A DNA stretch of 64,000 bases from Bolinopsis microptera (lineage: Eukaryota > Ctenophora > Tentaculata > Lobata > Bolinopsidae). The notes below the pieces were generated by a model. It did not search any database, was not told the DNA's origin, and saw only the letters and a list, made by a program, of their open reading frames with translations. How positions within the stretch are numbered: position 1 is the first letter of the stretch; every line of letters begins with the position of its first letter. Of the stretch, positions 1 to 64,000 are shown piece by piece. Where the stretch lies: the NCBI RefSeq assembly GCF_026151205.1, contig NC_087072.1, positions 18,119,669 through 18,183,668 on the forward strand. The letters are read 5' to 3'. The translations under genes and the position numbers were made by a program.

Positions 1-255
1 AATGGCAAAATCATGCGTTGTTAACGATAAATCGACGTAAGGTCTATTTAGTTCGACTGACGGCGGGGCGCCAAATTTGTGCGCTAGTTGCAGCGCAGCC
101 ACTGTGTATCGGTGTATTTTTGGACGCTGATTCCGAATCACCCCCATGACATAGTATAGGGTTGAAATGCTTCCCTGGAGAGTTATGGGCAAAAAACCGT
201 TTTGGTCACGTGACAGGCTAGTAAAATACGAATTCGATTGTTTAGGGCTCGTCAT

Positions 256-320
256 GTTAGGGTTAGGGTTGTGGTAAAGGTTATGGTTAGCTTCGGGGTT
301 ATGGTTAGGGTTAGGGTTGC
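256..320. repeat. Degenerate telomere-like TTAGGG tract
   Basis: Two short runs of TTAGGG (about 256-270 and 304-318) are separated by variants such as TTATGG, TTCGGGG and GGTAAAGG. This matches the animal telomere unit but is interrupted and only about 65 bases long, so it reads as an interstitial or subtelomere-derived relic, not a chromosome end. Confidence 0.6.
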
Positions 321-554
321 AGGGATAAGGGTTTATGTAAAACCGTTTTGTACGGCTGCAAAACCATAAAAACCAATTGTCACGTGAAATTTTTGGGCGA
401 GCGAATTAGTAAGAGCCGTGGGGGTCACCACGTGATACAAGTACAACCTACCAGGACGCGCGCCGAGTTGGACTCGTCGACGGTCCAATATATGGGACAG
501 ATATTTTACGAGTATCACCCGTTAATTACAAGTTGCAAGTGCAGCGTGCGCAAC

Positions 555-852
555 TACCGTGACCCAGGCCCTTTTGGAAATCATACCTAGGCCACGTGAC
601 CCAGTTACCACGTTGTAGCGCGATGCACCACTGGGTCGCGCAGCGCATCAAATAATTCTTCTCGCAACCACAGTAGATCGGCGAGATGCACCACTGTGCC
701 TCACCGAGCTGCGAAGGATTGACATCGTGAATCAAGTTACCACGTGACTGGTGACCCAGGCCCTTTCGGGACCCTGACCCAGGCCCTTTCGGGACCGTGA
801 CCCAGGCCCTTTTGGAACTCATGCCTAGGCCACGTGACCCAGGCCCTTTCGC
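555..852. repeat. Short tandem repeat with TGACCCAGGCCCTTT core
   Basis: At least five copies of a unit beginning TGACCCAGGCCCTTT occur at about 560, 750, 775, 799 and 836. The middle copies are spaced about 23-24 bases apart. Several are joined to CCACGTGAC, so CACGTG boxes recur through the block (also at 380 and 427). Short ORFs here are translations of the repeat, not genes. Confidence 0.75.
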
Positions 853-1020
853 ACATTTGCCGCATAATTGGTAAAAATTTACCGCACATTTTACCTTTAT
901 AGTCGGGTGCGGTACCGCATAATTGATAATTTCGAATAATATATGTGCCTCTGGTGGCTTTCGCTATATAGCGGGAACGCTCACATGCAATAAAGCGTTT
1001 AAGCATAGCTGGTTAGGACA

Positions 1021-2807
1021 TCCAAATGAAAAACTTGGCGTCCTTTTCTACAACATTTGCACATACCACATTAGATGATGATTGATCTTGTTTGAATCTA
1101 TTTATAATTATTAACCAGTTCAAAGTTGCGAATGTAAACTATTGATTTTAAAACTGCATAAGCAATAAGATAAAATTAATTTCAAACATAATTCTCAATA
1201 TCAAATATTATCAATTCAACATAAAATCATGCTCTTTATACTTTCCATATAGAATTTAAGTCAAGCAAGAAAGGTTCAGTAGATAATAAAATTCACTATG
1301 TAAATTTAAAAGTGTTTCTAAACATTTCAAACCATTATTTTAGCCGAAATACTGGTCGAATAAGAAATTATGCAATATATGATTATCTGAATTGCTAATT
1401 GACTGGATCTGAAAATGATTGTGTGGGGTTTACAAGTGGACCCTTTTCCCATCCCTCACAATTCCAAGTTCCCAAATCTTTCAAGAACTTCAACTATGTC
1501 AGCCTCTTTTCACAGTTGCAGTAAGTGTATATCCGTCATAATACTCGTGTTTATAGGGAAACATTTGAAATTAGAATTTTAAATAATATCCGGACATGTG
1601 CTGGTCGCAAAAATAAACGCCAACTTTAAATCTGTTCACGGTAACGGTACAACTACATGTATACAAACATTAAACAATCACATGTCAATTGTCAACTTAT
1701 CTTCTCCGTCTTGGATCAGTACAGAGGCACACGATTGACAATTAATATTTATATTAAAGTTCAACATTCGACATACATACTGATGAAATAAAGGATATAT
1801 CTTAAAATTAAAATTAAATAGCCAGTGTCAGAGTGACAAATAATAACTGTATAAAATTAGACAAATAATGGGTGATTTGGATAAGTGAATCTTAGCTAAC
1901 GGCTACAATAATATAAAGAAACAAGCGGTGGTCATTGCAGGAATGTTTTTCTCGTGCTGTAAGAAATTAATAACATTAAAGCTGAGGATCGTAAAGAATG
2001 TGTTAACAAGTTTACACATTTCTTTTGTGTAAAAAGGTATTTAGAAAGAAAAAAGTAGCTGCACCACAGTTAAACTTACTTAAATTAGATGTTTGGATAA
2101 ATCTTCATATGATTGCTATATGATATAATAAAAGTGATATTTTTCTGAATAGATTTAATTTTTGAGATGATTTAGTTGTTTGTTGCAGGATATTTTCACC
2201 TCACCCTTTAGAACCGCTCTGACATGGTTAGTACCTGACATTTGTGTCAGTTGCTAACCATATGGGCGGTATACAAGCACATTATTTCATTTAATTTCAT
2301 AAGATAATAATTTTAAAATTAATAGGTAAAGATTTAAGATATATCTAATAAAGTTTAAAGTTTAACTGTGAAGCAGAATGCCATAATGAAGTTCAGAATA
2401 TAAGTTCTAAAAACAGCGTGTAATAAAGTTTTACAATAGAAATAGTACAAACAGGTGTGTAATAATACGGTGGTGGCAAAATCGGTATAAAAAGAGCTAG
2501 AGGGGGAAAAGGGCTGATCTATATTTAGATTGGTCACCATGACTTTTATACCGACTTCTTCACTAACCTATAACTCTGCCCTAGGTAAAAACCACGGACT
2601 CATAAACTTTATATATCTAAAATACTTAAAATAATTCTTCAGCGAAATAACATGGTTTGAATGTCCGGACCTTGTCAGATCAGCTTGTCAGTGTCCTGAA
2701 GTCATGAAGTGCGAGTCTGAATGGAGCTGGAACAAATTTTCGTCAAAAGTCCCTCAAAAAAGAATCAGAAAAGAATCTATATCGGGCACTTTTGCCATTT
2801 GAAAAGT
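1021..2807. other. Intergenic, no gene seen
   Basis: AT-rich sequence downstream of the PH-Btk gene. I see no ORF with recognisable content. A short stem-loop lies at 2226-2259. Part of 2,600-2,807 is probably the 3' UTR of the minus-strand gene. Confidence 0.5.
2226..2259. other. Short stem-loop
   Basis: GGTTAGTACCTGACA (2226-2240) and TGTCAGTTGCTAACC (2245-2259) are inverted copies with three mismatches around a 4-base loop. It is too short for a typical microRNA precursor; a role is not evident. Confidence 0.4.
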
Positions 2808-5061
2808 TTAATATCTGGGACTGTTACCACTGGAATCAAGGCTGTGTTTAGTTTTGAAGGAGCCACCCTCGTCATCACTGAGTTCTCCGTCTGAGAACAC
2901 GTCTTCCTCCTCGTGGGTCTCTGAGCTGATAGACTTGGTGTGAGTTAGACTGTCCGTTTTATCTGATTTGTCCAGCTTCAGTGAGTGCATCATGTTTTGC
3001 AGGGACAGTTTCCGCTTTATGGTGTGTCGTTGTTGGTCTGCTGCGTTGCTAGCCCGCCTTGCTTCTGCTTCCATGCTGGCTCGTCTCGGGTCTATGCCCA
3101 TGTCTGAAAAATAACATGTTTGTTAGCTTATAATTTTACAGAGCTCGATGTTTAGTTCTAAAGATATTCAATACTTTGTTATTCTATTTCATCATGCACT
3201 TGTAAATGTATTATAATCAAAGAATAGTATCATTATTTATCTAAAATTAAGTAATATGTGTTACTGCAAAATTCGCATGAGAATTGTCACTTTTAAAACA
3301 GGAAGTTAGGTAAATGTAATCCTGGATAATTGAATGATTCAACGAATATTGCTGTACACGGGATATATGTAGATTCAATTAAAACGATAGGTTATTATTA
3401 GCCTTCATTATGGCGGTTTAAGGAAAATTTACTAAAAATCTAAAAAAATACATCCCAACCTACGATCATACATATAAAAATAACGTCAAATTCATCACCA
3501 ACCTGATATCCTATCGCACACGTATGTGTTCTCACAACCTGAGTCGTAATGTTTCTCAGTCTTGTGACAGCAGCTCCACTTCTTCTTAATGTACGCTCCA
3601 CTGTGATAGTGACTCAACATTCTCTCAGGGCACGACTTCTCTGACACTGCAGGGAGGGAGAGAGAGGTTAGATTATATATTAGATCATCACTAGTAAGCG
3701 CTAATGAACAGGGTTATAAATTAAGTGAGGTGTTGTTGAAGTCGCTTGATGATTATGGCAGACTTTTGACTTCTGTGTCAGATTCTTTGTGCTTTGCCTT
3801 TGTTTAAGTTCACAATATATTTTACAATATTTATCTGGCACAGAGCCAGGTCGGACGTGTAGGAGCCACTTCATTCACCCAAATTCGTCAAGTTGTCACG
3901 TCCAAAAGTATTATGGACGGAATGAAGAGCAGCTCATTAATGTATTACATAAAATATGATTTGATGCGATTATCGTAAGGTATGTAATTCACAATCGATG
4001 TTTATAATATCAGGTACTGCCAATTATATGCAGGTTGAAAAAGTCTAGGTTTATGGAGAGTTATTATTACAGAGTTATTGTTATTATGAGAGTTATAGTT
4101 ATTAGTTATAATTATTATGAGAGTTACAGTTATTAGAGTTAAAGCTATTATGAGAGTTGTAGGGAAAATACTTATTTTAGGTTACTTTAGGAGAAATAGA
4201 AGAAATATGGAATCACTAAATGATCAGATAATCCAGAATGATCTATAATAGGACGCACGAAACATTTGTTTGACCTTCTTCTGATCCAAAATAGGAAAAA
4301 AGGGCACGAGTTAACGCTACTTTTTTTGGCAAGCCATTAAATAAAACAAGCTCTTACCTAGTCGTATGCACTGTATCCACTCTTCTTGTGTCTGTTTAGT
4401 ATCACTTTGTAGATAAAGAGCTCTTAGCTTCTCCTTGTCTGAGTATACCACCTGCACATATCATTGTCTTAATACTCCTCTCTATACGTGACAATAACTT
4501 ATAGCCATCTCAACGTTAGTCTTAACAATAACCAGTACTTCCGGAGAAGAGAAATAGTACTGGCTCTAACATACGATGAACATTGAGACAACACCAAGAA
4601 TGTGTATTGAGGGACAGATAATTGCACTGCTCTTTGGTCTATCACATCACGGCAACAGCTTACTAACCTGGAATAGGCGGGGTCTGTTAAAGGTCTCTTC
4701 TTCTACAAGTTCACAACATCTGATGCAGTCCACGCTGATACGACCTTTCTCCTGGCAAACAATGTTACTGTTAGTTAAAAAACTGAACAGATCAAACTGA
4801 TATGCTGACTAAAAAAAGCTTCGTTCTAAATTATCAATCTTTGATCTACAATCTTGGCTATCACACAAAGAAATCGGCAATCAAAGAAGCGGAGCTGTTA
4901 GAACTCACCGAGTGTCCATTAGGAGTGTGATAAGTCAAAGTCTTGTCCGTCAAAACAAACCACCTTTCTTGGAACTTAGCATTGAAAGTGGTCTTGCTCT
5001 TACTGATGCTGCGCTTTGTCAGCATTCCATGTCTGACGGGTCTGTCAACTGTGCTAGCCAT
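2808..5061 (-). CDS. Stand-alone PH domain-Btk zinc motif protein
   Basis: Five exons on the minus strand: 5061-4909, 4751-4668, 4451-4358, 3646-3503 and 3103-2808. All junctions are GT-AG, the phases agree, and the product is 256 aa. Residues about 10-110 form a PH domain (KFQERWFVLTDKTLTYH near the start; FQVVYS and EEWIQCIRLG near the end), which in this family binds membrane phosphoinositides. It is followed directly by a Btk-type zinc motif with the HCCC ligands in order (YHSGAYIKKKWSCC, then GC). The remaining 100 or so residues are Ser/Lys/acid-rich and probably disordered. In known families this PH-Btk pair sits N-terminal in Tec kinases or C-terminal in RASA2/RASA3 RasGAPs. Here I find no SH3, SH2, kinase, C2 or RasGAP exon. 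A TTTTAG lies just upstream of the ATG, so an upstream exon, at least a 5' UTR one, cannot be excluded. Confidence 0.85.
4050..4165. repeat. Degenerate TTATTATGAGAGTTA repeat in intron
   Basis: Repeated variants of TTATTATGAGAGTTA lie in the intron between exons 3 and 4 of the PH-Btk gene. It is simple-sequence DNA with no coding signal. Confidence 0.6.
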
Positions 5062-6335
5062 CCTAAAACATAGTACATTAGCAAGGAAATGAGTCTGTGT
5101 ACTGCACTAATTGCTGATTAACAAGTTGCAGAACACGTGATACTCTAATTGCAGGCAGCGCGCACAACACGTGCACTTACCACGCTGTTTACTAGAGTTT
5201 CTGAAACGACTAGAGCAAAAATGAGAGCACATTAGATCATGAATTATCAATAAATGGGAAAACACAGGGGTCTAATCGAGTAATATAAGTGTTAAATTCC
5301 AGAAATATTTCATTATCACCAAAATAAAAACTCGAAACCCAGAAGTCTGATCTAATACAGAAAATTAGGCTACAGACACACCGCCAGCGCTTCAGTATAG
5401 CCAACCATAAATGAACTGTAGACCTACTGGCGGAAATTATGACATACTTTGCGCTGTATCAAAGGACTGCAAATGTTATTGTTACTACACACAATTCGAC
5501 TATTCTGCCCTGTGCAAAGTGGAAACTAAATACAATGCGCCATTTCCGACGCTATATAATATCGGTTGAGATCGAGAATGTACGTAGAGCAGCTAGGTGT
5601 CATGTGCGCGCGCTGCACGCGCACAACAAAGCCGTGTCTGACTTATAACTACAAACATTTGAGTCAAAGCGCCTTACTGAACAGTCACAATGTTTGTGGC
5701 AAGTTTAAAATGCAGGAAGTGAGCGGATCAATATCCAACCAGAAAGAAGCTTGGAAATATAGAAATAAGTTCTAAATTGATCAAGTTTCTATTATTGGAC
5801 GTTAAATCAAACCCGGTAGCCTAAATAAAACCAACCAAAAATGTGTACATACTTTAAAACAACTTCGTAAATTTAACAGGGCGGGCCAAAAGTTGTCAGT
5901 CCTTCTTAAATCCGGATGCTAAAACTTGGCCTGTATAAAACTCCAATCATATGTTCGAGGATCTGTAAGTCAATAATAAAGAATGTGATATTTTAGCCAA
6001 ATTCTTTAAATACGCGAATATAAAACATTCAACGCATACCACAAGCTTCAAAATCGCAACAACGGTAGCGAGAGTCCTGAGTTAGTTTAAATTTATGTAT
6101 CCTGAATAATAAACTAAGATGGCAAAACAGAGCAGTTGTAGTAAGCACTTTTTACATCTTTTGACAACATTAATTAGGTCACCATCTCATCAGCAAGCAA
6201 TTGATAAGATTCCCATGCGAGTTAAGTTATCACTTGATCGAATCCTAGTAATAAACGTGAGCTTGAAAAGCTCTACATCGGAGTTACTAGAGATCCATTT
6301 TCCGGCTGGTATAAGTTCGGAAATTCTAAACAACC
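5062..6335. other. Intergenic, no gene seen
   Basis: Upstream of the PH-Btk gene on its strand, so it should contain that gene's promoter and possibly a 5' UTR exon. I found no convincing TATA box or coding exon. Small plus-strand ORFs at 5439-5775 lack homology I recognise and overlap one another in different frames. Confidence 0.4.
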
Positions 6336-6761
6336 GGTAACACGACATCTGTCCGAAAGCGACATCTGTCCGAATCAGAAAATATGTTATTTGGACAATA
6401 GTTTATGTCGGATCCTACCGTACGATTTTCTTAAAACTTTCCATAAAGTATGGTGGTTATAGGACGAATAATATGTGTAAGTTTGAAGAATTTTTAAGAA
6501 AATCGTATCGTTGGATCTCCAGATATATGCTTTGGAACCACTGAGTACCACCGAATTGGATATATTTTTTGCGGTTAAGGTAATATCTTAAACTTGGCTC
6601 ATAGAAACTCGCTCAAACTTACACATATTATTCGTCATATAACCACCATACTTTATGGAAAGTTTTAAGAAAATCGTACGGTAGGATCCGACATAAACTA
6701 TTGTCCAAATAACATATTTTCTGATTCGGACAGATGTCGCTTTCGGACAGATGTCGCCCAA
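6336..6761. mobile_element. MITE with ~146-bp near-identical TIRs (Mutator-like size)
   Basis: About 146 bases from 6343 to 6488 recur in inverted orientation ending at 6756, with essentially one visible substitution. Each arm contains a doubled CGACATCTGTCCGA unit near its tip. The element is flanked by an 11-base direct repeat TCTAAACAACC (left 6325-6335, right 6762-6772), consistent with a 9-11-bp target duplication as in Mutator-like elements. The tips between that duplication and the TIR match poorly. No transposase lies inside, so it is non-autonomous. The near identity of the arms suggests recent movement. Confidence 0.75.
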
Positions 6762-7078
6762 TCTAAACAACCTATCTGGGAATAATGATCCTTGAGCAGG
6801 GAGTTGCAAAAAAGGACCAAGTTCTATTAATTACAGACCGGAAATCCTCGAACATGTGAAGGAAAATGTGCTGTAAAACGAACTATAACGATTGGACACG
6901 AGATAAGCTAACTAGCTACAATAAAAGTTTGACAACTTTTAGCCGACCCCATATTATGCATACTATTCAATCCATCAGCAAACAACACAGGGTAAACATA
7001 TAATATAAAGCTTCAAAATAAGGAATAAAGATAGGTTGATCATGATGGGTAAACAAATTGTAAACAAAGTTTCCAGAA

Positions 7079-13180
<6,102 letters not shown>

Positions 13181-14095
13181 GACTACCTGATCGAAGATGT
13201 GATTATTCTGCCTCTTGATTAGAATATAGGTACGAGTTTGATAACAGATAGAAATTATCTGGGTACATTATCCTTGTGGACACGAAATAAGTATTATGTG
13301 TGCATCAAAATCATTTGAAAGCAATAACATACAGTTACAAGATATTTCATAAGACATAGATTAACTAATATGAATAACTTCAACTAAAACTAAAGCAATG
13401 AAACAAATTCCTCTAAATCCTCAATAAAAGAGACACAGATAAAAATAATGAAATATCTTCAAAACGTAGAAAAATAGCGTAAAAGCTAAGATATAAACAT
13501 AAATTATCAAAGAGTATTTTTGGAGTTATCTGCAATTACATGCTTTCAAAATCCATAAAACATATATCGATGAACATTTAAATTAAAACCTTTTGGTATT
13601 CAATAGGTTTATTGATTTCTTCATAATACAGCTTTAAGAATTCTCAGTCCCTCTTAATTATGCCATTTTGTTTGTGATGTTTATTGAAGAGACTTTGAAT
13701 GCCCTTCATTCTTGTGTTAGCTAATTATGGAATATAGAATTTTTTCAAGATTCAAATAAGTTTTAATACTTTATTGCTGTAATCTGTAAAATTTGAAAAA
13801 GTATTTAATAAAAAACTTTTAAAAAGTATCTAATTTCTATCACATAAACATTGTCTGTCTCATGGTCTACCTGACACAGAGGCTAGTATTGAGTATGGTT
13901 CCTTAATTATGCAAATTATCTAAGTTATAATAACTTTTTTCTTTAATATCTCGAACTACATTATATTTATATATAGAGATTGACTGTACAATTATTTCTG
14001 ATTTATATACAAAAATATAAATCTGAAAATTCAAAAAATTTATTTGAAACCAAAATTTATAAAAATAAATCCCAGCTCTTCGAGTGTCCACAAAT
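13181..14095. other. Intergenic, promoter side of CCDC47
   Basis: It lies between the start of CCDC47 and the 3' end of the F-box gene, both on the minus strand. TTTATT at 14039-14044 reads AATAAA on the minus strand, about 55 bases past the F-box stop, and is a plausible polyadenylation signal for that gene. No other feature seen. Confidence 0.5.
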
Positions 14096-15442
14096 TTACT
14101 TATCATCAAAACAAAGACGCCTTAGTTTTTGCTTGTAAATCGTCCTAATACCTGTCTGATATTCATCATGAAAAGGAATAAAAACGAACAAATTATCTTG
14201 ACTGGTCACAACGGCCAAGACATCGTGATAATAATACTCAGGTTTCTCTAATTCTGGCATCATACCCAATGTGATTCGTCCCTTAAATGCAGCAATATAA
14301 CTCCTTCCATCACTTTCATTGTCTTTAAATGTTGCATCAATTAGATCAGCATCAATTAGCTGTAGAAGATTAATCAGGTTTTCATCGACATATATGGGCT
14401 CCACCCCCAGCAGCACATCAAGTGAGTCCTCTGTCATCTGAAATTCTTCAAGGATCTTTTTAACATTAAATAGATCAGGTTGCCTTGCAATAGAGTTGAG
14501 AACTCCTAAATAATTAATGGGATGGGTCATGTCAACTAGAATAGATATAGCTCCACATCTTACATATCGATCACCAGATATTTTAGTTAGTATCATGTGA
14601 TTTGAGTCATATGTCAGTGATAGAATTTCACTTCCATGAACAGCATAATCTCCAGCGAAGAACCCAGGTGCAATAACACGTTCTTCTGCAAGGGATTGAG
14701 GCATTTTGATACTAGTAAACATGATACCACCATCGCTAAACCCAGAGAACATGGCATGCAAAACTTCGTCACTGTTCATGCCCAGTGCGGACGAAAAATC
14801 ATGCCTCATTGTTTCCATATCGTGATCTTTGGCAAACTCATCTATTTTGGCAAAATCATCTGAGCAACAACACATTCTCATTTTCATTCCATATTCACAT
14901 TCCATTTCATTTTCCAAAGATATAGAAACACAGTGCTCCGTGGTAGAATACAGAGCACAGCAAATTCCATCTTTGTCAAGGTAATCAATGCCAACATTAC
15001 GGTGTATACCTGCCTCATTTTCATCAATGTTTATGACAAAGATAGGAACTAAACTTGTCTGGAATTCTGTAGCTTTAGGAGCCTGTATGATGTAGCCTAC
15101 AATTTTACATGGCGACATTTTCATCTGAACATGCAACAATCCACCAAATGCTGGGATCAGACTTTTCCAAAAGCCGATGAGCCAATCCCATTTTTTGAAG
15201 GCATTTATGTACAGTGATCTAAGCTGTACCCATTCCATTGTCATGAGAGATTCCATGGGAAAATTATAGCTGATTGGATCTATAAAAAGTTTGTATTGCC
15301 TCAAAACGTTTACCCATGATGTTTGACAGTTGCATAGACTGTTCAATTTCTGATTTGTTACACTGAGTTCTATGAGATCATCACCACAAAGATAAGACAG
15401 TACCTTAACAAGCAGTTCATCAGGTAGGAGTGAAATTGCCAT
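14096..15442 (-). CDS. FBXO31-like F-box protein (single exon)
   Basis: An intronless 448-aa ORF. Residues about 4-50 are an F-box (LLPDELLVKVLSYLCGDDLI...), which docks SKP1 in an SCF ubiquitin ligase. The rest matches the FBXO31 substrate-binding architecture: WDWLIGFWKSLIPAFGGLL after the F-box, a Cys/His-containing middle, then APGFFAGDYAVHGSEILSL and TKISGDRYV, corresponding to the FBXO31 'PGLFKGTYGSHGLEIV / GDPNIPAG' region. A C-terminal AFKGRITLGMMPE...DVLAVV...FVFIPF stretch also fits the last strands of that domain. FBXO31 directs turnover of cyclin D1 and other substrates. Divergence is high, so substrate specificity is not implied. It lacks introns, unlike both neighbours, which may mean an old retrocopy, but no poly(A) tract or duplication remains. 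Start chosen at the first Met, directly before the F-box. Confidence 0.8.
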   Translation of the reverse strand: MAISLLPDELLVKVLSYLCGDDLIELSVTNQKLNSLCNCQTSWVNVLRQYKLFIDPISYNFPMESLMTMEWVQLRSLYINAFKKWDWLIGFWKSLIPAFGGLLHVQMKMSPCKIVGYIIQAPKATEFQTSLVPIFVINIDENEAGIHRNVGIDYLDKDGICCALYSTTEHCVSISLENEMECEYGMKMRMCCCSDDFAKIDEFAKDHDMETMRHDFSSALGMNSDEVLHAMFSGFSDGGIMFTSIKMPQSLAEERVIAPGFFAGDYAVHGSEILSLTYDSNHMILTKISGDRYVRCGAISILVDMTHPINYLGVLNSIARQPDLFNVKKILEEFQMTEDSLDVLLGVEPIYVDENLINLLQLIDADLIDATFKDNESDGRSYIAAFKGRITLGMMPELEKPEYYYHDVLAVVTSQDNLFVFIPFHDEYQTGIRTIYKQKLRRLCFDDK

Positions 15443-16715
15443 TTCACAGGCATTAGTGTAGAAATAAAGTCCTCTGTTAAGTGTAAGGGGCCATCTTTGA
15501 GCTTGGATAGTATAGTAGTGTGCAACTTTGCCGAACTTAGTGACCTAAGAGTTCTAAAAAAATTATACAAGGCAATGAAGTAATGAAGAAATATTATTAT
15601 TTCTTAAACTTTTGAAAGCTAACATAACAGTTTTACTATAGATATGATAATTGTGATGATAATGACAAGTTAAACCAAAATTTCATCAACAATTAGAATT
15701 GAAAGGCCTGATGTAATTGCTATGACCAATTTACTGGTCAACTGGTGTTTCGTTGTCCCCAATCTTGTTTACACTCGGTCACTTGTCAAGGCATGTAAGG
15801 TCATTCAGCGAATTTTCTTTGAAATAAAATGATGTATTTGTGTAACATTTTGAAAGTTTATTGATGAAAAAATAGCATTTTTAAAAATCTACATGTATGT
15901 TTTTACAAAATAAAACTGTAAACAAACTAAATTCACAATTTTCAAATCTAATTAGAACTCAGTCTAAACCCTTTAAAGATGATGATAGCTGCTAATTACA
16001 GCTCTCAGAACAATATATTGTGACAAATAAAATTATGATCTGCAAAACAAAATTAAGACAGCCTTTTCAAACATAAACCAAGTTCTGGTAGGAGTGAAAT
16101 ATAACTGAGGTAGATAATGATTGACAAGAATTCCAATTAATCACAATTTCGAGACTAGAGAAGCTATAGAGAACACTCCAAATAAATATCAGCTTTTAAA
16201 GAAAAAAATTAAATTTAAAGAAATATTAGAAATTTGATAATACCTAATTAAAAGCAAAGACGTCTTTAAGGTTTTTTTATAAGTGTGGTGAAAATGACTT
16301 TAATAAAACAAAAGTTAATAAAGATGCCTTCAATCTTAACTCCCCCTGTAAGGAAAATCCATTAGTTAGTTAATATGTCATAATATAGTACCAAGGCAGT
16401 GCCAGTTTTCAGCATTTTGGACCGCAATCGTAGGGGCATGTAGTTGGTTCAGATAACTCTCACCCTGACGACGGCGTCAAGAAATTATCAAATTATGCAT
16501 TTGCGCCATACTGGACACATTTTATATTTAATATTCTGTGGTTTGTAGAAATTACCAAATCCATTCAATCCTCTCTGTGAACGAACAATTTACAGCTTAC
16601 TATAAGAGCCCAGATTTCCACTCAAATACTGGCTATTCCATAATGCTATAGGACCTCAAAATAAGATCGTGCTCTACAAATTCGATCTATTCAAAGAAAA
16701 ATAGTATTATAAAAC
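15443..16715. other. Intergenic, no gene seen
   Basis: AT-rich sequence upstream of the F-box gene. It should include its 5' UTR and promoter, but no element is distinctive. It ends at the ATTT duplication that borders the next transposon. Confidence 0.4.
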
Positions 16716-18046
16716 ATTTGGTCATTGTAAAGTTTGCTTTGCCCATTTTGCTAACTTTTTGATTTAAATTTTTGAGCAGGTTGATAAAGAGCAATTTAAT
16801 CCTTTCTGATATCATTTTCATCTGAAGATTCCGAATTTTCTGAATTCTTTGGAATGAAGTTTCTATCTCATGTGGAGCAAAAGTTATGACCTGCTTTTCG
16901 ATGTGGAGCAAAAAAGTGTGGAGCTCCCCAATAAAATCTATGCTTTTTGACTATTTTGATCGCCATTTAACAAATAGATCCTGGACGTTAATTGCAAAAT
17001 ATTTTCACTGCCAAATCATAAAATGGACCTCAGCCAGTGTGGAGCAGTCGAAATATCCTCATATTTTTCGTCTCAACCAGGGGTAAACATTACAGTAGAA
17101 TCTCCGTCTTTTCACAAAATCTTAGTTTGAAGGAATACGCACCAGATAACATTATCAATAATGGTACACCTTGCTCAACCGATGCAGAGCAGCGAAACTA
17201 TTATACCCTAGTTGGGAATACTGATTGGGAAGAAACTGAGTTTTGAAAGTGAGTGTGATTAAAAACGATAAATACATCTAATCAGGCCATAAAAATATCA
17301 TTTTTTCTTGTGATTATGTTCAGACCCCCTGACTCTATTCTTTGGAACTGCTGATAAACCTAGTAATGCTCAACCATGTGGAGCAGAGGACTTTTACTGC
17401 ATAACATGGCTCCTCATCGGCTGATATGACTTGGATGAGAAATTAGAATGAGTATTTTAGCTTTTACAATAAATTACTACGGGTATCGGCCTTACAAAAT
17501 GACAGGCCTCACAAAATGACATGCCACATAGACCATGCTGTAGCTTAGGTTCCCTATACATTGAACCCTATTCCTTTTACTGTATGAAAGAAAAAGCATT
17601 AATTAACACTTCCTAAGGAATGATAATGACATAGAATCTATATTTCTTACATAAATATGGACGTTTTTGCTGTTCAGTCATTGCCCCGTCAAACTGTTAC
17701 CCAGCATGGAGACCAAAGTTTAGAATTTAACCCCAGAAAACCAGGTACTACCATGACTTATGTCAATCAAAGACTACTCTGGTCAAATAAAAAAACTGAT
17801 TTAGTGACTTTGGTAGAAGAAATGACAAAAAAATGACCTAGCCTCACAAAATGACAGTGTTATGCCTCACAAAATGACAGTTTTATTTTATGATACAAAG
17901 ATGGCATATTTATATTGGATGCCCCTTGCCTAATTATTGGTATTCTTAAACCCAGTAAGCTTATGATGAGCCTAAATGTGTTTGTTTGATCATCAATTTT
18001 GAACAAAATGCCTCACAAAATGACACCGAAAAGCCTTACAAAATGA

Positions 18047-19816
18047 CAATGTCTACACAGAACTAGGAGAAATACAAATTAATCAGCTTCCAAGTTTCTG
18101 TGACCTCTTACCTAAATCGAATACAGCTAATATATATCTACATGACTGCTCACCTGAAGAGGTGGCTAAGATCATATCGGAACTTAAGAATGGCAAGGCT
18201 AGTGATATACCAGTACATATAGTAAAGGCAGTATCAGGTATAATTAGTCCACTACTATCGGTATTGTATAACGAATGTATGCAACAGGGAGTTTTAAAGA
18301 CGACCTAAAAGTAGGTAAAATAAGTCCAATATATAAGAAAGAAAATGCTGAGCTTCTTGAAAATTACAGGCCTATCTCAACCTTAGCGATATTTGGTAAA
18401 ATACTTGAGAAGATCATATTCTCCAGGCTTTACAGTTTCTTTCAGTCGCAAGGATTATTATATGAAAATCAATATGGCTTCAGAAAAAATCATTCCACAA
18501 GCCATGCACTTAACTTCTCTGTCGACTACATTGAAAAATCACTAAGAGATAAAAATCATGTACTAGGCATCTTCATTGATTTAAGTAAAGCTTTTGATAC
18601 AATCTGTCATGATAAACTGCTTAAAAAACTGAATGATTATGGAATTCGAGGGACTGCAAATAAATTAATAGCCAGTTACCTCTCTAATAGACAGCAATAT
18701 GTTTCAGTACTTGGAGAAGAATCCGAAAAACTGTCTGTAATATTTGGTGTGCCTCAGGGGTCAGTATTAGGTCCCTTGCTTTTCATTATCTACATCAATG
18801 AAATATATAGAGTATCAGATCTAGGTAAGTTTATACTTTTTGCCGATGACACCAACATATTTGTTGTAGATAAATGTATAAAAACACTTTACTGCAAAGC
18901 TAACAAAATTCTTAAACTTGTTCATCAGTATATGAAGAGTAACTTGCTGCATATCAACACAAAGAAATGTTGTTATATCCACTTTAAGCCGAACTGTAGA
19001 AATGAACCAGATTCAAACACCAATGAATTAGAACTGACACTGAATAATATAATAATTAAAAAGGTAGAGGAAACTAAGTTTCTTGGAGTCATTATTGACC
19101 AAAAACTGAACTGGGATGCTCACTTAAGAGCGTTAAATAGTAAATTGAAATGTGAGATTGGTAGACTATGTGGAATTAGACGCTGTGTACCTAAAAAACT
19201 ATATAAGGACCTGTACCACACCCTTTTTGAATCACACCTATGTTATGGAATATCTGTTTGGGGAGGTGTATCAAATAATAAACTAGAAGCCATATTTAAA
19301 ACACAAAAGAAATGCATAAGAATTCTCTTTGGTGATAATGATGCGTACTTCAATAAGTTCAAAACATGTGCCAGAGTAAGGCCTATCACTAGGGATAAGA
19401 CCGGTAAAGTTATCAAGCAGATGTTAGGCAAAGATTTCTTTGAACTAGAACACAGTAAACCAATCTGTAACGAGTATAACTTCCTGACTGTCCACAATCT
19501 TCATAAGTTGCACTGTTTACTGGAAATGTTTAAAATTAATAAGTTCCAATCACCAGTCTCAATGTTCTCTTTATTCAACAGGTCACCAAGACGAGACAAC
19601 TACTTCATCCCACCCACTCCGTCCTCACTATTCATCTACCAATCAACCAGTATTTGGAATCACTGCCGTAAGTCAACAAGTGAAATAGACTTCTCCACTC
19701 CTATCAGTATATTCAAGAATAATCTTAAGAAAGCTTTGTTAGAACTACAATCTAAATATGACAGACAACTATGGTGCAGTTACAACTTTGATGCAAATGA
19801 ATTATCATTGAAATAG
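18047..19816 (+). pseudogene. Non-LTR retrotransposon reverse transcriptase, 5'-truncated and frameshifted
   Basis: The main open stretch (18275-19816, 513 codons) holds a reverse transcriptase domain in order: ISPIYKK...NYRPIS, YGFRKNHSTSHAL, FIDLSKAFDTICHDKLL, GVPQGSVLGPLLFIIYINE, then the catalytic FADDTN, and a C-terminal region with WNHC. Upstream codons from 18047 (PEEVAKIISELKNGKASD...) belong to the same protein but are in another frame. The frames meet near the TTTTAAA at 18291-18297, so one base has been gained or lost. No apurinic-type endonuclease domain is present upstream; the sequence there is the subterminal repeat of the enclosing TIR element. The motif set fits the CR1/Jockey/L2 group. 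It looks like a truncated LINE copy that landed in the TIR element. Confidence 0.85.
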
Positions 19817-20273
19817 GTTAATTAACTAAACTTAATCATATGAGTAAACCACGGTGTTATTGCAAAGAACCATGACAAGGGTATCAGACCTATATTAATC
19901 TAAGAGACGAAACAAAACGAATCATCATACAACAAATTTTAAAATCCTGCGGCACAGGATCCTGTTGTTTTCCTACTCTGCCTCTCCCAAACCCCTCTCT
20001 CCTTCTCCTTCTTCAGGTTTATTCTACAATTTTTTAAATTAGATAGCAGATATATTTTCTTTCGAATGTAGTAATGGCATTATACATTATTTGGTATCGT
20101 ATGTATGTTGTGTTTAGTGTTTGCTAACTAGGTATGTGCTATATATTTTGAAGAATTTTGAGGCTCACGACGTCTCGTCCCATGGGTTGAGTTGCAAGCT
20201 GAGTATATGTTCAAATCGCCTTACTTCGTATGGTGAAACATCGACAGGTTTGCCTTGACCTTTCGGACGAGTG

Positions 20274-20463
20274 TTTGCCCACCGGGGATCCAAAAATATG
20301 ATCACCATGAACATTACTTTGACACGTGAACTTATCAAACGACTGTAATGATTCCATTAAATTTTCTTAGTACATTTAGCTAGTTTATAGTAGATACACA
20401 CGGTCACAGAATAGAGGAGCACAATTGGGCTCTTTGTTCTGCGACCGTGTTTCCTCGGTGGGC
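20274..20463. other. Hairpin with ACACGGTC arms and flanking inverted GGTGGGC
   Basis: ACACGGTCACAGAA at 20398 pairs with TTCTGCGACCGTGT ending at 20450, and pairing continues inward (AGGAGC with GCTCTT), giving a stem of about 22 bp with few mismatches. Outside it, GCCCACCGGGGA (about 20277) and TCCTCGGTGGGC (about 20451) form a second inverted pair. It lies downstream of the reverse transcriptase. It could be a small nested MITE or a LINE 3' structure. Confidence 0.45.
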
Positions 20464-23400
20464 CGACAGGTTTTTGTTGTGTAGTAGTGCTGGGGAAAAA
20501 ACACGCTTTAAATATCAATGAATGTAAATATTGTTAATTGACATTAGTGCCACAGTTTATGTGGTAAAAACAAATTTATGGTCAAACATTATATATCGTA
20601 GAAGGGCATGATTTACCCACATCACTAAGCATCTGGATGGATAATTAGCACACAAGGATAAACTGAGCTTTAAACATGACCACCATCAATAGCATATAAC
20701 CATAGCTCCAAAATAAATAAATTGCTCTACATAGAAACATCTGGCCTGATCTTATCACATTGTGGTCCCCTGGGGTTCGGTAAAGCCCTTACAGGCAACT
20801 GGGTCCTTTTACCAGCCACAATAAAACTAGTCATGCCAGTACTGTCATAAACTGTAACCAACTATTTAAAAATAAGATATCTTTTGCTAGAATTTTAAAT
20901 TTTAAGCCATAGAGCAATCTTCTCAATTTTTAAATTTAAAAATAACATTTTACCCTAACTATGATGTGGTGGCATTTCATACTTAACTAAAATTCAACTT
21001 TGAAAGTCAATAGATTATTAGTCACAACAAAATTATAGTTTAAGACATCCATTTTGCATTGTGTTTCCATTATTAGAATTTATGATATGTATTGATTGAA
21101 TAATTGGTAATAAATTTAACTTTTGTTTTATTAACTTTTGTTTTATTTTCAGATTGAATTACTTTCATCATCTAAAATGGATCAGAAACAGTCAATACAA
21201 GAAGGGGTTAAAAATAATCATAATCTGACCGTTAACAATCAAGTAGCATTAAAAAAGTGTAGTTCTGATATCAAAACTTTGATTTCAAACTCTTTGATTT
21301 CAAACTCTGATTTCAAAAATCAACGAAATAAAGCTTCTATTTTGTGAAAGCAGAGAGTAATAACAACTCCTAAAACATGTCAAACGTTATCTAAACACTG
21401 AAAAGTGATCTATCCAGTCATAGAAAATATCAAATATAACCAAATACTGTGTTCAAGTATGAAAACAAAAAATGATTTTTACGCCTCACAAAATGACATT
21501 TTTAAAACTTTTTCAAAGTATAAAAAATGTTCCTTTTTTAATATATTCTACTAAAAACAGAACTGGTATAATGTAAACAACATATATATCTAACAGTAAG
21601 ACACGTGAAAGAATAATGAAACTTTTTCCCAAATCGGATTTGAAGTGATGCCGTTTTGGGTTGTCATTTTGTAAGGCACTATCTCACGCGAAATTGCCCA
21701 ACTTTTTTAAATCATCCTTTTTCCTGTAAAAGCTATTCTAATCTTCAATCTATTATATTTATCTAACTGTCCTAGGTGAAATCAAATTTCTATATAGGCT
21801 GCTGTTAAAAAATGACAGCCGTGACGAAATTGTCATTTTGTAAGGCATGTTTTTTTGGACGATTTCAAAGATGACAATTTTTATCGCAAAATTTATGGTT
21901 TTTCAATCAAATTAACCCCCGGGAAGAAAAATATACCTGTTGAACTACCTATCTGGATAATAAAACAAGAACAAAACTCATTTTTGTGCATTTCAGAGCC
22001 ATCTCCTTTTTCGTGTCATTTTGTAAGGCCGATACCCGTAGCAGAACAGATTGAAAAATTGTATTTAATAGGCTCAACCAGAGAGGAGCAGAATGGAATG
22101 ATAGATTGATAACACAACTATTTGTAAGGATCAGTGTTGTTATATTAGGATAAAGGAGGAATGATATCATCAATACTTAAGAAGCTGTTGATGTATGTAG
22201 TACTGTGTCCTTTAAAGAGAAATATGCCACCATAGAAAAAGACAATATGCTCAACCGTGAGGAGCAACAGGCTTTTCTACGGTAAAAAGAGTCTCCATGA
22301 TGGTCGATCTGTAGCCAATTTGTACGTAATGCAATTTAAAGTTTACTGGTATACTTTAAATACTTTTCTTACCATGATTGATGTTCCAGAACTGTTCAGC
22401 CAGAGTGGATCAGAGCTAGAAATGACATGTCATGTACGGGATTTCTCAACTGCCTAACATTTGATGAAGATCTCTCTTGCATGCGGCTGTAGAATGAAGT
22501 AGTGAGCTTCGAAAATCTAATACAACAGAAATCATCTCTGCTCCACACAGGTTGAGCACTGAATAGTTCCCGTGAAGTAAGTTTATTGACCACCAATATT
22601 ATAACATATTTTCTCTAGAATGAATAAAAATAATATCCCATGAAGCACTTAAAAGTTGTCTCTATTGATCAAAAGGAAGACCTCTTTTTGCTCCACATGG
22701 TTGAGATAGGCTGTTCTCGACTAAAGAGTCTGCATCAACGGTGAAAATATAGATACAGGAGTCAAGATGAAAATCACAGAAGTCACTTTATCTCAACCCA
22801 GAAAGAATTTAAAAGTTGGCAAATTTTTAACCATTTTGGGCTCCACAGGGTTGAGAGAAGTGTACTGAATATAAATATCCGTTTCAGTACTCAAAATAGA
22901 GTTAGTAATAGTTACCAAGCTAAAAAAATCTTACAGATAAATCAAATCAAATCAAAATATAATGACACAAACATCATCACACATCATCAAAAATATATCT
23001 ACTAAAGTTTAAAAATTATCTTTAATATATTGGCCTAAACAACCAAGTTAAAATGAATCTAATTTACATACCTAAACAAGATCTAAACAAAAGCATTATG
23101 AAAAGCTAATAAATTAGAGGGGTTTCAGCTAATAAGTTCATAGAGTTTCAACCAAAAACTTGACTGTTTAGCGTATGATTTTTGGTCTTGAAAATTGCCT
23201 AACTTTCAAGCTACTGCTCCACACAGGCTGAGCATTAAAAGTTGTCTTAACCGGGGCTTTCTGTGTAGATGGGACCTTTTTCTGAGAGTCTCAACCTGTT
23301 TTGACTGCCAGATTCAGTTACCAACGAGATTGCAAAAAGTTTAAAAATGTCACTTTGAAGCACTGATATGCTCCACATTGGCTGAGTAACACATATAGAT

Positions 23401-23562
23401 TACATGTTAAAGTGTCCAGTGAACATTTGTTTCCATCTTGGTGAAATATTAACAAAGGGTGAACACCAGGTGGCATGCTAGCTCACTAAATAGCTCAACC
23501 GGTCAAATTGTACCAATTTTGGCAGTCAAATTTGGGCAAAGCAAACTTTACAATGACCATTT

Positions 23563-24169
23563 CTATTTTATACCTACACATTTGTAAATAACTAGATTTG
23601 TCTAACTTTAAATTATTTCAGAATTATAACTATTGTGGATTCAATAAAATAATTATCACTTTTGTATCCTTGTATCCTTGTATCCTACACAGGTAACGGA
23701 AATGTTCCATCGCTACTAGTGCGTATTATATATGAAATATCAGCAATCAAATATATACACATCTACTCCATCATTGAAAATAAGCTCACTTGGAAGCTTC
23801 AGAAGTTCCATGACTTTGTAAACTGTTAATAATGTCCCATGGCCGTGTGTGTACAATGTCTCGCCAGCTCATCGTTTGGTCATTTACATGATATGCAACA
23901 ACTTCCAATGAAATGCAGTCAATATTATATTATAGAACATCCAAATTACATGCATAGTAGTATCATGCTAATAAGAAAAAAGGTCATTAATATAATTTAA
24001 ACCAAACCTACTTTCATTATTCAAGCTAATTGTCGAATGACCCAATAAATCAGTAAGATTTATAGTCCAGAATATGCTTGTACAGAAAGCTGTTATAACC
24101 ATTGCTGCATTTCAAATAGATTTTGGAAGGTCAATTTCCAGTGATACTTTGATTGCTTGGACACTCTTA
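23563..24169. other. Intergenic, no gene seen
   Basis: Sequence between the nested TIR elements and the next MITE. It holds a small run of TTGTATCC near 23,665. Nothing else distinctive. Confidence 0.4.
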
Positions 24170-24557
24170 GGGGTCGTTCACATATTACGTAATCAGCCGA
24201 GGGGGGGTTTCAAATGCTTACGGTTGATTACGGGGGGGGGGGGGGTTTGGTCGTTGATTACGTTATCAGAATTTTAATTTTTTACCGATTTTCGAAATAC
24301 CAATTGGACAATTTTGTATTCATTAATCCGTTGTGATTTGTCATACGTTGTATGACCCGCCGCGCACGAGTGCGCGGCTCCTCATGTATCATAGAAACTC
24401 TATAGTGAAGCGATGCAGTGGGGGTCACCACCATTAGATACAAGTCAGACCTTGATTACGTAATATAGGGGGGGGGGTTGGTCTTGATTACGGTTGATTA
24501 CGGAGTGAGGGGGTAAAAATTGCCAAAATATTGATTACGTAATATGTGTACAACCCC
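24170..24557. mobile_element. Harbinger-like MITE, GGGGTCGTTCACATATTACG termini
   Basis: Terminal inverted repeats (left 24170-24195; right ending 24557) read GGGGTCGTTCACATATTACG, and the borders carry TTA on both sides (24167-24169; 24558-24560), the 3-bp target size of PIF/Harbinger elements. The interior is G-rich (runs of G at 24201 and 24233) with repeated TTGATTACG. A related copy lies at 48582-48764. No transposase is present. Confidence 0.7.
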
Positions 24558-24976
24558 TTACCACCTAGCTCATGCATGTTGCATTTGTATCACGTTGCGA
24601 CCCCCACGGTCGTTTCATTATGGTGACGATATACAGGGGAGCCGGGCACTTCGTGCGCGGCGGGTCATACAACGTATGACAATGTTGTATGTACTGAACA
24701 TTTGTTGCATTGACGTAAATTGTAAAGCATTGACGGAAAATTTATGATGGCAAAATTCAATGTCGATTTTGGTTTAACACTCGATTTTTGTTGTAACACC
24801 TGAACATTTAAAAATGTGTGTGGCGCGGCTTAATTATTAAAAGTTTAGCTTTTTATCTAATCAATAGAAATTTTGTATCACGTTGCGACCCCCACGTTGC
24901 GACCCCCACCCCTGACGATACAGGGGGAGCCGCGCACTTAGCTTCGTGCGCGGCGGGTCATACAACGTATGACAAT
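24338..24976. repeat. Palindromic GTCATACGTTGTATGAC / GCCGCGCAC repeat, three copies
   Basis: A near-palindrome GTCATACGTTGTATGAC joined to CCGCCGCGCAC occurs at 24338-24378, and in inverted orientation at about 24650-24682 and 24940-24977. Each is near a GTATCACGTTGCGACCCCCA or GGGGGTCACCAC unit (24418, 24588, 24871, 24893). Related pieces recur at 415-446 and 47,710-47,780, so this is a dispersed family. Confidence 0.6.
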
Positions 24977-24999
24977 AGAAATTGAGGGATTAATTTAAA

Positions 25000-26116
25000 A
25001 AGTATAAAATAATTAAATAAACATGTTTATATCAATGTAAAATAAATTGACTGAGATGTGTTATGCAGTATCAAAATAAAATAGAAAAACAAAATAAAAG
25101 ACACGCAGATAAAATTATTTTAAATTTATATTGATCCTTAAATAATACAAACTTAAATATTGTTTTACATGTGTCATACGTACGTGCAATGTGCAGCTGA
25201 TTTTTATAATATTTACTTATCAAATTTTTGTGATTTATTTTGGCGTTAAAATGAATACGTTAACATTTAATTGCTAAAATTATATTTTTTAGATTTAAAA
25301 TTACTAAACAGCGCTTAAATTGAGGATTTCCAGTCTACGGCTGTAAGGAAAAGCACTCACCCCATCAATCAGACGGGTAAACCGCTGCTGGACGCTCTCC
25401 AGCTCCAAAATAGTCCCCCAACTCCCATGAGCCGAAGGTGGATTCCACGATCGGACACAACACTCAAAATGAGGTCTTATTAAAGCGTTATATCCACACC
25501 AGTCATTTCATTACATTAAACTGATTGAGGTGATGCCCTTTGTACATGCTGAAGCAATATACAATGATGAAGCAATATGCAACGATGAGTGGAATATGAG
25601 TTAGGATCTGTTTGGTCCGTTTCATGGCAAAAACATTCATTAAAGCTTTATATATAGCAATCATAACAACTTGTTATCTAATAAACATGAGACCCCTCGC
25701 TCTATCAGAAGTCTCATAAAACCGCATTCCTGCCCCAATGATGGAGTAGATGATGTGTTTAGAAAATTTTTGTGTGTATATTTGATTGTTGATTGTGTAA
25801 TATAAAGTTCGATTGGTAGCAATGGACCATTTCCGTTACCTATGTATTGTGCTCTGCTAATTGCAACACTTGATAGGACCTGTTGTGATATCATGGATCG
25901 CTTAGGTTCCACCAGGATCTGGTAGTCCTCATAATTCTGTGGCCTCTATGTATCGTCATCTCGCACAACTCCTTAAGAATCTTGTGAATTTGTCATGTGA
26001 AAATTTGCAGCCTTCCAGACATTGATTGGGTCAGCGAGGTGTCGCACGTCACCTCAAGATCGGGTGAATAAATCCCGATTATGAAAAAATTACAAAGTTC
26101 GAAAAATTAGTCACAG
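25000..26116. other. Intergenic, no gene seen
   Basis: AT-rich stretch with no ORF of recognisable content. It ends at the TTTTAT duplication bordering the fold-back element. Confidence 0.4.
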
Positions 26117-26191
26117 TTTTATAGGCCTCCCCCAGCCTCGGATCTTAGGATTAGATTTGCAAAAATTCCTGAGACACAGGTGCAAAAGTTA

Positions 26192-26560
26192 AGACAGCAG
26201 AATAATCCTAAGACAGCAGAATAATCCTAAGACAAAATTTAAGAAATCCTGAGACAGCGAAAAATCCTGAGACAAAATTTAAGAAATCCCGAGACAGCGA
26301 AAAAACCTGAGACAAAATTTAAGAAATCCCGAGACAGCGAAAAAACCTGAGACAAAATTTAAGAAATCCCGAGACAGCGAAAAAACCCAAGACAAAATTT
26401 AAGAATCCTGAGACGCGCGAAAAAACCTGAGACAAAATTTAAGAAATCCCGAGACAGCGAAAAATCCTGAGACAAAATTTAAGAAAACCTGAGACAGCGA
26501 AAAATCCTGAGACAAAATTTAAGAAAACCTGAGACAGCGAAAAATTTTTAGATACAATTT
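26192..26560. repeat. Arm tandem array, ~39-bp unit (left)
   Basis: About nine copies of a unit containing CCTGAGACAGCGAAAAA and GACAAAATTTAAGAAA lie just inside the left tip of the fold-back element. The mirror array in the right arm is at about 32000-32450 and is slightly longer and more diverged toward its tip. Confidence 0.9.
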
Positions 26561-27385
26561 ATACAATAGCCACAAGAATATACATGGATATTACATCTTT
26601 TAATTTCTTGCAAAGAATATAATAAATACAATATTACTAGGTATAGTAGGAATGTCAATAAGTCAATAGAATTTGTCTGAAACCTCTATGTGCCTGCTAA
26701 TGAAGTGAGTATCCCAGATCATATCTTTCCAGATCATATCCCAGATCATATCTTCACAGATCATATCTTTACAGGTAGGACTGTATAATGGGGGCCCGAT
26801 GTTATAGCGGACATCATCTCCCCCCCCCCCCCCCTTACCCCTTCTTACCCCCAGTTCCATAGCGGATATTATGCCAAATTATTGGACGGAGATCGTCAAC
26901 TAATATTTCTTCGGATATTTCTCCGGTTTGCAGTTCCATAACCTTATCCGGAGACCATCTACGGTAATTTTGTTGATTCTCACAGAGCAAAGTGCAAAGA
27001 AACTGCCACAAACTGCTACAATCTCCGAGAAATCTACTTATTGAGTTATTGACTAGCTTGCTAAAATTCATCGGCAAATTACCGCTGCTCGAGTTACCTA
27101 GCCAGGCCCATTTCAGTTTTGAGTACTGGAGTCGGTTATCTAGTCAAAGCCTAGCTTTTTGGAACTTGCAAGTGCTTTTGCGGATTGTCGTGGATTTCGG
27201 CAAATAGTCGTGGATTTCGGCGATATTTTCAGATTATTCTTCAATGTCCTCAAACCTGAGCACTGGGACTACTTAAGTTTTTGCTACTATCTGAATTATT
27301 TGCTCAAGCTACTGGCTCGCTAGGTTCAAAGGTTTATTTCCTATTTATCATGAAAAAAAAAATTGTGCTGGGTAAAAGTTTACAC

Positions 27386-27459
27386 GGTGTTCACGCAGGT
27401 TTGAACACCCGACCTCGCGCAGAGCTAGCCGATCGCCTAGCCGCTTAGCTACTCGGGTG
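27386..27459 (-). other. tRNA-like (SINE-type) segment in left arm
   Basis: On the minus strand the segment has a pol III A-box-like TAGCTTAGCGG, and about 30 bases later a B-box-like GTGTTCAAACCTG, with CACCCGAG preceding, in the spacing of a tRNA. The acceptor stem does not close well and there is no clean anticodon arm. It is best called a tRNA-derived SINE head or tRNA relic, not a tRNA gene. Confidence 0.55.
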
Positions 27460-27505
27460 ATGTACTTATGAAATTTTTGATGTAAATATATATTTACCCC
27501 TTTTT

Positions 27506-27793
27506 ACCCCCAGTTCCATAGCGGATATTATGCCAAATTATTGGACGGAGATCGTCAACTAACATTTCTTCGGATATTTCTCCGGTTTGCAGTTCCATAA
27601 CCTTATCCGGAGACCATCTCACAGAGCAAAGTGCAAAGAAACTGCCACAAACTGCTACAATCTCCGAGAAATTCCCGGAGAGCTTCATCTCCGTATAACT
27701 GTATAATACAGTAGACGGAGCCGGAGAATCATCACCGTAGAAATGGACCTCCGTCTAATAATTTGGCATAATATCCGCTATGGAACTGGGGGG
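27506..27793. mobile_element. MITE-like inverted unit, CCCCCAGTTCCATAGCGGAT ends (left arm)
   Basis: CCCCCAGTTCCATAGCGGAT and about 25 further bases at 27506 recur inverted ending at 27793, enclosing sequence that is itself partly palindromic (CTCCGTCTACTGTATTATAC). A partial copy of the same left half is at about 26,850-27,040. The mirror unit in the right arm is 30718-31024. It may be an older MITE captured by the fold-back element. Confidence 0.65.
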
Positions 27794-29341
27794 TTAATCT
27801 GATTAAAAGCTACAAAAAATTCCAGAAATGAGATGGCTGGTTAACACCTACCTTTGGAAAGCTCTGATGAACCTGCCTGTGGAGAAATAAACGCACTTAA
27901 CTTCACCTCAATTGAGCAATAACTATTTATCGCTTATTACTTCATTTATTTTGGATGTACAGTGTGCTTCGTAACTAATTTATTATTACAAAGTTTACTT
28001 TCTAATAAGCTAAAACGACAACTAATCTTTCGTTTTACTCCCTACTGTACAGGTTTACTCGTCAATCCAGGTATATGAGAATTTGTGAGAATGGTCTTGA
28101 AACTCTGAAAAGAGGGAAGCAGTTTTGGGGACGGGGAGATTGAAGCGGGTGGGCGACAAATCAGGAAAACAACAATTTCAGGAAAACAACAATTTTATTT
28201 AGTATCAGTTACAGCAAACAAAAAATATATTTTATATAATATAATATAACTAGGACGAACTTTAGTTTAGAAATCTTGGGGGACTTGGAGTAGCAAGAGA
28301 TTGACTAGAAGGTATATACCTTTTACCAAAAACGTCGAAAAGAATCCTGGGTGATACAGGATCGGAGAGTACAGACCATAAAGTTTACGCACCCACCTTT
28401 GCCTCCAGAATTCTTGGTTGGTTGAAAATGTATGCTAACTTGGTCGTTTATACTCCAAGTCCCTTTGTTAAAAGAAGTAATATTATGTACGTCTGGAGTT
28501 AACTTCATTCAATAATAACAATATCAATATAGTCAATATCAATATCAGACTAAACTATCGAATAAATTATCAAATATTATTTGTTAATTCGATCTGAATA
28601 AAAATTTAGTTAAGTTAAGATATTAAATAATTAAAAACATTACAACAAGTGGTTAAAAACGCCCAAAATTGATCTGAGAGCTTTTCAGTCTATAATACAA
28701 TCATGATAGTAATATTAAGTGTGTTAAGGCCACAGGGGGGGGGGGGTCGAGGCTTCAAAAAATGCAAAATAATATTATGCTTTGAATCAATATATATTTT
28801 TGTGGTGGATACTTTGCCACCACTCATTTGTCTGTAGCTATTTTACTTTTTTTAATAAATGAGGTTAACCAATTCTTCCGAAATTGGCTATGCAATATTG
28901 AGGTTAACGAAATTGATGCTTGGATTTGATTTCATGCTAAGATATTTTGTTGTTTCGATCAACGAATAATAAATCGTAATTTTTATTTCGCAATTGGTTG
29001 AAAATGAAGGATCCAAAGTGGTTAAAAACGAGGTTAACCTCTTATTTCATTGATATCGAGAAGAATTGAGATGAAAGTTATTATCATTCATGAAGTAAGT
29101 TCAGTGTATTTTAATTTCAAAACGTAACTCGTACTAATTTATTACTTCAAATCTACTTCAAATCTAAAAAATGAGGTTAACCAGGTCAATTATAACCACT
29201 AAAATACATACATGAGTGTCTAATTTTCAATCAAACTCAAGACATTAGTTAGCTATATATTTGTAATAGAACGCTGGGAAGTTTGATCACGAGAAAAATA
29301 TGATTTGAAACAACTATGACTTGGTAGCGATATTGACCATT

Positions 29342-30349
29342 AACATACGAACCCCCCCCCGGCCCCCCCCCCCCTATTGTAAGCCCCCCGGCTTACAATT
29401 GACCCCCCATGCAATTACACTGAGTCAATTGATCTCAGTATAATAACATGGGGGTTAATTGTCGGGGGTCAATTGTCGTACTAAGCCCTAGATTGTACCT
29501 GCTAATGAGGTGAATATCCCAGATCATAGCTTCACAGGTAGGACTGTTTAATGGGGGCCCTGATGTTATAGTGGACATCACTTCCGTCACTACGTAGTAG
29601 CTCGTGACACTGGGCTCCAGTTGGACGACCTTCGAACTGTTATGTGCGATCAAGACGTGTGGAGGCAGACAGTGAATGGGAGTTCGATCGAGGATCGCCG
29701 AAAGTAAGTAAGTTGTTCAATCCCCCAGTACCTTTATTATTATAATTACCCTCCTAGGCTCCTACATCCTACCCGTTTTTGATGCTGTAATCTTCCCGTC
29801 CCCAAAACCGCTAATTCCTTCTTTTCATAGTTTCAGGACCGTTCTAATACATACTCCTATACCTGAATTGACGAGTAATCCAGTACAGTAGGAAAGTTAA
29901 CTTTGTAGCTTTTTAGAAAGTTCGGAGTAATCACTCAGGTATAGTATCTCACAACGAAGCCCAATCTAAAATAAATGAAGTTATAAGCAATAAATAGGCA
30001 GTTATTGCTCAATTGAGCTGAAGTTAAGTGTGTTTATTTCTCCACGGGCCAGTCCATCGGAGCTTTCCCAAGGTAGATTTTAACCAATCTCATTTCTTGA
30101 CTGTTTTGTATCCTTTAATCAGATACGGGAGGGGAAAGTGATGTCCACTATAACATCAGGGCCCCCATTATACAGTCCTACATGTGAAGCTATGATCTGG
30201 GATATTCACCTCATTAGCAGGTACAATCTAGGGCTTAGTACGACAATTAACCCCCATGTTATTATACTGAGATCAATTGACTCAGTGTAATTGCATGGGG
30301 GGTCAATTGTAAGCCGGGGGGCTTACAATAGGGGGGGGGGGGGGGTTCA
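29342..30349. mobile_element. Second inverted unit inside the fold-back spacer
   Basis: About 240 bases at 29342-29590, including CATGGGGGTTAATTG, GCTAATGAGGTGAATATCCC and ATGGGGGCCC, recur inverted at 30120-30349. Between them, 29780-30120 is a diverged direct copy of the right-arm stretch 30370-30715. This looks like a shorter relative of the fold-back element inserted into, or duplicated within, its spacer. Confidence 0.65.
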
Positions 30350-30717
30350 TTTGTCGCCCACCCGCTTCAATCTCCCCGTCCCCAAAACTGCTTCCCTCTT
30401 TTCAGAGTTTCAAGACCATTCTCACACATTCTCATATACCTGGATTGACGAGTAAACCAGTACAGTAGGGAGTAAAACGAAAGATTAGTTGTCGTTTTAG
30501 CTTATTAGAAAGTAAACTTTGTAATAATAAATTAGTTACGAAGCACACTGTACATCCAAAATAAATGAAGTAATAAGCGATAAATAGTTATTGCTCAATT
30601 GAGGTGAAGTTAAGTGTGTTTATTTCTCCACGGGCAGGTTCATCAGAGCTTTCCAAAGGTAGGTTTTAACCAGCCATCTCATTTCTGGAATTTTTTGTAG
30701 CTTTTAATCAGATTAAC

Positions 30718-31024
30718 CCCCCAGTTCCATAGCGGATATTATGCCAAATTATTAGACGGAGGTCCATTTCTACGGTGATGATTCTCCGGCTCCGTCTACT
30801 GTATTATACAGTTATACGGAGATGAAGCTCTCCGGGAATTTCTCGGAGATTGTAGCAGTTTGTGGCAGTTTCTTTGCACTTTGCTCTGTGAGAATCAACA
30901 AAATTACCGTAGATGGTCTCCGGATAAGGTTATGGAACTGCAAACCGGAGAAATATCCGAAGAAATGTTAGTTGACGATCTCCGTCCAATAATTTGGCAT
31001 AATATCCGCTATGGAACTGGGGGT
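30718..31024. mobile_element. MITE-like inverted unit (right arm copy)
   Basis: Mirror image of the 27506-27793 unit but about 20 bases longer: it contains ATCAACAAAATTACCGTAG, present in the partial copy at 26,940 but absent from the left-arm full unit. So the left and right arms have lost different pieces. Confidence 0.65.
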
Positions 31025-31070
31025 AAAAAGGGGTAAATATATATTTACATCAAAAATTTCATGAGTACAT

Positions 31071-31143
31071 CACCCGAGTAGCTTAGCGGCTAGGCGATTG
31101 GCTAGCTCTGAGCGAGGTCGGGTGTTCAAACCTGCGTGTACAC
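31071..31143 (+). other. tRNA-like (SINE-type) segment in right arm
   Basis: Inverted counterpart of the left-arm segment: TAGCTTAGCGG at 31079-31089 and GTGTTCAAACCTG at about 31122-31134, A- and B-box-like, in plus orientation. A few substitutions separate it from the left copy. Confidence 0.55.
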
Positions 31144-31417
31144 CGTGTAAACTTTTACCCAGCACAATTTTTTTTTCATGATAAATAGGAAATAAACCTT
31201 TGAACCTAGCGAGCCAGTAGCTTGAGCAAATAATTCAGATAGTAGCAAAAACTTAAGTAGTCCCAGTGCTCAGGTTTGAGGACATTGAAGAATAATCTGA
31301 AAATATCGCCGAAATCCACGACTATTTGCCGAAATCCACGACAATCCGCAAAAGCACTTGCAAGTTACAAAAAAGCTAGGCTTTGACTAGATAACCGACT
31401 CCAGTACTCAAAACTGA

Positions 31418-31730
31418 AATGGGCCTGGCTAGGTAACTTTTGATTGATTCGAGCAGCGATGAATTTTAGCAAGCTAGTCAATAACTCAATAAGTAGATTT
31501 CTCGGAGATTGTAGCAGTTTGTGGCAGTTTCTTTGCACTTTGCTGGGGGTAAGAAGGGGTAAGGGGGGGGGGGATGGGCCTGGCTAGGTAACTTTTGATT
31601 GATTCGAGCAGCGATGAATTTTAGCAAGCTAGTCAATAACTCAATAAGTAGATTTCTCGGAGATTGTAGCAGTTTGTGGCAGTTTCTTTGCACTTTGCTG
31701 GGGGTAAGAAGGGGTAAGGGGGGGGGGGGG
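31418..31730. repeat. 155-bp tandem duplication unique to the right arm
   Basis: The stretch from GGGCCTGGCTAGGTAAC through GGGGTAAGGGGGG occurs twice in a row (31420-31570 and 31576-31730) but only once in the left arm. The two G tracts are the likely site of unequal exchange or slippage. Confidence 0.85.
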
Positions 31731-32510
31731 GGGGGGAGATGATGTCCGCTATAACATCGGGCCCCCATTATACAGTCCATATGATCTGTGAAGATATGAT
31801 CTGGGATATGATCTGGAAAGATATGATCTGGGATACTCACTTCATTAGCAGGCACATAGAGGTTTCAGACAAATTCTATTGACTTATTGACATTCCTACT
31901 ATACCTTGTAATATTGTATTTATTATATTCTTTGCAAGAAATTAAAAGATGTAATATCCATGTATATTCTTGTGGCTATTGTATAAATTGTATCTAAAAA
32001 TTTTTCGCTGCCTCAGGTTTTCTTAAATTTTGTCTCAGGATTTTTCGCTGTCTCAGGTTTTCTTAAATTTTGTCTCAGGATTTTTCGCTGTCTCGGGATT
32101 TCTTAAATTTTGTCTCAGGTTTTTTCGCGCGTCTCAGGATTCTTAAATTTTGTCTTAGGTTTTTTCGCTGTCTCGGGATTTCTTAAATTTTGTCTCAGGT
32201 TTTTTCGCTGTCTCGGGATTTCTTAAATTTTGTCTCAGGATTTTTCGCTGTCTCAGGATTTCTTAAATTTTGTCTTAGGATTTTTCGCTGTCTTGGGTTT
32301 CCTTAAATTTTGTCTCAGGATTATCTGCTGTCTTAGGTTTCCTTAAATTTTGTCTTAAGACTTTTCGCTGTCTTAGCTTTTTTTGACATCTCAGGTTCGC
32401 TTAAATTTTGTCTCAGCTTTTTTTGCAGTCTTAGCTTTTCTTAAGCAGTTTGTCTTAGGAATTTTTGCAAATCCAATCCTAAGATCCGAGGCTGGGGGAG
32501 GCCTTTTTAT

Positions 32511-33566
32511 ATATTTAAATCGCAGTCCATTTACCTATGTGATAAAAAAGCCAACAGAACAGCCACATTTGGCAAGATAATACATGTATATTATACATAA
32601 ATCATGAGACCTTCTGGGTGTTTCTATGCAACTTCCTATTTCTCATCCGATTTGCACGCAGGCGGTCATACATACAAAGACAATCTTTCGATTTATAATA
32701 TAGTTAATTACATTTTTACTGGGTCATTTTTACTGGGTCGTACCTAGCATTTTAGTTTGTTTTGTAAATTTTGTAGAAATATTTTGACGTGTGATGATGT
32801 TTATGTCATTGTTAGTTGACATGATTCGATTTCGTGATTTCTTTGTAGTGTAGATATGAATTTGATAGGCACAAGAACCTGGTTAATTGGTTCTCAACTT
32901 TCTAGTGATAGCTTCTTATCAAAACCATGTGTTGTAACAAATGGGGCCCCAAAAGAAGATGCTGTTCATAATCTACATAAGTATTCGGATAGTATAGAAT
33001 AACCAGGAGATCTTTAAAATACAAATTGAGGAATAAAGATGGAGTTGGTAGAGTTTTCTTAAATTTGTTTCACTAAAAATTTGTTTCACTTAAAAAAAAT
33101 GTTGGTCCTGACATATCAGGGTAATTCTCAGCAGGGAAAAGTATTGAAAGCACCATCACAGGACGATGTTTATTTGTTTTATCATTACGTTGATCTGGAG
33201 TTTGTGGAAAATTGCAACAACTCTTTATATTATGGAAACTAAATGTGTCTATTTTTATCAAGTTTTCATTTCTAACCTACTTCCCACTTGAACAATTCAT
33301 TGTTTTCGATTTTAACACATGTTTTATTTTAACACAGTTTAGTATAAAGTCAATGATACGTTTTTTAGCCTTGTATAAAGTATCAATATTTATAATTATC
33401 ATTATTGTTGTCAAGAAATATTAAATTTGCTGATTGCTGTTAATGAGTATGTATCTATAACTGTGCCGGAGTTTGTTTTAATAATGTGCTGAAATTTAAT
33501 ATTTTCATCCTTTCTATATAGGCTTAGAAATAAAAGTCCTGCCAGAAAAGAAGAGACTTTATTAAG
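32511..33566. promoter_or_regulatory. Upstream region of CLINT1, no clear elements
   Basis: About 1 kb between the fold-back element and the CLINT1 start codon, so it should contain the promoter and the 5' UTR. TTTCTATATAG at about 33,512-33,522 could be the acceptor of a 5' UTR intron. I see no TATA box or CpG-rich core. Confidence 0.35.
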
Positions 33567-36500
33567 ATGGCAAACTTTAACTTCCCTAAACTGGACATGT
33601 GGCAACTCCGCAACATTGGCGACAAAGTGTGAGTAGAAAATGGTTGTACTTTTAGATTTATAGGTTATATTTATATGTGATAGGTAAGAAGGCTGTTAAG
33701 AGCTCGATTGGGTTTGCAATCATAACTAATGCAAACAATTCTAAGTAATTCAAGAGGTTTTAATTGTTTTAGTTTCTGGAGCGAAAATAAAGATGTGAAT
33801 CAGTTCCCCGTCCCCATCATAACCCATGTGATCATAAACAGTTTTTGGCTCCATTTTACCACATCGTTACTGCTATACAACACTGCATGTTGAATCATAA
33901 CGCTGGAAAAAATGTTTGCTTGTTTCATAGCAGATTTTGTATGTATGTATGAAAATAGAATTATTGAATAAAATGAATTTCAGTACGAATGTTGTGATGA
34001 ATTATACTGATGCAGAAACCAAGGTAAACTCTAAAAAATGTATTATTTTCGTGCTTAAAATTATTTTCAATAATGTATCTACTTTCTAGATTACTAGAAA
34101 AGATTACTGATAGTGTTAGTTGAACTCAATTGTTCTTTGTTCACAGCATTTTTGGAAAGGAATTCCAAAATATTGTCTGCCACAATATTGCTAATTCATA
34201 TATTCTTGCTCAGGTAAGGGAAGCATCCAATGATGATCCTTGGGGGCCCTCTGGAACACTAATGCAGGAAGTTGCTCGCCTCACCTATCAATATACCACT
34301 TATGATGAAGTCATGGCTATGCTTTGGAAAAGGATGTTTGAAAACAAAAAGAATTGGAGGCGAATCTATAAGGTTTGTAAAGCCTTGTCCAACAACAAAT
34401 ATTAACTCCAACCTTAGTCTTAATGTCAAATAAATGATATTATAAATACACTTCAGCTTAAATAATTAAATAATATGTGTGTACTGTATGTGAAAATAAG
34501 CTGATAACTGGTCCTGTAGATTGCCACTAATTCAAACGTATTACTTTTTCAAGCACTTTTTAAGTATTTCATCTTATTTTATTATGACTGTCCGTTTAGC
34601 AGTGGTTTCTATCACTCTACAGTCTACCGCCGTTGATAATGGTTTTTGCAGTTTATTAATAGTTAACCATTGTGCAATCATTGCACATTACACTGCAATG
34701 TTCAATACATAAACATATGGACGGATATTGATTAACACCGTGTTTGGTGAGGGAAGGTTAGCTATAAAATAACAATATTTCTTTATGTTATGTTATCGTC
34801 TGTAGACTTTTGTAAATTTCTGCAGAACTCTACCATTAAAATGTTCATGGTTGCAGTATTGCATTTTGGTGATAAATGATATTGTCTGATCATAGTGCAG
34901 ATTTAGTATTTTGGGATATATAGCTAAGACATACAACGACCATCCTTGTTGTATTAAATACTTTTCAAATGTAACAAAGTACGATCAAAATATAAAATCG
35001 GTCAAATATTTTTGATACCCAAAACACGATAAACGCATGGTAAACTATGCCGCAATTACTTGGACCCTTTATATCAAGCCGAATAAAATATTGATACAGA
35101 TTTGTTTATAACTGCACACATCAACGGTTGAGAAGTGTACATACCATGCAATGCAATGGAAACTTATTTTAAAACATTTTTCTATGTATATAACGTCATC
35201 TTTATCATACAATAGAAATTTCTATTAGATGTAAGTCAGAATGTGGTGTGTGATAAAAAATTCCGCGTGTTGAGAGATGATGAAAGCATAAAGAGCTGAG
35301 AGAAACAAAAGAAAAGAGATTAGGCCTCGCTGATTGTTTTGCTTATCATATTGTCTATTATAACTTTCCTGGACATCTGGTAACCTCGGATTTGAAAAAT
35401 CTAGCTGATGCTATTAGTGTCATGTCTGTAAATGATGCCTATCACGCAGTTCAATATAATTAGATAACGAAAGACTTTTACAGTGCCTGCTATTGCTCGC
35501 ATACCTAGTACGCAATGGAAGTGAGCGAGCTGTTGAGAATGCTCGAGATCACTTGTTCGACTTGGGATCTCTAGAAAACTACACTTTCACTGACGAAGTA
35601 GGGAAAGATCAAGGGATTAATGGTGAGAAAAAAAGCATTATTTCTTTGTTATTGTAATTTAAATATAATAATTCGTCGGAATTCAACAGAATATCCTAAC
35701 ATCCGGCGATAATTGTTTGTTAGGCAATTTATTAAACCCCTGACAAGCTTTCTTTTTAAATGATAACTTTGAATCTTGATTAATAATATCACCTTATAGT
35801 GCGACAACGTGTGACAGAGCTGATCCAGTTCCTTCAAGACGATAAAATGATCAGGGACGAGCGGAAGAAGGCCCGAAAAAACAGGGACAAATACACTGGT
35901 GTTTCAAGCGACGAGTTTTCAGGATCTGGATTCGGACCCAGCAAAGGTGAGCTTAAACTCGGTGTTACCTAGCATTGTGTTCAAATAAATGTTTTTGTAT
36001 GTTTTGTACGGAGAAATAATATATTATTATTGTTGTATTAAAACATTAGATATTGTTCCCGCACTCCGCAGTACTTATCGTGTACATCAAATAATAAAGT
36101 TTCTGTTAATACAATCTTGTGCCTGGTGTTAAGATGCAACTATGTATCTTTGTACTCTACCGTAAGAAGATTCGATTGTAATGTCGAGAAATAACATATA
36201 TTTGCCGATTTTTTTGATATGATCATGTTGTCAAAATATTTGACGACGCTGTTCAAAGGACCAGCTGTAGCTAGAAGCACCAGTACCGATTCTGACCACG
36301 GATTTCAAGAATCGAACTTGGACAAACTTCGTACGTAAATCATAGCATGCTGCAACCACTGCTTCACCAAAATAACTGAAAATTAGTCTGTTCGTGTACC
36401 GAAATCTACTCAACAAATCATATAATAATCCTAATTAATGTTGTACAAATTTAATGTTATAAATTCGCTACGTGTTGTGACCAATAAAATCATGATGATT

Positions 36501-39500
36501 ACCAAAGTTGTGAAAACAGTTATTATGCATTTTAATTGTGTTGATAAAAGTTATTATGTTTTAATTGTGAACCACGCATGTTCCGTTCATTATATGGTGT
36601 AACGCTTGGTATTCTCTTGGGTGTCTTGACGGAGAATGAATTAATAATTTAATATGTGATAATGTGTAATGAAAGATAATTTGAATGATGCAGTGGCGTA
36701 ACAATACCTCCCTCACCGTCCCCCTCGAAATGAAGACGAAATTACCTGACACACCGCACAGGTCTCTTTCTTTTCATAAAGTAGGCCTAGTCTGGGTCTG
36801 CGGGGCCGTGTTCGTTACGCCACTAATGGTATGCCGTCTGCTGATGTGACATGATACATTTTATTACCGTGGAAACTTCTGTAACAATTAATTATAAAAA
36901 GTAGCGCTACATCATGTGCTTATTCGGAGTAACCTGTAGTTCTCTAGAAATAGATCACCTTCACACCCCTACATACCTACACAGCATATTTTCAGCATTT
37001 TTCTGCTGTAGTCTAGTATCTTTAAATCCAAATCGATTATGTCATATACATACCAATATTAATTACACGATGGAAAATTCGTGATTGGCAAATGATAAAA
37101 CTTAGCGCTTGTTATCTTAAAATGTGTACTCGATGTACGTTTCCTCTTCATTGGTGTCATGAAATGTGTTGTGATTTTTAGTTAGTAGGTCATTAAATGA
37201 ACCACGTCTCTCACCTCCTGTTTCATTTTATTTGATTACGAGATAATGGTATCTGCACGCCAATCATGCAATGTGGAATGTAACTACCCGTGGAAGATGT
37301 AATTATACGTAACATTATAATCAAATGTACATTGATCTACAAGTCACTGATCTAATTTTACGTTTTGTACTCACAATTTATAAGATGGTACACTATGTTC
37401 AGGTTCATTTAGCAGTGGTATTTTCGACAAGGCTAAATCGAAATGGGACGATGATAAAGAGGAAGATTTTAAAATTAAAGACGATCTCAGCTCCTGGAAA
37501 CCAAAGTAAGTGTTTTAAAGTAATACAGTCAAGTAATATGTAATTATACTTCATTTAAACAAACTGGAAATCTTTCTGACAAGTTTCTGGGAAGTCTCCA
37601 AGAACTGTCAGAGTTAGCTGGTCAACATGACAGCTAGCTCGTTAACTGATTAAAACAGAGTGTCATTTGATACTACAGCTGAGCTCCACTCTTACTGGAC
37701 ATCAGCTTCAAATACAGTCACGGTACTTGACAGAGTAGTCAAAGACATGTTCAGTCACTGATGTTTTTGCTTTGAACTTAGGTACTTGTACAGTGTACAG
37801 TGTACAGTGTATAATTATCGACTTTGATCTTAATACCGGGCTAATGTGATAATATAAATCACAAAACATTCTAAAAATCTTTGTTTTTTCCCTGCCCATA
37901 AAAACATTCTCTGTTATACTCAGAGATCGAAGGACAAATGTTTCTGCCAATGATAATGATGTGTCAACAGGGGTGCGAATGAGAATGTCCCATGAACCTT
38001 GGTCGGAAAACAGGTGCCTCTATCTAGCCTCTCCCACTGTACAAAGCCAGTCACTTTAAAGCACATAATATACCTTGTCAAAGCCAAGATATTTGAAAAT
38101 TCGCCACTCTGTGATGGAACTTGGCCTTCAGTTAAACTGACAAAGATTGAAAGATTACGAAAGCACGGTCATTCGTTTATTATCAAAACCAATGAAAATT
38201 ATTCACATCGTATCTTGTTCTACAACTGTTCGGTTAAATTACAGTCGCAAGATTTGGGGGACAATGTTATGTACAAGCAATAATAACGAATGGTTTTTAA
38301 ACGTGAAAACTAATGGTTTTACAGGACTAGGTGGTGTAACATGACATGTTGATAATAATATCGTCTGTTTCAGAACTGATAGTTGGGGTTCCGGACTGAG
38401 GAAACCTTACAAGGACGAGGACGAAGAGGAGAGGTCAGTAGATATCTTACATCCGTGTAATTGGGTATTATCTCATTACCAATTACTTATGTGGGAGTTA
38501 GGCTTAGGACTATATATTTGCCTAACTGCTAATTGTTTGTGTGCTATTCACCCGAAGCATGTCTTATTGTCGAGTAGCTAGAATGTGAGACATATAATAC
38601 AGTGAAACCTCTGTGCACTGGGCCTCTCGGACTCGGGGGAAATGAAAAGTGCACCTGTACACTGCAATTGTATAGGAAAAAACCCGGTATAGAGAGGTTC
38701 AGTATCTATTATATCCTCTCAAATAACCTGTCAAGCGTCTCATTATATACCTCTTTAGGGGCCACATAAAGCGTTATGTACACCCAATGCGATATGAGCT
38801 AGGATTATGTACATTTCTTAACCAAAACACTAAGTATAGTAACTAAACGTTTGGGGGAATAGAAAAGAAGAAGCCCGATATATCGATTATCGAGGTACCC
38901 GGTATAGAGAGGTTTTGTTGTACAGTTTTGTAGTACGGTATAATATCATGTGTTAAGGTTTTAACTCGACCTGCAGTATTCCATGTGTACAGAAATGTAC
39001 AATGTACACAATACATTAATATAAAACCACGATGCACATGTTATGAAGTTGTTCAAATGCCAGATTACTATACATTGGCAGACTATTAGGTATCAGTCGA
39101 TAGATATCACATACTGTTATGTAATATGCATATATTGTTTTAAACTAATTACAACATTACAAATCTATTACATTTATTGAGGACGTTACAGAATGAATTA
39201 ATTTAATGTAGTTTGAGGAGTCCTCACTCTCCTCAAGTCGAACAATGGCGTTTCTCTTGTCGCTAATATAAGATAGATAAGTATTAGATAAATACTCAAA
39301 GTTTATACACTTTATTACATAATACGGTACACTATATAGCAGATACTGTCCTTTCTGACGTTATATATAGTGTAATATTGCATGACTAGGGCGTGTGCCC
39401 GCCCTGAAGAACTTTGATGATATTATTGGATAAAGCGTCATAACAACAATATTCACAACAACACTTCTGTACATTTCGTGATACTCTCAACATTAATTCA

Positions 39501-42500
39501 TTTCTTTAAATGATAAAAGAAAACAATAGTACTCAAATTATAAGCGTCATGTTTACTGAGCTGGAGAATATGTTGGTATTATAGGGGATCATGTTTTATA
39601 GGGGGATCATGTTTTATAGGGGGATCATGTTTTATAGGGGATCATGTTTTATAGGGGGATCATTTTTCATAGGGTATCATGTTTTTTGTCCATTTTTTTT
39701 GTCCATGCGGTACCCTATTTTCTGAGGATGGACAAAATCTTATGGACAAAAATGGACAAAACAAACATGATCCCCTATTATACTCTACAGTCCTCAGAAG
39801 ACGAGGACGGCCTGGAATGATCTTGAAGAACTTGAAATTCCCTGCTTTGGAATGATCTTTGAGAAGTTTAAATTTCCAGATATATAAATAGATCTTCTTG
39901 TTATTTAAGGTTTGGGCAAGCAGAGAAACTTTATGAACTGAACGAAAGTAGAAATATCGGTTGGGAGGCGATACACTGCAACTTCTGTTAAAAATCAGAA
40001 CTATTAGATTTTTGTTTGTCACATAATACTGTTACATATGATAATTATGATAATGATATTTATTTTATACTGACGTGTGTTTTATGAAGCATTAGTGTGC
40101 CACCTGTTGATTTTAAAAGTAAAAGTTGGCAGTAAAAAATTTGCTTGTTCTATCACAACAGTAATCTTGTAAATTTATGTTAACATTATGCGAGTATATT
40201 TTATACATGCTTTTATACAATATACATGTTCGGAATTCCTTTGACTGTTACGTCAGAGTTTTAAATATAATTTTATCAGCGAAAGATTAGGATGTGGCCG
40301 GTGTCTTTATATATATGGACCTGGGTATTCGAAATTGAAATTTTCCGATTTAAGGACCTTCTAAAATTGTATTTATAAATATAAATAGAATACATTCAAC
40401 TATTGACGGCTTCTTTCCCCAACATATTTGTGAAGTCATTGCACTTTGGAATGAAACCAAACTTTCTGCTATTGTAATCATTCCATCGAATACACTGGCG
40501 ACGAATGTAAACATTCTTACACTAACATTCACCTGTAATTAAAGCAAATATTTTAACTTCCATAATTTGTGTACTATTTCCTTCTTACCAATTACCTAGC
40601 ATAATTCCTCCGTTACACTTATAACCTAGTATATTTCCATTATATCTTAAACGAAAATGGTGAATCTTGATGTGATCATAGTATGTAATAAACTTAGATA
40701 TTTGATATCCACATAATTATTATGGCGAGTTTGATTTCTAAGGGCGCTGCCCAACAGTACCACTAACTGTTCCAGTAAGCTATATAGGGGGTGACATGTA
40801 CATGTAATTTTTTCTTTCAGCGGATATTCTTGGTCCTGCATTTTTCGGAATAAGATCATATTCTATTTGAGCTATTGACGTGATTATTCGGGAACATTTT
40901 TATTCAAGCGGCAGTAAGACACAAAAGGATCACGATTAAATTATGTATGGTGGTGAGCCTGTACTACATTTCTTAATTGACAGATAGCTATAACTATAAG
41001 TTACAGTTGAATGGTTAATATCATGACAACCATTCCGTACCTACCTTCCTATTAAACCTATTGAGCTATTGAGAGTTATAAACCCGAATTTAAAATTCGT
41101 GCTATTTCATGATAAAAGAAGCTTCTAGCATGCAAATCTAGGCTGAAAGTGATATCTATGAGCATTTCATTGTCATTCATTCTAGGAAGTAGAGTGATGG
41201 AAATCATTAATATATGCTATATTTAATATTTATGCCTTATCCAATTATTGGTGAGAATTAAAAAGAACGTAGTAGCATGGACCATGCCATTAATACTCAC
41301 ATTATTGTAGTGTTTGTCACCCTCAATATACATACTATTATTGCTACATGCGCTAGAACCTTCCCCTTATTGCAGCAAAGAAGAGAAGGGATTTGATGCT
41401 GTAAGGGAAGAGGCCGCTGAAGACGATGATGATTTTGATTTTATTCGGTCGAAGAGCAGCGCCATCTCTAACGATGCGCCCCGCAAGAAAGCCGAACCCA
41501 GTAAATTGGTTGGGTTAGGGGCTGCTTCTAGCTTCGCTAAGTAAGCTTTGTTGTGTTCTTTTGGAGCATTAGCTTTTGAAATTATATATTTCATTGATTA
41601 ACGTATTGACAGTTTCAAAATATTCTAAATCATTACGAAAATTTCTAGATCATTCAATTTTGCTTGTACAAAAGCTCTCTTTGGCTGTCTGACCGTTTTA
41701 AATCACAAACGATTCTAAACGGTTAACTATCACTTACTTTCCAATAACGAACTGATAACAGGGGCGGTGAGACACCAGCAGCAGCTGTTCCAGCGCCAAC
41801 TCAAGAACCATTTGATCCGTTTAAAGAAAACTCAAAGGTGGAGGAGACTGCAGATTTGTTCAATTTTGGGGACGATCCTGCCCCTCTCCCTTCACAATCA
41901 GGTGCGATAGTTAAAGCTGTTCTTCTTTTTCATTTTATTCATGATCTTCTCACTTTATCGCTGGGCAGCTTTTCGTGTTCGTGTGCTGTTTCATTTAAAA
42001 CAGATTTTCCATGCTTTGTCACTTTTTCAGCTGCTGCTGAACATGCTGATCCTTTCTTCGGATCGGAATCTCCAACAAATGATGGTGAGATAGCGTTCAG
42101 TGTTGTTTCCCTTGTATCTGCCAAATATGTAAATATCTTGACACGTGTGCTCTTGAAGGCGTTTCGTTGCAATGATAATTCAAGAACATAATTAAGGTAT
42201 TTTACGGAACACGCGAAATAGTTAAAATGATTCAAAATGTGCTGTTGTGAATTGCCACTAAATCACGCGCAGCTAGCGCAGCTTAGCTAGCGCGCTTAGC
42301 TAAGCTAGGTAGCACGCACGTACGTGTGTTCTAATCGATTCGATCTGTATCTGTACGCGTGTACATTACATAAACAATGTGAGTCACATTTTTGTCACAG
42401 TCCTAACCTAGTTATTGAATTACGAAGCAGTCGAAGTACCGATAGAATTTCCACTCTAAGCTATCTTCTTTCGTTTGTCGCTAACTGAGCTGCTCATCTC

Positions 42501-45082
42501 TAATCCCATGGGATTTGCGAAGCAGGAAATGCTAATTTAATACATTCCATCACTAACAATACATTGATTCCTTTTATCTTGATCAAAATGATCGTTAGCA
42601 TTAATTGTTCACATTATTGCTAACCAGGTTTTGCAGATTTCGCGTCCTTCCAGTCGGCGCCTGCTAATGAAGCTAAACCAGCCGCTAATGGGCTAGAAGC
42701 GGACTTATTTGGACTAAGCTTGGTAAGTTCTGTGGAGTGTGGATAAATTACTGTTCGATTTCGTATTTGTCGAATGTCGCATACTTTACAGACTTAATTT
42801 CAATCATAAGCCGCAGACTCAGTCCATTTCCAATTCAACATAAGTGTTATCATTTAAGCTTGGGTGATGAAAAATACGATGAGAGTTGATATTTTGTTGT
42901 TCTGAAGAACTTCAGCCAATATTACTTGTTAATAACAAGTTAGAGTTTTTACTTTAGCAGTCTTGAAGTTATCATTTCCAGGGTCAAGCACCAGCCGCAG
43001 CCCCTGTCCCAGCAGCATCTACAGATCTGTTCGGATTATCGTCAGCACCACAAGCAGCTCCAGCACAACCTGCTGCAGCTGACCCGTTTGCTGCGTTCGC
43101 ATCCCTTTCCGCTTCTCAGCCCGCAGCGCAGCCCAACTTGATGGACGACTTTGCTGGTTTTGGTGCGCCCAGTAATCCTGCTCTTACTCAGACAGTTCCT
43201 AGCCAACCTGTCCAACCCATGATGAATCTCATGCCCCAAAATCAGTCTCTGATATCTCAAAACCAGCCTATCATGTCCACCAGCACGAACCAGCCTATGA
43301 TGACGCAGGGTCAGCAGCCTATGATGTTCCCAAATCAAGGGATGATGATGGCACCACAAAGTCAAGGAATGATGCAGCAAGGAATGGCTCCCCAGACTGC
43401 CCAGCCTGCTCCCAAACAGTCTCAACCACAGGTTTAGTCTAAGTTATCACATTATCATTCTGATTGAAGGGTGCTATAGTTTACGCTTGCCTTCTATGGT
43501 TCTTGCCACACTATTATAAATATCTAATTGATTATTAAACTAGTATCTTGATTTTTATTATATATCTAAGTGTGTTATTTTCAGACGGGTATGTGGAACG
43601 TCAGTGGTCTTGACATCTCGTTAGATAATCTGAGCGGTGGTGGTCCTAAACAAAACAGGGGCGTTCCTATGTCTCAGATGATGGTGAGTTATTATTAGTA
43701 ATTCTGTGAGAAGTTAAGGGGGCCGGGGGGGTCTTCATCAAAATTATCTCGAAATCGACTTTATAGTTGTTTCTGATAGAGGGGAGTGATATCTTTCAGC
43801 TGCTTTTAGTCCCATGGAAAAATATTGTTCCTAGCCGAAATTATCGCCGGTCTAAGGTCAGCGCTTATGTGTAATTATATTGCGCGAGCGATTTTCAATC
43901 GCAAATTCTGAAAATAGAGTCTAAAAATCTATCTTCTCCCACATTTTTTGAGCAATCACCCTGAAACTTTCAGGATATGTTCTAGGGTCCATTTAGAAGA
44001 GATGGATCATACAAAATTTTGAGATAGGCCTTTACAAGGGTTAGCGAACGAGGTTTTTTTTGTATATGGTAGCTTTTCGACCGTCGTGTGTCGTGCGTGT
44101 GTACATGCCCTCGCGCACTGTTATCGCCCACGTGACTACCTGCGCACAAATCTGAATTAAATAATTGTTGGTGCGCGGCGCTGAACTAACCAAGTACATT
44201 ATTAATTTCACAATGTACATATCCCACTAGGCACTAATTGATAGCATACTATTATTATTTTGAGCTACTATTACTATTTTGCACAGATCCGTGTCGGGTG
44301 TCAGGTTGCATAAACAATAATCATATGGTTACATAGAAATATACACGATTTTCAAATTCAATATGGAATTATATTAACTTGGTGGCGCTCGGCCTGTCAC
44401 TCCGCTATATCTGCATGCTTATAAACAGTTAAACTGGGATCTCCAGGTTGTATGGAATATGATAAAATACGCCATCACGGATCGGGAAATTGAGCGGCCA
44501 TCCACAAAAGAAAAGCGGCCGCATTTCTTGTTTGAATATAAAACTGTATTTATCTGGTCATACATCCGAATCCCGACGGCACTCTCGTGGCACTATGGTG
44601 GCACTCGCGGCATCGAGTACACTTTTCATAATCTCTCTAATTTTCCTTATTAAGTTTCTAACTAGTATTAGTGCCACGAGAGTGCCGTCGGGATTAGGAT
44701 GTATGACCATTTATTTAAGTGATTTTTAAGATTTCTTCATTAGACTAAAGATTTAACCCCTCAGCCGGGCCAGCCAGTACAGTATCCCCCTATGCAGTAC
44801 GGTGGAATGCAACAGGGAGGTGGAGCTATGAACTTCCAGCAAGGTGGAATGCAAATGGGTGGCGGTATGCCAAACATGATGCCCATGCAACAACAACAGC
44901 AGCAGCCGCAGCAAGGCATGCAAAACTTCGGACAATTCAATCAGATGCCTCAGCAACAAAGAGGCAGCGTACCCCAACAGAATTTCTTACCCATGGGTAG
45001 TAACTCGGGCGGTGGATTTAGCCAGCCACCCGGTTCATTTAATAATCAGCAGGGATTTCAACAACTAGGCAATCTGAGCTGA
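33567..45082 (+). CDS. CLINT1: Clathrin interactor 1 / epsinR orthologue (ENTH domain)
   Basis: Fourteen exons: 33567-33628, 33984-34023, 34214-34372, 35484-35622, 35800-35946, 37403-37505, 38374-38433, 41376-41540, 41762-41901, 42031-42084, 42628-42722, 42982-43431, 43585-43683 and 44765-45082. All are GT-AG with matching phases; the product is 676 aa (human 625). Residues about 14-150 are an ENTH domain: VTNVVMNYTDAETKVREAS, DDPWGPSG, NKKNWRRIYKCLLLLAYLVRNGSERAV, GKDQGIN. ENTH domains bind PI4P-rich TGN and endosomal membranes. The disordered tail has acidic aromatic and DFxxF-type peptides expected to bind the AP-1/GGA ear (DDDDFDFI, FADFASF, DDFAGF), DLF-type clathrin motifs (DLFNF, DLFGL) and a Met/Gln/Gly-rich end. 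MWNVSGLDISLDNL matches a conserved late segment of the family. It should act in clathrin-coated vesicle traffic between TGN and endosomes, as known for epsinR. Confidence 0.95.
36691..36824. mobile_element. MITE with CAGTGGCGTAAC termini (CLINT1 intron 5)
   Basis: CAGTGGCGTAAC at 36691 and GTTACGCCACT ending at 36824 are inverted ends around about 130 bases. A second member with the same tips is at 47855-47984. CAGTGGCG tips are typical of hAT-like MITEs, but I could not define a clean 8-bp target duplication here. Confidence 0.65.
39576..39783. mobile_element. Small TIR element with internal GGGGATCATGTTTTATA tandem
   Basis: GTATTATAGGGGATCATGTT at 39576 recurs inverted ending at 39783. From the left end the sequence GGGGATCATGTTTTATAG repeats about six times at 20-22-base intervals, so the tip itself has been amplified inward. 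It lies in CLINT1 intron 7. Confidence 0.65.
42266..42325. other. Self-complementary AGCTAGCGC / CTTAGCTAAG stretch (CLINT1 intron 10)
   Basis: A 60-base block made almost only of overlapping palindromes (CAGCTAGCGCAGCTTAGC, TAGCGCGCTTAGCTAAGC, CACGCACGTACGTG). It can form several alternative hairpins. It is strikingly GC-balanced compared with the surrounding AT-rich intron. Confidence 0.5.
44556..44708. mobile_element. 153-bp MITE, GGTCATACATCC termini, 8-bp TSD
   Basis: A 40-base inverted repeat starting GGTCATACATCCGAATCCCG bounds 153 bases in the last CLINT1 intron. Flanks are ATTTATCT on the left and ATTTATTT on the right, an 8-bp target duplication with one mismatch. One substitution separates the two arms (CCGAAT versus CCTAAT). 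No coding capacity. Confidence 0.8.
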
Positions 45083-45360
45083 GTGAGAGAGGACTTTAGT
45101 TCTTATTCTCTTCTAGGAGGAGTCAGTCAGAGGTTAACTCTGCAGGTGTGCTGGTTCACATCCGCAGCTTCTCCTCACAACCGTGGGACTCTTGACAAGT
45201 GTCTTGCAAAGAGTTTGCTGATTTTATGTTCAAAATTCGGGCTCCGGGGCAGGTGGCTTCATGTGATATTATATATATTGAGTGATGTGTCATGATATTA
45301 TGGAATAAGTGTTTTTAATTTAGTAAGCTGTACTGAAAGTCTAACTAGAATCACCGTAGA

Positions 45361-45387
<27 letters not shown>
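45361..45387. repeat. (AT)n microsatellite in CLINT1 3' UTR
   Basis: A 26-base AT run about 280 bases after the CLINT1 stop, within its likely 3' UTR. Confidence 0.9.
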
Positions 45388-45391
<4 letters not shown>

Positions 45392-45696
45392 ATAACCAAG
45401 TTTTATCAACAACTACTTGTGAAATTCAAATTCAACTGACTTACTTCTTTGATTTTGTTTAAGTTTACCTTAATTAAACGAAAAGATTACTTCCAGAGTA
45501 ATTTGTAGGAGTTAATTTTTATAAATTTCTGTTCATTTAAAAAGACTTGCAGATAATTAGTCAATAGCTATGATATTGCTATTAACCTGCCCTTTTAAAT
45601 CTTCGAGAAGTTAGAACGTAAATTTGTTATCAGCTATTTTGTAAAATGTAAAATACGTGTAATTTTGAGAGGTTGATTTTCCAATTTACTTCATTT

Positions 45697-45702
45697 AATA
45701 AA
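45697..45702 (+). terminator. AATAAA polyadenylation signal of CLINT1
   Basis: AATAAA is about 615 bases past the stop codon, with a T-rich stretch downstream (GTTTTGCC...). It is the first canonical signal after the stop on this strand, so the transcript probably ends near 45,720. A later AATAAA at about 45,882 is an alternative. Confidence 0.65.
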
Positions 45703-45719
45703 GTTTTGCCTTCGTAACT

Positions 45720-46343
45720 CTTGCTGTGCGAAGTAGCAAACCATATATGGAATATTTATAATTACCGCACGCCTTAACTAGGAAAAAAATAAGATGCTGT
45801 TTAAAATTACGAACATTTCTTGAGTTTCATCACCTTTAAAATCTGCGAACAGATAAAAGAGTGATTCAGATTGATTTAAATAATAAACTTCTGTTAATGG
45901 CCAACTGCTATCTAACGAAGGGCCTCTGTTGTGATATAAAGCAAAGGTATTATTTTATGTTCTGATTACATTATTAGTTGATACTTGCAGGATACATTTT
46001 GTACAGTGTAAACTCTTGTTTAATTGCAATATGACTGAAACTGATGTATAACAGCGTACATTCATTTAAATAAGTACTGAAATTGCAAACATTTAAATCA
46101 AATACTCTAAAAATAAAGAAAAGGCAACTCTTGCATGACAATTAATTGTAAACAGAATATTTCTTGATTCAATATCAAGCTGTTTTAAGAATAAGTACAA
46201 ACAGATATCCAAATTTGACATTCTAAACTACCAAGAATTCTAAAAAGCACGCAGCATTTCTGTAGGTGCCATGAACCCTGTTCGGTTTTCGGGTACATCT
46301 ACAAAGACAACATCTAAACTACAGTCCTCTGAAAGAGTGCCCT
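45720..46343. other. Gap between convergent genes
   Basis: About 600 bases separate the end of CLINT1 (+) from the stop of the GPI-type protein gene (-). It must hold the 3' UTR of the latter. No gene or repeat recognised. Confidence 0.45.
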
Positions 46344-49300
46344 CTAAAACGGAAGAGTGGCTGTAACTGCCAGAAAGACCACATAGAAGATTGTAACAGG
46401 TAATGTGCTTCTTGTTGTCCCACCAGACATGGCATAGTCGTATTCATGGTTGTAACACCACCCTTGGTCACAGTACTGGGGAACATTGTTCGTTAGTCTA
46501 ATATAGTACCGTGGTAGGAGTAAGAGGGCATTTTTGTCCCATTTAACTTACAACTATATAAGTCAAAAATGGTAGTAGAAAACCATGATTATTTGCAGGA
46601 TAATACTAACCTTCAAAGGTACATCTTAAGTTACCTTACGAGACATATTTAAATGGTACAAAAGTCGGTGGTTTTTGCTAAGAAAACACCATATTTTCGG
46701 ACTACCAAAATTTAGATCATCATTATTTTCCCCAAATTATTTTTCACGTATTTTACTTATATATTAATTATGACTTGATCGATTTACTATCAACTTATCA
46801 ATATGTAGTAAGTTATAAATATGATTAATCGAAAAATTAATGAACACTAGTATTCGATCATGAATTGAAGTTCCATTAAAAATAAGCAAGCTCTTAGCTC
46901 TGTCACTACGTTATTGGCACTGCGGTGAAATTTCGGGAGTAGTGGATAACAAACACTGTCGGTCTCATACTCTGGATGATTATAAGTTAAGTTGAGGCTA
47001 AATTTAAAAAGCTCCGGAGAAATTGTTTACAAGATGAAACAGCTGATCAGAGAAGATCTTTGTATTTAATTTTCTCGAATATTGGGTTTCATTTTTGTAA
47101 AATAAGGAGATGACAGAAATATCCCCAAATACCATGATTTAATTTGGGGTACGAAATGTGGCGGTTTTCGGGAAAAATCCCCATATTTTCTTTCCCAAAT
47201 CATTTAGGTCACCGGAATTATGTCGAATATAAATATGTCTCGTAAGGTATATACTATTGTGAATGCAAAGAAATGTATTGTTTTTTTCAGGTTCTGTTTA
47301 TTTTATATTTATCATCAAAATGATTTTAGAAAAACTGTCCACCGTCGCACACAGTATAATTCTGGTGGTCGGTTATCTGCAATTTTACGACTACTTTAGT
47401 AGCCGGGTACACAATCCCCCGCCCACAAATAGAATTAGAATGAAAATGAAAGCAAAACAAATATTGTTACTACTACCTGATCAGGCATACAATTGCAGTA
47501 ATCTGTTGAATTATTCATGTACCCACTGTCGCTCTTGTACCAGCAGTTCATTCCATCTCTGTCACATTCTATCATTCCAGCAGCTGTGAGGAAACCAAGT
47601 TACATTTACCATTATTGGGCATTATAATTATGGGCATTATATCCAATCCACGGCCATGGGTGAATATAGATATATTAACATAGTTCTTTGAAGATTACAT
47701 GTGAGAATATTCTTATTGTCATACGGCTCCCCCTGTATCGTAAGAACGATAAAGGGGGGTCACGACGTGATACAATATTCTTAATGGTCGCCCCTGATTC
47801 GTGGAGGTTGGGAATGCCGGAACACGGAATGAGGTGGTCAATGTTTGATCATGCCAGTGGCGTAACGTCGCGTGTCGCCCCCCCCCCCCCCACAGCTAGT
47901 ACTTTACTTAAGTTTTCCAAAATTGTCCCACATTCAAACGACGATTTGACGCCCCCTAAGGTGGGGCTCTTCGTTACGCCACTGGGTTGAATGCTGATAC
48001 CACACATTTATCTGGGAAGTGGGAACCCCTAAATATAATTTGAAGTTGAAATAATTGTATAATTTACTGCACTGATTACTCACGCATGCATTGGTCGGGG
48101 CTAGTTGACGTCATGTACATTGTGGTAGATCCGTAAGGGCATGAGAGACACTCTCGGCCGTTGCCATAGGTGCCACGACGGCACGGTTCACATTTCACTT
48201 CCCTTCGAGATAATGGGTTAGAATAATGATGATTTTTAGGTCCTCTCTCTCTCTTGATATAACGATTATAATAGGAATCTTAAATGACAGTATAGAACTT
48301 TTTCTGGAATGTAATTGTAAACTGTTCGTGTACCTGTTTTCAAATTAACTATTTACCCGGTCCATTCCATAGTAGTGTATATAGCCTGAGCTCTGTACCC
48401 AGTTTTACATCTCCCGGCGTCCTCTTGTACACGTTCTATTTCTCTTTCTATATCTGGAGCGATCATTTTATTACTTTAAAAAAATCAAATCGAATTATAT
48501 TTCTCTAAACGTACGGAAATGAACATATCAACGGGAATTGGGGAGTTAAGTTAAATTGAAATGAAAACTATCTAAGGGCAAGGGATCGTTCACATATTAC
48601 GTAATCACGATTTGGACATTGGAAAATTGTACCCCCGCCCCCTCCGTAAAGGTAAAGTTAAACAGTTTTACACATAGCTATTGTGTTAAAATGACACTAG
48701 CGTAATCATTTGGAAACCCTTGTCCCCCTCAGTAATTACGTAATATGTGAAACTGAACGACCCCTCACAGCTTACCCTTCTTGTGTCTCCTGTAAAGAAT
48801 GTCCTCCTGCCCGAAGTTTACATATCGCACACTCACAGCGGCAGCACTGCCACACACTCCATAAGGCTGCCGGCTCCTAATCTCCACAACCACCTCTCTG
48901 TTCACAAACAAGCACAACAGGGTTTCGTTTTTGAATAGTCTCCAATCCCCTGTCATGTCAAAGTTTCCTGATTCTATCCAGTTGCACACCTGGTCGTTCC
49001 CTTTGAAAGCGATCGAGTTAGGTGATAAGGCCAGGGTCCCGATAATACCCATATATTTGTCCAGCATCTTTATTGTCACATTTAATGTGCCGGGTACCGC
49101 CCGGAATTCTACTTCTGTTTCTGTCCTCCATTCTAACCCTGAAATGTGTCAGTGCGATGGTATAAAATTTGTATCTTACAATCGTGAACTGTAAATTAGT
49201 TGTTTCGACTATAGTAAACCAATCTGTTCGAATCATACATGATCAGTATGTATTTGTAGTTGGCTGTGATGAGCTGAAAACAGTCTGTTTTTAATTTTGC

Positions 49301-52300
49301 AGGTCCGGTTTTCTAAACTTTTTCAGTTTCATCCACGTTAGAACATATCTAGCGATAATAAAATTGTGTCTAGTTTAGACAGAAACAAATTGTCGTTTCT
49401 ATGGCGATCAATCAGTTATACCTTGTTCGTGTAGGTCGAAATAATCTGGAGCACAGTAAGGACACGATCTAATGTATCTCATTTCATCCGGCCCCGATTT
49501 ATCTGGAACAAATGTAATCATGTAAAATTTGTAAATGGTAACTGTATCTGTATCAATCAGCTCGATGTAAGATTATAGACAACTTGATTGATTGTATGAT
49601 GTATCGGGTTAACTATCCTACCATTGATAATGATAGTTAATGTTATCAGTCCATTGGTTATATTAATGTTGGTTAAACTTTGTGTAGATTCTCAATTAGA
49701 TCTTATTTTCACTTACTGATTTCGCGGTATTGCAGGTAGCTCAAACTGGAAGTTTCTGCATTAAATCCGTCCACAACATTCCCACTATACGTGTAATTGC
49801 ACTGAACTCCTCCTTCAGCAAATTCATAGGTCAGTAATACTGTATCTTCTTTGCAGACCTGTCAGAATTCTCTTTTTAATGAAAAATAAACATTGATCGA
49901 TTAAATTCTTAAGTTTTTTCTCAGTTGTTCTGGGTTTTTAAATCAGGTTAGCAGCCCAGCAATCTTCCTTTAAAACGATATACAAGTACAAACCACTAGA
50001 TGAGTCTCGTTCTTTTCAAAAATCCAAGTTCCGAGCATCATCCTTGGGCGGCTGACGTAGTATAAATTAGCATTGCTTTTTCCTGTGTTCTCAAAACATC
50101 CTTCCAATGTTAAAAACATTCTACTCAACGTTATCGCACCTGTTTAGGATTGCAATTAAGCTATAAAATATTTAGTAGTGTTTTATCCAGCTAGCATATT
50201 CTCAAGAGACTTTTCATCATTTGCATAAACCATCAATTAGACGGAACCAAGTGTCGAAATTTTCTAAAGTGGCCATTTTTTGTGGTGACGTCGCCAATTT
50301 TATCTATTTCGTAACCACCATAAAAACTGATAGTCTCATTGTCACAATTTCCGTTAAAGAACTAAGAACAGAGGCATCAGTACTACCAGAAGCTGACAAT
50401 GGTGATTTGGTTAGCACCGCAATCCACATTCCACATGTTCCATCGCAATGATTCCATCGGCAACCACTTGCAATTATTCGCCGGCTTAGTGCTGCCTATG
50501 CTAGTTGTTAATTGACAGTGCCGTCAAATGGTGCAAATGATGAGGACAATAACGCCACTGGACTTCTCTAAAGTGCATCATAATAATGACTTTAATTTCG
50601 AAGAAGAAGGAATATCTATATAAATATTCAACAATGAAGCTCTTAAAAATCGTTTAACTGTAACAAATTACCTAGTCGTGTTGGCTCGGTTTCCATGTCA
50701 ACACCCCAGTCAGCAAACAACTGAACAGTAAACGAGTCGATATCCCTTTCATCCACTTGACCAGGGTCTAGGTGAATAATTAGACCTGATCGCTCTAGTT
50801 TGAGTGGGTACTTCATTCTCTGACTGGCCTTCATCCAATCATTGTTACTGAATCTCTCTGGTCCACTCATCTCAGCTACTGAAGGGTGAGGAAACTTGTG
50901 ATTTCATAGTCCAACTGAGAGTGACATAATATAAGTCACGACTCACGTTCATAAAAATGTCCAATTTAAAGTCTAATATTAATATTAATAAAGCGTTTTC
51001 CAGCAACATTTGTGCATTACACAGCTGGTGCAGGCTATAATAGCCTTGGTCAAAAGTTGTGTTATTCCTACTACTATACCTGCTATATCCTACTACTATT
51101 AACTATACCTGCCGCTCTATACTGAGTAAATATAAACTGAGTTTTTCCCAGATTATCCAAATCTTCGAAGTTAACGAATCCCACTGTGTCTCCCGCAAAT
51201 GGAGATTCGCAGCCATTTTGAGAAGGATTTGTTTGGTAAGGATCTAAAGGAAGTTCCTTGAGGAAGTGCACCTCTGTACCATAGGTCACCTCCAAGTGGG
51301 TGTAGTTCTTCATCACACACAACATGTTGTTTATCCCTGTTAGGAAGAGTCTCAGAGGAACTTCTGTACAGATTATTGGTAACTGTTTGGAGTCTTAAAT
51401 TCATTCCTATGGTTTCACTCAATATGATCGTGAATTTCTACAATCCAGGTAAATCGGGGTTTTACTGTTTTTGGTATCCTTATGACCAATCTAGAAAACA
51501 TGACGTATATTATAGAGTCGATTACACTTACAGCAGTTAAGGCAAAACTTGCTCGCGTAATCACAGATCTACCTAAAAATAAAAGCAACCAGATTATAGA
51601 ATTGTCTAACCTTTTTCACTGATCGTGTAATTTATACTAATATCGCTGAAGTCGTCAGAATTACTTCTACTGCACTGATGGCCATAGGTTGTATTAAGGA
51701 CTATCATTCCTTTGTCCCAAAACAAAGTTCCCAGATTTTCTAAATCGTCTCTGAAGTATTTTACATGATTTGCATGATTTGCATAACACTTACCAACGTA
51801 TGTGTTGGTTATTTCTATGCAATACTACTAACGACCCTGCCAAATTTAATAAAATAATGTTGCATGGCTGATGGCAGAACATTAAACAAATAATTTACCA
51901 TTTAATGTCAAATGTCAATGAGTATGCAACTTTACAGTATTAGACTAACCCTTTGAAACCCATCTTATATCTCATCGACGATGGCGTATTCGGTGTCATA
52001 ATGTCGAGTCCTTTGCACTCCAAGTCCCACTTTATAAATTCTTTTTGGCATCTTACATTTTCATCACAAATTTTCTTGTACTCAAGCTCTTCAATTTAGG
52101 AAAAAGTTTGGTTTATTATTATAATTTCGAAATTAGCGTAGTCAAGTTTTCATGCGATCTTCATATATACTTTTGTGTTAATTTGATCACGGTTCATAGC
52201 TGACCGTCTAAAATAGACCACTGACCTTCAATAGGGAGTCTCTGGCCGTGAGCCTCAATGCTCGCAATCTCCATCTTGCCTCGTTCGACGCTGACCCTGA

Positions 52301-53392
52301 CACTGGTTACCAGTGTGACGGGCTTAGTGCAGTTCCACTTGGTATTCCACTCCAGCTTGCATGATCTCATCTTCTTGTCACCGTTATAGAGGTCCACTGT
52401 GTGGTTCGAGAGGGGTGTCTTGCTTGTTGATTTTAACGAGAAAAGGATCCACTCAGGGAGAGAGGGCTGAGGGATGGGGATGGGGTTATTTGGGGGAGGG
52501 GGGTTATTTTGGGGTTTGTTTGAACATTGACCTGATTCCTAAAGCTTCGCGTATGTAATAAGAACCGTGTTGTTTTCATAACGGAATTTAAGTTGGCATT
52601 GGTTTATAAATTATTATAATTTATGTCCTTTGTAATTTTAGGGATTTAATAGCGACGTTGTAATACTAATATTAGTAAACCAAGATCACAACTTTATCCG
52701 ATAATAAGTCACAACTATGTACTGATGAAAAAGAAAGAATAGTACGGTGTCAAAGTAGAGTTGTATCCACGAGTTTTTGGTAGATTGAGTGCACGAGTAT
52801 GTTGCAGGATCTTCATCAATAGCCTCCCTGGCGAAGTGTACCGAGGGAAAGGAGTATCCCTTGCCTCGACTTTGTCTAGCATGAGAGAACTGTAGTAGCT
52901 CACACTGCGCACCTGTATAGTCGGATGTGAAGTGTCTGGGTACTGGTAGTGATACTGATCGTAGTAAAGGTGGTTTATATATCAACCTTTACTCAGATCA
53001 GTATATACATATATATACAGGTGCTGTAGATAATGACTCCAACCCTTGATTCCCCTGATCCTTGTAACATTTTGCGATCGACAATTGACATCCCCTCCAT
53101 CAAAATAATCACCATAATTAAATTGATATTGTTTAATGGTTTTATAATTGGTTCACTTTAAGCTCCGTACAGGTCTTCAGTCCCAGTGCAACGATAACAT
53201 TTCTGTTAATCAATACAACCTAGTTAGAATGCCTTATTGCCTTATGCGATGTCGCGATGATGAAAATATGACAGATATCCTCTAAACTGGAGCTAAGAAC
53301 TTACTGGGGGGCCGGGGGGGGGGGGGGGGGGGCAACTTACTGTGAAAACCGAAAACCAGCAGGAACACGAGATGGATGATTATCAAAACCAT
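46344..53392 (-). CDS. Large extracellular Cys-rich protein, probably GPI-anchored
   Basis: Sixteen exons on the minus strand: 53392-53341, 52912-52746, 52418-52226, 52088-51950, 51750-51611, 51363-51109, 50878-50672, 50495-50418, 50139-49994, 49858-49717, 49502-49422, 49138-48776, 48453-48357, 48202-48084, 47583-47477 and 46475-46344. The phases close to 805 aa. It begins with a signal peptide (MVLIIIHLVFLLVFGF). Residues about 18-140 (AREAIDEDPATYSC..., TVDLYNGDKK..., IASIEAHG) faintly resemble a discoidin/F5-8C jellyroll. The middle has many Cys and N-glycosylation sites (NYT, NET, NTT). Near the end CEPCRRGTYGNGRECLSCPYGSTT is a GCC2/GCC3 (TNFR-like) module. The last 20 residues (LPVTIFYVVFLAVTATLPF after SGG) fit a GPI-attachment signal. 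I do not recognise the whole protein. Exons at 50495 and 52088 have weaker splice signals. It is probably a cell-surface receptor or adhesion protein. Confidence 0.75.
47855..47984. mobile_element. MITE with CAGTGGCGTAAC termini (intron)
   Basis: CAGTGGCGTAAC at 47855 and GTTACGCCACTG ending at 47984 bound 130 bases with a C-rich run (CCCCCCCCCC) inside. It has the same tips and nearly the same length as the element at 36691-36824. It lies in an intron of the extracellular protein gene. Confidence 0.7.
48582..48764. mobile_element. Harbinger-like MITE, second copy of the 24170 family
   Basis: GGGATCGTTCACATATTACG at 48582 and its inverted partner ending CGACCCC at 48764 match the tips of the element at 24170-24557. 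It sits in an intron, only about 10 bases from the splice donor of the exon ending at 48776. Confidence 0.7.
53308..53332. repeat. Homopolymer G tract in intron 1
   Basis: A G run of over 20 bases broken only by CC, just inside intron 1 of the extracellular protein gene, close to the splice donor. Such tracts can form G-quadruplexes and are prone to slippage. Confidence 0.8.
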
Positions 53393-54700
53393 TTCAGCGA
53401 AAACATAAATAAAATGATAGTTTGTTGAAGCGATTCATTTTAAAGGGTCGAAAACGGCCACCTCAATTTCACCTTACTACTTACAACTCATCATAATGCA
53501 TGTCACAAAATTCATTTCGGCTCTGATCTAGATTTCTTAGATTAGTAGGTTGTAGGTATCATCCGTTGTGCGTTCGCTTCTTCGTCTGATTGGACTATTC
53601 AGAATTCAGAAATCAAATATTTCTTGTAAAGTTGTAATAACTTGCCGTACGATTTTGTAATTTATGAATAGGCTCTCAGCAGAGATTGTCTTTCAATCAA
53701 ATGCATGCTAGATATTAAATCGTAATTTTGGACCAAATTGTAGTCACGTTTTGTGCTCGAAATTGGAGAAAAAAAATTGAGAATTGTCTCATTCTTATGA
53801 AATTTTTATCACAAATCTTCTGCTGCAGCTTAACTGTAAAATTGTGGGATTCTTACTGAAAGAACAAAAAAAACTTTTGGTGAACATTTAAAATTCAATA
53901 CTTCTAACAATAAATTAGAAAGCAATCTAAAATCGTTATTAAATTAATCAATTTTAATCGTTATTAAATCAAAGCATCAAGGTACAATAAACGTCTATTT
54001 CAATATTTCATTTGCAGTACAAGTTAACACAATCTACTATATATCTACGAGAAAGGCTCAAACGTTTTCTCAACATTGTCTATGTGTCACTACGAGGGCA
54101 ACAACTGCTATCATGGCTGTTCAAAGTTTGATTGAAATCACGTGACCATGATACTTCCTAATCTATATTGTATAATCAGTGTTATCTATGAGTTTTTTTC
54201 TCGAATAAACGCCAGATTTCAATCTGTTAACGCCACGGGGTTTCATATTTAGCAATGAATTCATTTGGTTTCCCCTATTTCTGAAGACTAAGATGGCGTG
54301 GCAGAAACCACAACCTGTCTTTTCTTCTAAACTTTTGTCTTCTATCCATCACCATGATCATTCATCATGTTCACAATTTCTCGGTCGATATGTTATCTCA
54401 CGCGTGTTCCCGCACCACGTGACGTCACACTACTTGATACGTCACGTCACGTGACGCGTCGTTACGTCACAGGATGTCACGGCACGGCGTCGTTAGATGT
54501 GTCATTTACTCCAAATGTGTTGCATTTTGCGAGCCACTGAAGCAGGTAGTCGACTCGCTTCATTGAAAGTATGCTGCGCCACAACACGTAACATCTACCC
54601 CTGGCAATAGTACGTTTTAAATTATCTGACGATAAACTTCCGCGTGTGATTCAGTTTTAGTTTGTTTATCACGAGAAAAAGATACTGTCGACTTTCATAG
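53393..54700. promoter_or_regulatory. Upstream region of the extracellular protein gene
   Basis: About 1.3 kb between the start of the 805-aa protein gene and the end of the small Cys-rich gene, both on the minus strand. It should contain the promoter of the former. The only conspicuous element is the CRE/E-box cluster at 54403-54490. Confidence 0.5.
54403..54490. promoter_or_regulatory. Dense CRE / E-box cluster
   Basis: Within about 90 bases lie CACGTGACGTCA (an E-box overlapping a full CRE), TACGTCACGTCACGTGACGC, TTACGTCACA and GATGTCAC. At least six TGACG/CGTCA half-sites and two CACGTG boxes are packed together, with local CpG richness unlike the AT-rich surroundings. It resembles a bZIP/bHLH-responsive promoter or enhancer. 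The nearest start codon is that of the 805-aa protein, about 1 kb downstream on the minus strand. Confidence 0.55.
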
Positions 54701-56250
54701 CTACAATCGTGGGACTGACCTGATAGCGCAGAAGTTACGACGACAATGGCATCTCATGTCGTGGGAAGGGCAGGACTCCAACTTTCTACCTGAAAAATGG
54801 GGAAATGTTAGACTATCATTCAAGAATCTAATGAAAGAGTTAAATCTGATGAATTAATTCTGACAAATTGGAGAATATTCGTCAAATTTTGAATGCGATT
54901 TAATTTTTAAAGTAAGATTCACTTAAACATTCCTGAGGAATGCAATGGCATAATTAAATCAATCCCAAGACGGTTATTTTTAGTAAAACATTCAAGAGTA
55001 AAGTCATTGTTTAACTCTGGTTAATTCTGGTTCGCTCGTTCACAGAATATAACTACCACGGACATATCTTATGATGATGATCTAGAAACATATAAACTTC
55101 GAACACTTGATAGATGCAATAGAGAGAATTCCTAAGACAATGACTCATTGGGGAAGTCCAATTTTACGCAAAGTTAGGAAGAAGGCTGAGACGATGAGAA
55201 CCGATTTAAGAGAGAATTTGTCAAAAATACAAAGTTTAATCCTAAGGAGAATGCTCTATTATACTGCGGTTTAAGTCGATCTGTTAATTAGTGGGTGTAT
55301 TATGTGAACCAACATATTTAAAATTAGTGCTCAGAGCATCGTCTATTTGTCCCTGGGAAGGTGCTGATCTCAAACATTTGAAGGGTGAAAGTGTCAGGAT
55401 ACGTAACTGACCTAGCTTTTTTCAAGTTAAAACTTTATTATCCACAAAACTCTCTCACCATTCAATAAGCTAAGATAACCGCTACTTAATACTTTTGACC
55501 GCATTCGCAAAATCATCAGTCTCAGTGCATAAAATTCGCATTTCATGAAATATTTTGACCATCATTAAGCAGTGTTTAAAAGAACACAAAACTGAATATC
55601 TAAATATTATGAACTATTTAAAAGAACATAATGAAAAAACTTAAACTTCCGTACTCATAATCACACTTAATTCGACGGACACTGAGCTCAGTGTCTGTAA
55701 AATTAAGTTTGATCACGGAATTTTAGCGGAGACAGATCTGACATAACTTACATCGTGGGAGCGACCTTAAGTCTTTGAAGTCGACGTAGTTCTCACAGTT
55801 GTTATGGGCACTGAAGTGCTCTAAACATTCACAAGACATGTGTTTAATGTTGGAGGAGTAGGTCTTGCAACCTTGCTGCCGCGTGAACTCCCAATCTTCT
55901 ATTTCGTTTGATTCTGGGACGAGTTTGGAGATGATTTGTGAAATGATCTGATAAATTCCATACCACTGATCTAAGTAATGGCTAAAGATTAATGAAATCC
56001 TGTGTCTGGAACTCGGAACATCAATATATCAACAGATTAATGTAATGAACTTATCAGCCATTAAGTAATAACCCGGTTACAGGTATCACTTTTATTAGAC
56101 ACACTGTGATACAACCAGATCAAGATGCAAAAGACAAACTATAATCATAAAACTCAAGTTACCTTTGCCATTGTGGTCCTTTCCTTTGAAAATGGGGGCC
56201 GCCAAACCCAGTAAATAACCTGACAACACCAGGTATACTCTCAAACCCAT
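54701..56250 (-). CDS. Small secreted cysteine-rich protein (112 aa)
   Basis: Three exons on the minus strand: 56250-56163, 55913-55752 and 54789-54701, all GT-AG, with phases agreeing. The N terminus is a signal peptide (MGLRVYLVLSGYLLGLAAP). The mature part has nine Cys in what look like two related halves: GCKTYSSNIKHMSCECLEHF and RCRKLESCPSHDMRCHCRRNF, each with an H-x-M-x-C-x-C core. Nothing else is recognisable; it could be a secreted ligand, a defence peptide or a matrix protein. The odd Cys count hints at a dimer or at a further exon. If the exon-2 donor is not used, the frame reads on to a stop at 55723, giving a 93-aa variant (92 residues plus one depending on the junction). It lies upstream of, and on the same strand as, the 805-aa surface protein. 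Confidence 0.65.
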
Positions 56251-57680
56251 ATCTTTACTCGTGTACAGAGTCTCTGATATCTCGTTACTAGGTTACTAAT
56301 TAATCTGTATATCAGGATACTGGGCTAGTTACTTAGTAACTCCACTCGTAACTAGGTTACCGATTTCATCCTGCTATTGAGATTTGTTGTCAACAAACAT
56401 TTCACTTGTCACTCTTTACCGACTACGTTATGTATGAAAGTTATAGTGTAAATTTCCTATAACTCGCCATGAAAATACAATTATAACAAGACTGTTTTTG
56501 ATTTACAAAGTGTAGGAGTCACTGTCAGTATAATCACTAAAGCCCAACCTATCACATCCATCAATAGACATATCAATAGGGTTCAAGGACAAAGAAATGA
56601 TAACAAAAAACCCCAAGAAAAGCTCCACTCAGGAAAGACGATAATGACAAAAATGTATCGAATTCCTAAAGCTAAGGTACGAGACCAGTGTTTAAAGAAG
56701 CTTCTGGCCGGCACAAAGTGGAAAGCCTCAACGTAGTTAGAGCTGGAGTCGAACTATAAGTATACTGACATATCTAAAGCTGGTTCCTAAACCTTAGTCC
56801 TGGATGTGATGACTCATATTCAGCCTAATTTTATCACATCCTTATGTCTAGGAGTGCAGGGGAGTCGGTAGTTTCCCTGAAATTTCCCCCACATTCTTGT
56901 ACACACAGACGTTTTATCATATTGTTCAACATTCGTAATACTTTACATATTTTACCCGCCAGATTCGCCAGAACTGCTTCTCGGGCTTGATGAGGTAGAG
57001 TGTAGACAGAATGAGGGCCGTCTTAAAAAAGGTCTCCAAACAGATCACTTTTCTTACTAATAATAATACTACGGATGTCCCCAGTCAGTCCCCAGTCAGT
57101 AACCTTGCACGTGCCGAATCAAACGCATCTTTGCAATCTATGTTAAACATCAGGGCTGGAATATATCATGGGTTTCAGGTCATGAAGTTGAACGCCTTTT
57201 GAAATCATTCGTAAACAAAGCAAGAAATAATCAGGTTAGCGGGGGCTTTCCGGTGCAATCCATGGGAATTGGGATATCGAACTGCGAAATGACAAAAACC
57301 CAAAAGAAGACAAATTCACTAACAAAACTTCAAACAAAGTAATTATTATAATACGTGCCGGATGGCCAATTTCGATCACGCCGTGATGTCAGCAAATAGA
57401 TCAAATTCCAAGAATTTTAAACTAAATAGAAATTTGACACTGTAGGAGTTAGGAATGATAATGTATAGTGAAGTTAGCGTGGCTGTGGGGCTCGGCCCAG
57501 CCCCTGTGCCTACATAGTATCACATATCCCAAAATACCTCTCTTTATCGTAATAGAATACAGTAAAATATATTAATATTTACGATCACGGATGCAGATTT
57601 AACATAGGGAGAAGCACAGCAGGTAGACTCACTTGAGAAGTGACGAATGGCAATGCATTTTAGGGCACTTATTCTAACCA
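56251..57680. other. Intergenic, no gene I can support
   Basis: Contains the upstream region of the small secreted protein. A 63-codon plus-strand ORF at 57011-57202 has no recognisable features and no clear splice context, so I do not call it a gene. Confidence 0.4.
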
Positions 57681-57684
57681 TAAG

Positions 57685-57790
57685 TCACGTGAAGCGCTAC
57701 CAAGTCGCTGATTGGTCACCCAGTCGACCTAACCGGGCTGGGATTGGTTGACAACTCAGGGTGAGGTTAGCTGGGCGCTAACCGTTTCCT
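57685..57790. promoter_or_regulatory. CCAAT-box and E-box region
   Basis: Two ATTGG (inverted CCAAT) boxes at 57711 and 57743 lie near a CACGTG (about 57,687) in a GC-richer patch. This resembles a proximal promoter, but no gene start can be tied to it. Confidence 0.35.
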
Positions 57791-58145
57791 CATCCCCTGA
57801 TTTTAGTATGTAATCAGCGACACTAGAGACTGTAATGCATTGCACTAGGCTACCCGTAGTGCTGAGGTTACAACATGTCACAATATATTGGTTAGGAGAA
57901 TTGTGGTGTATACATTGCCGAGTTATCGAAATGTCACGGTGGGCAAAAGTCGGAGAAAGTTAAGCTATCACCAATGCCGTAAATATTTCCTAACTGATAG
58001 CAAAATCTTCGTAACTCCTAATTTATAGAATAAAAAATGAAAAGATATGAAAAATTAATATCTAAACTCCGCTCTTATCAACAATCCATAATATTAAAGG
58101 AAGAGATTACCTATGTCAGGGCGGCTCTGACGTATTATTTTTTCA

Positions 58146-58345
58146 TCGGCCGATTAAAATGTTGGGTAAAAAGTCGGGTAAAAGTGAACAATGCCATATT
58201 AGGTTGATATTATCTATGTTTTCTCCTCTTGTAGGTTTATTTCTAAAGTAATAATAATAGTGGAAGATAGAATTCTCAATTTGTATCGACCAAATATGGT
58301 ATTGTTCAAATGTTTTCCCAACTAACCTTCCAATCTACTGTTGAA
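58146..58345. mobile_element. ~200-bp degenerate TIR element (CATCGGCCGATTAAAA)
   Basis: CATCGGCCGATTAAAATGTT at 58146 and the inverted, diverged AACCTTCCAATCTACTGTTG near 58,345 form the ends, with an inner pair AATGCCATATTAGG / AATATGGTATTG. A second copy in the opposite orientation lies at 60418-60632. Confidence 0.5.
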
Positions 58346-58849
58346 GACACACAGACACACAGACGTTAAGATGACTTTAATCTCTTAGGGGTATTAAGTT
58401 TGGCTGCGCTGATATTTTAGATGATCGAAGCGGATGGAAAAACTGTTCAACAGAATATTCAATGCCAAACTTGTCGATGCATGTTGTGTATTCTCTCTTT
58501 CTTTCAGTAATTACTAAAAAAGTAAGCCTACACCTAGCTAGAGGACAATATAGAGGTAGCATCTATCATTTATATGATATTAACCTATTATCTTTTCATC
58601 CAACCCTTCAATATGAAAACACATATACGGCATCTCCTAAAAATGATATTTTCAAAAGAAAACCTGTTATCGACGGCTGTCAAATAACTAAGCAAAGAGA
58701 AATGGTTGTCAGATGAAAACTTGAATATTTGAACAACAGAAGCAAGACACCAACTGTGACCCAGGACAAAGCCCCTTTGTTTCACAATAAGATCCTTGTT
58801 GACTTGATCAGACAATGAGCATGCTCTCTCAGGAAACCCTGACATTTAC

Positions 58850-58980
58850 CCATTGGTAGTTTACATTCCCTCTTCTCTTCCTATTGGCTAGCGACTCTAA
58901 ACCGAGCAATCTTATTGGCTAGCGACCACAAATCGAGTAATCTTATTGGCTGGTGACTCTAAACCGAACAGTCGTATTGA
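58850..58980. repeat. 31-bp tandem repeat carrying ATTGG (CCAAT) boxes
   Basis: Three copies of a 31-base unit TATTGGCTAGCGACTCTAAA (58882, 58913, 58944, with variants) follow one more ATTGG at 58852. Each unit presents one inverted CCAAT core on the same helical face about three turns apart. This could bind NF-Y. No transcript start is evident, so it is reported as a repeat. Confidence 0.7.
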
Positions 58981-60417
58981 ATAGTCGTTCCGGATGACGA
59001 AGCCTTTGTTTCAAACTTAACTCGAAGGAAGATGGTTGTTTCCACCATTGTATTTTTTTTATGAATGTGCTCAGCAGACTTAAATAATTAATTGACTAAA
59101 ATTACAGTACGTTAAAAATTAACTGTACTTGTATGTGCGGTAAAAAGAACTCATTTATGAAATTTGCGAACTAAAAAAAACCTGCCAAAAGCAAGAGCAA
59201 CAGGGGCATGCCAAGTATAAAAAATAAGCAATTAGCTGAATACGGTTGGAATTTCAAACATGTTATGCCACTCCTCTGCCATGCTTCTGTCGTCGACATA
59301 TACTACAGAACGACTGCCTCTAACATGATGAGCAGGCCGTTGTAAGTGATGATAGGAAATGAAACAGAATGGCGCTTGGCGTTGAGAAATAGAGACAAAT
59401 AGAAACCATTTTTCAACTGGCTGGCTATTTCCATGCCACATTCATCGAATGGAGAGTGAAATAACAATAGCTAACTATTTGTCACGGATAATAATAAGTT
59501 ACAGATTGGATTGTAACCACTGCAGAGATTGCAAGCGCACTTTCTTCCACATTCTGCAAATTGCCTGCGAATTATCTGAATCAACTTGGAAATAGATTCA
59601 ACAAAAGAGAAAACAAGATTTTAAAATATTCCAGTCTGCTTCTTGATATGCACATTGAAACTGAGAACATCCTAAAACTGAACACAATTTCCGATATTGA
59701 ATACCAATTAAATTGAGCAGTTAGAAGAACAAATCCGAGCAAGGTATTGTTTTCACCATTTTACCCACTTCCTTGCCACACTATTTAAACGGTATAAAAT
59801 ATAACGATTTAAAAAGGTTACGACTAAATGTCAGGTCAATAAACATGTTTTAAATTCTAACAAATTATTTCAAACTACTGCTTTAAGTCACTTTATATGC
59901 AAAAATGACTTCCCCATACGATTATATAGTTAGAGCATAAATGTTTTCTGGGAACTAATTAGCCATGAGCATTTCTCAATAGTCCCGGGAACCACCCCAA
60001 AGAGTGGCTTGCAAAGGTAGATCTGATGGACACAACCAGCTAGAGCATATTTTCTCCAGGCGCTCTAATAGCAAATCAAAAAATTTAATTGAAGTGCGTT
60101 ATATTTTGGGTTAGAAAGGTCACAGATTTCGATATTGGTGCAAAATGTTCGCAATGGCATAATTATTTACAACATATCAAGCAACATATGCCCTAAATGC
60201 TTATTTTTAGAATTATAGGCGAAATAATAGAGACAAAAAATGCAATTTATGCCTTTTTTGTGAAAAATATTATTTAAGTGGTTATATTATCTACATCTAT
60301 GCTTCACTCAAATATTAAATCATCTCCCAAACTTTTGAGCATAATTTTCATTCATAACCTGATTCCCCTTGCTAAGAGATAAGCCATCTTAGCCCATACA
60401 TATCTTTATTAGTCGAA
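58981..60417. other. Intergenic, no gene seen
   Basis: A 69-codon minus-strand ORF at 59232-59441 contains the peptide VVYVDDRSM, which resembles the YxDD core of a reverse transcriptase, but nothing around it supports that. No other feature seen. Confidence 0.35.
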
Positions 60418-60632
60418 TGAAAGGTTGTTAAAAAGTCAGCTAAAATACGTTTGAAAAGTACCGTATATTTGGCCGGTATGTGGATTATCTCTTCCATCAT
60501 TTTATAACTTTAAAAGTAAACCTGTACGTAACAAGAGGATACTATATAGATAATATCAACCTATTATGGTATTGATCAATCGTATTTTTTGCCGACTTTC
60601 CAACCAACCTTTTAATCGGCCGATGGAGAAAC
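60418..60632. mobile_element. Second copy of the 58146 TIR element family, inverted
   Basis: The right end, CCTTTTAATCGGCCGATGG (about 60,610-60,630), and the inner GATAATATCAACCTATTATG (about 60,550) match 58146-58250 in inverted orientation at roughly 75-80 percent by eye. Confidence 0.5.
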
Positions 60633-60763
60633 ATTTACGTTAAGTACTAAAAGTAGGTTAATGCTACGCGTGTTTTAAATGCCCGTAAAGAATGCCCTCC
60701 TACCAGATAAAATTGTCATACTACCAACGACAGAAGGGAGTACACTCTGAGCAAACTATGAGG

Positions 60764-61287
60764 GGGGGGGGTCCAAGGGGAACTTTGGGGAACTTTGGGA
60801 AAGTCCCCCAAGATTTCTGAAGTTCCCCAAAAAAAAGTTCCCCAAAACTCCCCAAAGTTCCCCAAAATTCCCCAAAATTATTCAAAATTATTCAAAATTA
60901 TTCAAAATTATTCAAAATTATTCAAAATTATTCAAAATTATTCAAAATTATTCAAAATTTCTCTAATATACATTAATACCCATTAATGTTAACATGTAAC
61001 ATGTAACATGTTATTATAATGTATAATCTTAACTTACTTGTTGATACTTGCAGCATGATAATTTTTTTGGCATGATAATTTTTTTGGGGAACTTTGGGGA
61101 ACTTTGGGAAATTTTGGGGAACTTTCTGAAGTTCCCCAAAAAAAAGTTCCCCAAAATTCCCCAAAATTATTTGTTTCATTGATAATTTTTTGGGGAACTT
61201 TGGGAAAGTCCCCCAGGTTTCCTGAAGTTCCCCAAAAAAATAGTTCCCCAAAACTCCCCAAAGTTCCCCTTGGACCCCCCCCCCCCC
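60764..61287. mobile_element. Inverted-repeat insertion with CTATGAGG 8-bp TSD
   Basis: Poly-G then TCCAAGGGGAACTTTGGGGA at the left, and the inverted TCCCCAAAGTTCCCCTTGGA then poly-C at the right, bound 524 bases. CTATGAGG occurs on both borders (60756-60763; 61288-61295). The element landed inside the 30-bp tandem array that continues on the right. The arms are built from GGGGAACTTT units. The middle carries about eight copies of the 10-mer TTCAAAATTA (60881-60957) and a non-repeated stretch. Confidence 0.8.
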
Positions 61288-61289
61288 CT

Positions 61290-61441
61290 ATGAGGGCCGG
61301 AGTACACTCTGAGCAAACTATAAGGGCCGGAGTACACTCTGAGCAAACTATAAGGGCCGGAGTACACTCTGAGCAAACTATAAGGGCCGGAGTACACTCT
61401 GAGCAAACTATAAGGGCCGGAGTACACTCTGAGCAAACTAT
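61290..61441. repeat. 30-bp tandem repeat, five units
   Basis: Five near-identical units of TAAGGGCCGGAGTACACTCT plus GAGCAAACTA run from 61290 to 61441. A diverged unit lies on the far side of the insertion at about 60,735-60,760, showing the array predates it. Confidence 0.95.
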
Positions 61442-61497
61442 TTTTCTGGACCACGTACGCTAAATGACCCTACATTTCTCACGTGGAACAAGATAGC

Positions 61498-62927
61498 TCT
61501 CTCTCTCTCTCTCTGCATATAGCGGTCGAGCATTGAACCTCTCAAACAAGGTCTTATTGGACATTGTGCTTGCGCTTGGTCAGTAAACAATTAACATTCA
61601 TAATATATCGAATGACATAACTATGCATTTTGTCATTTCTGATACATATGATTATCAAGTTGAAATTTATTTGAAATATATTAAAAAAGACTGAACATTA
61701 GAACATATAATGGTAAATATTTACAACTTTAACACCGGCTGTAATCATGTGTTAATCTTTTAAACATTTATTTTAAAGTTTTGTTGACGACGTTCTAAAG
61801 TAGGTGGGGTTGATAATATATTCAGCATGTCGATTGTTAAATTGTTACGGAATGATGCAAACAACTGGAGTTGGCAATAGCCTTTCATATATTTTTCGTA
61901 CTAGAGTACGTGTCTAACTATAGTACGTGTACTCGTGGTTATTGTTAAAATAAAGATATATTATGTTCTATTATTATTATATATAAAGATGCTTCTTATC
62001 TCAAAAAGGGACGGTCGACGAGGATTGGAATTCATATAACCTTACCTATCCACTAACTCAATAAATGTTATCAGTTGAGGTTGGGAAATTAGTTTAAACT
62101 GTCATAATATTATGAACCAAGAAACGTCGTTAAAACTTGACAGTTTCACTGCTGAGCTGAGGCGATAGTCGCTCCTGATTTTAAATAGTAGGCCGTCTAG
62201 GCTTAACTAAATATAAACATAATGTGTTTACCACACTGATTTGATTTGAAACATTTCAAATAGTACAGAAGGTACATTAAGTCATACATTAAAACAAATC
62301 GTGGCGACAAAGTGTGGTCAGATTAACTGGATAGTCGTCAGGAACTAATAAAACAATTATAGTCACAACTTGACTGGGCAAACCTATAACATCCAAATTA
62401 AAGCACAAGTGCTCCAGAATCTGGCTCCTAAGAAAAACTTACTATGAAGGTGTTGGTTTTATTATTATGATTATTTAGCATTCATTGCATGTTATGTAAG
62501 TGTAATGAAATCATTCCTATGTGGCGTTATGTTATTATTATAAATTTACGACAGCATTTTGTTACCAGAAATAATAAATTCAAATCGATGGCATTGTTTA
62601 GGAGATATCTACTTCGAATGAAAAGAAAGCAACCGCCGAATCAAAGCCAAGAAATTAGAAATTACACTAAATTTCAAACAAAAAGATACTGATTTCATAA
62701 GACTTTTTCTGGCCACAGCTACGATTCTAATCAATCGGAGACTACGAGAAATTTAATTAATTGAAGGAATGAATTGTTGCCGCTGCTTGGCTGCAGTAAA
62801 ATTAAGTATAATTAAACGTTAACGGCGGTAATTAACTGCCCAGTCCTTGATGCTCAGTAGCTCGCTCAAACGGACGAATGTTGAGCAAGCGAGTAAATCA
62901 ATCAAGATCTCGTCTAGTAGCATTAGC
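61498..62927. other. Intergenic, no gene seen
   Basis: A short (CT)n run is at 61498-61514. A 67-codon plus-strand ORF at 62489-62692 has no recognisable domain. Nothing else supported. Confidence 0.4.
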
Positions 62928-62969
62928 AACACACACACACACACATACACACGCACACACACACACAAC
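62928..62969. repeat. (CA)n microsatellite
   Basis: About 40 bases of CA repeats with a few interruptions (CATACACACG). Confidence 0.9.
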
Positions 62970-63639
62970 ACACAGACAAAACATCATGTGTTCTAGTAAG
63001 TAACATTATTTCATCTAGCTGTGATATAAATCGCTTTTGTAATCATAATATCCTGATCACAGCGATATTCAGCTGGCAACTTTACTCTAAATATTTACTC
63101 TAAATAAATTTATTCAAACTAACCAATGTTGTCCACCGTGGGAATTTGGGAGGATGAGTTTAGTTAATTTGTTCATTTTCATTTCTCTATCGTTTACGTG
63201 AGGTCAGAGAAAATGTGACTAGAAAGTTACTCCTCTTACAAACTTTAGCCGAGTAAACATATTGAGAGTAGTTATTTTAGTTAAGCTACTCATAGTTCCA
63301 CTTAATCATATGAAATCTCTAATCTCTTAGAATAAGTGCTGGCCATTACCCAGATTCTCTCTGTTACCGCAGTAGAACTAAAGACGAGATATAAACAAAT
63401 TAGTCCATATATTTTAGGAAACAAGAGATATATATATTAGGAAACAAGAGATACAATTTTGAACGTGAATTCCAAAAGTCAAAATACACATTTCCCCGTG
63501 TGATAAACTAAGCTCACGAGTCCTTGTTTCTCAGAACGCGTATTAAGTGATGATGTAGCTTGGGATGTGTTGCGAAATGTTAACTAAGTACGATCTGGTT
63601 TAGCATTAATTGATCTATTTGTATTTAAACTGGTCGAAT

Positions 63640-63850
63640 GTTCGGGAAAACTTACTGAGTCCAAATTCGAACAAACTAACTGAGTACACATATCTATTTG
63701 AACACTAACTGAGTGAAAAATCATCAAAAATAGTCGAGTGCAACTTTATCAAATCTGACAGAGTTTAAATGCTAATAACCCAATTTAGCTGAGTACTTAT
63801 CTATTAAAGCTAACTGGGTGATGTTTCAATGAAACTGCCGGAGTGCAATC
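63640..63850. repeat. Degenerate repeat with AACTGAGT core
   Basis: Variants of AACTGAGT recur about seven times at 30-45-base spacing (63,654; 63,680; 63,707; 63,734; 63,757; 63,800; 63,838), often followed by an AT-rich stretch. It is an old, decayed tandem repeat. Other DNA from 62,970 to 64,000 shows no gene. Confidence 0.5.
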
Positions 63851-64000
63851 TTACTTAACCAAGCTGAACATGAATTCAATCAATCTGTCCAGAGCATATA
63901 ACGTAGCAAGGCCAGTTGGCCGGTCTTTGGTAAACGAGCATTACTTAGCAATTAAACTTTTAAAGATAAACAGATAGGGATGGTAGTAAGCGCAAGGAAC

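Follow-up and report, generated by a model that had tools for sequence, protein, structure and literature searches.

Evenly spaced motif arrays in two nested, unrelated DNA transposon families of Bolinopsis microptera

A 64,000-nucleotide stretch of the Bolinopsis microptera genome (hereafter the window) contains one DNA element inside another, each with its own short repeated motif, raising the question of what these arrays do and whether the two elements are related. The initial annotation proposed two nested TIR elements carrying private motifs, mostly in opposite orientation on the two sides, and this was confirmed from genomic copies and motif scans (Table 1). The nested pair is best explained by the insertion of one cut-and-paste DNA transposon into another, the two belonging to separate young families. 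We found that they share an architecture, not a lineage.

Table 1. Positions of the elements, their ends, motif sites and later insertions in the window.
Feature	Positions	Strand	Remarks
Outer non-autonomous DNA transposon	16720-23558	+	standard copy 2.2 kb, enlarged here by insertions
Outer TIR, left	16720-16745	+	perfect, 26 bp
Outer TIR, right	23533-23558	-	perfect, 26 bp
Outer TSD, left	16716-16719		ATTT; matches 23559-23562
Outer TSD, right	23559-23562		ATTT
Outer motif sites, left of inner insertion	16893-17385	+	starts 16893 (weak), 17028, 17173, 17368
Outer motif sites, left half continued	22072-22412	+	starts 22072, 22249, 22394
Weak outer motif match	22382	-	overlaps a + site
Outer motif sites, right half	22539-23387	-	starts 22539, 22689, 22839, 23215, 23369
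Dispersed repeat, ~135 bp	~22937-23071		later insertion in outer right arm; matches many places elsewhere
Inner pogo-type non-autonomous element	17480-22038	+	standard copy 1462 bp, retrotransposon inside here
Inner TIR, left	17480-17504	+	holds first motif site
Inner TIR, right	22014-22038	-	holds last motif site
TA target site, left of inner element	17478-17479
TA target site, right of inner element	22039-22040
Inner motif			16 bp, GCCTYACAAAATGACA; predicted docking site; 10 sites over both arms
Inner motif sites, left arm	17489-18048	+	starts 17489, 17506, 17841, 17864, 18010, 18033
Inner motif site, right arm	21483-21498	+	reversed versus neighbours
Inner motif sites, right arm	21662-22029	-	starts 21662, 21831, 22014
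Non-LTR retrotransposon	~18053-21147	+	later insertion in inner element; boundaries by eye versus standard copy

The ends of both elements were examined in copies across the genome. A search of the 265-Mb genome with up to three mismatches returned 35 outer TIR ends (17 pairs and one single end), and the 26-bp TIR with ATTT on both sides stood as annotated. The outer TSD was AT-rich and 4 bp long; it was perfect in 16 of the 17 two-ended copies, and TA was central in 13 of those 16. The sole imperfect TSD (TTAT/ATAT) was that of L009, which sits in a duplicated host repeat; in the second copy of this repeat, L010, the TSD was perfect. These two 412-bp copies reflect one insertion event; TIRs and TSD were kept and the motif was present as half-sites only, with no full site. 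If the deletion preceded insertion, full sites are perhaps dispensable for the outer element. For the inner element, the annotated 28-bp perfect inverted repeat was real in the window copy (17477-17504 / 22014-22041), but across copies the TIR proper was 25 bp, starting CGGGTATCGG and flanked by TA, and the outermost C/G was coincidental. This TIR had 144 matches in the genome. Among 30 loci examined, TA lay on both sides in all 25 two-ended copies. The TSD length, which the annotation had left to be settled from many copies, was in this way read for both families. Its worry that copies might end at different positions was checked: outer copies ended at the same positions across the genome, and inner copies likewise shared their ends. 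Moreover, the empty TA site of the inner insertion was found in 13 of 17 other outer loci scanned; the remaining four comprised both 412-bp copies, the one-ended copy and L018, where a retrotransposon occupies the spot.

The annotation could name no family for either element. For the inner one this did not hold: a 5.67-kb copy has an open 574-codon transposase frame, and one full-length open copy was found. The transposase matched DDE_1 (PF03184) in two coding copies, L054 (E 6.3e-6) and L061 (E 2.3e-6), both above the curated cut-off, and had 36 residues between D2 and D3 (DD36D). In pogo DDxD transposases about 30-36 residues separate the second and third D. Both arms and TIRs are present in L054, while L061 lacks the left end and some of the right arm; in both, the coding block begins after inner position 670 and finishes before 671. 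With TA TSDs, DDE_1 and DD36D, the inner family is pogo-type, and its 1.46-kb copies, which keep both arms, are best read as internal-deletion derivatives. Pfam gave no credible match in the N-terminal part of the transposase, where a CENP-B/psq-type HTH was sought, and a PDB sequence search with the transposase returned only matches at E 0.31 or worse.

Besides the transposase, L054 contains two further ORFs (327 aa and 118 aa). Repressors that bind element motifs are exemplified by those of P and En/Spm, and the extra ORFs fit the idea that the motifs are docking sites for such a repressor, be it a shortened form of the transposase or another protein of the element, rather than for active transposase. 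Against this, neither ORF had a Pfam match above cut-off (the 118-aa ORF had a sub-threshold RanBP zinc-finger match, E 0.0045) and the terminal inner site belongs to the TIR. We consider a repressor distinctly improbable.

The outer family is non-coding, with no transposase ORF in the standard copy, the long copies L013 and L018 or the window copy. The TIR pattern with up to three mismatches, run genome-wide for an autonomous copy, gave only the 35 known ends, and an 18-base TIR with up to two mismatches gave 159 matches, with no new close opposite-strand pair among the matches listed. Past the break of the one-ended copy (L011) there was no motif array and no ORF of at least 90 aa. Its mobility presumably depends on a transposase acting in trans, for which this assembly yielded no source. 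Kolobok and piggyBac were rejected, as the TTAA target site occurred in just 2 of 17 copies. hAT, P and MuDR, which make TSDs of 7-10 bp, were also rejected, as 8-bp flanks showed no repeat longer than 4 bp common to the copies. Sola2 has short TIRs and 4-bp AT-rich TSDs including ATAT, AAAT and ATTT (PMC3627910). The outer TSDs and short TIRs resemble these, suggesting, as an unproven link, that the family might be Sola2-like; repeated motifs are unmentioned in the available part of that source. Of the annotated idea of an undescribed lineage with a shared design, the design survived, in that both families have evenly spaced motif arrays; the single lineage did not, since the families belong to different types of transposon, one with a 4-bp and the other with a TA TSD, and have unrelated sequences.

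We then consider the arrays themselves. At a score of 12 or more out of 16, the window outer copy had 13 motif matches, including one overlapping pair; it lacked the strong site at standard position 1735, and the rest of the 64 kb had one outer-type match at a score of at least 13. The standard copy had 14 matches at score 12, whereas 20 dinucleotide shuffles of it averaged 0.1 and never gave more than 1. Ten or so or more sites per element, as annotated, was correct for both motifs, but the outer sites were not only subterminal: they recur throughout the 2.2-kb element at intervals of about 157 bp. The 12 strong sites comprise six on the + strand followed by six on the - strand, flipping once, mid-way (period 157, R 0.89; 0 of 4000 random placements as good). 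The site is an imperfect palindrome, GCTCAACC with the near mirror GTGGAGCA, which suggests that it may be bound by a dimer. An ordinary satellite, which the annotation had named as a counter-explanation, was rejected for the outer motif: its core matched 74 places in the genome, and 70 of these fell within the outer family or its sister.

The window inner copy had 10 motif sites, all perfect (threshold 14 of 16), and no inner-type match of at least 14 occurred elsewhere in the 64 kb. With close pairs merged, the sites formed seven clusters on a 178-bp grid (R 0.99; 0 of 4000 random placements as good). Mirror symmetry was incomplete: sites are paired in the left arm, which has none at ~190 bp, and the 538-bp site of the right arm is reversed. 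When L056, L057 and the ends of L054 were compared with L027, 0, 0 and 1 of 160 motif bases had changed, versus 74, 84 and 73 of 1302 non-motif bases. Some copies were less conserved, with 16 of 160 motif bases changed in each of L035 and L059, the latter having no motif site at 909, and 33 in L058. A 9-mer scan of the window with a 2.6-kb limit listed no further wide-spaced arrays; as it overlooked the outer and inner arrays too, it says nothing against there being others. Rfam at the gathering threshold returned no match.

These layouts could also be produced if the motifs bound a host factor, such as an insulator, activator or replication protein, that keeps the elements open or expressed, with the spacing placing sites between nucleosomes rather than serving end-pairing. 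Sites fill the outer element including its centre, where they are not obviously needed for end recognition, and the periods of 157 and 178 bp would be nucleosome-like. However, the motifs of the two families are unrelated, and the outer one is nearly private to its own kind, which makes a general host factor unlikely. The terminal inner site within the TIR itself and the single mid-way flip of the strong outer sites argue in the same direction. Overall, we regard a host factor as unlikely.

A second outer-type family, the sister family (represented by copy L066; six pairs in the genome, three of six copies read) has the same motif and near-saturated spacers. Nine sites were at most 6 bp off in distance from the ends (L066/outer: left 309/308, 454/452, 648/646; right 189/189, 343/342, 496/495, 662/659, 812/815, 962/956), and the four central intervals were off by 21, 26, 14 and 3 bp. 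Ungapped spacer identity, taken as the best of 13 offsets, was 0.35-0.45 in six spacers; the average across offsets was 0.26-0.31, and base composition would give 0.27. The spacers were not entirely random, gapped alignment giving z >3 over shuffles in 4 of 13, all near the ends. The L066 family was not strictly periodic (P 0.12 for 9 sites, 0.52 for 13 sites). A spacing-conservation test rejected chance at the indel rates measured in these families; its outcome depends on the assumed rate, a low one (0.05 indels per substitution, 3 bp) giving, for all 13 intervals, P 0.97 at d 0.3, 0.59 at d 0.6 and 0.095 at d 1.2, and the 9 well-kept intervals were chosen after the data were seen. The outer motif and the outermost spacing are conserved between the two outer-type families. 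Among candidates for such families only L066 held: a half-site pair pattern gave 51 matches against 77 for a backward control, and its matches are therefore mostly noise; L069 and L070 carry the half-site pair alone and are unrelated; and L071 and L072 are single motif matches, isolated in the ~650-700 bases around them, that fit chance.

Near-even spacing is also expected of a worn satellite, and the arrays might have begun as tandem satellite units that have since decayed and now serve no function. The sister copy L066 does contain one internal duplication of 62-109 bp, and self-matches around the inner sites extend beyond the motif, to 39-41 bp. Nevertheless, comparing the outer element with itself (E up to 0.01) revealed only the TIRs and three 17-31 bp matches at motif sites, the motifs are kept as other bases change, both in the inner family and between the outer-type families, and orientations flip. 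Decayed satellites are a very improbable source.

We favour, with a probability of roughly 60%, the reading that the arrays are transposase docking sites whose sequence and spacing are under selection, in the manner of an extended IR/DR or the Hermes STR. In each family the motif is most likely where a DNA-binding protein of the element itself docks, and this protein is probably the transposase. Protein bound at evenly spaced sites, opposite in the two halves, may oligomerise, and the oligomer could loop the element and bring the TIRs together, the spacing serving end-pairing. For comparison, the outer and inner sites of Sleeping Beauty are ~165 bp apart.

Known systems show partial likenesses. 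The pogo superfamily element Passer (DD35D, 1.6-4.0 kb, one ORF) agrees with the inner family in its TA TSD, TIR of <30 bp and DDxD transposase, and differs in that the latter has 5.67 kb, two extra ORFs, another TIR start and a 16-bp motif ten times over both arms (PMC9976928). In the Sleeping Beauty IR/DR, each TIR carries transposase sites in its outer and its inner part, and these are used for ordered end-pairing; repeated sites inside each end are shared with our elements, where binding is predicted, but there are two DRs per end there, versus six left and four right inner sites and whole-element outer ones (PMC7827188). Hermes, a hAT element with an 8-bp TSD, has five 4-bp AAGT motifs within the outermost 55 bp at either end; short repeated quasi-palindromic sites, mostly opposite at the two ends, for which phasing matters, are common to both, whereas the sites here are 16-19 bp and mostly 140-200 bp apart (PMC10368747). 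The CACTA (En-Spm) element Tgmt, with CACTA tips and a 3-bp TSD, packs 24 repeats into 732 bp; its many direct and inverted subterminal motifs, taken as sites for a TNPA-like protein, are dense, unlike the wide spacing of our two elements (PMC2613891). Galileo (P superfamily) likewise has several sites spread through a long TIR, namely three THAP sites at about 70, 561-577 and 701-718 bp, of which the inner pair lies in long direct repeats (PMC3688188). The present layout is unusual: Hermes, CACTA, Sleeping Beauty and Galileo have dense tip clusters or few extra sites per end, while here regular long spacing runs through an entire element, and the outer-type families have kept their outermost spacing longer than the intervening sequence. 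Among the titles and abstract openings listed in searches of open-licence literature, none described whole-element arrays at such spacing.

Both spacings may be linked to nucleosomes. On a more speculative reading, which we hold to be rather doubtful, unrelated transposons here converged on a chromatin-scale ruler: sites would stand one or two nucleosome lengths apart (157, 178 bp), with end distances kept to a few bp and the DNA between free to change. Bound to the linkers between phased nucleosomes, the transposase would pull the two ends together across folded chromatin. CENP-B, a domesticated pogo-like transposase, sits on a 17-bp box usually found in every other ~171-bp alpha satellite unit; its dimers can loop two boxes, and the box aids the precision of nucleosome phasing (PMC8997354, PMC8122249). 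That array is a centromeric tandem satellite and not a transposon (PMC8997354, PMC8122249), and by eye its motif does not resemble those found here. If the chromatin ruler were true, the inner pogo case would resemble an ancestral form of CENP-B on alpha satellite, with boxes one or two 171-bp units apart. Binding, if confirmed, would make these elements a natural series for how transposases pair chromatin-wrapped ends, and offer a concrete route from a pogo transposase to a nucleosome-pitch centromere protein.

The window outer copy, L013 and L018 owe their length to retrotransposons or nested insertions. In the window, the retrotransposon inserted in the inner element retains an ORF at 18272-19816 that matches Pfam RVT_1 (E 4e-37).

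We found that the two nested elements are ordinary in kind, being young non-autonomous DNA transposons of which one is pogo-type, and that their layout is unusual. The eukaryote genome searched comprised 264.65 Mb in 232 contigs, with the window at C1:18119669-18183668; the window includes an exon of CCDC47, which would point to an animal. The outer element with flanking ATTT described in the initial annotation was confirmed, its 26-bp TIRs being perfect. The 28-bp TIR given there for the inner element is indeed a perfect inverted repeat, but it is made up of the 25-bp TIR, the TA and one chance base pair.

When the outer TIR was searched with up to three mismatches, 35 occurrences were obtained, forming 17 opposite-strand pairs and one single. 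All 18 loci were read, giving 12 standard copies (2202-2239 bp), three enlarged ones, two of 412 bp and a one-ended copy, which is broken off after 508 bp, its second TIR not being found nearby. The TSD, whose length was to be settled from many copies, measured 4 bp, and its left and right copies agreed exactly in 16 of the 17 pairs (ATAT, TTAT, CTAT, TTAA, AAAT, ATAC, ATGT, ATTT or ATAA). The sole exception, L009, aligns to L010 over 1.9 kb at 98% with the element included, indicating that the two represent a single insertion within a repeat that was later copied. The standard copies differ by only 1.2% on average (range 0.3-3.0%), and the family is therefore young. No coding copy was found among the loci read, and the standard element contains no stop-to-stop frame longer than 80 aa. 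Non-LTR retrotransposons with reverse transcriptase and endonuclease domains make up the insertions in the enlarged copies L013 and L018. Among the transposon copies read, at least four contain such a retrotransposon; the one in the window terminates in two 15-bp units, TTAACTTTTGTTTTA. Sola2 TSDs are AT-rich and 4 bp long, such as ATAT, AAAT and ATTT (PMC3627910), and this likeness might be taken as a lead to a relationship, no more. Kolobok and piggyBac are TTAA-only superfamilies, which the TSDs do not fit.

The inner TIR occurred 144 times in the genome (up to three mismatches). Thirty loci were examined, 25 of them with both ends within the stretch fetched, and TA flanked both sides in all 25. 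Empty sites were recovered as well. A further 17 outer loci were scanned, and in 13 the target of the inner insertion was uninterrupted; the four exceptions comprise both copies of 412 bp, the one-ended copy and L018. In L018 a retrotransposon breaks the spot matching the insertion place in the window copy, the interruption lying about 8 bp or less from it, which could reflect either a hotspot or chance.

The initial annotation could name neither family. This still holds for the outer one, for which no coding copy was found, whereas a DDE_1-coding relative and the TA target assign the inner family, on sequence grounds, to the pogo type. In two inner loci, L054 and L061, other, ORF-holding DNA of about 4.2 and 4.7 kb, respectively, separates positions 670 and 671 of the standard 1462-bp sequence. 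L054 measures 5667 bp, has both TIRs and is flanked by TA on either side; in L061 the left end is missing, as is part of the right arm. The L054 frame is open over 574 codons, and the DDE_1 matches of L054 (E 6.3e-6) and L061 (E 2.3e-6) were above the Pfam cut-off, with motifs FNFDET, DGH and QPLDQ giving DD36D. The 1.46-kb copies presumably arose through internal deletion. A genome search with the transposase protein, in which 77 of 580 candidates were scored, returned the full-length open frame of L054, three L061 pieces, two C11 pieces (50%) and one C12 piece (54%), while for the remaining 70 the match began no earlier than residue 489 and mostly covered the last ~40 residues. With about 70 other places matching them, these last ~40 codons probably represent an intron or a dispersed repeat rather than transposase. 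Neither of two further L054 ORFs, of 327 and 118 aa, had a Pfam match above cut-off; judged by eye, L061 contains a frame nearly identical to the 327-aa one. One of the two carries a weak RanBP-type zinc finger, and the other is cysteine-rich and present also in L061.

Features and their coordinates (window positions unless a locus is named)
Feature	Position	Strand	Remarks
Outer element, window (enlarged)	16720-23558		6839 bp
Enlarged outer copy, L013			9093 bp
Enlarged outer copy, L018			6811 bp
One-ended outer copy	L011:9285-9792		
Inner element	17480-22038		25-bp TIR, TA-flanked
Non-LTR retrotransposon, window	18053-21147		
Non-LTR retrotransposon	L013:826-5849		
Non-LTR retrotransposon	L018:1834-5808		
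Non-LTR retrotransposon	L050:1433-4366		
Retrotransposon interruption	L018:1829-6404		
Transposase-frame tail	L054:3267-3450 (roughly)	-	
Additional ORF	L054:989-1342	-	118 aa, downstream of transposase
Additional ORF	L054:1925-2905	-	327 aa, downstream of transposase
Strong outer sites, L014 (starts)	309, 454, 648, 791, 968, 1124	+	score >=14/16
Strong outer sites, L014 (starts)	1269, 1419, 1569, 1735, 1888, 2042	-	score >=14/16
Inner motif sites	10, 27, 362, 385, 531, 554, 909 (in the inner element)	+	
Inner motif sites	1088, 1255, 1438 (in the inner element)	-	
Third repeat structure	26124-32503		~6.4 kb
Tandem arrays	7602-8402		CCCTATAAAACACATCC-type units
Related-looking array	39579-39685		opposite orientation, 31 kb away
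Frames with CCDC47 and F-box protein matches	11909-12820 and 14096-15544	-	

The private motif families ascribed to the two elements are both real, with 13 outer matches (at least 12/16) and 10 perfect inner sites in the window copies; the rest of the 64 kb held one outer-type match scoring at least 13 and no inner-type match scoring at least 14. The standard outer copy has 14 matches, compared with a mean of 0.1 after shuffling (maximum 1; 20 shuffles), and one of its strong sites has been lost from the window copy. Spacing was analysed in the standard copy L014, excluding weaker matches at 189 (+) and 1112 (-). Its strong sites run as six forward and then six reverse, at a mean interval of 157.5 (CV 0.09), and none of 4000 random placements was as periodic. 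With close pairs merged, the inner sites form seven clusters on a 178-bp grid (R 0.99; 0/4000 random placements as good). The inner arms mirror each other in part: measured from its own end, the left arm has sites at 9, 361 and 530 bp and the right arm at 9, 359 and 538 bp. The mirror breaks in that the left-arm sites come in pairs (partners at 26, 384, 553), that the right arm adds one at 192 and that the 538 site is reversed. The inner motif is conserved while the remaining sequence changes: relative to the inner copy L027, L056, L057 and the L054 ends differ at 0, 0 and 1 of 160 motif bases and at 74, 84 and 73 of 1302 others. Counting against this, L035, L059 and L058 differ at 16, 16 and 33 motif bases, and L059 is without the entire site at 909.

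With up to one mismatch the outer motif occurred 49 times in the genome, 44 times in the outer family and three times in a sister family. The sister copy L066 (2281 bp, TSD TTAT), reached via two stray motif matches, differs from the outer element in its TIR and shares with it the tip GGTCAT. This TIR occurs in six pairs 1.8-2.3 kb apart; the other copies read, L067 and L068, have TSDs ATAT and TTAT. The best BLAST match of the outer element to the sisters was 38 bp (E 0.001 for L067, 0.012 for L066 and L068). Ungapped spacer identity, best of 13 offsets, was 0.35-0.45 in six spacers against an offset average of 0.26-0.31, and gapped scores beat shuffles at z >3 in 4 of 13, so the spacers are near saturation, with a faint relationship remaining. 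Nine strong sites nevertheless lie at kept distances (outer/sister) from the left end (309/308, 454/452, 648/646) and the right end (189/189, 343/342, 496/495, 662/659, 812/815, 962/956), while four central intervals differ by 21, 26, 14 and 3 bp. In simulations that took their indel rate from the outer copies, 0.158 events per substitution averaging 7.2 bp, chance was rejected at d 0.3, 0.6 and 1.2 both for nine intervals, picked after the data had been seen (0/20000 at each), and for all 13 (5e-5, 0, 0). With 0.05 indels per substitution, each of 3 bp, the values were 0.063, 0.0024 and 0.0001 for the nine and 0.97, 0.59 and 0.095 for all 13. The sister's nine strong sites are evenly spaced (CV 0.14), without strict periodicity (P 0.12 for 9 sites, 0.52 for 13). 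The kept distances and the simulations suggest that selection acts on how far outer sites lie from the element ends; strict periodicity was not borne out in the sister.

In the simplest reading, the motifs would be docking sites for the element's own DNA-binding protein. Against this counts a 412-bp outer copy, which kept its TIRs and TSD and has half-sites only, although it may have lost its other sites after insertion. Hermes has several short, phased repeats to which it binds, a pair of them forming a quasi-palindrome (PMC10368747); each Sleeping Beauty end has one inner and one outer repeat, used for ordered pairing (PMC7827188); Galileo has additional THAP sites deep within a long TIR (PMC3688188), and CACTA elements carry dense motif arrays (PMC2613891). 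Relative to these systems, both arrays here differ in their long even spacing, and the outer element also in having sites over its whole length. CENP-B, a domesticated pogo-like transposase, binds boxes of 17 bp that usually occur in every second ~171-bp unit, and it is able to loop two of them (PMC8997354, PMC8122249). The motif periods of both elements are nucleosome-like, and together with the behaviour of CENP-B this makes a chromatin link worth testing; motif spacing may thus be tied to chromatin.

The window also holds a third repeat structure, with inverted arms 98% identical over 546 bp, and more inside. Its 40-bp tandem units hold TGTCTCAGG, inverted on one side relative to the other, and its ends read as GGCCTCCCCCAGCCTCGGATCTTAGGATT; it resembles a foldback-type element in which the subterminal repeats are dense. 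Elsewhere lie tandem arrays and two gene-matching frames, one of which matches an F-box protein with a cyclin D1-binding domain, which we take to be FBXO31-like.
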